This document shows positions 1-64,000 of a stretch of 64,000 nt of DNA, piece after piece (the first letter of the stretch is position 1; the number at the start of each line of letters is the position of its first letter). This DNA is from Aquimarina sp. BL5 (GTDB lineage: Bacteria > Bacteroidota > Bacteroidia > Flavobacteriales > Flavobacteriaceae), in the NCBI RefSeq assembly GCF_003443675.1, contig NZ_CP031963.1, positions 682,001 to 746,000 of the forward strand. Reading direction: 5' to 3'. The translations under genes and the position numbers were made by a program. The notes below the pieces were generated by a model that saw only the letters and a list, made by a program, of their open reading frames with translations, was not told where the DNA came from and made no database searches.

Positions 1-2
1 TA

Positions 3-89
3 TTTGACAAAATTCATGGGATTGATTTATCAGAATTAAACACTTTTAATAAATCGAACAAAAAGTCCTGGTGGAACAGACTTAGGTAA
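3..89 (+). CDS. 3' end of an unidentified gene (partial)
   Basis: An open frame enters from the left edge and ends with a TAA. It encodes 28 residues finishing in a basic, tryptophan-containing tail (KKSWWNRLR), which looks like a real protein end rather than random sequence. The piece is too short to identify. It points the same way as the alanine dehydrogenase gene 150 bases downstream, which has its own promoter-like element, so the two need not be cotranscribed. Confidence 0.4.
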   Translation, partial: FDKIHGIDLSELNTFNKSNKKSWWNRLR

Positions 90-185
90 TTATAGAGTTA
101 TATAAATTACGACTATTTAATATATCGGAGGTTTATTTACATAATTCTATATTTAATATAAGAGCCTTTACAAATACAGTAATAC

Positions 186-193
186 TAAATTTG
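186..193 (+). promoter_or_regulatory. Bacteroidota-type -7 element for ald
   Basis: TAAATTTG matches the TAnnTTTG -7 consensus of Bacteroidota promoters and lies 48 bases before the ald start. I see no clear TTG -33 element at the usual distance, so only the -7 half is supported. Confidence 0.4.
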
Positions 194-241
194 CATACTA
201 TCCATTTTTATTCGTAATTTGAGATATAGAAGATCACACAA

Positions 242-1441
242 ATGAGCAAACCAACCTCTCCTTTTACCAAAGAGCAACTCTTGCCACAAGAGGAAATGAT
301 AGAAGTAGCACGTAAAAAAGGAAAACTCTTTATAGGCATCCCTAAAGAAACAAGTTATCAAGAGAAACGTGTATGCCTAACTCCAGACGCAGTAGCAGCG
401 CTTACCGCACACGGGCATAGAGTATTGATCGAGTCTAATGCCGGAATAGGTGCTAGTTTTACAGACAATGAGTATAGTGAAGCCGGAGCAGAAATTACTA
501 ACGATACCAAAAAAGTCTTTGGATGCCCAATTATTCTGAAAGTAGAACCACCTTCTATAGAAGAATTGACACATATTAATCCGCAAGCTGTATTAATCTC
601 AGCATTACAGCTAAAAACACAGTCTAAGGATTATTTTCAGGAACTCGCCAAAAAAAGAATTACAGCTCTTGGATTCGAATTTATTCGTGATGCAGATGGC
701 GCATATCCTGCTGTTCGTGCATTAAGCGAGATAGCAGGCACGGCAGCTGTATTAATTGCCTCTGAATTAATGAGTAGCGCTACCCATGGTTCTGGGTTGA
801 TGATGGGTAATATAAGCGGTGTACCGCCTGTAGAGGTAGTGATTATTGGTGCCGGCACCGTAGGTGAATTTGCGGCACGCTCTGCCATTGGACTAGGAGC
901 TAATGTAAAAGTATTTGACAACTCCATTACTAAATTGAGATGTATTCAGACAAATATTGGAAGACCATTATATACCTCTACAATACAACCCAAAAACTTA
1001 TTAAAAGCTCTAAGACGTTGTGATGTTGTCATTGGTGCAGTTAGAGGAAAAAACAGATCGCCTATTATTGTATCAGAAACAATGGTAGAACGCATGAAAA
1101 CCGGTGCCGTCGTTATAGACGTAAGTATCGACATGGGCGGTTGTTTCGAAACAAGTGAAGTTACTTCTCATGATCATCCTACTTTCGAAAAACATGGAGT
1201 AGTACATTATTGTGTACCAAACATTCCCTCCCGCTATGCAAAAACGTCATCATTATCTATTAGTAATATATTTACACCGTATATCCTGCAGATTGGTGAA
1301 GAAGGAGGTATTGAAAATGCAGTACGTTTTGACCGTGGATTAAAAAGTGGATTATATTTCTATCACGGTATTCTAACAAGCAAATCTATTGCGGACTGGT
1401 TTGATTTATCGTATAGAGATATTAATTTGTTGATTTTATAA
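242..1441 (+). CDS. ald: Alanine dehydrogenase
   Basis: Cytoplasmic enzyme that interconverts L-alanine and pyruvate with NAD and ammonia. The 399-residue protein has the AlaDH/PNT N-terminal domain (GIPKETSYQEKR near residue 32, then the V-x-L-T-P-D stretch) and a Rossmann NAD-binding motif GAGTVGEFAARSA beginning near residue 203. A later DVSIDMGGCFETS motif and the CVPNIPSRYAKTSS segment are typical of AlaDH. It is slightly longer than the roughly 370-residue Bacillus enzyme because of about 25 extra N-terminal residues, a form common in Flavobacteriia. The ATG start follows a promoter-like TAAATTTG. The DUF4258 gene downstream has its own promoter-like element. Identification is secure. 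Confidence 0.95.
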   Translation: MSKPTSPFTKEQLLPQEEMIEVARKKGKLFIGIPKETSYQEKRVCLTPDAVAALTAHGHRVLIESNAGIGASFTDNEYSEAGAEITNDTKKVFGCPIILKVEPPSIEELTHINPQAVLISALQLKTQSKDYFQELAKKRITALGFEFIRDADGAYPAVRALSEIAGTAAVLIASELMSSATHGSGLMMGNISGVPPVEVVIIGAGTVGEFAARSAIGLGANVKVFDNSITKLRCIQTNIGRPLYTSTIQPKNLLKALRRCDVVIGAVRGKNRSPIIVSETMVERMKTGAVVIDVSIDMGGCFETSEVTSHDHPTFEKHGVVHYCVPNIPSRYAKTSSLSISNIFTPYILQIGEEGGIENAVRFDRGLKSGLYFYHGILTSKSIADWFDLSYRDINLLIL

Positions 1442-1512
1442 TATTTGAGATGCAAACTAGGTAGCTAAAAAAACACACAAACTCTAATACTCCCAAACTC
1501 CCAAACTTTCAT

Positions 1513-1520
1513 TACTTTTG
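1513..1520 (+). promoter_or_regulatory. -7 element for the DUF4258 gene
   Basis: TACTTTTG fits the TAnnTTTG consensus and lies 21 bases upstream of the ATG at 1542. A separate promoter would uncouple this gene from ald. Confidence 0.4.
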
Positions 1521-1541
1521 GACACTGAATTTTTATAGCAC

Positions 1542-1916
1542 ATGAAAATAGCGCATCGACTGGGATTTTACTTTTTTGGATTTATTATTGGATTATTTCT
1601 GTTGTTCTTCTTTTTAGGAGGAAAAAAGGCTTCCTGTGACTACACTCCTACTGCTCGTGTATTAAAAAACATCAGAATTAAGGAACGTGTCTTTTCTGAA
1701 GAAGTACTTGCTGTTATGCAAAACTACAGTATTGATACGGCAGATATCTCTAATATTCTAAAATCAGGAGATGTAGATTTCGGAAAAAGTAACACCGATT
1801 TAGATTCTTGTAACACCTATTTTATAGAAGGTGAAGCCAAAACAAAAACTATAGGATTGCTTATTGCTAATTGTGATTCTATTGCAAGGGTGAATACTTT
1901 GGAGATTTTAAAGTAA
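1542..1916 (+). CDS. DUF4258 domain-containing membrane-anchored protein
   Basis: A 124-residue protein with a single hydrophobic helix at residues 9-27 followed by a soluble domain of about 95 residues, so it is probably anchored in the inner membrane with the domain outside. The soluble part (ERVFSEEVLAVMQNYSID, then DVDFGKS and a C-terminal GLLIANCDS strand) resembles the DUF4258 family, whose function is not known. In flavobacteria I recall this protein next to alanine dehydrogenase, as here. It lies 100 bases after ald and converges with the acetyltransferase gene, whose stop codon abuts its own. No enzyme motif is visible. Confidence 0.7.
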   Translation: MKIAHRLGFYFFGFIIGLFLLFFFLGGKKASCDYTPTARVLKNIRIKERVFSEEVLAVMQNYSIDTADISNILKSGDVDFGKSNTDLDSCNTYFIEGEAKTKTIGLLIANCDSIARVNTLEILK

Positions 1917-2435
1917 TTATAGTTTTCTGCTCATCACCCAAAAATCAAAATCCTCTTTACCAATATTAAAAGAATGTTCTCCTACAATTGTATATAAATT
2001 TCTTTCATAAAAGCGCACTGCTTTTTCATTAGACTTTAAAACGGACAACCAGATATACTCACTATTATTACTTATCGCTTTATCAAATATTAACTGGTTT
2101 AATTGAGCCCCTATTCCCATAGATAAATATTCTTTTAATATATATATCTTTTGCAGCTTACATCCTTTTGAAGATTCCACAAACTCTGAAGATGAATTCA
2201 ATTGAATCTTAGCATAGCCAACAGCTGATTTTCCATAATAAGCTACCCAATATACATTATGTAGCTTGACAATACTACTTTTTAACTTTTCGATGGAAAA
2301 CGTATGATCGAGATAATCAGTAAGATCTTTTCTATCACCAAAAAGATGCCCAAATGATTGATCGAAAGTCTTTTTACCTAAAAAGGAAATTTCAAGAACA
2401 TCATCTATTGTTCCTATTTTTACGTGAACACTCAT
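1917..2435 (-). CDS. GNAT family N-acetyltransferase
   Basis: A 172-residue GNAT acyltransferase, predicted to move an acetyl group from acetyl-CoA to an unknown amine. The central LQKIYILKEYLSMGIGAQL segment is motif A with the acetyl-CoA loop (here MGIGAQ), followed by WLSVLKSNEKAVRFYER, the typical GNAT C-terminal signature. The overall shape is like PaiA-type acetyltransferases. I chose the ATG giving MSVHVKIG because a longer frame would run into the DUF1272 gene; with this start the two genes are 4 bases apart and presumably translationally linked. It is the last gene of the operon that starts with the PPOx-family flavoprotein. The substrate cannot be told from sequence. Confidence 0.8.
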   Translation of the reverse strand: MSVHVKIGTIDDVLEISFLGKKTFDQSFGHLFGDRKDLTDYLDHTFSIEKLKSSIVKLHNVYWVAYYGKSAVGYAKIQLNSSSEFVESSKGCKLQKIYILKEYLSMGIGAQLNQLIFDKAISNNSEYIWLSVLKSNEKAVRFYERNLYTIVGEHSFNIGKEDFDFWVMSRKL

Positions 2436-2439
2436 ATTT

Positions 2440-2730
2440 TTATCTTTTTCTAGATTCAATATGTCTAAACCTATCCTGTACTTCTTTGTAAATTTCATAA
2501 TCTACAGGTTTATGAATAATTTTAGTACTTATAGGATATTTTTCTAAAAGATGAGATGGTCTCGTGGGTCTTTTGGTAAAACCTCCTCCACAATTGGGGC
2601 ATACATTATGCAAAATAGAATCAACACAATCTTTACAAAAGGTACACTCAAAAGTACATATCATTGCTTCTTTACTATCATTGGACAATGATTTATTACA
2701 GTTTTCACAAGTTGGTCTTATTTCTAACAT
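2440..2730 (-). CDS. DUF1272 domain-containing zinc-binding protein
   Basis: A 96-residue protein rich in paired cysteines: CENC near residue 8, then CTFECTFCKDC and CPNCGGG. This is the DUF1272 pattern, a small probable zinc-ribbon domain of unknown function, ending in the conserved KRPTRPSHLLEKYP stretch. Family members are often only 60-80 residues long; this one has an extra C-terminal tail of about 25 residues. It sits between the PPOx-family gene (24 bases upstream) and the GNAT gene (4 bases downstream), so all three are likely one transcript. Confidence 0.8.
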   Translation of the reverse strand: MLEIRPTCENCNKSLSNDSKEAMICTFECTFCKDCVDSILHNVCPNCGGGFTKRPTRPSHLLEKYPISTKIIHKPVDYEIYKEVQDRFRHIESRKR

Positions 2731-2754
2731 ATGAATGAAATTACGAATTAAAAA

Positions 2755-3414
2755 TTAACCTTTACTTTTCACATACTTCAATACCGCATCAGGGATTTCA
2801 ATATCATCTTGCAAATCTGCATCAGTAATTGGATCGCTTGCTACTTGTCTAATTGGTATCACACCAGCCCAAATAGGTAAGCTATGATCTTCTTTTTCAT
2901 CAACAACTCCTTCTGCTCTAACTTTAGCTGAAGCTGCTTCGATCTTAATTGCCATTACCAATGTGGCGTTAAATTCTTTATCGTTTGGCCGTCTAACATT
3001 ATCCCAATGTTCAGGAACCATATGATTAAGAATACAGGCTAAAGCATCCATCTTCTCTATCGGATCATCTACTTTACGAACTTTTCCAAAGACATTTACA
3101 GATCGATAATTGGCTGAATGATGAAATGCAGAACGAGCTAAGACCAATCCATCTAAATGAGTAACCGAAATACTAGCGTTCCCAGCATCTAATAAATTAG
3201 TGATCATTCTATTTTTTAGTGACCCATGGATGTAGATAGTATCTCCTTCTCTACCATAAGCAGTTGGAATCACAATCGCATTATTTTGCCACACATAACC
3301 TACATGGCATAAAAATGCATCATCCAGAATTCTATTAATTTCTTCTACATTATAATTCGCTCTTTTCGATCCTCTTATTACTTTATTGAGCGGTGTTACT
3401 TGATATTCTGACAT
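2755..3414 (-). CDS. Pyridoxamine 5'-phosphate oxidase-family flavoprotein
   Basis: A 219-residue protein of the FMN-binding split-barrel fold. The segments AFLCHVGYVWQNNAIVIPTAYGREGDTIYIHGS and ARSAFHHSANYRSVNVFG (shown here only as landmarks, residues about 32-65 and 108-125) are typical of the PPOx/NimA-like branch, not of PdxH itself. The exact reaction is unknown. It is the first gene of a three-gene operon and is divergent from a MocR regulator with a 73-base shared control region; MocR proteins bind pyridoxal phosphate, so a link to B6 metabolism is a reasonable inference. A CAAAATTA (TAATTTTG on this strand) lies 26 bases upstream as a candidate -7 element. Confidence 0.8.
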   Translation of the reverse strand: MSEYQVTPLNKVIRGSKRANYNVEEINRILDDAFLCHVGYVWQNNAIVIPTAYGREGDTIYIHGSLKNRMITNLLDAGNASISVTHLDGLVLARSAFHHSANYRSVNVFGKVRKVDDPIEKMDALACILNHMVPEHWDNVRRPNDKEFNATLVMAIKIEAASAKVRAEGVVDEKEDHSLPIWAGVIPIRQVASDPITDADLQDDIEIPDAVLKYVKSKG

Positions 3415-3433
3415 TACCTATTCGTTTTTTGAT

Positions 3434-3472
3434 TTAAACCAAAATTAGTAGTTTTATGGTGTGTTAAACTAA
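3434..3472. promoter_or_regulatory. Candidate MocR operator: two TTAAACYAA direct repeats
   Basis: The 73-base region between the divergent PPOx and MocR genes contains TTAAACCAA (3434-3442) and TTAAACTAA (3464-3472), the same orientation, 30 bases apart, close to three helical turns. MocR regulators often bind pairs of direct repeats near their own gene. The first copy overlaps the candidate -7 element of the PPOx operon. A third TTAAACTAA occurs at 15778 upstream of a decayed MocR copy. The role is inferred from position and repetition. Confidence 0.4.
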
Positions 3473-3487
3473 TCCAGTTTATATATT

Positions 3488-4990
3488 ATGAGTAGTCCGG
3501 CTATATTTCCTTTTAAAAGTAACATTGATTTAGATAGAAACTCTAATCGTCATCTTTATTTACAATTATGTGATCAGATGATTGGTTTTATTAAATCAGG
3601 TAAACTGGCTCCTTCATCAAAACTCCCCGGATCCCGAAAACTATCTGAGGATCTTAGTATTCACCGTAAAACAGTTATCGCTGCTTATGACGAACTAATG
3701 TCTCAAGGTTGGATAGAAAGTATTCCGGCTAGAGGCACCTTCGTAAGTCAGGATTTACCTATTGTAAATCCTAAAAAACTAAAAGATTTCTCTACTATTA
3801 TAGATACTAAAAACACAGCTGGTTTTAATTTCAAAAAACGAAAACACCTTATAAGAAAAGGAATAAAAACTTTACTGATTGCACTAAAAATAGATGATGG
3901 AGTTCCGGATCATCGGTTAGCTCCAATTGAGGATATTGCTAAAATCTATAGAAACATCACTAAAAAAGCACATCATAAAGAGCTACTTATGTATGGAGAC
4001 ATATACGGAAATATTAATTTACGTAAGGCATTAGTCATTTACCTTAACCAAACCAGAGGATTAAAAATAACTGTAGATAACATCCTAATCACCAGAGGAA
4101 GTCAAATGGGCATCTATCTAGCTAGTCAATTACTATTAAATGACAAAAAAACTATTATCACAGGAAACACAAACTATATGACCGCCGATAATACGTTTAC
4201 AGAAGCTGGGGGAATTATAAAACGTGTTTCTGTTGATGCGCAAGGGATTAATACTAATGAAATCGAAACAATCTGTAAAGAAGAATCAATTAGTACTATA
4301 TACGTAACATCACATCATCATCACCCTACTACTGTTACCTTATCAGCAGAAAGACGTATGCACTTATTAGCTTTAGCACAACAGTATAAATTTGCAATTA
4401 TAGAAGATGATTATGATTATGATTTTCATTACAGCAATGCTCCTATCCTTCCATTAGCAAGTAATGATACAGATGGAAACGTTATCTACATTGGTGGTTT
4501 CACCAAGATTATTGCTCCAGCACTTCGTATTGGGTATTTCATCGCTCCAAAAGAGGTAGTAGATGAAGCTGCAAGATTAAGACGAATTCTGGACAGGCAA
4601 GGCGATACTTTATTAGAACAAACGCTAGCAAGAATGATTAGTAATGGTGATGTACAAAGACATAGTAACAAAGTGAGAAGAATTTATAAAGCACGTAGAG
4701 ATTTATTCTGTAAACTATTACAGAATAAACTGGGAGATTTTTTCGATTTTGAAATCCCTAAAGGCGGAATGGCAGTTTGGTTACAACTAAAAAAACCATA
4801 TCATTGGGACTTAATAATTTCTGCAGCACAGAAACAAAATCTAGTTTTTATAAACGATTGGAAACGATATGATAACAACAATAGTGGTCACAATGGTTTT
4901 AGAATAGGATTTGCTGCCTTAAACGAAGAAGAAATTATAGAAGTTATCGAGAAATTAGCGGAAATTATACCAAATACCATAGAAAAATAA
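3488..4990 (+). CDS. MocR/PdxR-type transcriptional regulator (GntR-aminotransferase fusion)
   Basis: A 500-residue one-component regulator. Residues about 15-85 form a GntR winged helix (LYLQLCDQMIGFIKSGKL, KLPGSRKLSEDL, HRKTVIAAYDEL, ESIPARGTFV), and residues about 130-495 form a class I aminotransferase-like domain. The PLP-binding lysine is K340 in GGFTKIIAP, preceded by the EDDYDYDFHY motif that contacts PLP. Such proteins sense pyridoxal phosphate or amino-acid adducts of it. It faces the PPOx-DUF1272-GNAT operon and probably controls that operon and itself. A truncated, frameshifted relic of a similar gene lies at 16028-16120. Confidence 0.9.
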   Translation: MSSPAIFPFKSNIDLDRNSNRHLYLQLCDQMIGFIKSGKLAPSSKLPGSRKLSEDLSIHRKTVIAAYDELMSQGWIESIPARGTFVSQDLPIVNPKKLKDFSTIIDTKNTAGFNFKKRKHLIRKGIKTLLIALKIDDGVPDHRLAPIEDIAKIYRNITKKAHHKELLMYGDIYGNINLRKALVIYLNQTRGLKITVDNILITRGSQMGIYLASQLLLNDKKTIITGNTNYMTADNTFTEAGGIIKRVSVDAQGINTNEIETICKEESISTIYVTSHHHHPTTVTLSAERRMHLLALAQQYKFAIIEDDYDYDFHYSNAPILPLASNDTDGNVIYIGGFTKIIAPALRIGYFIAPKEVVDEAARLRRILDRQGDTLLEQTLARMISNGDVQRHSNKVRRIYKARRDLFCKLLQNKLGDFFDFEIPKGGMAVWLQLKKPYHWDLIISAAQKQNLVFINDWKRYDNNNSGHNGFRIGFAALNEEEIIEVIEKLAEIIPNTIEK

Positions 4991-5395
4991 AGTTAATATT
5001 TTATATCCCTAGGAATTTTTAAAATTATCAATATACCATTCATAAGATGAAAAAATGGTACTATAAAAACCAAAACTACAAATAGGTTTTTAAGCAATAA
5101 ATCATATGTGGTAGTCTTCAGAACATATAACAAACAATTAACAAGAATTATTATAAATATTTACCAAAGCAAACCAATTTATAATATATCAACATGAAAA
5201 CCAAAAAACTTATACGCGAATAAATATTGAATTCACTTTTGAAAATCTTATGCTTCTATTTTCTTTCAACATCATTAAGATCGAAATATAGGTTAATAGC
5301 GAATCGATATGTATTCATCGTGCATCTATAAGAAACTGTTCCTATTAGTTATTTTACCAAACTATAACTTAACTCCTTTGAATCTTTTCTATTCG

Positions 5396-5407
5396 ACACT
5401 ATAGTGT
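5396..5407. promoter_or_regulatory. Perfect 12-bp palindrome upstream of susC
   Basis: ACACTATAGTGT reads the same on both strands and lies 157 bases before the susC start. It could be the binding site of a dimeric regulator. Nine of its bases recur at 15769-15778 (ACACTATAGT) upstream of the MocR relic. The role is inferred from symmetry only. Confidence 0.3.
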
Positions 5408-5447
5408 ATCGCATTTATATATCAATTTTTATTTCATCTGATTCCAA

Positions 5448-5464
5448 ATATGATTTAATCATAT
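5448..5464. promoter_or_regulatory. 17-bp inverted repeat upstream of susC
   Basis: ATATGATT-T-AATCATAT has two perfect 8-base arms around one base, 100 bases upstream of the susC start. This is a plausible operator for the outer-membrane uptake operon, but such AT-rich symmetry can arise by chance. Confidence 0.3.
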
Positions 5465-5563
5465 AGTACATCAATAGAAAATTTTCAAAAGCAATCATAA
5501 CAGATTTTGTTGGGATATACAATTAGTAAAGGGAAAAATCTAATCAAACCAAACACAATCATT

Positions 5564-8500
5564 ATGAAAAAAAAACTCATTAAATTAATAAGGAAATGTT
5601 TCCTTTTGCTCCTATTCACAGCATTTGTGGGTATCACTCAAACAAATGCACAACAAATCATCAAAGGACAAGTGATTGGCGAAGATGACGTAGGTATTCC
5701 AGGAGTTAATGTCCTTGTAGAAGGAACTAATACTGGAGAAATAACAGATTTTGATGGAAATTTCACCATTACTGCTTCGACAGGTAACACTCTTATTGTT
5801 TCTTTTCTAGGTTTTATTACACAAAAAATAGTTATTAGCAATCAAACCAATTTTACTATAAAATTATTAACCGATGTAGAGTCTTTAGATGATGTAATTG
5901 TTATAGGATATGGTAGTGTTAAGAAAAGTGATCTTACCGGTTCTGTTTCTCAAGTAACTGCTAGATCATTCGAAGATCAACCACTCGCTAGATTAGAAGA
6001 AGCCCTACAAGGACGAGCATCTGGGGTTACCGTTGCCAAAGCTAATGGATCACCAGGAGGCGCTATAAAGGTAAGAATCCGAGGTGTTAACTCTATTACC
6101 GGGAATAATGATCCTTTAATAGTTATCGATGGTTTTATTGGTGGAGATTTAAGTACATTAAATCCTAATGACATTGCATCACTCGATGTATTAAAGGATG
6201 CTTCTGCAACCGCTATATATGGTTCTAGAGGTTCTAATGGTGTTGTGCTAGTTACAACCAAAAAAGGAAAAGGAAAAACAAAAGTAAACGTAGACTATTT
6301 CACAACAATTTCCACAGTTCCTGAATTACTTCCTACACTTGGGGCTGCAGATTTCGCAAGATTGGAAAATAGCAGAAGAATACGAGGAGGAGGAAATGAA
6401 ATTTTTACAGCTGCCGAGATTTCCGAGTTTGAATCTAATGGAGGCACTAATTATCAGGATGAAATTCTTAAAACCGGAATTACCCAAAATCTTCAGCTAT
6501 CTGCTAGCGGTTCTGAAGGTAAAATTGGATATTTTATATCAGGAAATTATGTTAATCAAGAAGGTATTGTTATTAACACAAATTACGAACGATATTCACT
6601 CCGTTCCAACTTGAATGCTGAATTATCTAAAAAAGTAAAAGTAGGGCTTAATGTCTATGGAAGTAGAACAACTACCTTAAATAACCTCAATACATTTCAG
6701 CGATTTCAAGGAAGTGCTATTTTACATGCGCTGACTTGGGACCCTACTACTCCAATTCGAGATGAAGACGGTGCTTTTAATAACGTATCAGAACAAAATT
6801 TAGCTTCTCTTAATTACAATCCTGTTGCCAATCTTTCTCTTGCTAATCTTGAGAATATTAGTGATCGTCTAGATATAAATTTAAATATTAGTTATAACAT
6901 ATTTAAAAACACGAACTATACATTAGTTGCAGGGGTTACTACATTTAATTCGTCTAGTGAGAACTATAGAACATTTAGAGTAGACCCTCCATCGGTAAGT
7001 TTTGGAAATAATAAAAACACTACGCATCAAGTTAGTAATATTCTGACTTGGGCAAAGGAGTTTGGTAATCATAATATTAAAGCAACTGGAGTTTATGAAT
7101 TTTCCGGTATTCAAGCTCGTTTTAATGGGTATCGTGGTGATAGACTGGAAGTACCAGGAGGTTTTTATTTTGTAGAAACTGCACCAGGATCAGGTCAATT
7201 TGCTTTTAACAACTTTACTGAAAGAGCTATTCAATCATTAGTCGCTAGAGCAGAATATATTTATGATAAATCGTTGTTTTTTACAGGAACAATTCGTCAG
7301 GATGCAGCTTCTGTATTTGCACCAGATAATAGAGTAAGTTATTATCCTTCGGCAGCACTTGCCTATTCATTCAATAAACTTGGTTTTATAGAAAATAGTG
7401 ATGTATTCAATTCTTTAAAACTAAGGGCTGGTTGGGGACAAGTAGGAAATCAAGAAATCCCTCCTTATTCCCAATTTCCTAGTGTATTGAATGCTGGATT
7501 CTCTTTTGATGGCACACAAATTCTTCCTGGAGTTGCTCCTGATAGTTTTGGTAATGCTGATATTAAATGGGAAACTACCACACAAACCAATGTTGGTCTT
7601 GACCTTGGCTTTTTTAATGGTCGCGTTAACCTATCTATTGATGCATATCAAAAAAATACAGAAGATTTGCTTTTACGAGAGCCTGTTGATGATACAAACG
7701 GAGGAGGAACTATTCTAAAAAATATTGGAGAAGTTGAAAATCAAGGAGTGGATATTTCTATTTCTGGAGATATCATACGTACTGATAATTTTAATTGGAA
7801 CTCTAACTTTAATATTTCTTTTATAAAAAACAAAGTAATAGATTTAGGAGGAGTAGACGAAATCGAAGGAACTTTTGGGAGTATTGATGGGAGAAGTAGA
7901 ACCTGGAATATCATTCAAAAAGGAGAACCACTAGGCCAGTTTAATGGAGCCACCTTTTTAGGAACCTGGAAGACCTCTGAAGCTGCAGAAGCTGCGACAT
8001 TTTCAAGAATTCCTGGTGATGCTAAATATTTAAGAGATGAAAATGGAGAAATAGTATTTGGGGTAATTGGTAATGGTACGCCTACACTGACTTGGGGTTT
8101 TAATAATTCTTTAAGCTATAAGAATTGGGATCTAAACATATTCTTTCAGGGAGTACACGGGTTTGATGTATTAAATGCTGTACAAGGTGTAATTGTAGGT
8201 AATACTGGAAATCAAAGAAGTTTCTTGGCTGTTGAACAATTAAACCAATGGACTCCAGAAAATGAAACAGATATTCCTGCTGGTGGTGATAACGAGGCTG
8301 GCTCAACACGTTTTGTGGAAAAAGGAGATTTTATTAGGTTAAGTAATCTCACTTTGGGATATACTTTACCAAGTTCAGAGCTTTTAGATGGTAGTACCAT
8401 AAAACTTTATCTAACAGGTCAAAATCTATTTTTGATTACCGATTATAGTGGTTATGATCCAGAAAGTACATCAAGATCCGCTAGCAATCAAGGAGCCGAA

Positions 8501-8584
8501 AACGTAGATGTTGCTGCAGGTATTAATGCAGGAGCATATCCGAATCCAAGGTCATTCATATTTGGAGTGAAAGTTGGATTTTAA
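5564..8584 (+). CDS. SusC/RagA family TonB-linked outer-membrane protein
   Basis: A 1006-residue TonB-dependent outer-membrane transporter that forms the barrel of a SusCD complex. It has a Sec signal peptide (residues 1-30, ending TNAQ), a carboxypeptidase-D-like domain (about 32-105, GQVIGEDDVGIPGVNV), the plug (VIVIGYGSVKKSDLTGSV, ALQGRASGV, VRIRGVNSITGNNDPLIVIDG, SIDVLKDASATAIYGSRG-like motif) and a C-terminal barrel ending in FGVKVGF. I chose the ATG at 5564 rather than an upstream TTG because it directly precedes the basic start of the signal peptide. The SusD partner follows 19 bases later. No sugar- or peptide-degrading enzyme is adjacent, so the substrate is open. Confidence 0.95.
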   Translation: MKKKLIKLIRKCFLLLLFTAFVGITQTNAQQIIKGQVIGEDDVGIPGVNVLVEGTNTGEITDFDGNFTITASTGNTLIVSFLGFITQKIVISNQTNFTIKLLTDVESLDDVIVIGYGSVKKSDLTGSVSQVTARSFEDQPLARLEEALQGRASGVTVAKANGSPGGAIKVRIRGVNSITGNNDPLIVIDGFIGGDLSTLNPNDIASLDVLKDASATAIYGSRGSNGVVLVTTKKGKGKTKVNVDYFTTISTVPELLPTLGAADFARLENSRRIRGGGNEIFTAAEISEFESNGGTNYQDEILKTGITQNLQLSASGSEGKIGYFISGNYVNQEGIVINTNYERYSLRSNLNAELSKKVKVGLNVYGSRTTTLNNLNTFQRFQGSAILHALTWDPTTPIRDEDGAFNNVSEQNLASLNYNPVANLSLANLENISDRLDINLNISYNIFKNTNYTLVAGVTTFNSSSENYRTFRVDPPSVSFGNNKNTTHQVSNILTWAKEFGNHNIKATGVYEFSGIQARFNGYRGDRLEVPGGFYFVETAPGSGQFAFNNFTERAIQSLVARAEYIYDKSLFFTGTIRQDAASVFAPDNRVSYYPSAALAYSFNKLGFIENSDVFNSLKLRAGWGQVGNQEIPPYSQFPSVLNAGFSFDGTQILPGVAPDSFGNADIKWETTTQTNVGLDLGFFNGRVNLSIDAYQKNTEDLLLREPVDDTNGGGTILKNIGEVENQGVDISISGDIIRTDNFNWNSNFNISFIKNKVIDLGGVDEIEGTFGSIDGRSRTWNIIQKGEPLGQFNGATFLGTWKTSEAAEAATFSRIPGDAKYLRDENGEIVFGVIGNGTPTLTWGFNNSLSYKNWDLNIFFQGVHGFDVLNAVQGVIVGNTGNQRSFLAVEQLNQWTPENETDIPAGGDNEAGSTRFVEKGDFIRLSNLTLGYTLPSSELLDGSTIKLYLTGQNLFLITDYSGYDPESTSRSASNQGAENVDVAAGINAGAYPNPRSFIFGVKVGF

Positions 8585-8603
8585 CAATAAAAAAATAAAT
8601 TTT

Positions 8604-10124
8604 ATGAAAACAACATATTTCAAAAATCGGTTAAGAACAAGATACTTACTTGCATTTCTGATGATTGCATCTATTTTTCAGAGTTGTGCAGAACTTGACG
8701 AAGATCCTTCCGTAAGTCAATTAGCTCCTGGAGCCTATTCTAATTTACAGGAATTAAACTTAGGAGTTAACGGTATGTATGCCAGATTGCAAGATGCTAC
8801 TTGGATGACTACTTTTTATGCCCCTGCTTGGGGAGGTGATGATATCACCACTCATTTTGCCAGTAACAAAGCAGAATTTAGAGAATTTGATCAACGATCT
8901 GTCTCCTCCATAAATTCTAGAATTGCCAATAACTATAGAGCTATTTATGTGGTAATCCGAGCTGCAAATACCATTTTGGTCAATTCGGAAGGATTAGAAA
9001 CTCCGGGAGAAGATGATGTAAAGGATAGGCTTTTAGGTGAAGTCTATTTTATAAGAGCTACAATGTTTCATCATTTGGCACGTATTCATGGACGAATTGC
9101 ATTACCGCTTGTACCTGATCCAACAGCACAACTAAGCCGAGCAAGTCAAGAGGAAGTATACAGTCAGATAGAATCAGATTATTTAGAAGCAGAAAGCTTA
9201 TTACCAGAAATATACCCTGGAGTGCAGGCGGGTGCTCCAAGACCCAATAGTGGTTCTGCCAGAGGAATGTTAGCCAGACTTTATCTAGATTGGGCTGGTT
9301 TCCCAGAAAAAGATAATAGTAAATATGCAGATGCAGCTACAAGTGCAAAACAAGTTATGGATAATAATTCAGGACACGGTTTTGAATTGTTAGATGACCT
9401 AGAAGATTTATGGAAATTAGAAAATAGATTTAATAATGAATCTGTTTGGACAATCCCCTATTGCAGAAGTTGCGGTCAGGCAAATCGTAAATTCGGTAAA
9501 CTAGGAAATCCATCAGATCTATCAGGATGGCAAGAAACATTTGCTGAAATCAGATTCTTTGAAGACTTTCCCGAAGGTGCTAGAAAAGAAGCTACCTATA
9601 GAACAGACCACGACTGGGAAAACTTTAATGATCAACCAACACCTGTTTTCAAGAAAATCGCAGGCCCTATTGAAGACAATCTAGCTCCTGATTTCCAAAC
9701 AGATAGAAATGATTTCTTTATAAGATATGCAGAAATACTATTGATCTATGCAGAAGCTTCTGCCCGATCTGGTGCTATTACGCCAGAAGCCTGGGAAGCT
9801 CTTAATATGATCAGGAGACGTGCTGAAGGATTGCCTTATAATACTCCAGATCCAAGTGTCGATGTTACTTCAGGTGATTTAGCAGAATTAGCCTTTATGG
9901 AAAGAAAATGGGAATTTGCAGGAGAATATCTACGTTGGAATGATTTGGTTCGTATGGAACGCGTCGACCAGGCACTTTCTAATAGAGATCCTCAAACATC
10001 CATGAATGCGGATGGTGCGTTATTAACTCAATTTAACCCGATAACCGGTTCTCTGAGCACAGATAATTATTTTTCTCCGCTTCCACAATTAGAAGTAGAT
10101 CGAAATCCTAATTTAGCAAACTAA
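8604..10124 (+). CDS. RagB/SusD family nutrient-uptake lipoprotein
   Basis: A 506-residue surface lipoprotein that caps the adjacent SusC barrel and captures substrate. The signal peptide ends in a lipobox with Cys28 (SIFQSC). The SusD fold is indicated by the N-terminal LNLGVNGMYARL helix, the RATMFHHLARIHGRIALPLV helical repeat and the C-terminal RRRAEGLP, LAFMERKWEFAGEYLRWNDLVRM and FSPLPQLEVDRNPNL motifs. I chose the ATG at 8604, which starts the signal peptide; a longer frame would overlap susC. It forms an operon with susC and probably with the VCBS gene after a short gap containing a hairpin. Confidence 0.95.
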   Translation: MKTTYFKNRLRTRYLLAFLMIASIFQSCAELDEDPSVSQLAPGAYSNLQELNLGVNGMYARLQDATWMTTFYAPAWGGDDITTHFASNKAEFREFDQRSVSSINSRIANNYRAIYVVIRAANTILVNSEGLETPGEDDVKDRLLGEVYFIRATMFHHLARIHGRIALPLVPDPTAQLSRASQEEVYSQIESDYLEAESLLPEIYPGVQAGAPRPNSGSARGMLARLYLDWAGFPEKDNSKYADAATSAKQVMDNNSGHGFELLDDLEDLWKLENRFNNESVWTIPYCRSCGQANRKFGKLGNPSDLSGWQETFAEIRFFEDFPEGARKEATYRTDHDWENFNDQPTPVFKKIAGPIEDNLAPDFQTDRNDFFIRYAEILLIYAEASARSGAITPEAWEALNMIRRRAEGLPYNTPDPSVDVTSGDLAELAFMERKWEFAGEYLRWNDLVRMERVDQALSNRDPQTSMNADGALLTQFNPITGSLSTDNYFSPLPQLEVDRNPNLAN

Positions 10125-10150
10125 CATCTATTTATTAGCCACTTTAAGAG

Positions 10151-10190
10151 CGCAGCAGTAAGGTTTCATCAATTTTACTGTTGTGTTTTT
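10151..10190 (+). terminator. Hairpin with T-run after susD
   Basis: CGCAGCAGTAA pairs, with G-U pairs, with TTACTGTTGTG across a 13-base loop and is followed by TTTTT. It looks like a weak or partial intrinsic terminator and could lower expression of the VCBS gene relative to susCD. Confidence 0.45.
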
Positions 10191-10263
10191 AAAAGAATCC
10201 AAGATTATTGATAAAATAATTCAAAATAAGTAGTAGCATATTATGTAAATAACACACATAAAA

Positions 10264-13200
10264 ATGAACTTATCACATCTCATAAAAACTCTCTTTATAT
10301 ATGGTTTAATTATAATAAACTTTATTTCTTGCTCCAAGTCAAAAAATAATCACGCAGTTTCAGAAAATAGCATGAAAAAAGAGAAGTTATTTACATTACT
10401 TCATCCCGATCATACAGGTATTCATTTTGAAAACAAACTGTTAGAAACAGTTGCTTCTAATTATTATCAGTACATGTATACCTACATTGGCGGGGGCGTC
10501 GCATCTGCTGATTTTAATAATGATGGGTTGATCGACTTGTTTTTTACTTCCAATACCTTTGACAATAAATTGTATCTCAATAAAGGCAATTTTAAGTTTG
10601 AAGACATTACAATAAAAGCAGGAATATCCAAAAGAGAAGGCTTTGATACTGGAGTAACAGTAGCTGATGTAAATAATGATGGTTTTTTAGATATTTATAT
10701 ATCCCGTGGTGGATGGCAAGATGAAGATAATAAGTTTGCCAATATGCTTTATATCAATAATGGTCCTTCAGCAGGTTCAGGAACCCTAACATTTACGGAG
10801 AAAGCAGAGGAATTAGGCTTAGCCGATACCAACAGAACCATACAGGCTACTTTTTTTGATTATGATAATGATAATGATTTAGATGTTTACATTTCGAACA
10901 CTCCAGATGTCACTGACAGAGCAAAAATTGTTAATTTAGAAGCAATTCAGAAAGATCCTAAAACATTAGCACTTAAAGGAAGTGACAGGCTTTATAACAA
11001 TGATGGTACTGGTCATTTTACAGATGTTTCAGAACAATCAGGTTTGATCTTTGATATAGGTTTTGGCCTTAATCCGCAGGTAGGTGATCTTACTAATGAC
11101 GGGTTTCTTGATATTTATGTATGTAATGATTTTAATGTTCCGGATCTTGCATATATTAATAATGGAGATGGTACATTCACAGAGTCTAGAGATACACTAT
11201 TAAAACACATGTCTTTTAATAGTATGGGAAGTGATATTGCCGATATGAATAACGATGGATTATCTGATTTAATGACCTTAGATATGAATCCAGAAGATTA
11301 TGTGCGATCTAAAACTACGATGGCAATGACATCAATTGAAAACTTTGATGCAATGGTTTCTAGTGGATATCACCATCAGTATATGCATAATATGCTACAA
11401 ATCAATAACGGTAATAATACCTTTAGTGAGATTGCTAATATGGCAGGTGTCGCCAATACAGATTGGAGCTGGTCATTAATAGCAGCCGATTTTGATCTGG
11501 ATGGTCATAAAGATATCTACGTCACTAACGGAGTGTATAGAGATGTTATTGATCGCGACAAAAACAATGAAATACTTCAGATGTTAAGAAAAAACCAAAG
11601 AAAACCTACTCCGGAGGATTTCTTGTCCTTTTCAAAAATGTTACCCCAACAAAAACTAACAAATTACTTCTATAAAAATAATGGAGACCTAACATTTGAA
11701 AACACTACTGCTACCTGGAATGACTCCTCTCCTACTTTTTCTAATGGAGCTATTTATGCAGATCTAGATAATGATGGAGATTTGGATATAGTCGTAAATA
11801 ACATAAATGAAAAGGCAACCATTCTAAAAAACAATGCAGTTGAACTCCATAATGATCATTTCCTAAAGGTTTCCCTAAAAGGTCCAGAGAAAAACAAATT
11901 CGGAATTGGTGCGCAAGTAAAAGTGTATCTATCCGACAATAAAATACAATCTCGTCAATTAATAAACACACGAGGATTTTTATCCTCTGTCTCCAATATA
12001 TTACATTTTGGATTTCAGAAAAACGACTCCATACAAAAAGTAGAAATCATCTGGCCAGATCGAAAGACTCAAGAGTTATCAAAAATCAAAGCAAATCAAT
12101 CCATATCTTTTGATTACACCAATGCTTCATATACGGAAAAACATACTTCAAAAGATATCGACAACAATACGATCTTTAATTCAGTTACTTCCTCTTTTCG
12201 TCATACCGAAATTCCGTTTAACGACTATAAACTGCAGGTTTTATTACCTCATAAATTATCACAAACTGGGCCTGCAATTGCCAAGGCAGATATAAATAAT
12301 GATGGTATCGAAGATATCTTTATAGGTGGCGCTCATACGCAAACAGGACAATTACTTATAGGCAATAAAAAAGGAGGATTCAGTCCACAAACTATAACTG
12401 ACTTTAAAAAAGATAAACAAAAAGAAGATATAGCAGCTTGTTTTTTTGATGCTGATCAAGATGGGGATCAAGATTTATATGTGGTTAGTGGTAGTTATGA
12501 ATTTAGTAATAAACCAAAACTACTACAAGACAGATTATATCTTAATAATGGACAAGGAAACTTTTCAAAAGCAGAAAACAAACTACCAGAATTGATCACT
12601 GCGGGATCTGTAGTTACTCCCTGTGATTATGATAGCGATGGAGATATCGATTTATTTGTAGGTGGCAGAGTCATTCCTGGTAAATATCCATATGCACCAA
12701 TAAGCTATTTACTTATTAATACTAATGGAAAATTCTCGATTAACACTACGGAGTTTGCTCCAGAATTAGAAAATATTGGTATGGTTACAGATGCTGTATG
12801 GAAAGACATCAATGGAGATAAACGACCTGACCTAATCGTTACTGGCGAATGGATGGGAATCGAAGTGTTTATCAATAAAAACAATACATTATCTAAAAGT
12901 GACCAATATCAAACCTTATCCGCGACTACCGGTTGGTGGAATACCATTAAAGCTGTAGATGTGGATAATGACGGAGATCAAGATATTATTGCGGGTAATC
13001 TAGGTTTAAATTATAAATTTCATGCTTCAGAAAAAAAGCCCTTTCATATCTATACACGTGATTTTGATTTTAATGGTAACGAAGATATTATACTAGCTAA
13101 ACACTATAAGGACAAACAAGTACCAGTAAGAGGAAAAGTCTGTACGGCACAGCAAATCCCACATTTATCTAAAAAAATCCCTACGTATAGTGAATTTGCG

Positions 13201-13638
13201 AATAGTGACCTTGAAGGTATTCTAGGTAAATCTGTAAAATCTGCACTACATTATCAAGCAACTGAATTCCGTTCCGGAATCTTTTTTAATGATGGAGCAG
13301 GATCCTATACCTTCTCTCCATTTTCTAATGAGATGCAGAAATCTCCCATCAATAGTATACTTTTTGAAGACTTTGATGGAGATCAAAAAAAGGACCTATT
13401 ACTAGCTGGGAACAATTACCAATCCGAAGTAGAAACTACCAGATCTGATGCGGGTATCGGTTTTTTCTTAAAAGGAAATTCGAAAGGAAAATTCTCATAT
13501 ATCCCGAATATAAAATCAGGTTTTTATGCTGATAAAGATGTAAGACATATGATATCTATCAAAACTTCTAATGGAAAACAAGTATGGGTTGTTAATAATA
13601 ATGATCAGGTGGATGTATTTAAGAAAAATAATAAATAA
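10264..13638 (+). CDS. VCBS-repeat, ASPIC/UnbV-domain lipoprotein
   Basis: An 1124-residue surface or periplasmic lipoprotein; the lipobox Cys is residue 23 (NFISCS). It has many FG-GAP/VCBS beta-propeller repeats with calcium-loop motifs such as DFNNDGLIDLFF, DVNNDGFLDIYI, DYDNDNDLDVYI and DLDNDGDLDIVV. Between two sets of repeats, about residues 545-620, lies an ASPIC/UnbV domain (LINTRGFLSSVSNILHFGF, then VEIIWPDRKTQEL). Proteins of this build commonly follow SusCD pairs in Bacteroidota, where their role is unsettled; ligand binding at the surface is my guess. It is 139 bases downstream of susD with a hairpin between them. Confidence 0.9.
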   Translation: MNLSHLIKTLFIYGLIIINFISCSKSKNNHAVSENSMKKEKLFTLLHPDHTGIHFENKLLETVASNYYQYMYTYIGGGVASADFNNDGLIDLFFTSNTFDNKLYLNKGNFKFEDITIKAGISKREGFDTGVTVADVNNDGFLDIYISRGGWQDEDNKFANMLYINNGPSAGSGTLTFTEKAEELGLADTNRTIQATFFDYDNDNDLDVYISNTPDVTDRAKIVNLEAIQKDPKTLALKGSDRLYNNDGTGHFTDVSEQSGLIFDIGFGLNPQVGDLTNDGFLDIYVCNDFNVPDLAYINNGDGTFTESRDTLLKHMSFNSMGSDIADMNNDGLSDLMTLDMNPEDYVRSKTTMAMTSIENFDAMVSSGYHHQYMHNMLQINNGNNTFSEIANMAGVANTDWSWSLIAADFDLDGHKDIYVTNGVYRDVIDRDKNNEILQMLRKNQRKPTPEDFLSFSKMLPQQKLTNYFYKNNGDLTFENTTATWNDSSPTFSNGAIYADLDNDGDLDIVVNNINEKATILKNNAVELHNDHFLKVSLKGPEKNKFGIGAQVKVYLSDNKIQSRQLINTRGFLSSVSNILHFGFQKNDSIQKVEIIWPDRKTQELSKIKANQSISFDYTNASYTEKHTSKDIDNNTIFNSVTSSFRHTEIPFNDYKLQVLLPHKLSQTGPAIAKADINNDGIEDIFIGGAHTQTGQLLIGNKKGGFSPQTITDFKKDKQKEDIAACFFDADQDGDQDLYVVSGSYEFSNKPKLLQDRLYLNNGQGNFSKAENKLPELITAGSVVTPCDYDSDGDIDLFVGGRVIPGKYPYAPISYLLINTNGKFSINTTEFAPELENIGMVTDAVWKDINGDKRPDLIVTGEWMGIEVFINKNNTLSKSDQYQTLSATTGWWNTIKAVDVDNDGDQDIIAGNLGLNYKFHASEKKPFHIYTRDFDFNGNEDIILAKHYKDKQVPVRGKVCTAQQIPHLSKKIPTYSEFANSDLEGILGKSVKSALHYQATEFRSGIFFNDGAGSYTFSPFSNEMQKSPINSILFEDFDGDQKKDLLLAGNNYQSEVETTRSDAGIGFFLKGNSKGKFSYIPNIKSGFYADKDVRHMISIKTSNGKQVWVVNNNDQVDVFKKNNK

Positions 13639-13682
13639 CCTGGGTTAGATTATTGATCTAGTTACATAATTTTTAAAAAAAA

Positions 13683-13813
13683 GAGGCTGTCTGAAAAGTA
13701 TTAGGAATTCTGGATTGTCAGTCTGAGCTTGTCGAAAACATTTTGAAAATCAAGACATTAAAAACTTCGACAGGCTCAGTTTGACAGGAATACGATACTT
13801 TTCAGACAGCCTC
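13683..13813. repeat. Hairpin repeat element with 18-bp perfect terminal inverted repeats
   Basis: GAGGCTGTCTGAAAAGTA (13683-13700) is the exact reverse complement of 13796-13813. Inside, a second pair of arms (GTCTGAGCTTGTCGAA and TTCGACAGGCTCAGTTTGAC) pairs imperfectly, so the whole 131 bases can fold into one long stem. The inner CTTCGACAGGCTCAG sequence belongs to a family of intergenic repeats I recall in many Flavobacteriia. The ends resemble insertion-sequence ends, suggesting a MITE. It lies between convergent genes and may also act as a two-way terminator. I see no clear target-site duplication. Confidence 0.75.
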
Positions 13814-13842
13814 ATTAAAAGTTCTTCTTTATAATTTAATAA

Positions 13843-15528
13843 TTACTTTATTGAAATACGTTCTGTATACACATTGTCTTTTTTATCCCTAAACTGAAGT
13901 ATATAGAGTCCTTGAGAAAAACCAGCAGTCGAAATACTGAAATCCGCACTACTATTTACACTTACTTTTTTCTTAATTCTACCTATCATATCAATAATCA
14001 TTATTTCTCCATTCATTTTTTCTTTAATAGAAAAATTGATATTATTTATTACAGGATTAGGCCAAACCTGGAATACACGATTGGTTTCCAATAAATCCGT
14101 TCTATCCACTGTTTGATAACCCTTTCTTTTAGTCGAAGCAGTAAGGATGCGACTAGTACTTGTTCCTGTTTTAAGACTTACATCATCAAAATAACCATCA
14201 TTCGACCTACCACTATTGCGCTGACTCAATAAAACTACTCTAATCTTACGTGTTCCAAAAGGAGCAAATCTCACATCATTTATTTGTTCCCAATTGCCGC
14301 TATTATTTCTCCAATTACTATCAAAAACTGCTAACACGTTATCGTTATTATCCCTATACTCTACTTTGCTTCTACTTCTATCTTGACCACTATACGATCT
14401 TACAAAACCATTAAACAAGAAGGATTGCTTACCTGCGTCTATATTGTCTGCATATTGTCCCACAGCTATCTCCTGATAAACTTCTCCTGTACTAGAATTA
14501 CCAAACCAAAAGATATAGTTACCACGCTGAGCACTTGGATACCCATTTCGTCCACCCTGAATACTTTTTTGACTACCTGATACTTGAGTCCAGGAACTAA
14601 GATTACTTTGTTCTGCACTACCCTGTAGAAGTAGATTATCACCATAACTCACATCACCATCATTATTATCAGTTTCTGGCAAACTATATGTCACCATGGC
14701 TGCACGATGATCGCTAGTGTAACCACTAAATTGTACTTCTGCTTCATCAGCAACAGGGCCAAATCGTACCGCTTCTGTAGCCGTAATATCATTTCCTCGA
14801 TGGTAAATGATATCGATTCGGTCATACACTTCGTTAGATGATTGATTTGGAGTCCAGGTATTACCAGGCCTTGAAACTTCATTTGGGTATACAGAACGCC
14901 AAGAATCTTTCATATTAATAGCAGTGGCTTGTTTACTGGTAGGCCAAGCTACCTTCATTGCATGTATTCCTGCATTAGCTGCCCGCTGGGTCCAATCTAA
15001 ATGACTTGGTTCATTGAAATCACCAGTAAAAAAAACAGGTGATTCCGAAGGTACCCAGCTTTGGATCGTATTTATAATCCTGCTCATTTCAGAAGAACGT
15101 GTGTTATTAGCTGAACTAATCGCTTGTGATTCTGTTCTAATACTCCCATCTCGAATGTCATAAGGCTGATATGGATAAGACGTTAAATGTGCATTAAAAA
15201 CATAAACCTCTAAGCCATTTGGTAGCGTAATCTGAACACCAGAAGCATTGGTAGACGTAATAGGATAACGAGAAACGACAGCTTCACTACTACTGATATT
15301 ATGATAATAAAATCCTAAAGAGTTCGCTATACTTCGTGCAGCTCCATACGATTCCTGAATACCAATAACATCAGCACCGGAAGATCTGACAACATTCAAT
15401 ACAGAACTGTTGCTCGTCGTAAATAATTTATTAAAGGTCATTACCTTTATACTTGTTTGCGCTTCAATAACGCTAAAGAAACAGCATGCTATTAAGCTGC
15501 ATAACAGGAACTTTTTTTTGTTTTTCAT
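13843..15528 (-). CDS. Secreted endonuclease/exonuclease/phosphatase-family protein with T9SS tail
   Basis: A 561-residue exported protein. After a signal peptide (1-23) comes an EEP domain (about 26-283) with the catalytic set E59 (IGIQE), H114 (FNAHL), D170 and N172 (TGDFNEP) and D272-H273 (TSDHR). Residues about 295-455 look like a beta-sandwich of the carbohydrate-binding type. The last 75 residues (VWPNPVINNINF, then DMIGR and GLYILQF) are a type A T9SS sorting domain, so it is secreted across the outer membrane and probably attached to the surface. The substrate may be nucleic acid, a phospholipid head group or an inositol phosphate. A hairpin lies in its 5' leader. Confidence 0.88.
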   Translation of the reverse strand: MKNKKKFLLCSLIACCFFSVIEAQTSIKVMTFNKLFTTSNSSVLNVVRSSGADVIGIQESYGAARSIANSLGFYYHNISSSEAVVSRYPITSTNASGVQITLPNGLEVYVFNAHLTSYPYQPYDIRDGSIRTESQAISSANNTRSSEMSRIINTIQSWVPSESPVFFTGDFNEPSHLDWTQRAANAGIHAMKVAWPTSKQATAINMKDSWRSVYPNEVSRPGNTWTPNQSSNEVYDRIDIIYHRGNDITATEAVRFGPVADEAEVQFSGYTSDHRAAMVTYSLPETDNNDGDVSYGDNLLLQGSAEQSNLSSWTQVSGSQKSIQGGRNGYPSAQRGNYIFWFGNSSTGEVYQEIAVGQYADNIDAGKQSFLFNGFVRSYSGQDRSRSKVEYRDNNDNVLAVFDSNWRNNSGNWEQINDVRFAPFGTRKIRVVLLSQRNSGRSNDGYFDDVSLKTGTSTSRILTASTKRKGYQTVDRTDLLETNRVFQVWPNPVINNINFSIKEKMNGEIMIIDMIGRIKKKVSVNSSADFSISTAGFSQGLYILQFRDKKDNVYTERISIK

Positions 15529-16122
15529 TTTACTATACTTAGGTTGGTTATAAACATAACAGTGCTTCTGTTATGCGGAAGTGAAATATTTTTTAAAGAT
15601 CGTACCACAGCCATATCGCTAGTAAAATTTCCTGCTTATGCCTTAATAACTAATTCTCTAGAACAAGGAAATCATCTAGGTCATCAACTAAACAACTTCT
15701 GTTTTCTCAGTAACAAATCTACATTGAAGAAAAAATAGATAGAACAAGCATTCAATTAAGAAAAGTTTACACTATAGTTAAACTAACGTTAGAAATTTTC
15801 TACACACATTATTTCTTGACACTTGAAATAATGGCTTTATCCAGAATACAAACATACAGGAACCTACAGAAATTATTTTTGCATTAATCGATAGCACGTA
15901 CTATCAGCTACAAATATTTACCAAAGACAGAAAAGAATATAAACAACAAGTAGTTATTTATACGAATCACATAAAGCAAATGATCTTAGACAACATATTT
16001 CTTTTCTGAGATAATTCCGCTAGTTGTAGAATTCGAATGGATTTACAGCTCTAAATAAAGAAGAGATTATGGAGGCTATTGAAAAATTAAAATGTGTTAT
16101 AAATAGTAAGAAAACATACATT
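15529..16122. other. Gene-poor stretch holding a hairpin, an operator-like site and a MocR relic
   Basis: About 590 bases separate the divergently placed EEP gene from the 3' end of the ureohydrolase gene. It contains a hairpin CATAACAG-TGCTT-CTGTTATG (15555-15575) in the leader of the EEP gene, a TTAAACTAA motif at 15778 like those by the intact MocR gene, and a decayed MocR C-terminus at the far end. The frame of about 60 codons at 15544 looks spurious. Confidence 0.55.
16028..16120 (+). pseudogene. Relic of the C-terminus of a MocR-type regulator
   Basis: From 16039 one frame reads GFTALNKEEIMEAIEKL, closely matching GFAALNEEEIIEVIEKL at the end of the intact MocR protein. At the DNA level the match extends a little upstream: AGAAT is followed by an extra four bases that shift the frame relative to FRIGF. 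The frame is closed by a stop just before and has no stop before entering the ureohydrolase gene on the other strand. The sequence at 15890-16010 (HIKQMILDN) may be a remnant of the winged helix, which would mean a large internal deletion, but that part is weak. Confidence 0.6.
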
Positions 16123-16899
16123 TTACATCATTTTCACCAATATTTCCTTCATCATTTTTGCTGCTAAAAAGGCTGTCATATTTTGAAAATCCCTAGTAGG
16201 ATTATATTCTACAATATCCGCTCCAATAACTTCAGTTTCTATACTTTGTATTAAATCAATCACTTGTCGTGAAGATAATCCTCCAGGTTCATGATGCGAC
16301 ACTCCCGGAGCAAAAGCAGGATCAAACCCATCCATATCCAAAGAAATATATAATGGATTTTCAAATTTTGGTATCAATGACAGATCATATTCATTCATCT
16401 GATGAATCTCTACATTAAATTTTTTTGCTTGAGCTGCTTGATGGGGATTCAATGTTCTAATACCAACTTGTACTAACCTGGCAGCAAATCCGTTTTCCAT
16501 AATTCTTGCAAAAGGACAGGCATGAGAATATGGATCACCTTCATACTCATGATACAGATCTGAATGCGCATCAATCTGTAAAATATCAAATTTCTTGTAT
16601 GTATCCTGATATGCCTTAATAATAGGGAATATAATAGAGTGATCCCCTCCTAACGTAAAAATCTTTTTGTAGGAATCTAAATGTTTTTTTGTGATTTTTT
16701 CAATATCAAAGTACTCCTTTATTTCAAAATCACCTTTATCTACTATACTAGGAGTTTCAATACTAGTTCCATTTTCTGCACACAAATTAAGAGATCCACA
16801 TTGTAAAGTTTCTCTAATAATAGGAGGTGCTAGTTTTGGACCTTTTTGAAATGAAGATTTATCATCAAACTGTATCCCTTGTATAGCAATTTTTTTCAT
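16123..16899 (-). CDS. Ureohydrolase (arginase/agmatinase/formimidoylglutamase family)
   Basis: A 258-residue cytoplasmic manganese hydrolase that removes urea or a related group from a guanidino compound. The full set of metal ligands is present: H87 in GGDHS, D110, H112 and D114 in DAHSDL, and D188 and D190 in SLDMDGFDP. It is shorter than typical arginase and agmatinase (about 300 residues). The substrate (arginine, agmatine, guanidinobutyrate or formimidoylglutamate) cannot be fixed from motifs. The pentapeptide-repeat gene ends up 11 bases before this start on the same strand, so the two are probably cotranscribed. Confidence 0.9.
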   Translation of the reverse strand: MKKIAIQGIQFDDKSSFQKGPKLAPPIIRETLQCGSLNLCAENGTSIETPSIVDKGDFEIKEYFDIEKITKKHLDSYKKIFTLGGDHSIIFPIIKAYQDTYKKFDILQIDAHSDLYHEYEGDPYSHACPFARIMENGFAARLVQVGIRTLNPHQAAQAKKFNVEIHQMNEYDLSLIPKFENPLYISLDMDGFDPAFAPGVSHHEPGGLSSRQVIDLIQSIETEVIGADIVEYNPTRDFQNMTAFLAAKMMKEILVKMM

Positions 16900-16910
16900 C
16901 TTGATTATTT

Positions 16911-17486
16911 CTATTTTAAAACCAAATCATACTTCCTCAATAAACCAATGAGTCCAGCTTCAGAGAACTTAGCTTTCTTTAGCTTATTTCGAGTAGGATC
17001 TATATCAAAATTCACTGCTGTACTAAAGTCTACTTTTTCTGCATTGGTTTGTTCAAAAACAGCATTACTTAAATCACAATTTTCAAAACTGGATCCAGTT
17101 ACTATAGCATCCGTAAAATCGGCTTCAACAAGTTTACAATCAACAAATCTTGTGTTTTTTAGTTGAAACCCATAAAAAGAAGCATAATCAAGTTTACAAC
17201 CTTTAAAAGCTATAGAAAACATAAAGTTATTACAACTACTAAAATCTGCTCCTAATAACTTACAGTTTTCAAAAATACATTCGTCTCTAAACGCTGTTTG
17301 CTTCATCATTACCTTTGTAAAGTTACAATCTGTAAATGTGCATTCTAAAAATGTTATTACAGATATGTCTGCCTCCGTAAAATTACAATTAGTAAAACTA
17401 CAATTATCGTACTCTACATTTGGTAATTTTTGACTGGAAAAGTTTTTATCTTGGAAATTTTCCTCGATGATTGGATGATCGTTCAT
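16911..17486 (-). CDS. Pentapeptide-repeat protein
   Basis: A 191-residue protein built almost entirely of pentapeptide repeats of the A(D/N)LxX type (for example CSFTNCNFTEADISV, ECTFTDCNFT, KLVEADFTDA, NCDLSNAVF), predicted to fold into a right-handed four-sided helix. Similar length and repeat content occur in Qnr/MfpA proteins that mimic DNA and shield gyrase, but many pentapeptide proteins have other or unknown roles, so resistance should not be assumed. It lacks a signal peptide and is therefore cytoplasmic. It lies directly upstream of the ureohydrolase gene. Confidence 0.85.
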   Translation of the reverse strand: MNDHPIIEENFQDKNFSSQKLPNVEYDNCSFTNCNFTEADISVITFLECTFTDCNFTKVMMKQTAFRDECIFENCKLLGADFSSCNNFMFSIAFKGCKLDYASFYGFQLKNTRFVDCKLVEADFTDAIVTGSSFENCDLSNAVFEQTNAEKVDFSTAVNFDIDPTRNKLKKAKFSEAGLIGLLRKYDLVLK

Positions 17487-17673
17487 GTATTATTATTGTA
17501 AGTTTAAATTTAAATAATTACTTTCAATGTAAAAGACTCTTTCTACTATTTTTATAAGCTTTACCAATTAATTTGAAGCCTCTTTCTAACTTATATGATA
17601 AAACTTTTAAACCAATCGATATCATTAAGATCATATTAAGATAAAATTCAAAAGAGGTTAACTTTTAACAATG

Positions 17674-17681
17674 TACATTTG
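17674..17681 (+). promoter_or_regulatory. -7 element for the tamB-tamL operon
   Basis: TACATTTG matches TAnnTTTG and lies 34 bases before the GTG start of tamB, a normal distance for a short leader. Confidence 0.45.
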
Positions 17682-17715
17682 TCCTGAAACACACAAACAA
17701 TAGTATACTTTTCCT

Positions 17716-20700
17716 GTGAACAAAAAAAAGAAGAAAAAATATCGATGGTTAAAACTACTATCCAAAATAGCTACTAGCATCCTCTTTATATTTATTCTTT
17801 TAATTCTATTTATAAGAAGTCAATGGGGTCAAGACATTATTGTAGATAAATTAGTCTCTTACATATCGGATAAAACCGGAACTGTTGTCAATATCGACAA
17901 AGCCTACATTACATTTTCTGGAAATATTCTTTTAGAAGATGTTTACATAGAAGATCAAAAGCAAGACACACTGCTATTTTCTAAAAAATTAGAGGCTTCT
18001 ATAGCACTAATGCCACTGATTAGAGGAAAAAGATACCATCTTAAGTCTTTAGACTGGACTGGTGTGAAAGCAAATATTGTCAAAACACAGGAAACTGCTT
18101 CGTTTAACTTTAATTTTATAGTCGAGGCTTTTACATCCAATAATGATTCCATATCACAACCAAAAGATTCCACACAAACTGTTCCTATAAAAATTGGAAA
18201 TATTGCGTTAAGCGATTTTGATGTTATTTTTCTAGACGAAAATTCGGGAATCGATAGTAGTTTCAACCTAGGTACTCTAGAAGTAGCGGTAGAAGATTTT
18301 GACTTAGAGTCGATGTTTTTTGAAATCGATGAATTAGAATTCACGAATTCAATTATCAATTATAATCAAACGAAACCAATCATATCAGATACTATCACCA
18401 GTGACGATCCGCTGCCTGTTATAAAAATTAATGCTCTTAAAATTCAAGATGTAAAAACTAATTATAAGTCAATACCCGAAAAAAACACATTGATTTCAGA
18501 TTTGAGCGAGTTAATAATCGAATCTGGTACTTTGGATCTGGAGAAACAAGATTTTCAAATCGACGTTTTAACACTCAATAATTCAAAAATTTCATATACA
18601 GATCTAAATAAAAGAGTAAATGATACTGTCTCTAAAGCTCCTATTACTTTTCAATGGCCTAAAATAAAAATGAAAGCTGATCTGCTATCCTTACAAAATA
18701 ATTACATACAATATATAGCCAATCCTAATATTAAAAACACTTCAGGGTTTAATCCTAATCATATTGCACTAAAATCTTTAACACTGAAAGCCAGTGATTT
18801 AAAATTAATTCAAGAAACAGCTAATGTAGACCTAAACAAGCTATCTTTTCGTGATAGAAGTGGATTTATATTACACAACCTGTCTTCTAGTATTCGCATA
18901 AATAATACTTCAGGACTTGCTCTTAATGATTTAGTAATCAAAACTAATGAGAGTACTATAAAAGGTGGTATTAATCTAAATTATAATTCGCTTACTGAAT
19001 TGATCAATACTCCGGAAAAAATAATAATGAATATCAATTTAAATACTATAAATGTTAGCCTTAAAGATTCTTATTATTTACAACCAGATATAGCTAATAA
19101 TCCTTATATAGATTCTTTAGCTCAGAAAAACATTACAGGTTCCTTACAACTCGATGGAAAAATTTCAAACCTACATACCGAAGAAACTAATTTGAACTGG
19201 GGAGCATATACTAAAATTAAATTGAAAGGAGGAATAAAAAACCTTCTTACCGAAAAAGAGCTTTTTATTGATAGTCTGTATTATAATACCAGTACAATAC
19301 GTGATGATATAAAGAACTTTATAAATGAATCAGAATTGGGGATAACCATACCGAAAAAGACTTCTATTATTGGTCAACTAGACGGTTCTCTTGAAAATAT
19401 AAAAGGTAATGCCTCCTTAAATTCATCTATGGGCTCTATCTCAATAAAGGGTAACTACAAGAACAAAAATACCATCTCTATTGATGGAAACCTGGAGACA
19501 TCTAAGTTTCAACTACAAAAACTATTAAACAATGAACAATTAGGATCCATTTCTATATCAGCAAAAGTTTCTGGTTCAGGAACTTCACTTAACACTTTGA
19601 ATGCAACATTTATCTCTGATTTTGATCAATTAACCTACAATAAATATGATTTTTCCAATCTGGAATTGGATGGGCAAATTACTAAGGGAAAAGGTAACAT
19701 CAATGCTCAATTCAAAGATGATAATTTAAATTTATTAATAGATACCAAGGTTGAACTAGACTCTGTATCTCCCAAAATTAATGGATTAGTAAATGTAAAA
19801 GGTGCAGATCTAAATGGTTTGGGAATCACTCAAGAACTTATAAAAACGCAGCTTAAACTATTTATAGATTTTGAAGGAAATACAGATAATTTTACATTCA
19901 CCTCTAATGTCACTGATGCTTTAGTTGTAAAAGAAAATGAACCTTATTCTGTTAATGATATTAACATCAGTGCATCTAGTAATGAGTTACAAACAAAGGC
20001 ATCTGTACATAGTAGATTTTTAGAAGCAAATTTATCCGCAGATGCTAACATTAGTAAAATAACTTCTTCTATACAGTCTCAGTTGAAAAGCTATATTTCT
20101 GCATCTGTGGTAAGAGATACCATTAGAAAACCGCTAGCTATGAAAATGCAGGTTACCTTAAGAGAAAAGCCTATACTTAGTGATGTTTTTCTTCCTGGAA
20201 TTAAAAAAATGGACTCTATCACAGCTATTATAAACTTTATAGAGGAGAAAGAAAAGCTTACTGCCAGTATTAAAGTTCCTTCTATACAGTATGATAACAG
20301 TAGTATAGATAGCCTAAATCTTACGATTAATGGAGACAGAAAGGACTTAAACTTTTCACTTGGGTGGAAGAATATTTTATCCGATCCTATACACGTAAAT
20401 AAAACTTCTATAGATGGAGTATTAAAAGATCAAACTTTATTACTTGATTTCGGTACAAATAATGAAACTGATGAGATCGCCCGACTACGATCTGAGTTAC
20501 GTCTTAAAAATGATACCCTATATTATCGTATAAATCCAGCATCTGTAATTTTTGATAAAAATCCTTGGTCTATTTCCGAAAATAATCAAATCACCATAGC
20601 GAAAAACTACCTTTCTTTTAGAGATTTTCAATTATCACAAAACCAACAGCGATTAAAGATCAGCTCTAATGATCCTGCAATTGACAAAGAGCATATCAAT

Positions 20701-22710
20701 ATTGAATTCCAACAATTTTATCTATCAACTTTTACTTCTATTTTAAGTAATGATGAAATACTAGCGAATGGTTTGGTTAATGGAGAATTGACTATCGAAA
20801 AGCCATTTGATGAAACAGGGTTGATTGCAGATATAGCCATTGATAATTTAGAAGTTACAGAAATCCCCTTGGGCGATCTTACATTAAATGCTACATCAAA
20901 AAGTTTCAAAAATTATGATTTAGCATTGAAACTAAATGGTGAAAATGCTAAACTACGTCTAGATGGAGATTACAAAGCTTCTGATAAGGGAGCCAATATA
21001 AACCTGGATTTCAATCTAGAAGAATTAAATATAAAGGTTGTAGAAAAATTTATAGATGATCAAATTTCTGATACCAGAGGTAAAATTACAGGAAACGCTA
21101 AGATTACGGGAACTACTCAAGATCCTGAGTATGATGGAATATTTCATTTCGAAAAAACCAGTTTATTAGTTAATGCACTAAACACTAGGTTTACATTAGC
21201 AGAAGAAAATATTCAAATAGATAATTCAGGATTATTTTTAAATGATTTCACGATTGCTGATGAAAATAAAAACACATTTTCTCTTAATGGAAAAATAGAA
21301 ACAGAAACTCTTAATAACCCTACTTTTGATTTAAAATTGCAAACTAAAAACTTTCAAATATTAAATGCTACCAGAGAGGATAATGATCTGTTTTATGGTA
21401 AAGTAAAAATAACCGCAGATTTAGATATTAATGGTGACCTAAATGTTCCAAAAATTAGAGGTAATCTGGCCATAGATGAGGGATCAGATTTTACCTTAAT
21501 AATTCCAGAATCCGAACTCGATATAAAAGAAAGAGAAGGAATAGTCGTTTTTGTCAACCGAGAAAATCCTGATGCCATTATTACCCGTGTAGAAGAAGAT
21601 CAATTCTCTACTGCCTTATTAAGAGGGTATGATGTTAATACTAGATTAAAAATTGATAAAGGATCTGTTTTTAAAATAATCATTGATGAACGTAGCAAGG
21701 ACAACTTCCAGATTTCAGGTAAAGGTGAATTCAAATTTGGTATGGAACCAAACGGCAGAACAACCTTATCTGGACGCTATGATATAAGCGATGGACATTA
21801 TGAAGTTAGTTTATATAATATTGTAAAAAGGCGATTTAAAATTGCACCTGGCGGTTCTATCACCTGGCTCGGTGATCCATTAGATGCTAAATTAGATGTA
21901 ACTGCTATTTATGAAGTAGAAACGTCTGCCTCTTCTTTAATGTCTGCTAAAACATCCGGAGAATCCGCTGGGGTGGTAAATCAGTTTAGACAAAAACTTC
22001 CGTTTCTGGTATATCTCAATGTAGATGGAGAGCTCCTAGAACCAGCAATTTCTTTTCAACTAGACATGCCAGAAGAAGAACAAGGATCCTTAGGAGGAGA
22101 AGTTTATGGACAAGTACAACAACTTAATAATCAAGAAGAAGAACTAAATAAGCAAGTTTTTTCACTTTTAGTCTTAAATAGATTTTTTCCTCAATCCGGA
22201 AGTGACGGTAGCAACGGAGGTGCGGTTTCTATTGCCAGAGACAATGTAAATAAAGTATTATCAGGGCAACTCAATAACTTTTCAGATAAATTGATCGGGG
22301 ATACCGGAATAGAGTTAGGATTTGGTCTTAATAGTTTTACAGATTATCAAGGAGATTCTGCTCAAAATAGAACTCAATTAGAAATTAGTGCACAAAAACG
22401 ATTATTTAACGACAGATTGATCGTGCAAGTAGGAAGTGATGTAGATATCGAAGGTAGCAGTCAAAATAGTGAAGAAAGTACTCCTGTAATCGGCAATGTA
22501 AGTTTAGAATATCTATTATCGAAAAACGGTAGATATCGTCTCAAAGGTTTTAGAAAAAATGAGTTCGAAAGTGTAATTGACGGTCAATTAGTTGTCACAG
22601 GAATCGCACTAATTTTCAACAGAGAATTTAACAAATTTAAAGAGTTGTTTTCTAAATCTGTGGCAAAAGAAATTGACAATCAAAAAACTACAAACAAAAA
22701 GAAAAATTAA
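17716..22710 (+). CDS. tamB: Translocation and assembly module protein TamB (DUF490)
   Basis: A 1664-residue envelope protein with one N-terminal membrane helix (about residues 15-36) and a very long periplasmic region of repeating beta strands, typical of AsmA/TamB bridge proteins that carry phospholipids between the membranes or help outer-membrane protein assembly. The C-terminal TamB/DUF490 domain (about 1200-1650) shows GKGEFKFGMEPNGRTTLSGRY and YEVSLYNIVKRRFKIAPGGSITWLGDPLDA landmarks. The start is a GTG, the only in-frame candidate placed before the lysine-rich N-terminus. The TamL gene follows after 2 bases. Confidence 0.93.
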   Translation: MNKKKKKKYRWLKLLSKIATSILFIFILLILFIRSQWGQDIIVDKLVSYISDKTGTVVNIDKAYITFSGNILLEDVYIEDQKQDTLLFSKKLEASIALMPLIRGKRYHLKSLDWTGVKANIVKTQETASFNFNFIVEAFTSNNDSISQPKDSTQTVPIKIGNIALSDFDVIFLDENSGIDSSFNLGTLEVAVEDFDLESMFFEIDELEFTNSIINYNQTKPIISDTITSDDPLPVIKINALKIQDVKTNYKSIPEKNTLISDLSELIIESGTLDLEKQDFQIDVLTLNNSKISYTDLNKRVNDTVSKAPITFQWPKIKMKADLLSLQNNYIQYIANPNIKNTSGFNPNHIALKSLTLKASDLKLIQETANVDLNKLSFRDRSGFILHNLSSSIRINNTSGLALNDLVIKTNESTIKGGINLNYNSLTELINTPEKIIMNINLNTINVSLKDSYYLQPDIANNPYIDSLAQKNITGSLQLDGKISNLHTEETNLNWGAYTKIKLKGGIKNLLTEKELFIDSLYYNTSTIRDDIKNFINESELGITIPKKTSIIGQLDGSLENIKGNASLNSSMGSISIKGNYKNKNTISIDGNLETSKFQLQKLLNNEQLGSISISAKVSGSGTSLNTLNATFISDFDQLTYNKYDFSNLELDGQITKGKGNINAQFKDDNLNLLIDTKVELDSVSPKINGLVNVKGADLNGLGITQELIKTQLKLFIDFEGNTDNFTFTSNVTDALVVKENEPYSVNDINISASSNELQTKASVHSRFLEANLSADANISKITSSIQSQLKSYISASVVRDTIRKPLAMKMQVTLREKPILSDVFLPGIKKMDSITAIINFIEEKEKLTASIKVPSIQYDNSSIDSLNLTINGDRKDLNFSLGWKNILSDPIHVNKTSIDGVLKDQTLLLDFGTNNETDEIARLRSELRLKNDTLYYRINPASVIFDKNPWSISENNQITIAKNYLSFRDFQLSQNQQRLKISSNDPAIDKEHINIEFQQFYLSTFTSILSNDEILANGLVNGELTIEKPFDETGLIADIAIDNLEVTEIPLGDLTLNATSKSFKNYDLALKLNGENAKLRLDGDYKASDKGANINLDFNLEELNIKVVEKFIDDQISDTRGKITGNAKITGTTQDPEYDGIFHFEKTSLLVNALNTRFTLAEENIQIDNSGLFLNDFTIADENKNTFSLNGKIETETLNNPTFDLKLQTKNFQILNATREDNDLFYGKVKITADLDINGDLNVPKIRGNLAIDEGSDFTLIIPESELDIKEREGIVVFVNRENPDAIITRVEEDQFSTALLRGYDVNTRLKIDKGSVFKIIIDERSKDNFQISGKGEFKFGMEPNGRTTLSGRYDISDGHYEVSLYNIVKRRFKIAPGGSITWLGDPLDAKLDVTAIYEVETSASSLMSAKTSGESAGVVNQFRQKLPFLVYLNVDGELLEPAISFQLDMPEEEQGSLGGEVYGQVQQLNNQEEELNKQVFSLLVLNRFFPQSGSDGSNGGAVSIARDNVNKVLSGQLNNFSDKLIGDTGIELGFGLNSFTDYQGDSAQNRTQLEISAQKRLFNDRLIVQVGSDVDIEGSSQNSEESTPVIGNVSLEYLLSKNGRYRLKGFRKNEFESVIDGQLVVTGIALIFNREFNKFKELFSKSVAKEIDNQKTTNKKKN

Positions 22711-22712
22711 AA

Positions 22713-24974
22713 TTGAATAAGAATATACTATATATAATCGTCTCGATCATTCTTTTATATTCCTGCGGAGTAAAAAGGTTTATTCCTGAAGATGAAGTTC
22801 TATATACCGGTGCATCCATTACACTACAATCTGAAGAAGAGATCAAGAATCTTAAAGCTATTGAAGAACAGTTAGAATTAGTTTTGCGACCAAAACCAAA
22901 TACTAAAATTTTAGGTATCAAACTCGGATTGTATGCGTACTACAAAAATCAAAAAGAAAATCCAGGATTTATCAATAAATTCTTATTTAAAAATTTCGGA
23001 GAAAAACCCGTCTATCTTTCTGATGTGGATATATCAAAAGTGACCGAATTAATTGGCAATCGATTAGAAAATAGAGGTTTTTTCAGAAGTTATATCGATT
23101 CAGAAGTTACTACTGATACTATCAAATCATTTATAAAGTATACTGCAGAAATTAAAAAACCATATCTATTACAAACCTATCAACTAGATTCTATAAAGTA
23201 TCCTATTGGTAAAGATATTAAAGCATTAGTAGCTAGCAGCCCAATTAAAAAAGAAGATCGTTTTGATCTTGCTCTGTTTGAGTTAGAAAGAGAACGAATT
23301 GATAAATCGTTAAAATCAAAAGGATATTACAACTTCAATGCTGATTTCTTGATTTTTGAAGCAGATACTAATCAATATAAAAATAAACGTTTTGATTTGT
23401 TTTTAAGATTAAAAAAAGAAGTGCCCGAAAAATCTTTGGTGCCATATAAAATTAATAAAATCAATGTTTTTCCAAACTATTCTATAGAAACAGATAGTAT
23501 TGTTAAGGATACTGTGACATACTCTGATATTAATTTTATTCAGAATAAAGAATATTTCAAACCCAAAAGACTGGAACCCTACATTCTATTTGAAAAAGGA
23601 CAATTATACAACCCCACTATTTCTAAAAGGACTAGTAATCGTTTATCATCTATTGGAACCTATAAATTTGTAAACATTGAATATAATGTTCTTGATACTG
23701 GTACGAATGGTGTCGGAACGGGTGATTTAACAGCTAATATATATTTATCCCCCTTAAACAAACGAGCTATCAGAGCAGAATTACAAGCTGTTTCTAAATC
23801 AAATAATTTCACAGGACCTAACCTTCTACTCACATACGCTAACAGAAACCTTTTCAGTGGAGGAGAAACTTTAAATATAACGGCATCTCTAGGATACGAA
23901 ACTCAATTATCAGGATCAGAAAATCAAGGTCTTAGCAGTACACAAATTGGATTGAAATCGGACCTTATATTTCCGAGGTTGTTATTTCCTATCCGGATTA
24001 TGGATCGATTCAAATATGCTGTTCCTAAGACAATAATTAGCACAGGATTCGAATATCTTAACAGAAGCAAATTATACAGCCTAAATTCAGTAAATGCCAG
24101 CTTCGGATATAGCTGGAACGCCAATCGTTTTGTGAATCATGAACTGAATCCAATAAGTATTAACTATGTAAATCTTTCTAACACGACACAAGAATTTGAA
24201 GATATCCTAGATGAAAATCCTTTCTTAAAAAGTAGTTTTGATCAACAGTTTATAGCAGGACTCACCTACTCGTTTACATATAATGAGCTTAATGATAGTT
24301 CTATTAGTAATGCTATTTATTTTAATGCCAATTTTGATATTGCAGGAAACACTATTAGCCTTTTTGGCAAAAGTGAAGAAGAAACAGAATCTGGTTCATT
24401 TTTGGGCTTAGAATACGCACAATACGTTAAAGCTGATATAGATTTTAGATATCATTTTAGTTTAGGGAACGATCAAAAACTGGTAGCTCGTTTATTCGGT
24501 GGATGGGGATTAGCGTATGGTAATTCTACTACATTACCTTTTTCGAAACAATATTTCGCAGGAGGACCTTTTAGTGTAAGAGCTTTTAGAATACGATCAC
24601 TTGGCCCCGGAACCTATAGACCTAATGATCAAGATTCCGGATCCTTTTTTGATAGATCAGGGGACATCCGATTAGAGGCGAATTTAGAATACAGATTTCC
24701 TATAATTCCTTATCTAAAAGGTGCTGTTTTTGCAGATGCAGGAAATGTATGGCTAATGAAAGAAAATGATGCACTATCCGGAGGTAAATTTTCATCAAAC
24801 TTTCTAAACGAATTAGGTATTGGAGCAGGTGTTGGCTTGCGGGTAGATATCCAAAATTTTGTAATCCGATTTGATCTGGCGGCTCCATTAAATGATCCTT
24901 CAGAGGAAGAACAAAGTTTTAATTTTGATATTGCTAACCCTATATTAAATTTTGCAATAGGATATCCTTTCTAA
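22713..24974 (+). CDS. tamL: TamA-type outer-membrane lipoprotein (TamL, BamA/TamA family)
   Basis: A 753-residue Omp85-family protein. The N-terminus is a lipoprotein signal ending in the lipobox LLYSC (Cys18), the feature that distinguishes the Bacteroidota TamA version (TamL). POTRA-like segments follow (RLENRGFFRSYIDSEV; SLKSKGYYNFNADF), then a beta-barrel (about 350-753) with GGPFSVRAFRIRSLGPGTY, the conserved Omp85 (V/I)RG(F/Y)-like loop, and a terminal phenylalanine. The start is TTG, which gives the expected MNKN lipoprotein start 2 bases after tamB. It partners TamB in the envelope. Confidence 0.92.
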   Translation: MNKNILYIIVSIILLYSCGVKRFIPEDEVLYTGASITLQSEEEIKNLKAIEEQLELVLRPKPNTKILGIKLGLYAYYKNQKENPGFINKFLFKNFGEKPVYLSDVDISKVTELIGNRLENRGFFRSYIDSEVTTDTIKSFIKYTAEIKKPYLLQTYQLDSIKYPIGKDIKALVASSPIKKEDRFDLALFELERERIDKSLKSKGYYNFNADFLIFEADTNQYKNKRFDLFLRLKKEVPEKSLVPYKINKINVFPNYSIETDSIVKDTVTYSDINFIQNKEYFKPKRLEPYILFEKGQLYNPTISKRTSNRLSSIGTYKFVNIEYNVLDTGTNGVGTGDLTANIYLSPLNKRAIRAELQAVSKSNNFTGPNLLLTYANRNLFSGGETLNITASLGYETQLSGSENQGLSSTQIGLKSDLIFPRLLFPIRIMDRFKYAVPKTIISTGFEYLNRSKLYSLNSVNASFGYSWNANRFVNHELNPISINYVNLSNTTQEFEDILDENPFLKSSFDQQFIAGLTYSFTYNELNDSSISNAIYFNANFDIAGNTISLFGKSEEETESGSFLGLEYAQYVKADIDFRYHFSLGNDQKLVARLFGGWGLAYGNSTTLPFSKQYFAGGPFSVRAFRIRSLGPGTYRPNDQDSGSFFDRSGDIRLEANLEYRFPIIPYLKGAVFADAGNVWLMKENDALSGGKFSSNFLNELGIGAGVGLRVDIQNFVIRFDLAAPLNDPSEEEQSFNFDIANPILNFAIGYPF

Positions 24975-24980
24975 TCCAAA

Positions 24981-25361
24981 TTATTCTTGAATCCTCCAAG
25001 GTGGATTCTTTCTATTGTCTCCAGCAAAATACAAAATGATTTGATTTCCATCAGGATCTTTAAGCCTTGCTTCTCTCCACAACCAGCTTTGATCGATTGG
25101 CAATTGATCAAAATCCACTCCATCTTCAATTAATCGTTCTACTTCCTGATCTAATTGTGTGGTTTCAAAATATACATAAACACCATCACCTTCTGGCAAT
25201 TCTTCAACCTGATGAATAGAAAAAGTAGCATCTCCTTCTTTACATTCGAAACGTGCATAATGAGGCAACGCTTTTACAATCAATCGCAAACCTAGTTTCT
25301 CATAGAAAGAAATAGATTGTGCAACATCTATAGAAGGGACAGTAATTTGATTTAGGTTCAT
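24981..25361 (-). CDS. VOC (glyoxalase/bleomycin-resistance) superfamily protein
   Basis: A 126-residue protein of the vicinal oxygen chelate fold, with the typical start NQITVPSIDVAQSISFYEKLGLRLIV and end WREARLKDPDGNQIILYFAG. Such small domains usually dimerise around a metal ion. The reaction is not predictable; many are uncharacterised. It converges with tamL, their stop codons lying 6 bases apart. A REP-like repeat lies upstream. Confidence 0.8.
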   Translation of the reverse strand: MNLNQITVPSIDVAQSISFYEKLGLRLIVKALPHYARFECKEGDATFSIHQVEELPEGDGVYVYFETTQLDQEVERLIEDGVDFDQLPIDQSWLWREARLKDPDGNQIILYFAGDNRKNPPWRIQE

Positions 25362-25376
25362 TGCTTATTTCTTTTA

Positions 25377-25497
25377 CATTGTCATCACGTTGTAGAACGG
25401 GGTTCAGTATTACTCAATAACTAAGATTTACAGTTCAAAAACCAAAATTTCATTTAATTCAGCGCTTTATGGATTCCAGCCTACGCTAGAATGACAG
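25377..25497. repeat. REP-like intergenic repeat
   Basis: The gap between the VOC gene and the proline dehydrogenase gene carries CATTGTCATCACG at one end and GCGCTTTATGGATTCC followed by AGCCTACGCTAGAATGACAG at the other. The second part is a worn version of the widespread GGATTCC-GCCTACGC-GGAATGAC repeat. The ends (TTGTCAT and ATGACAG) are inverted, so the element can form a large imperfect stem. It is non-coding. Confidence 0.55.
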
Positions 25498-25556
25498 TTC
25501 ACTGTAACTTACAACATTATTCGAAACTCGTAATTCTTAATTCGTACATCAAAGAA

Positions 25557-26732
25557 TTACAACTTTCTTCTTCTTCTTTCCTTAGATAATAAATCTAGTT
25601 CTCTCGTAGTTTGACCAGCTACCGAAGTATTTTCTTCTGCTCTACGTATCAGATAAGGCATAACATCCTTCACAGGACCAAAAGGAAGGTATTTCGCTAC
25701 ATTATAGCCTTCTGCCGCGAGATTAAAACTTATGTGATCACTCATTCCATATAATTGTCCTAACCACACTCTATGATCACTCTTAATTACTTGTTGTTTT
25801 CTCATCAATTCGATCGCTTTATAACAGCTCTCTTCATTATGAGTTCCTATAAATACAGAAATATCATCCAGGTTTTGTAATATATACTCCAGAGTAGTAT
25901 TAAAATTAAGATCTGTAGCTGCTTTACTTTCGCAAATTGGTGTTGGGTATCCTTTTTCTTCCGCGCGATCATTTTCTTTTTCCATATACGCGCCTCGCAC
26001 GATCTTCATTCCGATCTTAAAACCTGACTCCTTAGCTTGCTGTTGTAATTTCTTTAGGTATTCAAATCTGTCGTGTCTATACAGCTGTAGTGTGTTATAT
26101 ACAATTGCTTTCTCTTTATTATATTTTGCCATCATTTTAGCTACCAACTCATCAGCGGCATCCTGCATCCAGCTTTCCTCTCCATCGATCAATAAAGGAA
26201 CATCACATTCATAGGCCTTTTTACATACTTGATCAAAACGATCCTCTATCCTGCTCCATTCTTTTTCCTCATCACTAGATAATGGTATTCCTTCTGTTTT
26301 CTTTTGCCAAAGCAAAAATCTTCCAAAACCAGTTGGTTTAAAAACCGCAAAAGGAATTGCTTCTTTTTGATCAACAAAGTCCAGAATTTTCATTATTTTA
26401 TGTAATACGTGATCAAATTGTTCTTCTTCTTCTTTGCCTTCTACGGAATAATCTAACACAGAAGAAACTCGACCTTTGGCATACATTTTATCTACTACTT
26501 GCAAGCAATCCTCTTCATCCACACCTCCACAAAAATGGTCAAAAACCGTTGCTCTAATCAAACCCTGAACTGGCAAATGCGCTTTTAATGCAAAATTAGT
26601 AACCGCAGTACCAATACGAACAAGAGGTTCATTGGCGATCATTTTAAAAAGAAAATATGCTCTTTCGAGTTCAGAATCACTTTTTAAAGTAAAAGCAGTT
26701 TCTGTATTATCAAACAAAGTATGTTCCTTCAT
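25557..26732 (-). CDS. Proline dehydrogenase
   Basis: A 391-residue FAD enzyme that oxidises proline to pyrroline-5-carboxylate. Family landmarks are GMKIVRGAYMEKEN, VFIGTHNEESCYKAIELM, GQLYGMSDHISFNLA and the substrate-binding PYLIRRAEEN near the C-terminus. It is the single-domain PRODH form, not the PutA fusion. I chose the ATG at 26732 over a TTG three codons earlier. It is divergent from aroB with 166 bases between them, a pairing I recall as common in Flavobacteriaceae. I see no P5C dehydrogenase in the window. Confidence 0.9.
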   Translation of the reverse strand: MKEHTLFDNTETAFTLKSDSELERAYFLFKMIANEPLVRIGTAVTNFALKAHLPVQGLIRATVFDHFCGGVDEEDCLQVVDKMYAKGRVSSVLDYSVEGKEEEEQFDHVLHKIMKILDFVDQKEAIPFAVFKPTGFGRFLLWQKKTEGIPLSSDEEKEWSRIEDRFDQVCKKAYECDVPLLIDGEESWMQDAADELVAKMMAKYNKEKAIVYNTLQLYRHDRFEYLKKLQQQAKESGFKIGMKIVRGAYMEKENDRAEEKGYPTPICESKAATDLNFNTTLEYILQNLDDISVFIGTHNEESCYKAIELMRKQQVIKSDHRVWLGQLYGMSDHISFNLAAEGYNVAKYLPFGPVKDVMPYLIRRAEENTSVAGQTTRELDLLSKERRRRKL

Positions 26733-26898
26733 TAAGCTCAAATTTTAAAGATTCGTAACAATTATGGTAAATTCACTAAAATAATGATAGTTTTATCACC
26801 TACTACCTATTTGTTTTAAGATATCTACAAATATAGAACTTGGAAGTTTATTTTATTACAAATTCTGCTTAATTTCACCGCCTGTTAAAACACCTTTT

Positions 26899-27969
26899 AT
26901 GAAGCCTATTGTTTCTAAAGATTCTATCGTATATTTTAACGAAGAATGTTATACCGCTCTTAATGCTTATCTAGAAAAAGCTAATCATTCTAAAATTTTT
27001 ATTCTAGTAGATAGCAATACCTATGAAAACTGTTATGCTCATTTTATGAGTAAAATAGAAAAAGAATATGAGATTGAAGTTCTAGAAGTAGAACCAGGAG
27101 AAATTAATAAAAATATCGATACCTGCAGTAGTATCTGGAGTGTACTGGCAGAATATGGAGCAGACAGAAAAAGTTTGCTCATCAATCTTGGTGGTGGCGT
27201 TGTAACCGATCTAGGTGGTTTTATTGCCTGTACCTATAAACGTGGTATTAGTTACATCAATGTCCCTACTTCTTTATTAGCGATGGTGGATGCTTCTGTT
27301 GGTGGAAAAACGGGTGTAGATCTTGGTAACTTAAAAAACATGGTAGGTGTGATCAGTGAATCCGAAATGGTACTGGTTGATACTGAATTTTTGGGAACCC
27401 TACCGGTCAATCAAATGTGCAGTGGTTTTGCAGAAATGCTAAAGCACGGATTGATCCAAGATAGAGGATATTGGGAAAAAATGAGTGACCTATCTAAACT
27501 GACTACTGATGATCTGGATCAATTAATTTATGATTCTGTGGTCATTAAAAATAAAATTGTTTTTGAAGATCCTACGGAGCAAAACATCAGAAAATACCTG
27601 AACTTCGGTCATACGCTAGGTCATGCTATTGAGTCTTTTTACCTAACACATCCAGAAAAACCAGAATTACTACATGGCGAGGCGATTGCTATAGGAATGA
27701 TTTTGGAAGGGTTTATTTCTGCCGCACAATTATCGCTAAAAGAAGAAGAACTAATTATAATCAGCAAAGTAATCCTAGCTACATTCCCAAAAGTCGACAT
27801 TGATCCTAATGATTATAAGACTATTATGGAATTATTGGTGCACGATAAGAAGAATGAAAAAGGAAACATCTATTTTGTATTACTTACTTCCATCGGTGAA
27901 GCAAAATATAACTGTATTGTTCCTGATGATTTGATTATGGATGCTTTTGAGTATTATACTTCGCTTTAG
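26899..27969 (+). CDS. aroB: 3-dehydroquinate synthase
   Basis: Second enzyme of the shikimate pathway, turning DAHP into 3-dehydroquinate with NAD and a divalent metal. The 356-residue protein has the hallmark GGGVVTDLGGFIACTYKRGI, VPTSLLAMVDASVGGKTGVD and LKNMVG motifs and the metal-binding FGHTLGHAIES with the later LLHGEAIAIGM. Length is normal. The ATG start lies close after an AT-rich leader, divergent from proline dehydrogenase. The gene downstream starts 46 bases later and may be read through. Confidence 0.97.
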   Translation: MKPIVSKDSIVYFNEECYTALNAYLEKANHSKIFILVDSNTYENCYAHFMSKIEKEYEIEVLEVEPGEINKNIDTCSSIWSVLAEYGADRKSLLINLGGGVVTDLGGFIACTYKRGISYINVPTSLLAMVDASVGGKTGVDLGNLKNMVGVISESEMVLVDTEFLGTLPVNQMCSGFAEMLKHGLIQDRGYWEKMSDLSKLTTDDLDQLIYDSVVIKNKIVFEDPTEQNIRKYLNFGHTLGHAIESFYLTHPEKPELLHGEAIAIGMILEGFISAAQLSLKEEELIIISKVILATFPKVDIDPNDYKTIMELLVHDKKNEKGNIYFVLLTSIGEAKYNCIVPDDLIMDAFEYYTSL

Positions 27970-28015
27970 TTTGGCTTTGATTTAATATCTTTAAACCTAA
28001 TTAAAGCACTACATC

Positions 28016-28732
28016 TTGAAAAAACGACTCTTTAAACTACTCAAAATATTTTTCACCAGTTTATTAGTAATTGTCATCTTTTTGGTAGCAATTCTGTATT
28101 TTTCATTACACAAAAAAATGCCAGAAGGAATATCTGGAACAGAAGCCGATAATTTTGCTTTACAAATCCAAAAAGCAATACAACATGATAAATTTGTAAA
28201 TACGGATTATATACAGTGGACCTTTCGTAATAAAAACAATTATCTCTGGAATAAAAAATCCGGAAAGGTCGAAGTAACCTGGGAAGATTACAAAGCAAAT
28301 CTAGATCTTCTGCATCCTAAAAACAGTACCATTACCGTAGATAATATAGATTTAGACACCCCTGAAAAGGAGAAGTTATTAGAAAAAGCCTTGTCGTATT
28401 TTAATAATGATTCTTTCTGGTTAGTAGCTCCGCATAAATTATTTGATACAGGAGTTTCCAGAAAAGTAGTGGATCTAGAAGATGGATCTAAAGGTCTACT
28501 GGTTACATACAGCTCAGGAGGCACAACACCTGGTGATTCATATTTATGGAAAGTAGACGAAAACTATCTACCTAAAAGCTATCAGATGTGGGTTTCTTTA
28601 ATTCCAATTGGTGGTATCGAAGCGACTTGGCAAGGTTGGACGACTACAGAAAGTGGCGCTTACCTTTCTCAGAAACATAAAGCATTAGGTATTGGAATTC
28701 CGATAAGTAACGTGAGGGCTTGGAACGAATAG
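28016..28732 (+). CDS. Conserved membrane-anchored protein of unknown function
   Basis: A 238-residue protein with a single N-terminal membrane helix (about residues 10-30) and a soluble domain facing the periplasm. The domain contains WTFRNKNNYLWNKKSGKVEVTW and FWLVAPHKLFDTGVSR, and it looks like a flavobacterial protein I recall only as hypothetical. The start is TTG; no ATG or GTG is available at a better place. It follows aroB by 46 bases in the same direction. No catalytic motif is visible. Confidence 0.75.
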   Translation: MKKRLFKLLKIFFTSLLVIVIFLVAILYFSLHKKMPEGISGTEADNFALQIQKAIQHDKFVNTDYIQWTFRNKNNYLWNKKSGKVEVTWEDYKANLDLLHPKNSTITVDNIDLDTPEKEKLLEKALSYFNNDSFWLVAPHKLFDTGVSRKVVDLEDGSKGLLVTYSSGGTTPGDSYLWKVDENYLPKSYQMWVSLIPIGGIEATWQGWTTTESGAYLSQKHKALGIGIPISNVRAWNE

Positions 28733-28801
28733 ATGAGTTAGTAGTTAGTACATAGCATTAAGTCAAATGCTCATAACTCTTTATTTCATACTATATTCTA
28801 G

Positions 28802-29659
28802 TTAAAAAATGGAAGTCTTTTTATATATTAAGACTATATTTCTTATTACATTATTGCCATTTCTACTGATTTCAATTTCTTTGAATTTAATTTCTTTACC
28901 TTCTATTTTCTTACAAAACTCTAGAAATGTTGTCCTTTTCCTATTGACAATAATTAATAAATTTAAGTTTCCTCCTAAATAAGATTCAAAATCTTTAGCG
29001 GATAGTTTCTTTTGCGATACCAAAATCAATTTATTCTTAAAATCACTTTTTGATATATACGGAACCATAACTTCAGAATCATATTTAACATCGTCAATAT
29101 GATCAATACTCATACCTCCCATAATAACTTCTGGTTCCCCCATAATGCGTCTTGTCGGTATCGGTACTTTTTGCCTTAAACTATCTTTTCCTGTTTTAGA
29201 AACAATAGAAACATCTTGTTCAACTTGCTTTTTTCCTTCACATACTTTAATAGTTGAATCTGCTTTAATAGCTTTCTGTTGAATTGTATCGGTCGCAATT
29301 ATTTCTACCGCACTAATTTTCTTAGAAGTTCCATTAGAATCACTACAACTAAAAAGGGTAGTTCCCATAGTAATAAGCAGAACCAATAGAAACAGTTGTC
29401 TAAATGAATAATCTCTTTGTATTACCTCTTCAGGAATTGATACAATCAAATTATCTATAGATGCATTCGTAAACCTACCACAAACCTGCTTTTCATGATT
29501 CTGAATAAGGAAATCTTTGATTACTGGAATTGATTTTTCTGTAAAATCAATCACTGTTTTAGAACAAGAGGTACAAAAACGCCCCTGCTCATTTGGAGTC
29601 ATGGTATCCCAATTCTCACGACAAGGTTTGGGTATGGATATTTTGAATGACGTACTCAT
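28802..29659 (-). CDS. Membrane-anchored protein with N-terminal cysteine module
   Basis: A 285-residue protein. The N-terminal 60 residues (SIPKPCRENWDTMTPNEQGRFC, then TSCSKTVIDFT) are a module seen in many Bacteroidota proteins, with Cys residues that could bind metal. A membrane helix follows at about residues 96-114 (LFLLVLLITMGTTLFSC), and the rest is periplasmic with no recognised domain. I chose the ATG giving MSTSFKIS because it starts this conserved module; the upstream extension looks non-coding. In other proteins the module precedes carboxypeptidase-like or TonB-like domains; here the C-terminal part is unique to me. Confidence 0.7.
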   Translation of the reverse strand: MSTSFKISIPKPCRENWDTMTPNEQGRFCTSCSKTVIDFTEKSIPVIKDFLIQNHEKQVCGRFTNASIDNLIVSIPEEVIQRDYSFRQLFLLVLLITMGTTLFSCSDSNGTSKKISAVEIIATDTIQQKAIKADSTIKVCEGKKQVEQDVSIVSKTGKDSLRQKVPIPTRRIMGEPEVIMGGMSIDHIDDVKYDSEVMVPYISKSDFKNKLILVSQKKLSAKDFESYLGGNLNLLIIVNRKRTTFLEFCKKIEGKEIKFKEIEISRNGNNVIRNIVLIYKKTSIF

Positions 29660-29844
29660 ATTATAACTATTATATAAATGATGTATGTTGGCTCTTAATA
29701 CTTCCTCAAATAAAAGGTATTTTACAGTATTATAATACCCTAATACTTTGGTTTTCCTAAACACTGTAAACAGGGGTACTTAAAAATAATTGTTTAAATT
29801 ATTAAATGAGAAAGCGCACTAGAATTACTACAAAAAAAAGCCAA

Positions 29845-30435
29845 TTATTCGCATTCATAATTATAGAAATCTACGATCAAACTAAAATCATCTTTTGTAA
29901 GTTCTTCTTGTTTGATTTTATCAATAAGCTCTTCACAATCACTAAAATAATCTAAAGCAACTTTTTTAAAATTAACACTAAAAAACCCACTTGATATTAG
30001 AGGAGTAACCTCTTCCTCTCCTTCTCTTTGTACATAATAATCAACCAAATTCTTTTCAAAAAAATAAAGAGGTTGCCCATTACGATCTGTAGGTAAGTAA
30101 ACCGGTTTAAATTTTCTATAAATAGTTAATTTTCCTTCTTCTATTAATTCCAGGTATTTGTACTTTGATGTTCCTTTAATTTTTTTATATGCTCTAAAAT
30201 AAACTCCATCTTTCTTGTAAATCTTAATCTTTTCAACATCTTTTAAATCAATAAAACGAGCTTTTTCTTTTTTGTTCTTTCTATACTTCATTGTGCCATT
30301 AGAAAGTTTTTTTCCTAAACCCTTTAATCGAGTACCATCTTTAAAAATTAAAACAACGCCATTTTTTTGACTATATACTTCAGATTGATTAATACCAAAA
30401 AAGATGATTAAAACAAAAAATACATTTCTAAGCAT
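29845..30435 (-). CDS. Exported protein of unknown function
   Basis: A 196-residue protein with a signal peptide (residues 1-22, ending VYSQ) and a basic, beta-rich mature part (VVLIFKDGTRLKGLGKKL, FIDLKDVEKIKIYKKDG). The start of the mature part resembles small periplasmic proteins that begin with a strand-turn-strand element described only as hypothetical. The acidic C-terminal 60 residues (SDCEELIDKIKQEELTKDDF) appear helical. It is 18 bases downstream of the SLC13 gene on the same strand and may be cotranscribed. Confidence 0.7.
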   Translation of the reverse strand: MLRNVFFVLIIFFGINQSEVYSQKNGVVLIFKDGTRLKGLGKKLSNGTMKYRKNKKEKARFIDLKDVEKIKIYKKDGVYFRAYKKIKGTSKYKYLELIEEGKLTIYRKFKPVYLPTDRNGQPLYFFEKNLVDYYVQREGEEEVTPLISSGFFSVNFKKVALDYFSDCEELIDKIKQEELTKDDFSLIVDFYNYECE

Positions 30436-30453
30436 ACTAACTCCTATTACTAT

Positions 30454-31896
30454 TTAGAATAACAAAGACACATAAAACTTAAACAACAGGACTAGTAATA
30501 TCACAGAGATGATATTTAGAACTAACCCAGCTTTTACCATTTCGGATACCTTAACATAACCACTGGCAAATACAATCGCATTCGGTGGTGTGGCCATTGG
30601 TAGCATAAATGCACAACTAGCCGCCATGGTTACGGGTATTAATAAATGTAGCATTGGTATATCCAATCCTATAGCGATTCCTGCCACTACAGGAACAAAA
30701 ATTGCTACTAATGCTACATTACTCATTAACTCTGTCATAAAGAGCATAAAAACAATCAGCAATAGCGTCACTACTAGCAAGCTTAACCCTTGATTAGCTG
30801 CGATCATATTAGCTACCAATTCTATCAATCCTGCGTGAGACAAACCACTTGCTAACGCTAATCCTCCACCAAAAAGAATAAGGATTCCCCAAGGTAATTT
30901 CTGAGTATCTTTCCAAATCAACGTAAACTCTCCTTTATTTAATTTAAATGGAATCACAAACAAAGCAAAGGCTCCCATCATACTAATCCCTGTATCTGAT
31001 AATTTAAGATCAGGAAAAAAACCATTAATCGTAGTTCTGGAAATCCATAAAAATATGACTACACAAAAAATAGTAAGTACTCTGCGTTCCGTTTTCTTTA
31101 CTTTACCAAGCTTTTTTAATTCCTGATCAATCACATCTTTGGATGCGGCAAAACTCTCAATCCGATTGGGGTATATCCATTTTACGATCACAAAATAAAT
31201 AATTCCGATCATTAATACAGAAAAAGGCAATGCCAGTAACATCCAATTAAGAAAAGAGATTTCTATTTGATATTCATTTTCCAAAAACCCCACCAATACA
31301 GAGTTTGGCGGTGTTCCAATAATTGTTGCTACGCCTCCCACATTAGCAGCAAAAGCAATACCAAGCATAATACTCAGAGCAAAGTTTCGATCATTCTTAG
31401 TAAAACCATCCTCATCATCTACTAACAATTGTATCACAGACAACGCAATTGGCAACATCACCACGGTACAAGCTGTATTACTAATCCACATACTCATAAA
31501 AGCAGTAGCAATCATAAAACCTAGAATCACCCGATCCGGACTGGTTCCTGTTATTTTTATAATAGATAAAGCTATGCGCTTATGGAGATTTACTTTTTCC
31601 AACGCCAACGCCATTACAAATCCACCAAAAAATAGAAATACGATTGGACTCCCATAGCTTTGAGAAACCGTTTTGAGATCCAAAACTCCCACCAGCGGAA
31701 ATAAAATCAGCGGTATCAAAGCCGTTACTGATATAGAAACCGCTTCTGTAATCCACCAAACGATCATCCATATAGCCACCGAAATTACTTTATCCGCAAC
31801 TTCAGAAACTAATACGATAGGAAGATTGATCAACACCAAAAATAATATGGGGCCTGCAATTAATCCAATCTTTTTAATTAGCGGATATGTTGTCAT
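30454..31896 (-). CDS. SLC13/DASS family sodium-coupled anion symporter
   Basis: A 480-residue inner-membrane transporter with about 11-12 hydrophobic segments, predicted to import dicarboxylates (succinate, malate, fumarate), citrate or sulfate with sodium. The two SNT-type re-entrant motifs of the family are present: WISNTACTVVMLPIA with GGVATIIGTPPNSVLVG in the first half, and ELMSNVALVAIFVP with MATPPNAIVFASG in the second. The substrate is not fixed by sequence. Its start codon abuts the stop codon of the 174-residue gene upstream, so the two form an operon. Confidence 0.92.
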   Translation of the reverse strand: MTTYPLIKKIGLIAGPILFLVLINLPIVLVSEVADKVISVAIWMIVWWITEAVSISVTALIPLILFPLVGVLDLKTVSQSYGSPIVFLFFGGFVMALALEKVNLHKRIALSIIKITGTSPDRVILGFMIATAFMSMWISNTACTVVMLPIALSVIQLLVDDEDGFTKNDRNFALSIMLGIAFAANVGGVATIIGTPPNSVLVGFLENEYQIEISFLNWMLLALPFSVLMIGIIYFVIVKWIYPNRIESFAASKDVIDQELKKLGKVKKTERRVLTIFCVVIFLWISRTTINGFFPDLKLSDTGISMMGAFALFVIPFKLNKGEFTLIWKDTQKLPWGILILFGGGLALASGLSHAGLIELVANMIAANQGLSLLVVTLLLIVFMLFMTELMSNVALVAIFVPVVAGIAIGLDIPMLHLLIPVTMAASCAFMLPMATPPNAIVFASGYVKVSEMVKAGLVLNIISVILLVLLFKFYVSLLF

Positions 31897-32421
31897 TTAC
31901 TTTTTACTACTTCCTGTAAATTGTTGAGATTTATTATTGAATAACACATTAAATGTAGTTAAACTACCATACATACGGGTAATGTATTGTTGTAGATCTA
32001 CCTTATCCTGATCATCAATCACCTTAGAACTATTGATCTTTTGTTCCATCACACGGATGCGGTCTCTTACCATCACTATTTTATGAAAGAATGTATCAAT
32101 CGGAATTTCTTTAGAAGCAAGATTCGTATCGCCCGGTTCTAGTATGATCTTACCTCCTTTCCATTTATCAGCAATGGGAACAATCTCGGATATATCGCTG
32201 TAGCGCTTTAGTAACTCTCTAAAGGTTTTTTCTACTTCATAGAAACTTACAGTATCCACTTCATCCTCTACTCCATCGATCACCTCAAAATCTTCGTCTA
32301 CATCAATGGTTTCTAATCCATTTTCTATAAAAGTTACCCAATACATTTTTGCGGTTATATTCGTAACTACACCCAATCCATATGTTGGATGTTTTATTCT
32401 GGAGCCTATTCCTAATATCAT
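31897..32421 (-). CDS. Conserved protein with CarD/Tudor-like N-terminus
   Basis: A 174-residue cytoplasmic protein. The first 50 residues (GIGSRIKHPTYGLGVVTNI, WVTFIENGLETIDV) look like the small beta-barrel seen in CarD, UvrD-tail and related DNA- or RNA-polymerase-binding domains. The remainder is helical, ending NVLFNNKSQQF. I recall similar flavobacterial proteins annotated only as hypothetical. Being directly joined to the SLC13 gene it is probably cotranscribed, but a functional link is not obvious. Confidence 0.7.
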   Translation of the reverse strand: MILGIGSRIKHPTYGLGVVTNITAKMYWVTFIENGLETIDVDEDFEVIDGVEDEVDTVSFYEVEKTFRELLKRYSDISEIVPIADKWKGGKIILEPGDTNLASKEIPIDTFFHKIVMVRDRIRVMEQKINSSKVIDDQDKVDLQQYITRMYGSLTTFNVLFNNKSQQFTGSSKK

Positions 32422-32540
32422 TGGTATTTGTTTTTAAGCTAAAATATAAAAGTACGAGGATTTAACCGATATGATGCAGCAGAAAATCTATTACAAAAAA
32501 TGTAATTGAGGAAATTTCCCTATATTCGGGTTTCGTATAC

Positions 32541-32606
32541 CTGAGGGCTGAGGCTCTCGAAGTCCGGTTGACCTAGAATCAGGGTTCGAGAGCCTCACCC
32601 TTCGGT
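32541..32606. repeat. Hairpin repeat, first copy
   Basis: GGGCTGAGGCTCTCGAA (32545-32561) pairs with TTCGAGAGCCTCACCC (32585-32600), 16 base pairs with one bulged base and a 23-base loop. The same sequence returns at 33049-33250. It is probably a REP-like mobile or regulatory repeat, not coding. Confidence 0.7.
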
Positions 32607-32896
32607 ATAAAGGTAAGCATCCCCTGAAAGTAAGGTCGTCAAACCTACTTTCATAACGTAAACAACACACAATCGACTACTTCATATTCATGTAGTGGTA
32701 TCTCGTTATTGTATCTAAACTTACAGCCATTGTGGTTTTCCGTAAGGGATTGGTTTTTGCTTGTGGTAGTTTAGTAGAAAAAGAATAAAAGAGAGAATTT
32801 ATGGTTGCGGAAACGTGGCTGTATTAATTATAAATGGGATATATTGCTAAGTTGGTAGTGACACAATTTTTGAAAGTAATTTGAAAATAAACTTAA

Positions 32897-32962
32897 ATGA
32901 AAAAAATAAAAAAGGTTAAAATAGAAGGTTTTTGGGGAGAAAAAACCATCACTACATTCTAA
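32897..32962 (+). pseudogene. Relic of the N-terminus of an AAA/OLD/RecF-like ATPase
   Basis: An ATG opens a 21-codon frame reading MKKIKKVKIEGFWG then EKTITTF before a stop. This closely resembles the first strand of SMC/RecF/OLD-type ATPases, which continues with a loop and the P-loop GxNGSGKTT; neither is found afterwards. The rest of the gene is missing. Such ATPases often belong to defence or mobile cassettes, so this may mark a lost island. The short length keeps confidence low. Confidence 0.35.
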
Positions 32963-33048
32963 TGTATAAATATAACCCGTCATTGATTTGATATTTATGT
33001 GTTTATACTATTATGTGTGTTATATAAGGTATTTGTTACTACGTGTAC

Positions 33049-33250
33049 TCAGGGTTCGAGAGCCTCACCCTTCGGTAGTATCTTATATTTTCGTAGCGGA
33101 CTCATTCGAGGGCTGAGGCACTCGAAGTCCGGTACAACTGGAATCAGGGTTCGAGAGCCTCACCCTTCGGTAGTATCTTATATTTTCGTAGCAGACTCAT
33201 TCGAGGACTGTACTTCGATAAACTCAGCAGCCGCGAAGTCGAAGTCCGGT
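33049..33250. repeat. Tandem hairpin repeat cluster
   Basis: Two 63-base direct repeats (33049-33111 and 33144-33206) differ at one position and are spaced 95 bases apart. Each begins with the TTCGAGAGCCTCACCCTTCGG arm seen at 32585 and is followed by TAGTATCTTATATTTTCGTAG. The second has a left partner arm (GGGCTGAGGCACTCGAAG, 33110-33127) so a full hairpin forms. A variant third unit at 33201-33250 contains CTTCGATAAACTCAGCAGC. The open frame running through it is repeat sequence, not a gene. Confidence 0.7.
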
Positions 33251-33330
33251 TCACCCTAATTCCCAAAATTATAACAGCTATTTAACAATTGTAAAAGCCA
33301 ACCCCATTTTACTAAGAGCTATCAAATAAC

Positions 33331-33338
33331 TACATTTG
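33331..33338 (+). promoter_or_regulatory. -7 element for uvrA
   Basis: TACATTTG fits TAnnTTTG and lies 18 bases before the uvrA ATG at 33357. The short distance implies a very short leader. Confidence 0.45.
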
Positions 33339-33356
33339 CAATCTTGGTTAAAATTT

Positions 33357-36203
33357 ATGGCGATATCAGATGAAAATATAGAGGTTTTAGGGGCAAGAGT
33401 TCATAATCTTAAGAACATTGATGTCACAATACCTCGCGAAAAATTAGTAGTAATTACCGGACTTTCGGGCTCTGGTAAATCATCACTGGCTTTTGATACT
33501 ATTTATGCAGAAGGACAGCGTAGGTATATAGAAACATTCTCTGCCTATGCCAGACAATTTCTAGGCAGTCTGGAGCGCCCTGATGTAGATAAAATCGATG
33601 GGCTCTCTCCTGTAATTGCTATAGAACAAAAAACAACCAGTAAAAGCCCTAGAAGTACCGTAGGAACCATTACAGAGATCTATGATTTCTTAAGACTTTT
33701 GTTTGCTCGTGGAAGTGACGCCTATAGTTATAACACAGGCGAAAAAATGGTTAGTTATAGCGATGAGCAGATCAAAGACTTAATTTTTCAGGATTTTAAC
33801 GGAAAAAGAATTAACATCCTCGCTCCTATTGTAAGATCCAGAAAGGGACATTATCGCGAACTTTTTGAGCAAATAGCGAAACAAGGTTTTGTAAAAGTAC
33901 GCACCGATGGTGAAATCAAAGATATCACCAAAGGAATGAAGTTGGATCGTTACAAAATGCACGATATAGAGATTGTTATTGACCGTCTTGCAGTTAGTGA
34001 CGACAAAGATAATTCTAAACGTTTGATGGAAACTATCAATACCGCCATGTATCACGGTGATGATGTATTGATGGTGATTGAACAGGAGTCACAGGAAGCA
34101 CGATTTTTTAGTAGAAATTTAATGTGCCCTTCAAGCGGAATTTCATATCCAAATCCTGAACCCAACAACTTTTCATTTAACTCGCCAAAAGGTGCCTGTC
34201 CTAAATGTAATGGGATTGGGAATCTATATGAAGTAAATACTAAAAAGATTATTCCTGATGATTCTAAATCCATCAAAAGTGGTGGTTTAGTTCCACAAGG
34301 CCCACAAAAGAATAACTGGATTTTTAAGCAATTAGAATTAATCGCACAACGCTTTGATTTTAAACTGAGTGATCCAATCAAAAAGATTCCTGAAGAAGCA
34401 ATGGAAGTTATTCTTTATGGAGGAAAGGAGAAATTTACTATAGATAGTAAAACATTAGGAGTTACCAGAGAATATAAAATTGATTTTGAAGGTATTGCCA
34501 CTTTTATAGATAATACCTATACCAATAACGATTCTACTTCTCTACGCAGATGGGCTAAGGATTTTATGGATAATATTCAATGTCCTGAATGTAATGGATC
34601 TAGACTACGCAAAGAATCCTTGTATTTTAAAGTTGGTGAAAAAAATATTGCGGATCTAGCTAATATGGATATTAGCGAGCTGGCAGATTGGTTTATTAAT
34701 CTTCCGGATCTACTTAATGAAAAACAAAAACAAATTTCTGGAGAGATTCTTAAAGAAATCAATACCCGATTACAATTCCTAATTGATGTAGGATTAACAT
34801 ATTTGTCTCTAAACAGAAGTAGTAAATCACTTTCTGGTGGAGAAGCACAACGTATTCGTTTAGCAACGCAGATAGGTTCTCAATTGGTTGGGGTATTGTA
34901 TATCCTAGATGAACCGAGCATTGGATTACATCAGCGTGATAACGAAAAACTGATTAATTCTTTGGTTCAGTTAAGGGATATTGGTAATTCTGTTATCGTG
35001 GTGGAGCATGATAAAGATATGATCGAACGAGCAGATCATGTGATTGATATTGGTCCCAGAGCGGGTAAGCATGGTGGTGAAATCATCAGCGAAGGTACTC
35101 CAGAAGATTTAAGAAATCACGATACGTTAACTGCTGATTATCTGAGTGGTAAAAAACAAATAGAAGTCCCTGCAAAAAGAAGAAAAGGAAATGGTAAAAA
35201 GATTTCTTTAACAGGAGCTACAGGAAATAATCTAAAAAACGTTTCCATCGATATTCCTTTAGGTAAAATGGTGGCTGTTACCGGAGTTTCTGGTAGTGGT
35301 AAGTCTACACTGATTAATGAAACACTCTACCCTATTCTTAATGCTTATTATTTTAATGGTGTTAAAAAACCAATGCCTTATAAAAAAATTAAAGGTTTAG
35401 AGCACGCGGATAAGGTAATCGACATTAATCAATCACCAATTGGTCGTACACCACGATCTAATCCCGCGACATATACAGGAGTATTTTCTGAAATCAGAAC
35501 ATTGTTTTCTAAAACACCAGAAGCCATGATCCGTGGGTATAAACCAGGACGTTTTAGTTTTAATGTTACCGGCGGGAGATGTGAAACATGTAAAGGAGGC
35601 GGTCTGCGTGTTATAGAAATGAATTTCTTACCAGATGTTTATGTAGAATGCGAAACTTGCCAAGGAAAAAGATTTAACAGAGAAACTTTAGAAATACGAT
35701 ATAAAGGAAAATCTATTTCTGATGTATTAGAAATGACCATTAATGAGTCTTGCGAGTTTTTTGATCAAATTCCTAAAATCTTTAGAAAATTAAAAACTAT
35801 TAGGAGTGTTGGCTTGGGATACATTACCTTAGGCCAGCAATCCACTACCTTATCAGGTGGTGAAGCACAACGTATTAAATTGGCTACGGAATTATCAAAA
35901 AGAGACACCGGAAATACTTTTTATATATTAGACGAGCCGACAACCGGACTTCATTTTGAAGATATCAGAGTGTTAATGGAAGTACTGAATGAACTGGTAA
36001 ACAAAGGAAATACAGTATTGATTATAGAACATAATCTGGATGTTGTAAAAATGGCCGATTACATTATAGATATAGGATATGAAGGAGGGAAAAATGGCGG
36101 AGAAGTCGTAGCCAAAGGTACTCCCGAAGAAATTATTAAAAATAAAAAAAGCTATACCGCAAAATTTTTGAAGAAAGAGTTAGAAGTAAGTAATCTAAAA
36201 TAA
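33357..36203 (+). CDS. uvrA: Excinuclease ABC subunit A
   Basis: A 948-residue damage-recognition ATPase of nucleotide excision repair. Both ABC modules are complete: Walker A GLSGSGKS (35-42) and GVSGSGKS (near 643), two LSGGEAQRI signatures, and [11 protein letters not shown] and [11 protein letters not shown]alker B regions. The first zinc module reads CPSSG (C257) with CPKC later, so one of the four usual cysteines is a serine. The second zinc module (CETC and CETCQGKRF) is intact. I chose the ATG at 33357 over a TTG seven codons upstream because [18 protein letters not shown] begins like other UvrA proteins. It appears to be a single gene. Confidence 0.95.
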
Positions 36204-36301
36204 TGATTCAGTATATTCTTCAACTTTAGAATAAATAAACAAAAACAAATAACAATTCAAGGTTACATCAGTCATTTACTGAAAACCGTAAAATATAATT
36301 T

Positions 36302-36991
36302 ATGAGAAAAGAACGACGTCACAAAGGATGGAATGAGATAAAAACAAATGATTCATGGGCAATCTTTAAGATCATGGGAGAGTTTGTTAATGGATTCGAA
36401 AGAATGAGTAAAATTGGGCCCTGTGTTTCTATTTTTGGATCTGCAAGAACGAAAACCGATAACAAATACTACCAATTAACTGTAGATGTAGCTCAAAAAA
36501 TTGTAGAACACGGTTATGGTGTTATTACCGGTGGTGGTCCAGGTATTATGGAAGCTGGTAATAAAGGTGCTCATTTGGGTGGAGGAACATCCGTAGGACT
36601 TAACATAGAACTACCTTTCGAACAGCACGATAACCCCTATATCGATAGTGATAAAAGTCTGGACTTTGATTATTTCTTTGTTCGAAAAGTAATGTTCGTA
36701 AAATACTCTCAGGGATTTGTAGTAATGCCAGGTGGATTCGGGACCTTAGATGAGCTTTTTGAGGCGATCACTTTGATACAAACTAAAAAAATTGCAGTAT
36801 TTCCTATTATTTTAGTAAGTACTGAGTTCTGGGGGGGACTAATAGACTGGGTGAAAAGCACACTCTTAGATAAATTTGGCAATATTAGTGCTGGAGATAT
36901 GGATTTAATTCATGTAGTCGATACTCCAGAAGAAGTATTAGATATATTAGACAAATTCTATGGACAATATAATTTAAGTCCTAATTTCTAA
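36302..36991 (+). CDS. LOG-family (TIGR00730) Rossmann-fold protein
   Basis: A 229-residue cytoplasmic protein with the LOG/lysine decarboxylase-like fold. The nucleotide-binding GVITGGGPGIMEAGNKGA and the signature PGGFGTLDELFEAITLIQ are clear. Family members cleave the base from nucleoside 5'-monophosphates (cytokinin-activating phosphoribohydrolases), and 'lysine decarboxylase' labels for them are misleading. It starts with a basic RKERRHKGWNEI segment. It is about 100 bases after uvrA and 39 bases before the T9SS EEP gene, all on the same strand. Confidence 0.9.
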   Translation: MRKERRHKGWNEIKTNDSWAIFKIMGEFVNGFERMSKIGPCVSIFGSARTKTDNKYYQLTVDVAQKIVEHGYGVITGGGPGIMEAGNKGAHLGGGTSVGLNIELPFEQHDNPYIDSDKSLDFDYFFVRKVMFVKYSQGFVVMPGGFGTLDELFEAITLIQTKKIAVFPIILVSTEFWGGLIDWVKSTLLDKFGNISAGDMDLIHVVDTPEEVLDILDKFYGQYNLSPNF

Positions 36992-37030
36992 AAAAGCATC
37001 CCTTTTCACACAAACTCAACAAACTCAGCA

Positions 37031-38281
37031 ATGAAAAGAATCGTATTAATAGTCATAGTATTTTGTAGTGCCCAAATTTCATTCGGACAGGCTACTATTA
37101 AAACTATGTTTTATAACGTTTTAAACTATCCTTCTGCTCCACCCACAAATAGAGAAGAAATATTGGAAACTATCATTGATAGTTATGAGCCCGATATTTT
37201 TATGATTTGTGAATTGGAAACCGAAGATGGAGGTGATGAAATACTTAATGATTCATTGAATGATGATGGTAATAATTATTCTAGCGCTCCTTTCTTAAGT
37301 AATTTTTCTAATTCTGATGTAGAATTACATCAATTACTATATTATAACAATCAAAAGTTTACTTTAATACAAAGCCAAAGACTAACAACCACAATAAGAG
37401 ATATTAACTGGTACACACTAGAATTAATCTCTGATGATCAGAGCAACAATCCCATTAGAATAGAAGTTTTTGTGGCCCATCTTAAAGCCAGTAGAGGCGC
37501 TGACAATGAGACCAAACGTCTTAATATGGTAAGAGAGTTTACGGATAACTATGCTAATTTAGACGAAAATGATTATGTGATTTTTGCGGGTGACTTTAAT
37601 TTATATTCATCAGAAGAACCAGCTTATCAGGAATTACTAGATGCAAATAATAAAATTGTGATGGTAGATCCTATAACTACTCCTGGTGATTGGAGCAGTA
37701 ACATTACTTTTACGGATATACATACACAAAGTACACGTATAAGCAGTGATGAGTTTGGTGATTTTGGAAGTGGCGGCGGACTGGATGATCGATTTGATTT
37801 TATTTTGATGTCTGAAAACATGATAAATAGTCCTGAATTAAGCTATAAACCCGATACTTACTCAGCATATGGCAATAATGGTAATTGCTATAACCAAAGG
37901 ATTGATAATGCTGATTGTACAGGGAAATTTGATAGTGCATTGAGAGATGCATTATATAATATGAGTGACCATTTACCCGTTGTGATGGAGTTACAGGTAA
38001 ATCAACAATTACTCAGTACTACAGAATTTGTAGAAACCCCAAAAACAATACAATTAAACAGTGGTACTATAATTGATGATATTTTATCTTTACAAATAAA
38101 CAATCATCCGGAACCTATAGATTTCAGGATATATAATACTTTAGGTCAAGAAATAGTGTCATTTTCTGCAAATGGAAATAGTATTACTAACATTCCTGTA
38201 TCCGCATTAAGTAAAGGAATGTACTACCTTGTTCCGGTTAGTATGAATAGTAACACGATTAAATTTTTAAAGAAAAATTGA
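37031..38281 (+). CDS. Secreted EEP-family nuclease-like protein with T9SS tail
   Basis: A 416-residue exported protein. A signal peptide (1-20, ISFGQ) is followed by an EEP domain with E61 (ICELE), H150 (VAHLK), D188 and N190 (AGDFNLY), D257 region (LDDRFDFIL) and D313-H314 (MSDHLP), a complete catalytic set. The last 75 residues (FRIYNTLGQEIVSF, GMYYLVPV, ending KFLKKN) look like a T9SS type A tail. Extracellular DNase activity for phosphate or nucleotide scavenging is plausible. Its stop codon overlaps the TTG start of the next gene by 4 bases, so the two are translationally coupled. Confidence 0.88.
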   Translation: MKRIVLIVIVFCSAQISFGQATIKTMFYNVLNYPSAPPTNREEILETIIDSYEPDIFMICELETEDGGDEILNDSLNDDGNNYSSAPFLSNFSNSDVELHQLLYYNNQKFTLIQSQRLTTTIRDINWYTLELISDDQSNNPIRIEVFVAHLKASRGADNETKRLNMVREFTDNYANLDENDYVIFAGDFNLYSSEEPAYQELLDANNKIVMVDPITTPGDWSSNITFTDIHTQSTRISSDEFGDFGSGGGLDDRFDFILMSENMINSPELSYKPDTYSAYGNNGNCYNQRIDNADCTGKFDSALRDALYNMSDHLPVVMELQVNQQLLSTTEFVETPKTIQLNSGTIIDDILSLQINNHPEPIDFRIYNTLGQEIVSFSANGNSITNIPVSALSKGMYYLVPVSMNSNTIKFLKKN

Positions 38282-41103
38282 GCTTCTCCAGAATATTCCA
38301 TATAGTTATAATTCTATTTGCTATGCAAGCTTTATCGGCTCAGCATACCATAACTATTGATGGAACTTTGGATGCTGAAAACAAGGTGATATCAATACAA
38401 CAAGAAATCACTTATACCAACGAATCAAAAGACACCTTACGAGAAATATTTTTACACGATTGGGCAAATAGTTTTAACAGTAAAACTACCCCCCTTGGTG
38501 AACGCTTTTCTGAAGATTTTTTAAAACGATTTTATTTTGCAAAAGATTATGAGCGTGGAGCTACCGCTATTGAGTCAATTACAGACAAGTCTAATAGTAG
38601 TCTAACCTGGGAGCGTTATAATCAAACTCCTGATATTATAAAATTAGATATTGACAAATCATTATATCCTGGAAACAGTGTTACGTTTATTTTAACATAT
38701 AAAGTAAAAATACCTAATGAAAAATTCACACGATATGGTTATCATAAAAATGGTAATTTCAGTCTCAAATATTGGTATATTGCTCCTGCTGTATATGATA
38801 CAAAATGGAATATCTATAGCCATAAAAACCTAGATGACTTATACGCGCCATTAACCGATTACACCATAAATATAACCTTATCATCTGATTATAATCTTAC
38901 TAGTGAATTTGATCAGAAAGAAGCATCTCTGCCTAATGAGGAAACTAAAAATGTGCAACTTATTGGTGAAAAAAGAAACGAAGTAAATCTGTATCTGGAA
39001 AAAAATAATTCGTTCTATGACTTTCAGATGAATGGGTTAAAACTCATTAGTAACATAGAGGATAATGATTTAATGCCAGAGATGAAAAGTGTGGCAACAA
39101 AAAGAATCGTTAAGTTTTTAGAAAAAAGATTAGGCCCATATCCATTTGACAAAATTTTAGTCTCAGAAAATGATTATAAAAACAATCCTGTATATGGATT
39201 AAACCAATTACCTGATATATTGAGACCGTTCCCGGATGGTTTTCAATATGAAATTAAGCAACTGAAATCTATTACCGAAAGCTACCTGGAAAAGACACTA
39301 ATTATAAATCCTAGATACGATGCTTGGATAAAAGATGCTATTCATATCTACCTAATGATGTCCTATACAGAACAGTATTATCCAGATATGAAAATCATAG
39401 GAAACCTAAGTAAAGTTATCGGTATTCGATGGTTTCACGCTGCAGATTTAGATTTTAATGACCAGTATTTTCTAGGGTATAAAAATATGGCAAGATTATT
39501 TCTGGATCAACCTCTTACTGAACCGCAAGATAAACTTATAAAATTCAATAAAAATATCGCCAATGCATATAAGGCGGGGATTGGTTTTAAATATTTAGAA
39601 GATTATCTGGAAGACGATAATATCTTATCAGAAGCTGTTAAAAATTACTACATCAATAATACATTACAGCTTACAAACTCTAAAGAATTCGAAAAGATCT
39701 TAAATGATTTAACTCCTAAAAATATTGATTGGTTTTTTGAAGACTTCATACCCACTAATGAGAAATTGGATTTCAAAATTAAATCGATTAAAAGAAAAAA
39801 TGACTCTCTTGAAGTTACCATAAAGAATAAAAGAAATAATGCAATGCCCGTCTCACTGGCTGGATTAAGAGATGGACAATTAGTTTCCAAAACATGGATA
39901 ACCAATATTACAGGGAAGAAAAAAGTAAAAATCGCCAATGATGATATCGACAAATTGGTTTTAGATTATGATCAAAATATTCCAGAAGTAAATCGCAGAA
40001 ATAATCATCGAAATCTAAAAGGAATTTTTAATAAACCGATACAATTCAGGTTTTTACAGGATATAGAAGACCCCACACGTAGTCAGGTGTTTTACATTCC
40101 AGAATTTGAGTTTAATGTGTATGATGGTTTAACTATTGGTTCTAAGTTTTATAATAAAACATTCATAAGACGAGATTTTGATTATAGAATTACTCCTAGT
40201 TATGGTTTTCTATCTAAAAAACTAATTGGTTCTGCTTTTTTCCAATACAGAGATCAAATTGCAGATTATGGGCTTTACCAGATTAGATATGCATTTAGTG
40301 GCAGCATGTTTAGCTATGCCCCTGATTTATTATTTAGGCGTTTCTCCCCTTCTGTTGATTTTTCTTGGAGACCACAAGATCTAAGATCTAATGAGAGACA
40401 ACGGCTTTCTATACGTAGCGTAAACGTGTTTAGAGAACGGGACGATAATGATCCTGTAGAAACCCCAGATTATAGTGTTTTTAATGTTAGATATAGATAT
40501 TCTGATTTTAATCTTTTGGACTTTACTTCTTATATATTTGATTATCAAATAGCCAAAAACTTTAGCAAGCTATCTGCCACCTTTAACTATAGAAAAGTGT
40601 TTTTGAACAATAGACAAATAAATCTCCGTTTATTCGCTGGTGCTTTCCTTTTTAATGATACGGAAAAGGATGGTGATTTCTTCAGCTTTGCTTTAGATAG
40701 ACCAACCGATTATCTTTTTGATTTTAATTATTTAGGACGTAGTGAAGACACTGGATTAGTAAGTCAACAAATAATTATAGCAGAAGGAGGATTTAAATCT
40801 CAACTTGACTATCCTTTTGCTAACCAATGGATTACTACACTTAATGCCAATACTAATATTTGGAAGTGGATATATGCATATGGAGATGTTGGTTTTGTTA
40901 AAAATAGAGGAATGTCACCAAAATTTGTGTATAATGCGGGTGTACGAGTGAGTCTTGTTGCTGATTATTTCGAGCTTTTCTTTCCGATAGCCTCTAATAA
41001 TGGTTTTGAAATAAATCAACCTAACTATAATGAGCAGATTCGATTTATTATTACACTAAGTCCACAAACACTTATTGGATTATTTACCAGAGAATGGTAT
41101 TAA
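38278..41103 (+). CDS. Degenerate M1-peptidase domain fused to a predicted outer-membrane beta-barrel
   Basis: A 941-residue exported protein with a signal peptide (about 1-22, ALSAQ). Residues about 25-510 follow the M1 aminopeptidase plan, but where HExxH-x18-E should be the sequence reads TESYL (T333-E334-L337) and the second glutamate position lies in KDA near residue 353. Both zinc histidines are therefore lost, and it should not be a peptidase. Residues about 570-941 alternate like a beta-barrel (FRFLQDIEDPTRSQ, DYRITPSYGF, many aromatic strands) and end GLFTREWY. The start is TTG and overlaps the previous stop, forming a tight pair with the EEP gene. Confidence 0.75.
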   Translation: MSFSRIFHIVIILFAMQALSAQHTITIDGTLDAENKVISIQQEITYTNESKDTLREIFLHDWANSFNSKTTPLGERFSEDFLKRFYFAKDYERGATAIESITDKSNSSLTWERYNQTPDIIKLDIDKSLYPGNSVTFILTYKVKIPNEKFTRYGYHKNGNFSLKYWYIAPAVYDTKWNIYSHKNLDDLYAPLTDYTINITLSSDYNLTSEFDQKEASLPNEETKNVQLIGEKRNEVNLYLEKNNSFYDFQMNGLKLISNIEDNDLMPEMKSVATKRIVKFLEKRLGPYPFDKILVSENDYKNNPVYGLNQLPDILRPFPDGFQYEIKQLKSITESYLEKTLIINPRYDAWIKDAIHIYLMMSYTEQYYPDMKIIGNLSKVIGIRWFHAADLDFNDQYFLGYKNMARLFLDQPLTEPQDKLIKFNKNIANAYKAGIGFKYLEDYLEDDNILSEAVKNYYINNTLQLTNSKEFEKILNDLTPKNIDWFFEDFIPTNEKLDFKIKSIKRKNDSLEVTIKNKRNNAMPVSLAGLRDGQLVSKTWITNITGKKKVKIANDDIDKLVLDYDQNIPEVNRRNNHRNLKGIFNKPIQFRFLQDIEDPTRSQVFYIPEFEFNVYDGLTIGSKFYNKTFIRRDFDYRITPSYGFLSKKLIGSAFFQYRDQIADYGLYQIRYAFSGSMFSYAPDLLFRRFSPSVDFSWRPQDLRSNERQRLSIRSVNVFRERDDNDPVETPDYSVFNVRYRYSDFNLLDFTSYIFDYQIAKNFSKLSATFNYRKVFLNNRQINLRLFAGAFLFNDTEKDGDFFSFALDRPTDYLFDFNYLGRSEDTGLVSQQIIIAEGGFKSQLDYPFANQWITTLNANTNIWKWIYAYGDVGFVKNRGMSPKFVYNAGVRVSLVADYFELFFPIASNNGFEINQPNYNEQIRFIITLSPQTLIGLFTREWY

Positions 41104-41167
41104 TAATAATTAAAACTGTTTTTAAAACAATTACTTACTTCAATACTCTGCTTCAAATCGATTTTAA

Positions 41168-41872
41168 TCAAAGATAGTTTTCACGAACATGTATTTCTTT
41201 TTCTGGAGTAGTTCTTATTAAATACTTCATAAAAAGATAAAGACTTAATACGTGAGCAATATTAATAAATACAGTGAAAATTTTACTTGAATAAAATAAC
41301 TCATTTATAGGTAATAAAGACACTATAAATATGCATAAAAAAGCTACTACAAGTAATTTCAAACCTTCTTTTGACATATCTTGTACATATATAAGATAAG
41401 ACACTAGTATATATGACGTAGAGCACATTAGACAAACAACTACTTCTGGAACGGCTTCTTTAACAACATCAATAAGTAACTGAGAAATAGCATATATCAA
41501 ATACAAAACCAATCCAGAACTAACTAAAATAGGTATTGATAAAAAAGTACTACGCTTAATATTTCTAACCAATAAATACCTTCTCAACGCAAGTGTACAC
41601 GATATAAAATATATAGCTGTCAAAATACATATTATGGAAAAATTCTGGACGAAATCGGTATAAATAAGAGTATCGCAAATAATCATGGAAATTAAACTAA
41701 GTACATACCACAAATTTATTTTAACTACACGTTCAAAATATATGACCCCAATAGAAACTATCATTGTTGGTAGTCCATAAGCTAAATATTTTCTATCAAA
41801 AAAAACAGCAATTATAATAACCGCTGTAAAAGCAAAATAGAATAATATATCTGTTAGCTTTATATTTTTCAA
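41168..41872 (-). CDS. Polytopic membrane protein, possibly YhhN-like
   Basis: A 234-residue protein with about eight hydrophobic helices and short loops, so an integral inner-membrane protein. The helix pattern and an aspartate inside a helix (MIICDTLIYTDF) recall the YhhN/lysoplasmalogenase family, but the match is weak. The C-terminal tail is charged (TTPEKEIHVRENYL). The start is TTG, with no better in-frame codon. It converges with the pseudo-peptidase gene and stands alone. Confidence 0.55.
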   Translation of the reverse strand: MKNIKLTDILFYFAFTAVIIIAVFFDRKYLAYGLPTMIVSIGVIYFERVVKINLWYVLSLISMIICDTLIYTDFVQNFSIICILTAIYFISCTLALRRYLLVRNIKRSTFLSIPILVSSGLVLYLIYAISQLLIDVVKEAVPEVVVCLMCSTSYILVSYLIYVQDMSKEGLKLLVVAFLCIFIVSLLPINELFYSSKIFTVFINIAHVLSLYLFMKYLIRTTPEKEIHVRENYL

Positions 41873-42391
41873 AAATATGCTGTTACTTCTTATGAATTCA
41901 TTTCTGTTTTAAAGAATCACTGATGATCTTATAGAGTTCTTCAACAACACTTCTAAGTTATATTATTTTTTGGATTTGTAGGAAAAAAATGAACTTAACC
42001 TTAAACCTACTTTATTAAACCTTAAAAAATAAGATTTCTAAAAAACTAAAAACCAAGTTTTTAAATAAAAACAATCTAAATAATCTTATTCAAAAAATAA
42101 CAATTAAAAGTTTAAACCACATACAATCGAAGTATATCGACACTACACATCACACAAATCAAACAAGCTTTTATAGATTACAAATTCAAATATTTCCTAT
42201 GATAAATCTACAAAACAATAAATGTGAAAATTTTGAATATTTGTTAATCAGTTCTTAAAATAATGGTCTAAAAAAAGAATTATATAACAAAAAGTTGATT
42301 TATGTGAATTATCCTTAATAAATTTAATACTTCTTGCCTTGGAATTGGCGTGGATTTTAGCTAAATTTGCGGACCGTAAAACATCGTTCAC
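41873..42391. other. Gene-free AT-rich region upstream of the E1 gene
   Basis: About 520 bases between divergent genes. I find no coding sequence, RNA gene or clear repeat. The only supported element is the promoter close to the right end, annotated separately. Base composition is extremely AT-rich. Confidence 0.5.
42339..42369 (+). promoter_or_regulatory. Promoter of the 2-oxoacid dehydrogenase E1 gene
   Basis: A TTG (42339-42341) is followed after 20 bases by TAAATTTG (42362-42369), matching the -33 TTG and -7 TAnnTTTG elements of Bacteroidota promoters. The ATG is 22 bases beyond the -7 box. Confidence 0.55.
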
Positions 42392-44806
42392 ATGCAGCCT
42401 GAAACAACAATTACACCTAATATTTCTTTTGAAGAATATAGAAATCAAATACTTAGAGATTACAAAATTGCTTTAATAAGTAGAGAGTGTAGTTTATTAG
42501 GACGAAGAGAAGTCCTAACAGGAAAGTCCAAATTTGGAATTTTTGGTGGTGGAAAGGAATTACCTCAGTTAGCAATGGCTAGAGTTTTTCGTGATGGTGA
42601 TTTCAGATCAGGGTACTATCGTGATCAAACGTTTATGATGGCTATAGAGCAATATACTGTAGAACAATTTTTTGCAGGTTTATATGCTCATACTGATATT
42701 GAAAAAGAACCTTTTGCAGCAGGCAGACAAATGGGTGGTCACTTTGCTACTCATAGTCTTAATGAAGATGGATCCTGGAAAAATTTAACTAAACAAAAAA
42801 ATTCTAGTTCTGACATCTCTCCTACTGCCGGTCAAATGCCAAGATTATTAGGTTTAGCACAAGCATCCAAAGTATACCGTAACGAGAAAAGTGTAAAAGA
42901 AAATACTAATTTTTCTATTAATGGAAATGAAGTAGCTTGGGGAACTATTGGTAACGCAAGTACTAGTGAAGGTCTTTTTTGGGAAACTGTAAATGCCGGT
43001 GGTGTTCTTCAAGTACCAATGGTTATTAGTGTTTGGGATGATGAGTATGGAATTTCGGTACACGCAAAACATCAAACTACAAAAGAAAACATATCTGCAG
43101 TTTTAGAAGGATTTAGACGTGATGAAAAGCACGATGGATACGAAATCATAGTAGTAAACGGTTGGGATTATCCAGCTCTTGTAGAAGCCTATGAAACTGC
43201 TGAAGATTTAGCTAGGGAACAGCACATTCCGGTTATAGTGCATGTAAAAGAACTAACACAACCGCAAGGTCACTCTACTTCAGGATCTCACGAACGATAT
43301 AAAAGTGAAGAAAGATTAAACTGGGAACGTGAACATGACTGCAATAAGAAATTCAAGGAATGGATTATTGAACATAATGTCGCTACAGCAGATGAATTGC
43401 TTGCATTAGAAAAATCTTGTAAGAAAATAGTTAGACAAGGTAAAACCAGCGCTTGGAACGCTTACTTATCTGAAATTGTTGCTGAACAAAAACAAGCACT
43501 TCTTATGTTAGAAGCTGTAGAATCTAAAAGTGCTAACAAAAATTTCATCTCTCCTCTTGTAAAGACATTGGCAGATAAAGATGAGCCAATCCGCAAAGAT
43601 ATTCTTGAAGCAACTCGAAAAACGTTACGATATATTGTTAAAGAAGATTTCCCGGAAAAAACAGCGCTTCAAAATTGGATTAACAGTTATATAGAAGAAA
43701 TTCAGCCTAAATATAGTGATCACCTCTACAATGATTTTGATAGTAATGTTACTAAAATCAAAGAAGTTATACCTCAATATGCAGAAAATGCAGAGATTGT
43801 AGATGCTCGTTTGATTCTTAGAGATAATTTTGATCAAATATTCAGTAGAATTCCTGAATCCTTAATTTTTGGAGAAGACAGTGGTAAGATCGGTGATGTT
43901 AATCAGGGACTTGAAGGATTACAAGAAAAATTTGGAGATATAAGAGTTTCAGATGCAGGTATCAGAGAAGCTACTATTATCGGTCAGGGAATTGGTATGG
44001 CTATGAGAGGTCTTAGGCCTATTGCCGAAATACAATATCTTGATTACATTTTATACTGTATACAAGGATTAAGTGATGATCTCGCAACCTTAAGATACAG
44101 AACATTTGCTAAACAAAAAGCACCGTTAATTGTTAGAACAAGAGGACATAGACTAGAAGGTATATGGCATTCTGGTTCTCAAATGGGTGGTTTAATTCAC
44201 CTATTACGCGGAATTCATATTCTTGTACCGCGAAATATGACTAAAGCTGCTGGGTTTTATAATACTTTAATGGATAGTGACGAACCGGCAGTGGTAATAG
44301 AATGTCTTAACGGATATCGTCTTAAAGAAAAAATGCCTTCTAACCTATCAGAAATTAGAACACCTGTTGGTGTCGTTGAAACGGTAAAAGAAGGAAGTGA
44401 CATAACACTTGTTTCTTATGGATCAACGCTAAGACTAGTAGAACAAGCAGCTAAAGAATTATTATCATTAGGTATTAATGCAGAAGTAATTGACGTACAA
44501 TCCTTAATCCCATTTGATTTAACTCACGATATCGTAAAAAGTGTAGCTAAGACCAATAGATTAATGATTATTGACGAAGATGTGCCTGGTGGAGCTACGG
44601 GGTATATACTTCACAAACTTATTGATGAACAAAACATTTATCAATATTTAGATAGTGAGCCGCAAACGCTAAGTGCACAACCACATCGTCCGGCATTTGG
44701 AACTGATGGAGATTATTTCAGTAAGCCATCTACAGAAGATATTTTTGAGAAAGTTTATGATTTGATGAATGAGGTTAATCCTGTAGAATATCCTAAATTA
44801 AGGTAA
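42392..44806 (+). CDS. Fused alpha/beta E1 component of a 2-oxoacid dehydrogenase complex
   Basis: An 804-residue thiamine-diphosphate enzyme in which E1-alpha (about 1-400) and E1-beta (about 455-800) are one chain. It should decarboxylate a 2-oxo acid, most likely a branched-chain one, and pass the acyl group to an E2 lipoyl protein encoded elsewhere. The beta half shows GEDSGKIGDVNQGLEGL, DAGIREATIIGQGIGMAMRGLRPIAEIQYLDY and LRYRTFAKQKAP landmarks. The ThDP motif of the alpha half reads GNASTSEG (N188) and ends WDDEYG (D216-D217) instead of GDG...NN. A strong terminator follows. I recall this odd motif as usual for the Bacteroidota fused form. Confidence 0.88.
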   Translation: MQPETTITPNISFEEYRNQILRDYKIALISRECSLLGRREVLTGKSKFGIFGGGKELPQLAMARVFRDGDFRSGYYRDQTFMMAIEQYTVEQFFAGLYAHTDIEKEPFAAGRQMGGHFATHSLNEDGSWKNLTKQKNSSSDISPTAGQMPRLLGLAQASKVYRNEKSVKENTNFSINGNEVAWGTIGNASTSEGLFWETVNAGGVLQVPMVISVWDDEYGISVHAKHQTTKENISAVLEGFRRDEKHDGYEIIVVNGWDYPALVEAYETAEDLAREQHIPVIVHVKELTQPQGHSTSGSHERYKSEERLNWEREHDCNKKFKEWIIEHNVATADELLALEKSCKKIVRQGKTSAWNAYLSEIVAEQKQALLMLEAVESKSANKNFISPLVKTLADKDEPIRKDILEATRKTLRYIVKEDFPEKTALQNWINSYIEEIQPKYSDHLYNDFDSNVTKIKEVIPQYAENAEIVDARLILRDNFDQIFSRIPESLIFGEDSGKIGDVNQGLEGLQEKFGDIRVSDAGIREATIIGQGIGMAMRGLRPIAEIQYLDYILYCIQGLSDDLATLRYRTFAKQKAPLIVRTRGHRLEGIWHSGSQMGGLIHLLRGIHILVPRNMTKAAGFYNTLMDSDEPAVVIECLNGYRLKEKMPSNLSEIRTPVGVVETVKEGSDITLVSYGSTLRLVEQAAKELLSLGINAEVIDVQSLIPFDLTHDIVKSVAKTNRLMIIDEDVPGGATGYILHKLIDEQNIYQYLDSEPQTLSAQPHRPAFGTDGDYFSKPSTEDIFEKVYDLMNEVNPVEYPKLR

Positions 44807-44886
44807 ACACAAAACCTTAGTCAAAAACCGTAACATTCGGTCTAATAAACATATGTATTCTTCTTTGCTGACAAGCTTAGAAAAAC

Positions 44887-44917
44887 AAAACCCCTCAGAA
44901 AGAGGGGTTTTATTTTT
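44887..44917. terminator. Strong bidirectional intrinsic terminator
   Basis: AAAACCCCTC and GAGGGGTTTT form a perfect 10-bp stem around an AGAAA loop, followed by TATTTTT. It lies between the convergent E1 and SPOR-like genes and can stop transcription from both sides. Confidence 0.9.
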
Positions 44918-45530
44918 AAAATGGGTTTTCTATTCGTATACGCTCTCCTTCTTTATAAGAAATAACAAATATATTCTTATCAATAATCCCAGATTGAAGT
45001 AGGATCTTTCTAAATTCCTGAGCTTCTTCAAGGGTCTCAAAAATACCTAAACTAAGTTTATAATAATATGTATCGTTATAAAAAAGAGTATTGGTGAATT
45101 TTTCTGAAACCAAAGAAACCTTATCCGTTGTAAAGGATTGTATTTGAACAGAATACACGGTGTCTTTATTTATTAAACTTCTATATAAATAAAGATCCTT
45201 TATATTTTTAAGATCGGGTTGCTCCTTTTTTAATTGATTCAACTGATTTTTAAGTCCATCGATCTCTGATTGAAAAGAGGAGAATTCTTTATTATTAGTG
45301 GTTACACTACTACTGCTATTACCTACCCAAAACACCACATATATAATCAATGTTATTGTAGTAATTAATAGAACAGAGCAAAGTATCTTAAACATTATTT
45401 TAGACGCTCTGTTCTTTTTGAGTTCTAATGATCTATCATTAAGAAGATCCTCTAGTTTTTGTTGTTCAACCTCGGCTTTTTCTATCTGATAATGCAGTGA
45501 TAAAAGATCTTCATTTTTAATATCTGGCAT
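44916..45530 (-). CDS. Membrane-anchored coiled-coil protein with SPOR-like C-terminus
   Basis: A 204-residue protein. An N-terminal cytoplasmic coiled coil (about 5-40, LLSLHYQIEKAEVEQQKLEDLL) precedes one membrane helix (46-69) and a periplasmic part. Residues about 80-110 are coiled coil, and about 122-204 (VYSVQIQSFTTDK, YYYKLSLGIFETLEEAQEFRKILLQSG) resemble a SPOR domain, which binds stripped peptidoglycan strands, so a cell-wall role is possible. It shares its N-terminal module with the gene just upstream (45561-46370). Confidence 0.75.
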   Translation of the reverse strand: MPDIKNEDLLSLHYQIEKAEVEQQKLEDLLNDRSLELKKNRASKIMFKILCSVLLITTITLIIYVVFWVGNSSSSVTTNNKEFSSFQSEIDGLKNQLNQLKKEQPDLKNIKDLYLYRSLINKDTVYSVQIQSFTTDKVSLVSEKFTNTLFYNDTYYYKLSLGIFETLEEAQEFRKILLQSGIIDKNIFVISYKEGERIRIENPF

Positions 45531-45560
45531 TTTTACGGAGTATTAGAAAGATTTATAGGC

Positions 45561-46370
45561 TTATGGTAATTTCTGTTTCTTTATCTTATATACAATTCCA
45601 TCACTTATTTCTAAAATCATAATAGGCTTATCTGCAATAATTTTCTGAAAGGCCTTTAAAGGAAATCCTCTAGAAATTTGATTTATATCTTGAATGCGAA
45701 CTTTGTCATTTAATTCGAGCCTTCTTAATTTATTACTAATGTTAGAAACATAATAATTGTCATATAAAAAATACAACGTATCACCATTTTTATCAATATC
45801 ATATTCTGCTTCATTATTTTCTTTAGCTTTTTCCACAGCTTTTCTTCCTTTATAATATTCTATAAAATCGGCTTCAATAAAAATTACTCCGTTGTTTCTA
45901 AATACCTTTTTAACATAGCAATGTTTTCTCTCGAATTTTAATTTATTGAGGGTATCCGTAGCTATTCGTTTTTCTCCTTCTACATTAGTGTTTGTAGTAT
46001 CTGCAGATGCTGTACCAAGACTATCTGTTTCATAAACTAATCCTTTTTTATAATCTGCAATATCAGATTTAAGCTTCACTAGTTCTTCTTGTAAAGAATC
46101 GTTGGTTTTCTGAATTTGATCTATATCTACCTGTGTGTTTTCACTTTGATCGTTAGAAAACGAAGCATCTTTTTCACTTAGATAATATATTCCTCCAGCC
46201 ATAACAAGAATCACAGTCAGAAAAAAAATCATAAAAATCAAACTGTTCCTCTTACTCTTCTTTAACTCTTCTGAAATAGAAACGAGACGATTCTCCAGCT
46301 TCTGTTGTTTCATTCCGGATTTTTCAATCCTATATTGTACCGATAATAATTCGTCTTCTTTATTTTCCAT
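45561..46370 (-). CDS. Membrane-anchored coiled-coil protein, paralogue of the SPOR-like neighbour
   Basis: A 269-residue protein with the same N-terminal design as the gene downstream: an acidic start, LLSVQYRIEKSGMKQQKLENRL coiled coil (landmark residues 8-30), and a membrane helix at 43-64. A second coiled coil (about 80-110, IDQIQKTNDSLQEELVKLKSDIADY) follows. The C-terminal domain (about 145-269) differs and carries RKHCYVKKVFRNNGVIFIEADFIEYYKG, with no recognised family. The tandem pair shares 30 bases of spacing, following menB. Confidence 0.7.
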   Translation of the reverse strand: MENKEDELLSVQYRIEKSGMKQQKLENRLVSISEELKKSKRNSLIFMIFFLTVILVMAGGIYYLSEKDASFSNDQSENTQVDIDQIQKTNDSLQEELVKLKSDIADYKKGLVYETDSLGTASADTTNTNVEGEKRIATDTLNKLKFERKHCYVKKVFRNNGVIFIEADFIEYYKGRKAVEKAKENNEAEYDIDKNGDTLYFLYDNYYVSNISNKLRRLELNDKVRIQDINQISRGFPLKAFQKIIADKPIMILEISDGIVYKIKKQKLP

Positions 46371-46405
46371 TATCCCTTTTAAATTTGAAGATCAATATCT
46401 CACTA

Positions 46406-47248
46406 TTATGGTATCCACTTAATATCTTTAAAATTAGGCTTTCTCTTTTCTAAAAACGCATTTCTACCTTCTTTAGCCTCATCCGTCATATACGCTAGTC
46501 GTGTAGCTTCACCTGCAAAAACTTGTTGCCCAACCATGCCATCATCTGTTAGGTTCATAGAAAATTTAAGCATTTTTATAGATGTAGGAGATTTTTCTAA
46601 GATTTCCTGAGCCCATTGATATGCTGTATCTTCTAATTCTTCGTGAGGTATTACTGCGTTAACCATCCCCATTTCGTAAGCATCTTGTGCAGAATAGTTT
46701 CTACCTAAAAAGAAAATCTCACGTGCTTTTTTCTGCCCTACCATTTTAGCTAAATATGCAGATCCATATCCACCATCAAAACTAGTAACATCTGCATCTG
46801 TTTGTTTAAAAATAGCATGTTCTTTACTCGCAAGAGTAAGATCACAAACTACGTGTAAACTATGCCCTCCACCAACAGCCCATCCTGGTACGACAGCTAT
46901 TACCACTTTTGGCATGAAACGAATAAGTCGCTGTACTTCTAATATATTTAATCTATGCATTCCATCTTGTCCTACATATCCCTGATGTCCCCTGGCTTTT
47001 TGGTCTCCTCCACTACAAAAACTGTATACACCATCTTTAGTAGAAGGCCCTTCGCCAGAAAGTAACACTACTCCTATTGAAGTATCTTCTTGCGCATCGT
47101 AAAATGCATCGTATAATTCACTTGTAGTTTGAGGCCTAAAAGCATTACGCACATTTGGTCTATTAAACGCTATTCTAGCTACACCATTAGATTTCTTATA
47201 AGTTATATCTTGATATTCCTTTACAGTTTTCCAGTTTATCGAATTCAT
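46406..47248 (-). CDS. menB: 1,4-dihydroxy-2-naphthoyl-CoA synthase
   Basis: A 280-residue crotonase-fold enzyme that closes the naphthoquinone ring of o-succinylbenzoyl-CoA in menaquinone synthesis. MenB-specific landmarks are ARIAFNRPNVRNAFRPQT, FCSGGDQKARGHQGY, VPGWAVGGGHSLHVVCDLT, DADVTSFDGGYGSAYLAKMVGQKKAREIFFLGR and NAVIPHEELE; the SFDGGYGS turn separates MenB from ordinary enoyl-CoA hydratases. The rest of the pathway genes menD and menF lie about 2 kb upstream on the same strand. A CAAAAATA box (TATTTTTG on this strand) lies 21 bases upstream. Confidence 0.95.
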   Translation of the reverse strand: MNSINWKTVKEYQDITYKKSNGVARIAFNRPNVRNAFRPQTTSELYDAFYDAQEDTSIGVVLLSGEGPSTKDGVYSFCSGGDQKARGHQGYVGQDGMHRLNILEVQRLIRFMPKVVIAVVPGWAVGGGHSLHVVCDLTLASKEHAIFKQTDADVTSFDGGYGSAYLAKMVGQKKAREIFFLGRNYSAQDAYEMGMVNAVIPHEELEDTAYQWAQEILEKSPTSIKMLKFSMNLTDDGMVGQQVFAGEATRLAYMTDEAKEGRNAFLEKRKPNFKDIKWIP

Positions 47249-47418
47249 TTCATATTTTTTAATGCTATCAAAAATAATATAATATATTGTATCCAGCTAC
47301 ATCATTATAGTAGTTAAATCAAGTTAAAAAAGTAATATTTTTACATCTTTTGTATAAATTAACATGACATTTGCACGATTTTTGATATTTTAGACAAAAC
47401 AGATAATTAGAAATTACT

Positions 47419-47901
47419 ATGAAGATTCTTTTTATATTCCTTTTAAGTTGTATTAGTATCATCTCTTATGGACAAGAAAAGCCTTCACTTACTATCGATT
47501 GGGAAACGTGGAATACACAACTAATAGAAAACGACTCACGATACACATTAGAGCATAGGGAGATCACTCCTTCTCTATCTTATACCCGTGAAATAATTTC
47601 TACTGGCAATTATTTTTTAATGGAAATAAATTTAAGTGTTGATTTACGTAAACAGCATCTTAAAAACGAAGCACCAATTCTTCTGCTTCCTGAAAATAAG
47701 TTCATACAATCTAATTACGCTTTTTCTCTTCCTAGTACCGAAAATCAAAATCAAAACAACCTAAGATTTACAATAACAGGAAATGGTGGATATAACACCA
47801 ATAATAGTGGTAATGGAAATATTAAAAATAATGCCTATAGAGATGCAAGTACATATACTGGCATATATTGCCCTGTAACTGGTGTACCTCTTACCTATTA
47901 A
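47419..47901 (+). CDS. Exported protein of unknown function
   Basis: A 160-residue protein with a signal peptide (1-18, ISYGQ) and no recognised domain. The mature part (PSLTIDWETWNTQLIENDSRY, then EITPSLSYTREIISTGNYFL) seems beta-rich, and the last 45 residues are rich in Asn and Gly with a final CPVTGVPLTY. It stands alone between menB and cvfB, divergent from the former and convergent with the latter. Confidence 0.6.
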   Translation: MKILFIFLLSCISIISYGQEKPSLTIDWETWNTQLIENDSRYTLEHREITPSLSYTREIISTGNYFLMEINLSVDLRKQHLKNEAPILLLPENKFIQSNYAFSLPSTENQNQNNLRFTITGNGGYNTNNSGNGNIKNNAYRDASTYTGIYCPVTGVPLTY

Positions 47902-47923
47902 AAAACACTTTTATTTGAGACAA

Positions 47924-48763
47924 TTAATCCTCGTTAATTAAACGAATCCCATCTTTTTCTATAACTATCTTTTTAGCTTTGTATAAAGAACCAATTGCCT
48001 TCTTAAAACTTTTTTTACTTAGCTGAAAAACGTCTTTAATATCATTTGGGTCAGATTTATCATTAAGATCAATAAATCCTCCGCTCGATTTTAATTCATC
48101 AAGTATTTGTTGCGCATTAGGTTCTATTGCACGATACCCGTGTCTTTGTAGCGTAAGATCAATTTTACCATCTGGACGTACTTTTTTCACAAATCCCTTT
48201 AGTTGATCTCCAGGAGTAACTTTTTGAAAAATTTCATCTTCATACACCAACCCCAAATGTTTTTGATTCACTATCATATTCCAACCATATGGAGAAGGGT
48301 GTGATGCCATTAAATTTACTTCATCATATGCAGATAACAATACTAATGAATTATCAAGAAAAGCATTAGTCTTACTAGAACCAACCAGTCTGTTTGTCTC
48401 TTCATCTAAATACACATAAACTAGATACCAACTACCAATCCTCATTTTAGAAGCTTGCTCTCTAAAAGGCACAAAAAGTTCCTTCTCTAGTCCCCAATCC
48501 ATAAAGGCACCAATATCAGAAACTGTAGTACATTTTAAATAAGCAAATGAATTAACCGTAGCATAAGGTTCTAAAGTAGTTGCTACTATTCGCTCTTCAT
48601 GATCTAAATATAAAAACACTTTGATTTCGTCCCTAATCATAAATTCATTGGGAACGTATTTATTAGGCAATAAGACTTCATTTCCATCATCATCGCTAAG
48701 ATAAATTCCTTGATCTCTTTCTCTTACGATTTCTAGTGTATTATATGTACCAAGCTTAAGCAT
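47924..48763 (-). CDS. cvfB: CvfB-type S1 RNA-binding protein
   Basis: A 279-residue cytoplasmic protein of the CvfB family. It has three S1-like beta-barrel domains (LKLGTYNTLEIVRERDQGIYL; TTVSDIGAFMDWGLEKELFVPFREQ; GDQLKGFVKKVRPDGKIDLTLQ) and a C-terminal winged helix that ends KDGIRLI. CvfB in Staphylococcus and YitL-like proteins bind RNA and affect virulence regulation; the role in flavobacteria is unknown to me. A CAAAGATA box (TATCTTTG on this strand) lies 16 bases upstream, so it has its own candidate promoter. Confidence 0.85.
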   Translation of the reverse strand: MLKLGTYNTLEIVRERDQGIYLSDDDGNEVLLPNKYVPNEFMIRDEIKVFLYLDHEERIVATTLEPYATVNSFAYLKCTTVSDIGAFMDWGLEKELFVPFREQASKMRIGSWYLVYVYLDEETNRLVGSSKTNAFLDNSLVLLSAYDEVNLMASHPSPYGWNMIVNQKHLGLVYEDEIFQKVTPGDQLKGFVKKVRPDGKIDLTLQRHGYRAIEPNAQQILDELKSSGGFIDLNDKSDPNDIKDVFQLSKKSFKKAIGSLYKAKKIVIEKDGIRLINED

Positions 48764-48820
48764 GTTCTATTTTTTGCGCAAAGATAATTGTTTAATCTTC
48801 CTATGTAGCATATTAAAACA

Positions 48821-48850
48821 AAAAAGGTGTCCATCAGAGAACACCTTTTA
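48821..48850 (-). terminator. Intrinsic terminator after the DUF2853 gene
   Basis: AAAAGGTGT and ACACCTTTT form a 9-bp stem around a 10-base loop, with a run of T on the reverse strand. It separates the DUF2853 gene from cvfB, consistent with the separate cvfB promoter. Confidence 0.8.
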
Positions 48851-48870
48851 TTATTTTATGAGCTACTATT

Positions 48871-49212
48871 TTATTTATAAACAGACTCTTTTTTAAAATG
48901 TTTAGCTAGAAGATAATACACTACAGCTCTATACTTATTACGGTTAGATTTACCATATGCATCCATTACAGAAGCAATTGCTTCATCTAATTTTGGTCCG
49001 TCAGAAAGTCCTAACTTTTTGATTAGGAAATTTTTCTTTACTGTTTCTAATTCTGCAGGATCACTTCCTGATACTGTAGCAGCATCTTTGTTATAAATAG
49101 ATGGTCCACAACCAATAGTAACCTTAGTTAAAAAGTCCACATCCGGTGTTTGACCAATTTTATCTTTGATATCAGCAGCATACTTAGTTATTAATTCGTC
49201 TCTTTTACTCAT
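48871..49212 (-). CDS. DUF2853 family protein
   Basis: A 113-residue soluble protein of the DUF2853 family, all-helical and of unknown function. Landmarks are IGQTPDVDFLTKVTIGCGPSIYNKDAATV and the C-terminal SVMDAYGKSNRNKYRAVVYYLLAKHFKKE. It lies between menD and cvfB; I recall this arrangement elsewhere in Flavobacteriaceae. A CAAATATA box (TATATTTG on this strand) 45 bases upstream suggests its own promoter, and an intrinsic terminator follows. Confidence 0.85.
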   Translation of the reverse strand: MSKRDELITKYAADIKDKIGQTPDVDFLTKVTIGCGPSIYNKDAATVSGSDPAELETVKKNFLIKKLGLSDGPKLDEAIASVMDAYGKSNRNKYRAVVYYLLAKHFKKESVYK

Positions 49213-49315
49213 AAGGTGATAATGTTTTAGGTTTTAGTTAATTTATTATGTTATCTCAAATATAACTTATTTATAAATGAATAATTCATTTATAAATTAT
49301 ATTCTATGGGCTTTT

Positions 49316-51040
49316 TTAGATAAAATGCCTAAAATAATCGATTAAAACACTATCATTCACTTTTCTGGGTGTAAAAACTTCTAATAACTGCGGCGAATCA
49401 TTATTGAAATATAGGTTTTCAATACCTTTTAGCAATCCTATTATTCCATTTGTCTGTGTATATTTAACACTAAACATACTACAAAGCTGTTGAGCTGTCA
49501 ATTTATGTTTTGTTTCAAAATAAGTGCTAAAATTATCAGTTTCTGATTTACCTGGTAAAATTCTAAAAATTCCTCCTCCGCTATTATTAATTAAAATAAT
49601 TTTAAAATTAGCGGGAATGTTATCATTCCATAATCCATTACTATCATAAAAGAAACTGAGATCTCCCGTTATCAAGGTCGTAGGAACTCCAGAAGCTACT
49701 GCTGCACCTATAGCGGTAGATGTACTTCCATCAATACCACTTGTTCCCCTATTACAATACACCTTAAAGGAAGGATTCAATGAAAACAATTGCGCATATC
49801 GTACCGTAGAACTATTACTTAACTGAATCATCTGATCATCTGGAATATGATTAAAAAGTGTTTCAAACACTTTTAGATCTGTAAAATCTATACGTTCTAA
49901 ATATTCGGCGTGTCGCACTCTTCTTTGATTTCTGAGAGATATCCAAAATGATTTATAATCATTCTGCAATGCCTCGGTATCAGGAAGGAAATCAGAAAAA
50001 AAAGAATTAGGGTTCATTTTTATATGTTCTGTTAAACAGAAATAAGTGTCATACGCTTTTTTCTCATCAATATGCCAATGCACTTTTGGTTGATAGTTTC
50101 TGAAAAAAGCCTTGATTCTTTTAGAAACTACCATGCCTCCAAAAGTAAGTAGAATCTCAGGCTGCAATGCCCTAAACTCTTCTTCATTTAACGATGTTAT
50201 TAATTGATCAATACAATTAACATGAGTGTCGTGATGAATATTTGATGTTGTTTCAGTCAAAACCAACACAGAAGAATCTTTGGCAAAATGATCTATCCAT
50301 CTTCGCTCAATACTGTTTGGCGCATTAACACCTATCAATATTATTTTTCGTTTTGCTTTATTCCATTCTATCAACATACTGGATCGTAAAGCATCCGATA
50401 TACGATGTTCTAAGTACTCTACAGGAATATTTTTGGGAGAAATTGTTGGTTGTTCAATTGTATCATATAGCGGTTCATAAAAAGGAACATTAATATGAAC
50501 TGGACCTCTATTTTCTATGGAAGCATTAAGAGCTAAATTAATTTCTCTTTCGTTATGCTTTTGTGCTTCGTGTTGTTTTTGTTTTATCTTAAGATCATTT
50601 ATTTCTGTTTCTGGTACAATTTCAGAATATAAATTTGCAGAATACAAAATATGATTCTCGAATACATTTTTTTGACGTATCGTCTGTCCGTCACCTATAT
50701 CAATACGTTCAATAGGTCTATCCGCACTTAATACTACCAAAGGAATATCACTATAAAAAGCCTCTGAAATTGCTGGATAATAGTTTAACAATGCACTACC
50801 CGATGTGCATACCAGTGCTACAGGCTTCTTAATCTGTTGTGCAATTCCCAATGCAAAAAAAGCAGCACATCGTTCATCAACAATACTATAGCAATTCATA
50901 TCAGGATTTTCAGTAAAACCAATAGTCAAAGGTGCATTTCTGGATCCTGGAGATATTACAATATGATGAATTCCTTTTGCTTCACACAAAGCAACCACTG
51001 TTTGGGACAAAGGAATTTTGGAATATAATCGTTTCTTCAT
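49316..51040 (-). CDS. menD: SEPHCHC synthase, menaquinone pathway
   Basis: A 574-residue thiamine-diphosphate enzyme joining 2-oxoglutarate to isochorismate with loss of CO2. The catalytic glutamate is E56 in VDERCAAFFALG, and the ThDP-binding motif begins GDLSFFYDSNGLWN and ends INNSGGGIFRILPG. The N-terminal HHIVISPGSRNAPLTIGF and the central PVHINVPFYEPLY are MenD-type. It follows menF by 44 bases and so belongs to a men operon with menF and the thioesterase upstream. Confidence 0.95.
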   Translation of the reverse strand: MKKRLYSKIPLSQTVVALCEAKGIHHIVISPGSRNAPLTIGFTENPDMNCYSIVDERCAAFFALGIAQQIKKPVALVCTSGSALLNYYPAISEAFYSDIPLVVLSADRPIERIDIGDGQTIRQKNVFENHILYSANLYSEIVPETEINDLKIKQKQHEAQKHNEREINLALNASIENRGPVHINVPFYEPLYDTIEQPTISPKNIPVEYLEHRISDALRSSMLIEWNKAKRKIILIGVNAPNSIERRWIDHFAKDSSVLVLTETTSNIHHDTHVNCIDQLITSLNEEEFRALQPEILLTFGGMVVSKRIKAFFRNYQPKVHWHIDEKKAYDTYFCLTEHIKMNPNSFFSDFLPDTEALQNDYKSFWISLRNQRRVRHAEYLERIDFTDLKVFETLFNHIPDDQMIQLSNSSTVRYAQLFSLNPSFKVYCNRGTSGIDGSTSTAIGAAVASGVPTTLITGDLSFFYDSNGLWNDNIPANFKIILINNSGGGIFRILPGKSETDNFSTYFETKHKLTAQQLCSMFSVKYTQTNGIIGLLKGIENLYFNNDSPQLLEVFTPRKVNDSVLIDYFRHFI

Positions 51041-51084
51041 TCGAGTCGCTAAATTACGATATAGCCATAATTAAAGCCAGTGTT

Positions 51085-52161
51085 TTAATGCAAAACTTTT
51101 TTCATAGTTTCAGTCTTTCTTACGGTTTCCTCCCATTCTTTTTCTGAGATAGAATCTTTGGTGATTCCTCCTCCTACATAAAGTATTGCTTTACCAGAAG
51201 ACATTTCCATACATCTTAGATTTACATACAGATTAGATTCAGTTTTTCCTTTATGATTGATATATAGTTCTCCAAGAAAACCTGTATAATATTTCCGATC
51301 ATATAATTCATTCTTTAAAATAAAGGATTTTGCTGGTTTTTTAGGTAAACCGCACACAGCAGGAGTAGGATGCAATACCTTGATAATATCTTCTACATTA
51401 GAATTTTTATTCTTCAAAAAGCCTTTAATATCTGTTCTTAAATGCAACAGTGTACCTGCCTTATATGTATATGTATTTGATTTTTCAATACTGTTCACAT
51501 TGGATGAGAGTTCATTCAAAACAAAATTTGTAACCATCGCTTGCTCCTCTCTCTCCTTTGATCCCCAATGCACTTCTAACGAATCAACATAAGGTTGTGT
51601 TCCAGCTAATGCCATCGTAAAAAACTGGTCTTCTTTTATAGTAACCAAAGTTTCTGGAGTTGCACCAAGCCAGGTTCCTATAGCTGGATGGTGCCAGCAA
51701 TAGACAAAAGCATTAGGATAATTATCGATCAACTGTCGAAAAACCATTAAATAGTCTTTACCAGAAAAAGTGATTTCTTCTTTTCTGGACAATACCACCT
51801 TCTTAAAGGAATCATTAGCGATAGCTTCTATTCCTTCCTCAACTAGTTTTATATGATTTTTTTTTGCTTTATGATCATTATGAACGAAGAGAGATTGATT
51901 TTGATTTTGACCTTTATGTTCGGACGGAATAACTGCGCTATAACAACTGCTTTTATCCGTTGGTATTAATATCGTTTTACCATTACTATCAAATGGCGCA
52001 AAAACAAAACCTGAAGTATCATATCCATTTACATTATACAAGTGATTATCATTTTGAAGAAAACTATTTATTTTCTTTTCTCCAGATTTTCTATATACAA
52101 CAAAGGGTAATTGATGATCCAATTGAGATTGGATTTTCAGATATAATGCTGAAATATCCAT
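51085..52161 (-). CDS. menF: Isochorismate synthase
   Basis: A 358-residue chorismate-binding enzyme making isochorismate, the entry step to menaquinone. The C-terminal catalytic domain shows KVVLSRKEEITF, CWHHPAIGTWLGATPETLV, TMALAGTQPY, KERE, HPTPAVCGLPKKPA and GFLGE, then ILYVGGGITKDSISEKEWEET. Length is at the short end for MenF, typical of Bacteroidota. The start is one base after the stop codon of the thioesterase gene, and menD follows, so this is the isochorismate synthase of menaquinone synthesis and not of a siderophore pathway. Confidence 0.93.
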   Translation of the reverse strand: MDISALYLKIQSQLDHQLPFVVYRKSGEKKINSFLQNDNHLYNVNGYDTSGFVFAPFDSNGKTILIPTDKSSCYSAVIPSEHKGQNQNQSLFVHNDHKAKKNHIKLVEEGIEAIANDSFKKVVLSRKEEITFSGKDYLMVFRQLIDNYPNAFVYCWHHPAIGTWLGATPETLVTIKEDQFFTMALAGTQPYVDSLEVHWGSKEREEQAMVTNFVLNELSSNVNSIEKSNTYTYKAGTLLHLRTDIKGFLKNKNSNVEDIIKVLHPTPAVCGLPKKPAKSFILKNELYDRKYYTGFLGELYINHKGKTESNLYVNLRCMEMSSGKAILYVGGGITKDSISEKEWEETVRKTETMKKVLH

Positions 52162-52162
52162 A

Positions 52163-52588
52163 TTATCTGGATTTAGACAATGCTATAGTTGTTAATTTTA
52201 CAATGGAGATTAGATTACTTTCTTCATCACGAATTTTAATATCCCAAAGTTGAGTCGTTCTTCCTTTATGCACAATCTCTGCTCTAGCATATACAAATCC
52301 CTCTCTAATACTTTTTACATGATTCGCAGAAATCTCTAAGCCCCTTATATAAAATTCTTTAGTATCTAAGAATATATGTGAGGCTGCACTACCAACACTC
52401 TCTGCTAGTGCTACCATAGCACCACCATGAAGTACACCATCCGGTTGATGAACCTTTGAGGTAACCGGCATTTTGGCAACCAAGTAATCTTTACCTACTT
52501 CGCAAAAAGAAATATCCAATGTTTCCATTAGCGTATTTTCGCACATTATAGCACATCTCTTCAGTATTTCTTCTTCAGTTAACTGCAT
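52163..52588 (-). CDS. menI: Hotdog-fold thioesterase, probable DHNA-CoA thioesterase
   Basis: A 141-residue PaaI-family hotdog thioesterase. Landmarks are QPDGVLHGGAMVALAESVGSAAS (the HGG turn with the catalytic Glu in ALAES), ISANHVKSIREGFVYARA and TTQLWDIKI. It heads the menF-menD operon, one base before menF, so its likely substrate is 1,4-dihydroxy-2-naphthoyl-CoA, the step after MenB. MenI proteins elsewhere belong to the same fold. The assignment rests on gene context plus the fold. Confidence 0.75.
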   Translation of the reverse strand: MQLTEEEILKRCAIMCENTLMETLDISFCEVGKDYLVAKMPVTSKVHQPDGVLHGGAMVALAESVGSAASHIFLDTKEFYIRGLEISANHVKSIREGFVYARAEIVHKGRTTQLWDIKIRDEESNLISIVKLTTIALSKSR

Positions 52589-52675
52589 ACTTTTTTAAAT
52601 TTTAAGTAAAAATAAGCAATGACACTAAATAATTCTAACTATATTTATGTATTATTTTAACGAACGTTCAATAAA

Positions 52676-53239
52676 ATGCCTAAAACTAAAACATCTAAAG
52701 AAGAAGTCCTGAGTAAAGTAATTCCTGTACTAAGAGAAAGAGGCATATGCAAAAGCAGTATGAGTGAATTAGCCAAAGCATGTGAAATACAGAAATCCCA
52801 CTTTTACTATTACTTTAATAATAAAGAACAGCTAATTAAAGAGGTGTTAGCTACCGTAAATAGTTATTTTAAACATAACCTATTCAAAGTAATTAAAAAC
52901 AATAATTTAACTATTGAACAAAAACTTAAAAAAGTTCATGAACTCATAAACAAAATGTTTAAAAATGCGAATAGCGGATGTATTATGGCAAATACTGCGT
53001 TAGAAACTGCCCATCTCGATCCTATTTACAAGGATGAAATCAAACATTTTTTTAAAGATTTTATCGCTGGTTTACAGATTTTGCTAGAACCTAACTATTC
53101 TAAAGAAGAATCATTATCACTAGCGGAACAAATGGTTCAGGATCTTGAAGGCGGTATTTTATTGATGCGTATCTATAACGATCATAAGTATATTAACAAT
53201 GCAGTTTCCAGAATGGAAAAAATCATATTAAAAGCATAA
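52676..53239 (+). CDS. TetR/AcrR family regulator
   Basis: A 187-residue one-component repressor. Residues about 8-55 form the TetR helix-turn-helix (VIPVLRERGICKSSMSELAKACEIQKSHFYYYFNNKEQLIKEVL). The C-terminal ligand-binding part has the TetR_C-type NSGCIMANTALE and GGILLMRIYN stretches. It is divergent from the thioesterase and men genes and lies 2 bases before an alpha/beta hydrolase gene with which it is surely cotranscribed. It probably controls the hydrolase operon in response to a lipid or ester. Confidence 0.85.
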   Translation: MPKTKTSKEEVLSKVIPVLRERGICKSSMSELAKACEIQKSHFYYYFNNKEQLIKEVLATVNSYFKHNLFKVIKNNNLTIEQKLKKVHELINKMFKNANSGCIMANTALETAHLDPIYKDEIKHFFKDFIAGLQILLEPNYSKEESLSLAEQMVQDLEGGILLMRIYNDHKYINNAVSRMEKIILKA

Positions 53240-53241
53240 TA

Positions 53242-54090
53242 ATGGAATCATATACTATTAAATCCACCGATGACTACCCGATCTCCGTGCATGAATTTGT
53301 CCCAAAGTCGTCAAACAATAAAACAATCGTCTTTGCTCCTGCTGTAGCAGTTCCACAAAAGTTTTACTTTAGTATGGCTACATACCTGGCACAAAAAGGC
53401 TGTAATGTATTTACTTTTGATTATAGAAGTATTGGGTCTTCAATATCACAAAGTATTCAATCCCTAAAAGAGTATGGTTTTTTTTCCTGGGCTATGGACT
53501 TTAAAGCTGTGTCAAAATATGCAAAAGAAGAATTCCCTGATAATACACAATATATGATAGGCCATAGTTATGGTGGTAATAGCGTTGGTTTTAGTGATTC
53601 GTTTCAATACTATGACAAGTATCTTACTATAGGTTCTCAGTTTGGGTTTTACAAACATTTCACTCTAAAAATGCGTGCTTTGATATATCTCAATTTTAAG
53701 TTTTTCGTACCACTAACAACATCTATTTTAGGATACTATCCATCGAGTTGGTTTGGATTAGGAAGACCTTTGACCACAAAAGCTGCAAAGGACTGGGCTA
53801 CTTTCTTACTACATCCAGATTCGATGTTACATTTTTCCAAAGGAGGTTCTGAAACTTATTATGAAGATATTAAAGAATCTATTTTATTAATTAGTATTGA
53901 CGATGACCTTTTTGCCCCTCAAAAATCAGTAGACATACTAAGCGATCGTGTATATAAAAATGCCAAAACTACCAGAAAACACTTAAAACCCTCAGATTAC
54001 AATCTAAAAACAATTGGTCACTTTGATTTTTTTAGAAAGAAAAATCAGGATATCTTGTGGCCTATAATCGATGAATGGTTCCAATTATAA
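53242..54090 (+). CDS. Alpha/beta hydrolase (COG4757-like)
   Basis: A 282-residue serine hydrolase with the nucleophile elbow GHSYGG (S109), a DDDLFAP segment carrying the probable acid, and a late GHFDFF histidine. The N-terminal FAPAVAVPQKFYFSMATYL and YRSIGSS segments are of the COG4757 type. It lacks a signal peptide. The natural substrate, perhaps a lipid or acyl ester, is unknown. It is the second gene of the TetR operon and is followed 12 bases later by another alpha/beta hydrolase. Confidence 0.85.
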   Translation: MESYTIKSTDDYPISVHEFVPKSSNNKTIVFAPAVAVPQKFYFSMATYLAQKGCNVFTFDYRSIGSSISQSIQSLKEYGFFSWAMDFKAVSKYAKEEFPDNTQYMIGHSYGGNSVGFSDSFQYYDKYLTIGSQFGFYKHFTLKMRALIYLNFKFFVPLTTSILGYYPSSWFGLGRPLTTKAAKDWATFLLHPDSMLHFSKGGSETYYEDIKESILLISIDDDLFAPQKSVDILSDRVYKNAKTTRKHLKPSDYNLKTIGHFDFFRKKNQDILWPIIDEWFQL

Positions 54091-54102
54091 AAGTTATTAA
54101 TT

Positions 54103-54732
54103 ATGCAAAAAGAGGTTGTTTATCAATCCACAAACACTTACGACACTTTAAATGAGTTGACTTCCGAAACCAAAAACGTTTGGTTGGTATTTCATGGAAT
54201 TGGTTATCTAAGCAGATATTTTATTCGGTTATTCCAAAGTCTGGATCCCGAAAAAAACTATATAATTGCTCCGCAAGCTCCGTCCAAATATTATAAAAAC
54301 AATGATTATAAAAAAGTAGGATCTAGCTGGCTCACTAAGGAGAACACCAAAACTGAGACTAAAAATGTACTCAATTATATAGATTCAATAATTAAGGAAG
54401 AAAAACTTCCCGCTACAACTAGGTTTGTCGTCCTAGGGTATTCACAAGGTGTTAGTATCGCCAGTAGATGGATTGCCAGTCAACAAATCCAGCCAGATGA
54501 CTTTGTGATGATTTCTGGTGGATTTCCGAAAGAGTTAGGAAAAGAAGATTTTACATTTTTGACTAACAAAACCAAAGTAAGTCACATTTTAGGAGAAAAG
54601 GATCCCTATTTTGAAATTGCCAAAGTAGAAGCCGAAAAAATACGTGTAAAAGATATATTACCGCAAATAGAATTTAGATCACATCCTGGAGGTCATGAAC
54701 TTGATATTGAAACTTTAAAAAATATTGTTTAA
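54103..54732 (+). CDS. Carboxylesterase/phospholipase-type alpha/beta hydrolase
   Basis: A 209-residue small serine hydrolase. The catalytic triad looks complete: S114 in GYSQG, D167 in GEKDPYF and H198 in HPGGHEL. The HGIGYLSRYF oxyanion region and the PQAPSKYY segment are as in phospholipase/carboxylesterase (acyl-protein thioesterase-like) enzymes. It is shorter than most by about 10 residues. There is no signal peptide. It is third in the operon headed by the TetR gene. Confidence 0.85.
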   Translation: MQKEVVYQSTNTYDTLNELTSETKNVWLVFHGIGYLSRYFIRLFQSLDPEKNYIIAPQAPSKYYKNNDYKKVGSSWLTKENTKTETKNVLNYIDSIIKEEKLPATTRFVVLGYSQGVSIASRWIASQQIQPDDFVMISGGFPKELGKEDFTFLTNKTKVSHILGEKDPYFEIAKVEAEKIRVKDILPQIEFRSHPGGHELDIETLKNIV

Positions 54733-54738
54733 ATTTAA

Positions 54739-55536
54739 ATGAAATCTAAACTTCCATCAATGCATAAAAAAATAGTACCTCTTTTTGTTTCTTTATTTTG
54801 TTTTCAGGCTTTTTGTTTTGCTGATTATTATATTGATCGAGTAACTGGACGAGGACTTGGGTTAGATGGATCAGAAACAAACAAACTGAGAGTAATAGAT
54901 ATACGAGAATGGAATTATGTAATTGAAGAAAAAGGAGGAACTAAATCTAAGCCTGGAACTAGAGAATTACATAGGAATAGTTATGTAATTACTTTTAATG
55001 AAAATCAAATACAAAAGGAAGTTCAGAGAATCGCCGATGATACAATGGAAGAGGGATTAGAGAATCAGGTATTCATAGTTCTAAATGTTAATAGTGGAGA
55101 AGTTTTTGCCATTAGAGACTGGATACCAGAATTTAGAACCAAAAAAGAAATCGTTATTAATACATATGGAGTTGGTTCGAATAGTGCTCCGAGAGTTGGA
55201 GAAGGATTAATGCTTTTAGGGCAACTACATGGCCACCCTAAAGAAATGGCAGAAGATCTAAGAAATATTAGAACTGTTTCAGAATTTGATATCGAAGTTG
55301 CTAAAGAGTTAGGTATTACAATTTTTGCAGTTGATGCATTCAATTCTTATGAAATATTTGTCTCAGGAAAATCAGTTAAAAATTCTCGAGCCCTTCATAT
55401 TCATTCCGTAGAAGAGAATGGTGTAACTAAAAATTTTATCGGACAAACTTTTGGAAAGAATGGATTAAATACTTTCGATTTCTCTACCTATTTTGATTCA
55501 ATCCTAAGAACTGATAAAAGCGTAGAGATTTTGTAA
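54739..55536 (+). CDS. Exported protein with JAMM/DUF4329-like motif
   Basis: A 265-residue protein with a signal peptide (about residues 8-28, CFQAFCFAD). The centre shows a JAMM-like metal site, H164-x-H166-P (QLHGHP) followed after 14 residues by S181-x-x-D184 (SEFD), the HxHP...SxxD pattern of JAB/DUF4329 zinc peptidases, though the spacer is longer than usual. Two starts are possible, M1 or the ATG at 54760. It follows the esterase by 6 bases and ends the TetR operon. It could be a periplasmic deubiquitinase-like or toxin-like peptidase, but no function is established. Confidence 0.6.
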   Translation: MKSKLPSMHKKIVPLFVSLFCFQAFCFADYYIDRVTGRGLGLDGSETNKLRVIDIREWNYVIEEKGGTKSKPGTRELHRNSYVITFNENQIQKEVQRIADDTMEEGLENQVFIVLNVNSGEVFAIRDWIPEFRTKKEIVINTYGVGSNSAPRVGEGLMLLGQLHGHPKEMAEDLRNIRTVSEFDIEVAKELGITIFAVDAFNSYEIFVSGKSVKNSRALHIHSVEENGVTKNFIGQTFGKNGLNTFDFSTYFDSILRTDKSVEIL

Positions 55537-55799
55537 CACATTATATTGTTTTTAATTTTTAAGTAAAATCCTTAGTCCTGATCCAATGATTTTTTGTTTA
55601 CTCTATCAAAAAATCTAATAAGTAAAAAATACTGCAAGAATAAGTAGACCTGTTATGCATTTAGATTTTTTTTAATCAAAGTATGTCAATTCGAGTACTT
55701 CGATCGAAGGAAGAAGTGCGTCAAGGATAGGATTTTAAATACACAACGAATTAAGTATGTGTTTTTTTTTGAATATTGGAATCTAGTAGTATCTCCTGT
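55537..55799. other. Convergent intergenic region with a repeat-like hairpin
   Basis: About 260 bases between convergent genes. CTTCGATCGAAG (55698-55709) is a perfect 12-bp palindrome inside GTCAATTCGAGTACTTCG, a segment like intergenic repeats I recall from other Flavobacteriia. No gene is visible. Confidence 0.45.
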
Positions 55800-56966
55800 T
55801 TAGTTGGAGGAATCTATAACAATTAAATTTAAATCCAAATTGGTACGTTCTTTTCCGTTCACCATAAATAATGCGGTAAACGTATCTAAATCTTTTACAT
55901 ATTGTGTTATAAATCTTTCTGCTTTTTTTTCATCACAGAATAATTCTACAGTCGCAATTACTCCCATATCATGATCCGAAAAAAACAAAAACTGTTCCGT
56001 TCCATTTGTTCCTTTTAATCGCGATACGATAGCATACTCTGATGCTGTCCCCTTAATATCAAGATCAAAAATTGTGTCTTTATTTTTGGCAACGTTTTTA
56101 TATCTAAGTTCTCGATCTTGAATAGAAAAAAAAGAATTTCGCTCATTAAAATATTGAATAAACTTATTATGATTTTTGGTCGGCCCTATATAAACAGAGT
56201 TATGCTCCTTAATATCGTTATATGTAGACTTAGTAGAAAATCGAATCGAAAAGCTCTGATCTCTAGAATAAAAAAGTTTAGTTAAGTGGTAAACAGCAAT
56301 AGACCCCATTTCTGTAACATAAGAATAGTTTGCAGGAATTACATCTTTCCTAAATTCAGGATTCTCTTTTTGAAAACTATAAAAATCATTCAAAGAATTG
56401 ATTTGATAATCCCTATTCCAGCCTACTCTACCGGTTTTAGTTTTAGCCATAAATCCAAAAAAGTCTCCCACTACCAGAGTCGTTTCTTTATTATTATTAA
56501 AAAATGAATCCCATAATACAATAGGCTTATGATATAAAAACTTGAATAAGATTAAACCCAAAATCATTAACAAAGAGAGTGAAACACTAATTGCTACTTT
56601 GTATAAAACTTTATAATCTTTTCTTTTATTATTAATTGTTTTGTTTTGTAAAAATGAGATATAATATTGTCCTTTATCAATGGTAAGCTTCCAAGGTCTA
56701 TTCTTCCCTTCATTTTCATAATATTTTTCAAGTTTCTTTCTGAGATTATAAATATTCACTCGAATACTAGAGGAATTATTTTGGTCTATAAATCTTTTAC
56801 CAAAAATTTCCATCCCAATCGTTGTTTCTTTCAATTGTTTTTTGGAGATAGTAGCTTCTGTCAAAAAACGAAGTAAGTTTTTACTTGAAGGAGACTTAGA
56901 AAATTCTCGACTATCTAGAATATCCTGTAATATTTGTATTTTTTCTTCTTTTGAAAGTTCCTTCAT
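55800..56966 (-). CDS. Membrane-anchored winged-helix transcription factor
   Basis: A 388-residue protein with a DNA-binding winged helix at about 25-105 (RFLTEATISKKQLKETTIGMEIFG, SIRVNIYNLRKKLEKYY, TIDKGQYYISF), one membrane helix at about 121-145, and a periplasmic sensor region of about 240 residues. The winged helix resembles the N-terminal domain of acidobacterial proteins that read RLLRFIVE and IGVEVFGR. The layout is ToxR/CadC-like: signal outside, DNA binding inside. It is divergent from the GH105-DUF2264 gene, which makes it the likely regulator of the uronate genes. The sensor part matches no family known to me. Confidence 0.75.
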   Translation of the reverse strand: MKELSKEEKIQILQDILDSREFSKSPSSKNLLRFLTEATISKKQLKETTIGMEIFGKRFIDQNNSSSIRVNIYNLRKKLEKYYENEGKNRPWKLTIDKGQYYISFLQNKTINNKRKDYKVLYKVAISVSLSLLMILGLILFKFLYHKPIVLWDSFFNNNKETTLVVGDFFGFMAKTKTGRVGWNRDYQINSLNDFYSFQKENPEFRKDVIPANYSYVTEMGSIAVYHLTKLFYSRDQSFSIRFSTKSTYNDIKEHNSVYIGPTKNHNKFIQYFNERNSFFSIQDRELRYKNVAKNKDTIFDLDIKGTASEYAIVSRLKGTNGTEQFLFFSDHDMGVIATVELFCDEKKAERFITQYVKDLDTFTALFMVNGKERTNLDLNLIVIDSSN

Positions 56967-57305
56967 TTTTATTCAAATTCAACTTATAAAAGCTATAAAG
57001 TTAACCGTTACAAATACCGTTAACCAAAGGTTAAATATAGAAATAATTATAACTTTTAAGTATTTTTCTTCAGAAGTCAATAGAATTATTCTAAAAAACT
57101 TAGAAGCTTAATAGAGATTGATAATTTTTAAAGACTTTATAGTATTAAGAATTTTTATGAGAATTATGGTTCTTTCAAATAACAAATTATAATGAATATA
57201 TATCATCTGCTAACTATTATAACGAACCTGAATGAAATCACGCTATTCTAGGAGTAACATCTTTAAACATATAAATCTTAAACCATAATTATTTTCTTGC
57301 TAAAC
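56967..57305. other. Divergent control region of the uronate island
   Basis: About 340 bases between the regulator gene and the GH105-DUF2264 gene. GTTAACC repeats lie close to the regulator start and are annotated separately. I see no coding sequence, and no clear TAnnTTTG box next to the enzyme gene. Confidence 0.5.
57000..57034. promoter_or_regulatory. Repeated GTTAACC motifs upstream of the winged-helix regulator
   Basis: GTTAACC occurs at 57000-57006 and 57019-57025 as direct repeats 19 bases apart, and GGTTAA at 57029-57034 gives an inverted partner. They begin 34 bases upstream of the regulator ATG and could be its own binding sites. Each also contains the palindrome GTTAAC. The role is inferred from position. 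Confidence 0.4.
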
Positions 57306-60300
57306 ATGAAAAAACTTTTCGTACAAACGACATCTAAGATTATATTATTTATTTGTTTTTGCGTTTCCGGTAATGCTCAAGTAAATAATAATCTTGATAT
57401 AACTCCTGTAGCTGTTAAAAAGCAAATGAAGCTTGTAGCTGATTGGCAAATCGAGCATTTCCGAGAAAAATACAGTGGTAGAGACAAACCTCATCATATT
57501 GCAGACTGGACTAATGGAGCACTTTATGTTGGTATGACTAAATATGCGAGAATAGCTAATGATGATAGATACTGGCAATGGTTAAAAAAAATTGGAACGC
57601 AACAAAAATGGCAACTACACTATAGAAAATATATGGCAGATGATCATGTAGTTGGCCAAATGTTTTTAGAATTATTCAGAAAATTTAAAGACTCTTCCAT
57701 GGTTACTCCGACAAAAGAGCGTTTGGACTGGATTATAAAAAATCCAAGTAAACAACCGATCACTTTAGACAATTATAAACACTTAGAAAGATGGACCTGG
57801 TGTGATGCTTTATTTATGAGTCCGCCTGTTTGGGCAAAACTGACAAACATTACTGGCGATCAAAAATATACGGATTGGATGTTAAAAGAATACGAGGTTA
57901 CAAAGCAACATCTTTTTGATGAAGAAGAACATCTATTTTTTAGAGATAATAGTTTTATTGATAAATTAGATCACGGCAATAAAATATTTTGGTCAAGAGG
58001 AAATGGATGGGTATTTGGAGGGCTTACCCTGCTAATGGACGAATATGAACCTGGATCTAAACCTTATGAATATTTTAAGGAAATCTACCTTAAAATGGCG
58101 AAAAAACTCATCAAAATCCAAACTCCAGAGGGGTATTGGTCTATGAGTTTACTCAATCAAAAACATTATCCAACCCCTGAAACTAGTGGAACATCGTTTT
58201 TTACATTTGGTTTAGCGTGGGGTATAAATAATGGAATATTAGACAGAGTAATATATGAACCTCATATAAAAAAAGCTTGGAATGCTCTAAATCGTTCTAT
58301 TACTCCCAAAGGTATGTTAGGCTACGTACAACCTATAGGTGCAGGCCCTGATAAAGCTTTTAAAGACCAAACCGAAGTATATGGTACAGGAGCTTTTCTA
58401 GCCGCTGGTTCTGAAGTATACACCCTGTATGGTGGACAACCAATATATCAGATTTCTAAACCAGATTATATAAAAAGTCCAAAAACCGGAATGACTCGAG
58501 AGCATTGGTTAGATATGGCACAATATATCTTAGAAGGTGCTTTTTCGTATGTAGATAAAATCGATGATCCACTTAAATTTCCAAAATTAGGAAACGTATC
58601 TTACCCTAGGGGTGATTGGCAAATCCCAATAGAAAAATTAGAAGGTTTATGCAGAACACTTTTTGTAGCTGCTCCTTTGTTAAAGGAAAATCCAGAATTA
58701 ACCATTAATGGTATTAGGATAGCAGATTATTATCGGCATAACATAGTAAATCTGATAGATGAAAATCACCCATCATTCATACAAGACAAAGAAAAAGATT
58801 GGCCGGGACAAACCTTGGTCGAATTTGGTGCATTAGGAATTTCGTTCTTTACTATTCCTGAAATAGTTTGGGATCCTCTTACACAGGAACAAAAAGATAT
58901 TTTAGCTCGTAAAATGATTAGTTATGGTGATGGTGCAACCGTTCCTTCTAATTGGAAATTTTTTAACATTTTTGTTTTAAGTTTTTTTAAAAGTCAAGGA
59001 TATGTGGTCAATGAAACGTTATTGGTCGATTATTTAAATAAGAGTTTAGATCATTATCGAGGTGATGGTTGGTATAACGATAATCCCGCTTATGATTATT
59101 ACAGTATGTGGGCGTTTCAGATGTATGCTGCTTATTGGTCTGAGGTATTTGGAAATAAATATTACCCTGAAATTGCTAAAAAATTCAAGGCAAATTTTTT
59201 AGATATAAAAGATAGTTATCCCTACATGTTTAGTAAAGATGGAGAAATGATAATGTGGGGAAGAAGTATTAGTTATCGTATAGCTTCTATTAGTCCATTT
59301 CCTTTTTTAGGTTTTTATCCAGAAGAAACCAAAAACGTTAACTGGGGATGGATGCGGCGTATTTCTTCTGGAGTATTATCACAATTCTTGCAACATCCTC
59401 ATTTTATGAAAGATGATATTCCAACATTGGGATTTTATGGATCATTTGATCCTTCTGTGCAATATTACAGCTGTCGAGGAAGTGCTTTTTGGATGGGAAA
59501 AGCTTTTCTCAGTTTACTACTACCAAAAGAAAATGAATTTTGGAATGCTACAGAAAATGATGGAGCATGGGATAATGAATTAATCAAGGATAAAGCACAT
59601 AATAAGTTTTTTAAAACTTCAGAAATCATGCTTACCAATTATCCAAATATTGGAGCTACGGAAATTCGAGCTTGGTGTAATGTACCAATTACCGGAGTGA
59701 AAGAGCCCTTCCGAGGTAGCGAAAACTATAACAAACTAGCATACAACAGTGCTTTTCCCTGGCAAGCTGATGATCCTAATGGTATTGTATCTATGAATTA
59801 CATGTTTAAAACCGGAGTTGATACTATCCCATACGAACCTGGAAGATTATACACCTTTAAAAAATTTGAAAATGGTGTCTATTATCGAGATCTAAAATCC
59901 GAAATTATTGATGATGTTTCTATAAATCTAGCCGATATCCCTCTTAAAAATGGGATTCTACGCGTAGATAAAGTTAATACTAAAAAACCTCTAGATTTCA
60001 TTTTAGGACACTATAGTCTGTCACATATCAACGGATATATAAAAAAATCTGTTCAACAAATAAAAGATACAGAGGTACATATCATTGATAATGGCGAATA
60101 TCAATTGGCTTTGATTCCTATAAAAGGATGGGATACCATCGCTACCAAAACTACGACAGATTTACATCCAGAAACTAAAAAAAGTACTGTAATGAACGTT
60201 AAAGTAAAACATCCTCTCTCTAAACAAGACGATGTCTATATCACAGCTATGTTATGGAAAAAATCTGGAACTGATTTTACAATTGACGAATTGTCTGTTA

Positions 60301-60383
60301 TTAAAAAAATTAAAATGAATAAAAAAAATAAAGAGATTACTATAATACATCAAAATAATTCAAAACACACTATTTCTTACTAA
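57306..60383 (+). CDS. GH105-DUF2264 fusion enzyme (unsaturated uronyl hydrolase)
   Basis: A 1025-residue exported two-domain protein. After a signal peptide (1-25, SGNAQ) comes a GH105/GH88-type (alpha/alpha)6 domain, about 30-385, with ADDHVVGQ and the catalytic-type Asp in WTWCDALFMSPP (D167); these enzymes remove unsaturated uronic acid from oligosaccharide ends left by lyases. Residues about 400-1020 form a DUF2264 domain (REHWLDMAQYILEGAFSYV, YPRGDWQIPIEKLEGLCRTLF). As far as I recall, DUF2264 overlaps CAZy family GH154, which has a beta-glucuronidase, so two uronic acid activities may be combined. The ATG at 57306 starts the signal peptide; an upstream TTG is rejected. KduI follows 11 bases later. 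Confidence 0.85.
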   Translation: MKKLFVQTTSKIILFICFCVSGNAQVNNNLDITPVAVKKQMKLVADWQIEHFREKYSGRDKPHHIADWTNGALYVGMTKYARIANDDRYWQWLKKIGTQQKWQLHYRKYMADDHVVGQMFLELFRKFKDSSMVTPTKERLDWIIKNPSKQPITLDNYKHLERWTWCDALFMSPPVWAKLTNITGDQKYTDWMLKEYEVTKQHLFDEEEHLFFRDNSFIDKLDHGNKIFWSRGNGWVFGGLTLLMDEYEPGSKPYEYFKEIYLKMAKKLIKIQTPEGYWSMSLLNQKHYPTPETSGTSFFTFGLAWGINNGILDRVIYEPHIKKAWNALNRSITPKGMLGYVQPIGAGPDKAFKDQTEVYGTGAFLAAGSEVYTLYGGQPIYQISKPDYIKSPKTGMTREHWLDMAQYILEGAFSYVDKIDDPLKFPKLGNVSYPRGDWQIPIEKLEGLCRTLFVAAPLLKENPELTINGIRIADYYRHNIVNLIDENHPSFIQDKEKDWPGQTLVEFGALGISFFTIPEIVWDPLTQEQKDILARKMISYGDGATVPSNWKFFNIFVLSFFKSQGYVVNETLLVDYLNKSLDHYRGDGWYNDNPAYDYYSMWAFQMYAAYWSEVFGNKYYPEIAKKFKANFLDIKDSYPYMFSKDGEMIMWGRSISYRIASISPFPFLGFYPEETKNVNWGWMRRISSGVLSQFLQHPHFMKDDIPTLGFYGSFDPSVQYYSCRGSAFWMGKAFLSLLLPKENEFWNATENDGAWDNELIKDKAHNKFFKTSEIMLTNYPNIGATEIRAWCNVPITGVKEPFRGSENYNKLAYNSAFPWQADDPNGIVSMNYMFKTGVDTIPYEPGRLYTFKKFENGVYYRDLKSEIIDDVSINLADIPLKNGILRVDKVNTKKPLDFILGHYSLSHINGYIKKSVQQIKDTEVHIIDNGEYQLALIPIKGWDTIATKTTTDLHPETKKSTVMNVKVKHPLSKQDDVYITAMLWKKSGTDFTIDELSVIKKIKMNKKNKEITIIHQNNSKHTISY

Positions 60384-60394
60384 TAAATTACTTT

Positions 60395-61237
60395 ATGAGC
60401 ACAATATATGAAACGCGTTATGCTAGTAACCCAAAAGCTGTAAAGCATTATGACACAAAAGCATTACGAGATGAATTTTTGATTAAAAATCTAATGCAAC
60501 AAGATAAAATTGTTTGGGTTTATACACATTACGATCGTTATATGGCCGGTTCTGCTGTTCCTGTTAACAAAGAACTAAAATTAGAAACCATTGATCCTAT
60601 AAAATCAGACAACTTTACGGATCGAAGAGAATTAGGAGTTATTAATGTAGGTGGTGCAGGACATGTAACTGTAGATGGGACTACGTACGCATTGGGATAT
60701 AAAGATGCATTATATATTGGAAAAGATAGCAAAAATGTAGTTTTCAAAAGTGATGTCCCTAACAATCCAGCTAAGTTCTATCTAAATTCTGCACCTGCAC
60801 ACCGTACTTTTCCTACTAAACCTATAACTAAAGAACAAGCAAATAAATTGGAACTTGGAGCAATGGAAACTGCTAATGCGAGAACTGTTTATCAAATGAT
60901 TCTTAGTGGAGTTGTAGAAACATGTCAGTTACAAATGGGAATGACAGAATTAAAACCAGGAAGTGTATGGAATACGATGCCAGCACACGTACATGATCGC
61001 AGGATGGAAGTCTATTTTTATTTTGAAGTCCCAGAAGAACAAGCTATTTGTCATTTTATGGGTCCGGTGGATGAAACACGACATATTTGGTTACAAAATT
61101 GCCAAGCAGTTATCTCCCCTCCTTGGTCCATACACTCAGGATCAGGAACTAGTAACTATACATTTATCTGGGGAATGGCAGGTGAAAATTTAGACTATAA
61201 TGATATGGATATCGCAAAAATTACGGAGTTAAAATAA
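60395..61237 (+). CDS. kduI: 5-dehydro-4-deoxy-D-glucuronate isomerase
   Basis: A 280-residue cytoplasmic cupin isomerase converting 5-dehydro-4-deoxy-D-glucuronate to 2,5-diketo-3-deoxygluconate in the Kdu pathway for unsaturated uronates. The zinc ligands H198, H200 and E205 (PAHVHDRRMEVYFYF) and H247 (WSIHSGSG) match the E. coli protein, with positions shifted by two. It lies 11 bases after the GH105-DUF2264 gene. The next-step enzymes KduD, KdgK and KdgA are not in the window and may lie beyond its right edge. Confidence 0.95.
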   Translation: MSTIYETRYASNPKAVKHYDTKALRDEFLIKNLMQQDKIVWVYTHYDRYMAGSAVPVNKELKLETIDPIKSDNFTDRRELGVINVGGAGHVTVDGTTYALGYKDALYIGKDSKNVVFKSDVPNNPAKFYLNSAPAHRTFPTKPITKEQANKLELGAMETANARTVYQMILSGVVETCQLQMGMTELKPGSVWNTMPAHVHDRRMEVYFYFEVPEEQAICHFMGPVDETRHIWLQNCQAVISPPWSIHSGSGTSNYTFIWGMAGENLDYNDMDIAKITELK

Positions 61238-61524
61238 TCACTTAAACCATGACAAATCAATCATTTGATAATTTAAAAACGATAACATTAGCTGTGTAAA
61301 AGATTTAGAACCTTAGTATTTGAAAAATGTAGGCCTTAATGGAGAAAAACTATTCTCTTATCCTTTCTAATATTATTGATTTTGTTAATGAATTCTATTT
61401 CACCTAAAAGAAGAAATTTTGTAGCTATTGTTAAACTTTCTAATGATGATTGATGGTCAAGAAATATTAAAAATGACGTTTTTATCTTTTTCATAGCAAA
61501 GCTTGTAAAATAAATAATAAATAG

Positions 61525-62754
61525 ATGAAACTTTTTAGTCCTTTTTCTTTAGCTATTATATTAATCTCATTTGGATGTAGTTCTACTTACAGTCAAGAAA
61601 TTACTATTAAAAACACATTGAATATTGAGCGTATAGATGAATTGGTTTGTATTCCAATAACTAAAATTGATACTCGCGTCCTCAATAAAGAACTAACTCC
61701 TATTATTTATGATAATAACTCTAGAGCAATTCCTTTTCAACTAGAGGATATTAACGATGACGGCGAATGGGATCAGTTAATTTTTGTTACTAATTTTAAA
61801 CCTGGAGAAGTAAAAAAAATTCATTACAACGTTATTGAAAAATCTAAAACACCTTCATTCCAGAAAGCAACAGACATTCACTTTGGTGTTGGTAATTCAC
61901 GTGCAAATATTTCTGAAGTACAATATTACAATCGTATAAACGATCCAAGGCTGGCTCCTCAAAAAAAAATATTTCAAATGGAAGGTCCTGCCTGGGAAAA
62001 TGATAAAGTAGGGTTTCGTATGTATTTTGATCCCCGAAATGGTATTGATATTTTTGGAAAAACGACTTCCAATTTAACATTATCAACAGTTGGGATTCTT
62101 GGAGATTATCACACAAAAGAAAGCTGGGGAATGGATATCCTCAAAGTTGGTAATTCATTAGGTGCTGGAGCAATTGCCATACAACTAAAAGATTCACTTT
62201 ATCGAATTACAGGAAAAAATGGTGCTGCATTTAAAGTAATTGAAGAAGGTCCTATTAAAGCTTCTTTTGAAATTAACTATGTTAATGACAAAATACATAA
62301 GATCCCTATACAAACAAAGCACAAAGTTTCTATTTACAAAGGACAATGGTATTATAAAAGTGAGATCTATTTATCAGGAATAACTTCTGAAATGAAACTT
62401 GTAGCTGGTATTGCTAATCTAAAACCCAACACAATGCATATAAAAAAAGGCGAAGATAATGTAAGTATGTATTCTTTTGGGAAACAGTCAGAAAATGGAG
62501 ATCATCTGGGTATGGCACTAATTTTAAATAAGGATGTGTATTATACTCACGGTACTATTCAAAAAAAAGAAACTGGTATTACTAATACCCATTATGTAGT
62601 ATTTAATTCTGAAAACAAAATTCCTTTATCCTATTACTTTTTATCAGGGTGGGAAGCTTCTGATTCTAAATTCAAAAGCGAAGAAGGTTTTTCTAAAGAA
62701 ATAGAAACTATACTGCAAAAACTTGCTAATCCTATCGTAGTAGAATATGAATAG
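61525..62754 (+). CDS. DUF4861 domain-containing lipoprotein
   Basis: A 409-residue protein with a lipoprotein-type signal (ILISFGC, Cys18), followed by a beta-rich DUF4861 domain covering the rest (for example VFNSENKIPLSYYFLSGWEASDSKF at the end). The family is common in polysaccharide-use loci of Bacteroidota, especially those dealing with uronic acids; its activity is unclear to me. Its stop overlaps the start of dctP by 8 bases, so the two are translationally coupled. The 287 bases upstream contain no gene except a possible 16-residue frame. Confidence 0.8.
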   Translation: MKLFSPFSLAIILISFGCSSTYSQEITIKNTLNIERIDELVCIPITKIDTRVLNKELTPIIYDNNSRAIPFQLEDINDDGEWDQLIFVTNFKPGEVKKIHYNVIEKSKTPSFQKATDIHFGVGNSRANISEVQYYNRINDPRLAPQKKIFQMEGPAWENDKVGFRMYFDPRNGIDIFGKTTSNLTLSTVGILGDYHTKESWGMDILKVGNSLGAGAIAIQLKDSLYRITGKNGAAFKVIEEGPIKASFEINYVNDKIHKIPIQTKHKVSIYKGQWYYKSEIYLSGITSEMKLVAGIANLKPNTMHIKKGEDNVSMYSFGKQSENGDHLGMALILNKDVYYTHGTIQKKETGITNTHYVVFNSENKIPLSYYFLSGWEASDSKFKSEEGFSKEIETILQKLANPIVVEYE

Positions 62755-63736
62755 TTTCAAAAAAACAATACAGATCTTTTTATGGACTATCTTAATGTTA
62801 GTACTTACCTCTTGTTATAATTCGAAAGAAGTACGTGTATTGCGTTTAGCTCATATCTTAGATACAAAACATCCTGTTCATCAGTCAATGGAGATTTTAG
62901 GTGAACGTCTTGCTCAAAAATCCAATGGAAAATTAACATTAAAAATTTACCCTAACAGTCAACTTGGTGGAGAACGTGAGTGCTTAGAACTACTTCAGAT
63001 AGGTAGTTTAGATATCACTAAAGTATCGGCTGCAGTACTAGAAAATTTCATTCCAGAATACAAAGTTTTCGGAATACCGTACTTATTTAGAGATAAAACA
63101 CACGCGTTTTCAGTTTTAGATGGGCAATTAGGAAATAACTTATTATCCAAGGGTGAGCAATTTAACTTACGAGGTCTCACCTTTTATGACGCAGGTAGTA
63201 GAAGTTTTTATACCAAAGAAAAACCACTGAGTACTCCGAATGATCTAATAGGTAAAAAAATTCGGGTAATGAAAAGTAATATGGCTATTGAAATGGTAAA
63301 TCAATTGGGGGGAGCACCCACTCCCATTTCATGGGGAGAACTATATACAGCTCTGCAACAAGGAGTTGTTGATGGTGCAGAAAATAATCCTCCAAGTTTT
63401 TATACATCAAAGCACTATGAAATTTGTAAATATTATAGTTTAGATGAACATACATCTATCCCTGACGTTCTGGTAGTAGGCATTAATACTTGGAAAAAGT
63501 TAAATAAACAAGAAAAAAAATGGTTAAAAGAAGCCAGTCAAGAATCAAAAATAGCACAACGTAAACTCTGGGCTGTTTCTGAAAAAAAATCATTAGAAGC
63601 TGTAATAAAAGCTGGAGTACAAGTGACAAGACCTGACAAATCTCTTTTTGAACAAAAGACTAAAGAAACCATTCATAATTTTAAAAGCCAACCTGAATTA
63701 TTTAAACTTATTACATCAATAAAAACTGACTACTAG
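62747..63736 (+). CDS. dctP: TRAP transporter solute-binding lipoprotein
   Basis: A 329-residue periplasmic binding protein of a tripartite ATP-independent transporter. Its signal ends in a lipobox (LVLTSC), so it is a lipoprotein. The DctP family is shown by LRLAHILDTKHPVHQSM, SNGKLTLKIYPNSQLGGERE, the conserved Arg in KKIRVMKSNMAIEM and WGELYTALQQGVVDGAENN. In this context the ligand is probably a uronate or unsaturated uronate. The gene overlaps the DUF4861 gene and abuts the small permease gene dctQ. Confidence 0.92.
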   Translation: MNSFKKTIQIFLWTILMLVLTSCYNSKEVRVLRLAHILDTKHPVHQSMEILGERLAQKSNGKLTLKIYPNSQLGGERECLELLQIGSLDITKVSAAVLENFIPEYKVFGIPYLFRDKTHAFSVLDGQLGNNLLSKGEQFNLRGLTFYDAGSRSFYTKEKPLSTPNDLIGKKIRVMKSNMAIEMVNQLGGAPTPISWGELYTALQQGVVDGAENNPPSFYTSKHYEICKYYSLDEHTSIPDVLVVGINTWKKLNKQEKKWLKEASQESKIAQRKLWAVSEKKSLEAVIKAGVQVTRPDKSLFEQKTKETIHNFKSQPELFKLITSIKTDY

Positions 63737-64000
63737 ATGAAAAAACATATCGATACTTTTGTTGAGAAAACTCTTGTTTTTTTGCTTTTTATTATGCTTA
63801 TCAGTGTAGTCTGGCAAGTATTTTCAAGATATATTTTAAAATCGCCAAGTACAATTACTAACGAACTTTCAAGTTTCTGTCTCATATGGATCGGCTTACT
63901 AGGAATGGCCTACGCAACTGGACAAAAGTTACATTTAGCTATTGACCTAATTCCTACTCTAATAGTTCAACGAAAAAAAACATTATTCGATGGTATTGTA
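63737..64000 (+). CDS. dctQ: TRAP transporter small permease DctQ (partial, cut by window end)
   Basis: An 88-codon open frame starts directly after the dctP stop and runs off the window without a stop. It begins MKKHIDTFVEKTLVFLLFIM and shows the DctQ signature WQVFSRYILKSPSTITNELS, then IWIGLLGMAYATGQKLHLAID, with two membrane helices so far. DctQ pairs with the large permease DctM, expected just beyond the right edge. Confidence 0.92.
   Translation, partial: MKKHIDTFVEKTLVFLLFIMLISVVWQVFSRYILKSPSTITNELSSFCLIWIGLLGMAYATGQKLHLAIDLIPTLIVQRKKTLFDGIV

Follow-up and report, generated by a model that had tools for sequence, protein, structure and literature searches.

How does a gene cluster with an unsaturated uronyl hydrolase and a TRAP transporter, in whose operon no SusC/SusD or lyase genes were found, obtain its substrate, and what does the transporter carry? 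The question is raised by an island at the right end of a 64,000-nucleotide stretch of DNA (the window) from Aquimarina sp. BL5 (GCF_003443675.1, contig NZ_CP031963.1, 682,001-746,000, forward strand). The island is real: Pfam and NCBIfam profile matches recovered every gene that an earlier note had named, in the order regulator (divergent), GH105-DUF2264 fusion, KduI, DUF4861, DctP and DctQ, followed by DctM. The signal calls made there also held, with a signal-peptide-like N-terminus (hence a putative export signal) on the fusion, none on KduI, and a lipobox pattern on both DctP and DUF4861. Extension to the right, for which the note had called, placed the end of dctQ at window-equivalent position 64201 (L004:9737-10201) and completed the TRAP with a dctM gene (PF06808, 419 bits) ending at 65504 (L004:10209-11504). 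This is the island's last gene, 1.5 kb beyond the window end; the ORFs after it, inspected by reading, lie on the minus strand, and no terminator was found downstream of dctM. SusCD and lyases further right in the operon, which would have spoken against the note's reading, did not appear. SusD matches number 15 genome-wide, the nearest at window positions 9693-10118, ~46 kb left of the regulator; the claim that no SusC/SusD is in view is thus true of the island, but not of the entire window. Based on the genome-wide SusD search, the island lacks the SusC/SusD pair of a Bacteroidota polysaccharide utilization locus (PUL). Its separate parts are already known, and their combination is unusual.

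With moderate confidence, we interpret the island as an accessory exo-uronidase module that works independently of lyases, with TRAP import and under a regulator with a private operator. Working in the periplasm or extracellularly, the fusion would use its GH154 half to dehydrate a saturated non-reducing-end beta-uronate to a delta-4,5-unsaturated end; its GH105 half would then hydrolyze this end, or an unsaturated end produced by a lyase, to 5-dehydro-4-deoxy-D-glucuronate (DKI). DctPQM would import DKI for isomerization by cytosolic KduI, while the KduD, KdgK and KdgA steps would be supplied by other loci following loss of the island kduD. The transmembrane winged-helix regulator would switch the operon via its private direct-repeat operator.

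The fusion enzyme (57306..60383, plus strand, 1025 aa) comprises a predicted signal peptide, a GH88/105 domain, a DUF2264/GH154 domain and a C-terminal domain, as assigned by Pfam, PDB matches (4ce7, 221 bits; 9o4u/9nwf) and active-site mapping; it starts at the ATG at 57306, with a second in-frame start (TTG) at 57297. The first half (57426..58427, plus strand; PF07470 at residues 44-377, 251 bits) falls in the GH88/GH105 unsaturated uronyl hydrolase family, with D167 kept in 21/21 aligned fusions and D112 in 20/21, residues that presumably include the catalytic Asp of the WxD motif. The second half is a DUF2264 (GH154) dehydratase domain (58494..59558, plus strand; PF10022 at residues 400-754, 277 bits), matched by solved glucuronate dehydratases at E 3e-18. 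DUF2264 corresponds to CAZy GH154, whose members are uronate dehydratases according to a 2025 study, which reports for one of them, BcGDH, dehydratase activity with no hydrolase activity found (PMC12269599). Nine of the 10 active-site residues described there as mutated are kept in the fusion at 25% overall identity to BcGDH, including Y599, R653 and Y657 (BcGDH Y229, R285 and Y289), and these nine are invariant in 21/21 aligned fusions; the tenth, BcGDH N176, is S548 here. With nine residues of a GH154-type half kept, saturated ends could serve as substrates, and since dehydration would come before hydrolysis, no lyase would be needed: we expect the fusion to act first as a dehydratase on a saturated terminal uronate and then as a hydrolase on the resulting end. 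This result is at odds with the earlier view of an enzyme that merely finishes lyase products. A rather improbable version of that view is that only lyase-left unsaturated ends are trimmed, the DUF2264 half having either no activity or simple hydrolase activity, and that the TRAP scavenges unsaturated uronates produced by other cells. An island with neither lyase nor SusCD would fit it, as would earlier reports, cited in PMC12269599, of GH154 members as glucuronidase or galactosidase; however, both the invariance of the nine residues and the activity of BcGDH argue against it. The dehydrating exo-uronidase that we prefer is itself weakened by the low identity to BcGDH, given that substrates vary among GH154 members, and by the one differing residue.

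A similar pairing is found in Bacteroides caccae BcPUL25, where the GH154 dehydratase (BcGDH) acts on a saturated terminal uronate and thereby prepares it for the unsaturated uronyl hydrolase BcGH88 (PMC12269599). However, those are separate proteins in a PUL with a PL35 lyase, whereas in the island a single chain holds both predicted activities, next to KduI and a TRAP and without SusCD or lyase. In the Formosa agariphila ulvan PUL, a dehydratase (P29_PDnc) likewise precedes a GH105 (P33_GH105) that releases DKI, but both belong to a full PUL (PMC8511951), and P29_PDnc has no sequence relation to GH154 as stated in PMC12269599. No description of a GH105-GH154 fusion was found among the literature matches listed, nor by a term search within PMC12269599. 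It is possible, and we suggest it tentatively, that one secreted polypeptide here substitutes for a beta-glucuronidase by dehydrating and hydrolyzing saturated ends and feeds a DKI-specialized TRAP, with a one-component transmembrane regulator acting on a single private operator, in a lyase-free and SusCD-free Bacteroidota module. If so, a GH105-GH154 fusion would signal exo-uronidase activity on saturated glycans despite the absence of a lyase or glucuronidase, and the annotation of such loci would change.

Fusions were present in 3 of 66 Aquimarina genomes, in all three with KduI, DUF4861 and DctPQM adjoining, and both sister islands additionally hold KduD. Among 80 loci checked, both domains share one unbroken frame only on a Pontiellaceae contig (L015), together with KduI and DctPQM, and in a distant fusion (L075) that adjoins SusC/D; a further candidate (L016) was rejected, as its two halves are in different frames. 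GH105 and DUF2264 are neighboring separate genes in G595 and G228, and a trimodular relative (P0024) has a GH145-like domain N-terminal to GH105 and GH154 in a single chain. The other flavobacterial fusion genomes count against the proposed module, as does the SusC/D beside L075: no TRAP or KduI match was found in the stretch around the fusion in any of the four, and three have a SusC match. An 868-aa BNR_4 protein (G664) gave no PDB sequence match.

KduI (60395..61237, plus strand) scores at equivalog level as 5-dehydro-4-deoxyglucuronate isomerase (NF002091, 438 bits, cut-off 250); the genome has one other KduI match. Between it and DUF4861 lies a gap of 287 bp (61238..61524, plus strand), overlooked in the earlier note, that seems to hold both ends of a lost kduD: 61238-61291 would cover the leader plus the opening 43 bp, and the final 22 bp would fall within 61432-61454. 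Aligned with sister island G666, the gap gives two matches in the same order, one of 54 bp at 74% and one of 23 bp at 87% (a longer match spanning the KduI end reaches 80% over 90 bp), and kduD sits at the equivalent place in both sister islands. Because kduD appears to have been lost, the island may be decaying, which weighs against a functional module. The DUF4861 protein (61525..62754, plus strand; 307 bits) has its lipobox pattern at C18, kept in both sister islands. A PDB sequence search up to E 0.1 produced no match for it, and no paper on it was found in the literature searched; its structure model indicates a beta-supersandwich, a fold common to GH38 and PL26 domains, which does not fix its putative part in the pathway.

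A paralogous uronate locus at 2.87-2.91 Mb (L012, L006, L007) shares with the island the order KduI, DUF4861, DctPQM, with a DctP that is 68% identical. Unlike the island, it also carries SusCD, a hybrid two-component regulator, UxaC, UxuA/B, a KduD-like SDR, an aldolase and lyase genes (including an ulvan-lyase-like gene and two PL14-type genes), and its GH88 lacks the fusion to DUF2264. The SDR, a gluconate 5-dehydrogenase by NCBIfam that scores 240 bits with the kduD model (cut-off 339), is read as KduD from genomic context. The aldolase is slightly below its NCBIfam cut-offs and above the Pfam cut-off, and a PfkB kinase (L122) has its specificity assigned by context only. The island apparently relies on genes elsewhere for the KduD step and the aldolase. 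Given this SusCD/lyase uronate locus and an island kduD reduced to a remnant, the island seems to be an accessory module. The formerly proposed scavenging of uronates released by other cells found no specific support, since the genome has its own SusCD, ulvan-lyase-like gene, PL14-type genes and second TRAP and the island seems dependent on genes elsewhere; the same lyase and SusCD genes also speak against an enzyme confined to trimming lyase-left ends.

The remaining question is the cargo. DctP (62747..63736, plus strand; PF03480, 277 bits), a TRAP solute-binding lipoprotein with its lipobox pattern at C23 kept in both sister islands, is followed by DctQ (63737..64000, plus strand, cut by the window end; PF04290, 57 bits on the in-window part), and PF03480, PF04290 and PF06808 are adjacent and above cut-off. 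Judged by its relatives, the clade to which this DctP belongs is associated with uronates, in agreement with the import of uronates proposed previously: a uronate catabolic gene lies within 10 kb in 21/21 other flavobacterial loci of the clade (SusC/SusD counts near TRAP loci, from single-query tblastn, are lower bounds). The Salmonella hexuronate TRAP STM3169-3171 is likewise a DctPQM for uronic acid, but it binds D-glucuronate and its operon has no adjoining sugar genes (PMC7660916). Residues R152, R173, N213 and D240, kept in 33/33 aligned DctPs, correspond to STM3169 Arg150, Arg170, Asn210 and Asp237, with R173 equated to the carboxylate-binding Arg170 via the 4n91 alignment; Asn35/Gln36 are changed to I37/L38, and the placement of Glu74 is not confident. 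A structure model of DctP (nine sequences) had a mean pLDDT of 72, with parts of the binding region below 50, and was therefore used just for the titles of its PDB matches.

UxaC is present in 18 of the 21 other clade loci, and UxaC, UxuA or UxuB in 20, which points to saturated hexuronates as cargo for the clade overall and counts against import of DKI. Solved relatives 4n91 and 4mhf are also D-glucuronate binders (PMC7660916), and none of the pocket positions compared distinguishes DctPs of KduI-only islands from those of UxaC-type loci. Nonetheless, it appears unlikely that the island TRAP carries a saturated hexuronate (D-glucuronate or D-galacturonate) with KduI beside it incidentally: the island and both sisters have KduI (the sisters also KduD) with no UxaC/UxuA match and, besides a KduD cross-match, no UxuB match, and the Asn and Gln common to the pockets of 4n91 and STM3169 are Ile37 and Leu38 here. 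Import of an acid other than a uronate, for example sialate or a C4 acid, is very improbable. TRAP families are broad, and SiaP structures are also among the matches, with roughly half the score, but the first sialate binder came at rank 23 in a profile search with DctP (186 bits versus 331 for the best), and all 21 other neighborhoods have uronate catabolic genes. For the DKI import that we prefer, only one paper among the literature matches listed was directly relevant to a TRAP linked to unsaturated uronates, GH105 or 5-keto-4-deoxyuronate (PMC13050008). It proposes periplasmic GH88/GH105 and TRAP import of uronic acids for a Pseudoalteromonas marina ulvan locus, although this organism belongs to the Pseudomonadota and its system includes ulvan lyases, a TonB receptor and several transporters. 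If our reading holds, the island would allow a direct test of whether what an unsaturated uronyl hydrolase releases is imported by TRAP transporters.

The regulator (55800..56966, minus strand, 388 aa) is transcribed divergently from the fusion operon and has a winged-helix-like N-terminus (a sub-threshold match to Trans_reg_C, 17.8 bits, E 0.0035), a single hydrophobic segment predicted from hydropathy to span the membrane (residues 126-144), and a C-terminal domain of ~240 aa. Its relatives are 75% and 72% identical in the sister islands and 48% identical in another genus (L133), near a GH105 gene. The predicted operator, TTAACCGTTACAAATACCGTTAACCAAAGGTTAA (57001..57034), consists of a direct repeat, ACCGTTA-N5-ACCGTTA, plus TTAACC-AAA-GGTTAA. 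Across the three islands, 36/42 columns of the operator block, chosen after viewing, are conserved versus 56/138 in the surroundings. The exact pattern occurs once in the 6.01-Mb genome and recurs at the equivalent position in each sister island; in L133, a one-mismatch version lies 73 bp upstream of GH105 (0/200 shuffles). From these positions, we infer that the regulator acts through this operator. If so, so simple a pair would lend itself to a reporter assay, from which the inducer, and through it the glycan, could be identified. No operator-like site with up to three mismatches was found in the L006 stretch of the paralogous locus, and two overlapping three-mismatch sites in L115 were rejected as being at chance level. 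One further one-mismatch operator-like site lies elsewhere in the genome, at 2037101.

The fusion enzyme of the uronate island (57306–60383, plus strand) appears to join two activities in one chain. Its N-terminal half matches PF07470, and a PDB sequence search returned 4ce7, titled an unsaturated 3S-rhamnoglycuronyl hydrolase, as the best solved relative of this GH105 half (221 bits), followed by 5noa (169 bits). The C-terminal half is PF10022/DUF2264, and its sole PDB sequence matches at E ≤0.001 are 9o4u and 9nwf, both named glucuronate dehydratase, and 8oi4, called a beta-galactosidase. From these matches and general background, we take DUF2264 to be the same family as GH154. According to PMC12269599, terminal glucuronate is dehydrated by the Bacteroides caccae GH154 glucuronate dehydratase (BcGDH) and by the founding GH154 member BT_3677, and the BcGDH product serves an unsaturated uronyl hydrolase as substrate. 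Replacing any one of ten active-site residues with alanine left the enzyme inactive in that paper's assay. The fusion retains nine of the ten, among them Y599, R653 and Y657, whose equivalents (two tyrosines and an arginine) are discussed for catalysis in the paper, and the tenth position is changed from N to S. Identity to BcGDH is 25% (75/305 aligned), and the chance of at least 9/10 matches at random columns is low (P ~2e-5), but since the ten residues were author-chosen as conserved, the match speaks for family membership more than for function. The nine kept residues are invariant in 21/21 aligned fusions.

We propose that a terminal uronate would be dehydrated first and hydrolysed second; with both steps in one chain, no lyase would be needed. 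This mechanism, which combines a dehydrating-hydrolysing fusion with a uronate TRAP module, is the one toward which we lean with moderate confidence. The earlier note had read the island as a possible scavenging route, with a last periplasmic cleavage and TRAP import of unsaturated uronates released by other cells; its assignment of the transporter to uronates is retained (see DctP below), while the enzymatic part is revised, as the fusion would need no lyase. Pairing of a dehydratase with GH105 or GH88 is already known (PMC12269599 and PMC8511951), and for an ulvan locus, PMC13050008 proposes that TRAP transporters import uronic acids where GH88/GH105 enzymes work in the periplasm. In the literature searched, we found no description of both enzymes in one chain or of the island gene set without SusCD.

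Domain matches to named genes bear out the gene order first read from the sequence, from the regulator through DctQ, and the N-termini also agree with that reading: the fusion begins with a signal-peptide-like segment, KduI lacks one, and DUF4861 and DctP have lipobox patterns. These lipobox patterns recur in both sister islands of the genus, in genomes G664 and G666. The host genome is a single contig of 6.01 Mb (window at 682001–746000), and a search to the right located the dctM that the note had proposed looking for: dctQ ends at window-equivalent position 64201 and dctM at 65504. ORFs beyond dctM lie on the opposite strand; the operon extends past the window, to dctM. Spacing is tight (11 bp between fusion and KduI, an 8 bp overlap of DUF4861 and DctP, no gap between DctP and DctQ) but for a single 287-bp gap between KduI and DUF4861. 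A SusD match (window 9693–10118) follows a 1025-aa ORF ~46 kb left of the island.

Within the genus, the fusion occurs in 3/66 genomes, with DctP adjoining in all three. Both sister islands comprise regulator, fusion, KduI, KduD, DUF4861 and DctPQM, followed 3' of dctM by an MFS gene in G664 and a similarly beginning ORF in G666; G664 additionally has a BNR_4 protein, and G666 a second GH105, which comes first after the divergent gap, ahead of the fusion. The kduD gene, present in both sister islands, is absent from the window. The first 54 bp of the 287-bp gap match the G666 kduD leader and first 43 bp (74%), and 23 bp further in match the kduD end (87%), both pieces being in order; against G664 alone, the similarity shrinks to 33 bp at 79%, close to the 3' end. 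The KduD-like SDR of a second uronate locus in the same genome, 84% identical to G666 KduD, could supply the missing step. Two BNR_4 proteins with secretion tails, L137:3396-6002 in G664 (868 aa) and L133:11323-13971 in G296, of another genus (882 aa), are encoded next to GH105 genes and a regulator of the island type; a PDB sequence search returned no solved relative of the former.

That second locus (locus 2: L012:15082-20000, L006 and L007; genome 2.867-2.912 Mb) is a full uronate locus. One arm encodes UxaC, GH2, GH88, SusD, SusC and a hybrid two-component regulator, and the divergent arm a D-mannonate-oxidoreductase-type SDR (UxuB), UxuA, KduI, the KduD-like SDR (gluconate 5-dehydrogenase per NCBIfam), DUF4861, KDPG aldolase and DctPQM, with a DctP 68% identical to that of the island. 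A run of secretion-tailed, lyase-like genes follows, including Polysacc_lyase, DUF5060, two PL14 and a BNR_4 protein that matches short ulvan lyases (414 bits) and is presumably PL24. As this locus includes SusCD, the cell already owns a SusCD uronate route, and the island is an addition. A third, alginate-type locus (L122; genome 1.464-1.480 Mb) holds SusD, an alginate-lyase/heparinase-type enzyme, a cupin, MFS, SDR and a PfkB kinase, a candidate KdgK; its transporter gene is MFS rather than TRAP. Genome-wide, there are matches to 15 SusD, 2 KduI, 2 GH88, 1 DUF2264 and 3 Alginate_lyase2. A third possible TRAP (L008:7233-10787, 4.97 Mb) has two permease-like ORFs before a distant DctP (24% identity).

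Close DctP relatives (E ≤1e-60) were detected in 22/296 Flavobacteriales genomes, counting Aquimarina sp. BL5, the only one with two such DctPs. We compared the neighbourhoods in all 21 others, two of them shortened by contig ends, and each had a uronate catabolic gene ≤10 kb from DctP (UxaC in 18, UxuB in 14, UxuA in 13, KduI and KduD in 11 each, DUF4861 in 8); SusC or SusD was present in at least 11. The DctP tree places the island protein in one group with those of the two sister islands (support 0.999), and next to this group the DctP of locus 2 (0.92). Contacts to D-glucuronate given in PMC7660916 are Arg150, Arg170, Asn210, Asp237, Asn35, Gln36 and Glu74; equivalents of the first four (R152, R173, N213, D240) are present in 33/33 aligned DctPs, the Asn35/Gln36 positions are I37/L38 in the island DctP, and Glu74 had no confident counterpart in the alignment. 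By the gene content of its neighbourhoods, the clade to which the island DctP belongs is a uronate TRAP clade. Its predicted cargo is 5-dehydro-4-deoxy-D-glucuronate according to island content and hexuronates according to clade context.

Both domains occur in 27 of the best 120 of 3784 homologues, 4 of these 27 also having a BNR_4 domain. Proteins P0023, P0024, P0027 and P0029 each combine BNR_4, GH105 and DUF2264. The P0024 BNR_4 domain matches GH145 structures 5muk and 5mvh (best E 3e-43), and the GH145-like domain precedes GH105 and GH154. Arabinogalactan proteins carry rhamnose-glucuronate caps that are attacked by GH145 enzymes, via hydrolysis or lysis (PMC8406133), and each of these four proteins may possibly remove a cap, dehydrate and then hydrolyse within a single chain. 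The full fusion is found in 5/397 Flavobacteriaceae genomes, Aquimarina sp. BL5 counted; within 29-40 kb around the fusion, the four others, outside the genus, have a SusC match in 3/4 and no TRAP or KduI matches. A fusion-alignment search of named genomes gave 577 loci, of which the best 80 include two with both domains in one unbroken frame and eight with DctP nearby (KduI in 6/8), among them Pontiella-type and Cellvibrionales contigs. An unbroken fusion accompanies KduI and DctPQM in L015 (Pontiellaceae), a context that favours the proposed mechanism, and a distant one lies alongside SusC/D in L075, which speaks against it; GH105 and DUF2264 are adjacent but separate genes in genomes G595 and G228.

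The divergent regulator-fusion gap contains a block conserved in 3/3 islands (36/42 columns identical vs 56/138 around it, the block having been picked after viewing the alignment). Within it lies ACCGTTA-N5-ACCGTTA, with a repeat spacing of 12 bp, which is exact in both sister islands and, as a pattern derived from this same site, has its one exact genomic occurrence in the island. Allowing ≤2 mismatches gave 50 genome matches vs 98 for a reversed-pattern control, so the exact match alone counts. G296 has a one-mismatch copy 73 bp 5' of a GH105 gene (0/200 shuffles), in a locus whose regulator is 48% identical to that of the island; the pattern did not occur in locus 2 (L006 stretch). We infer that the regulator binds this predicted operator. 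Elsewhere, an imperfect palindrome (L115:3890-3910), a site at chance level, lies ~230 bp upstream of a distant regulator relative (L115:4138-5295; 28%) near another uronate TRAP.
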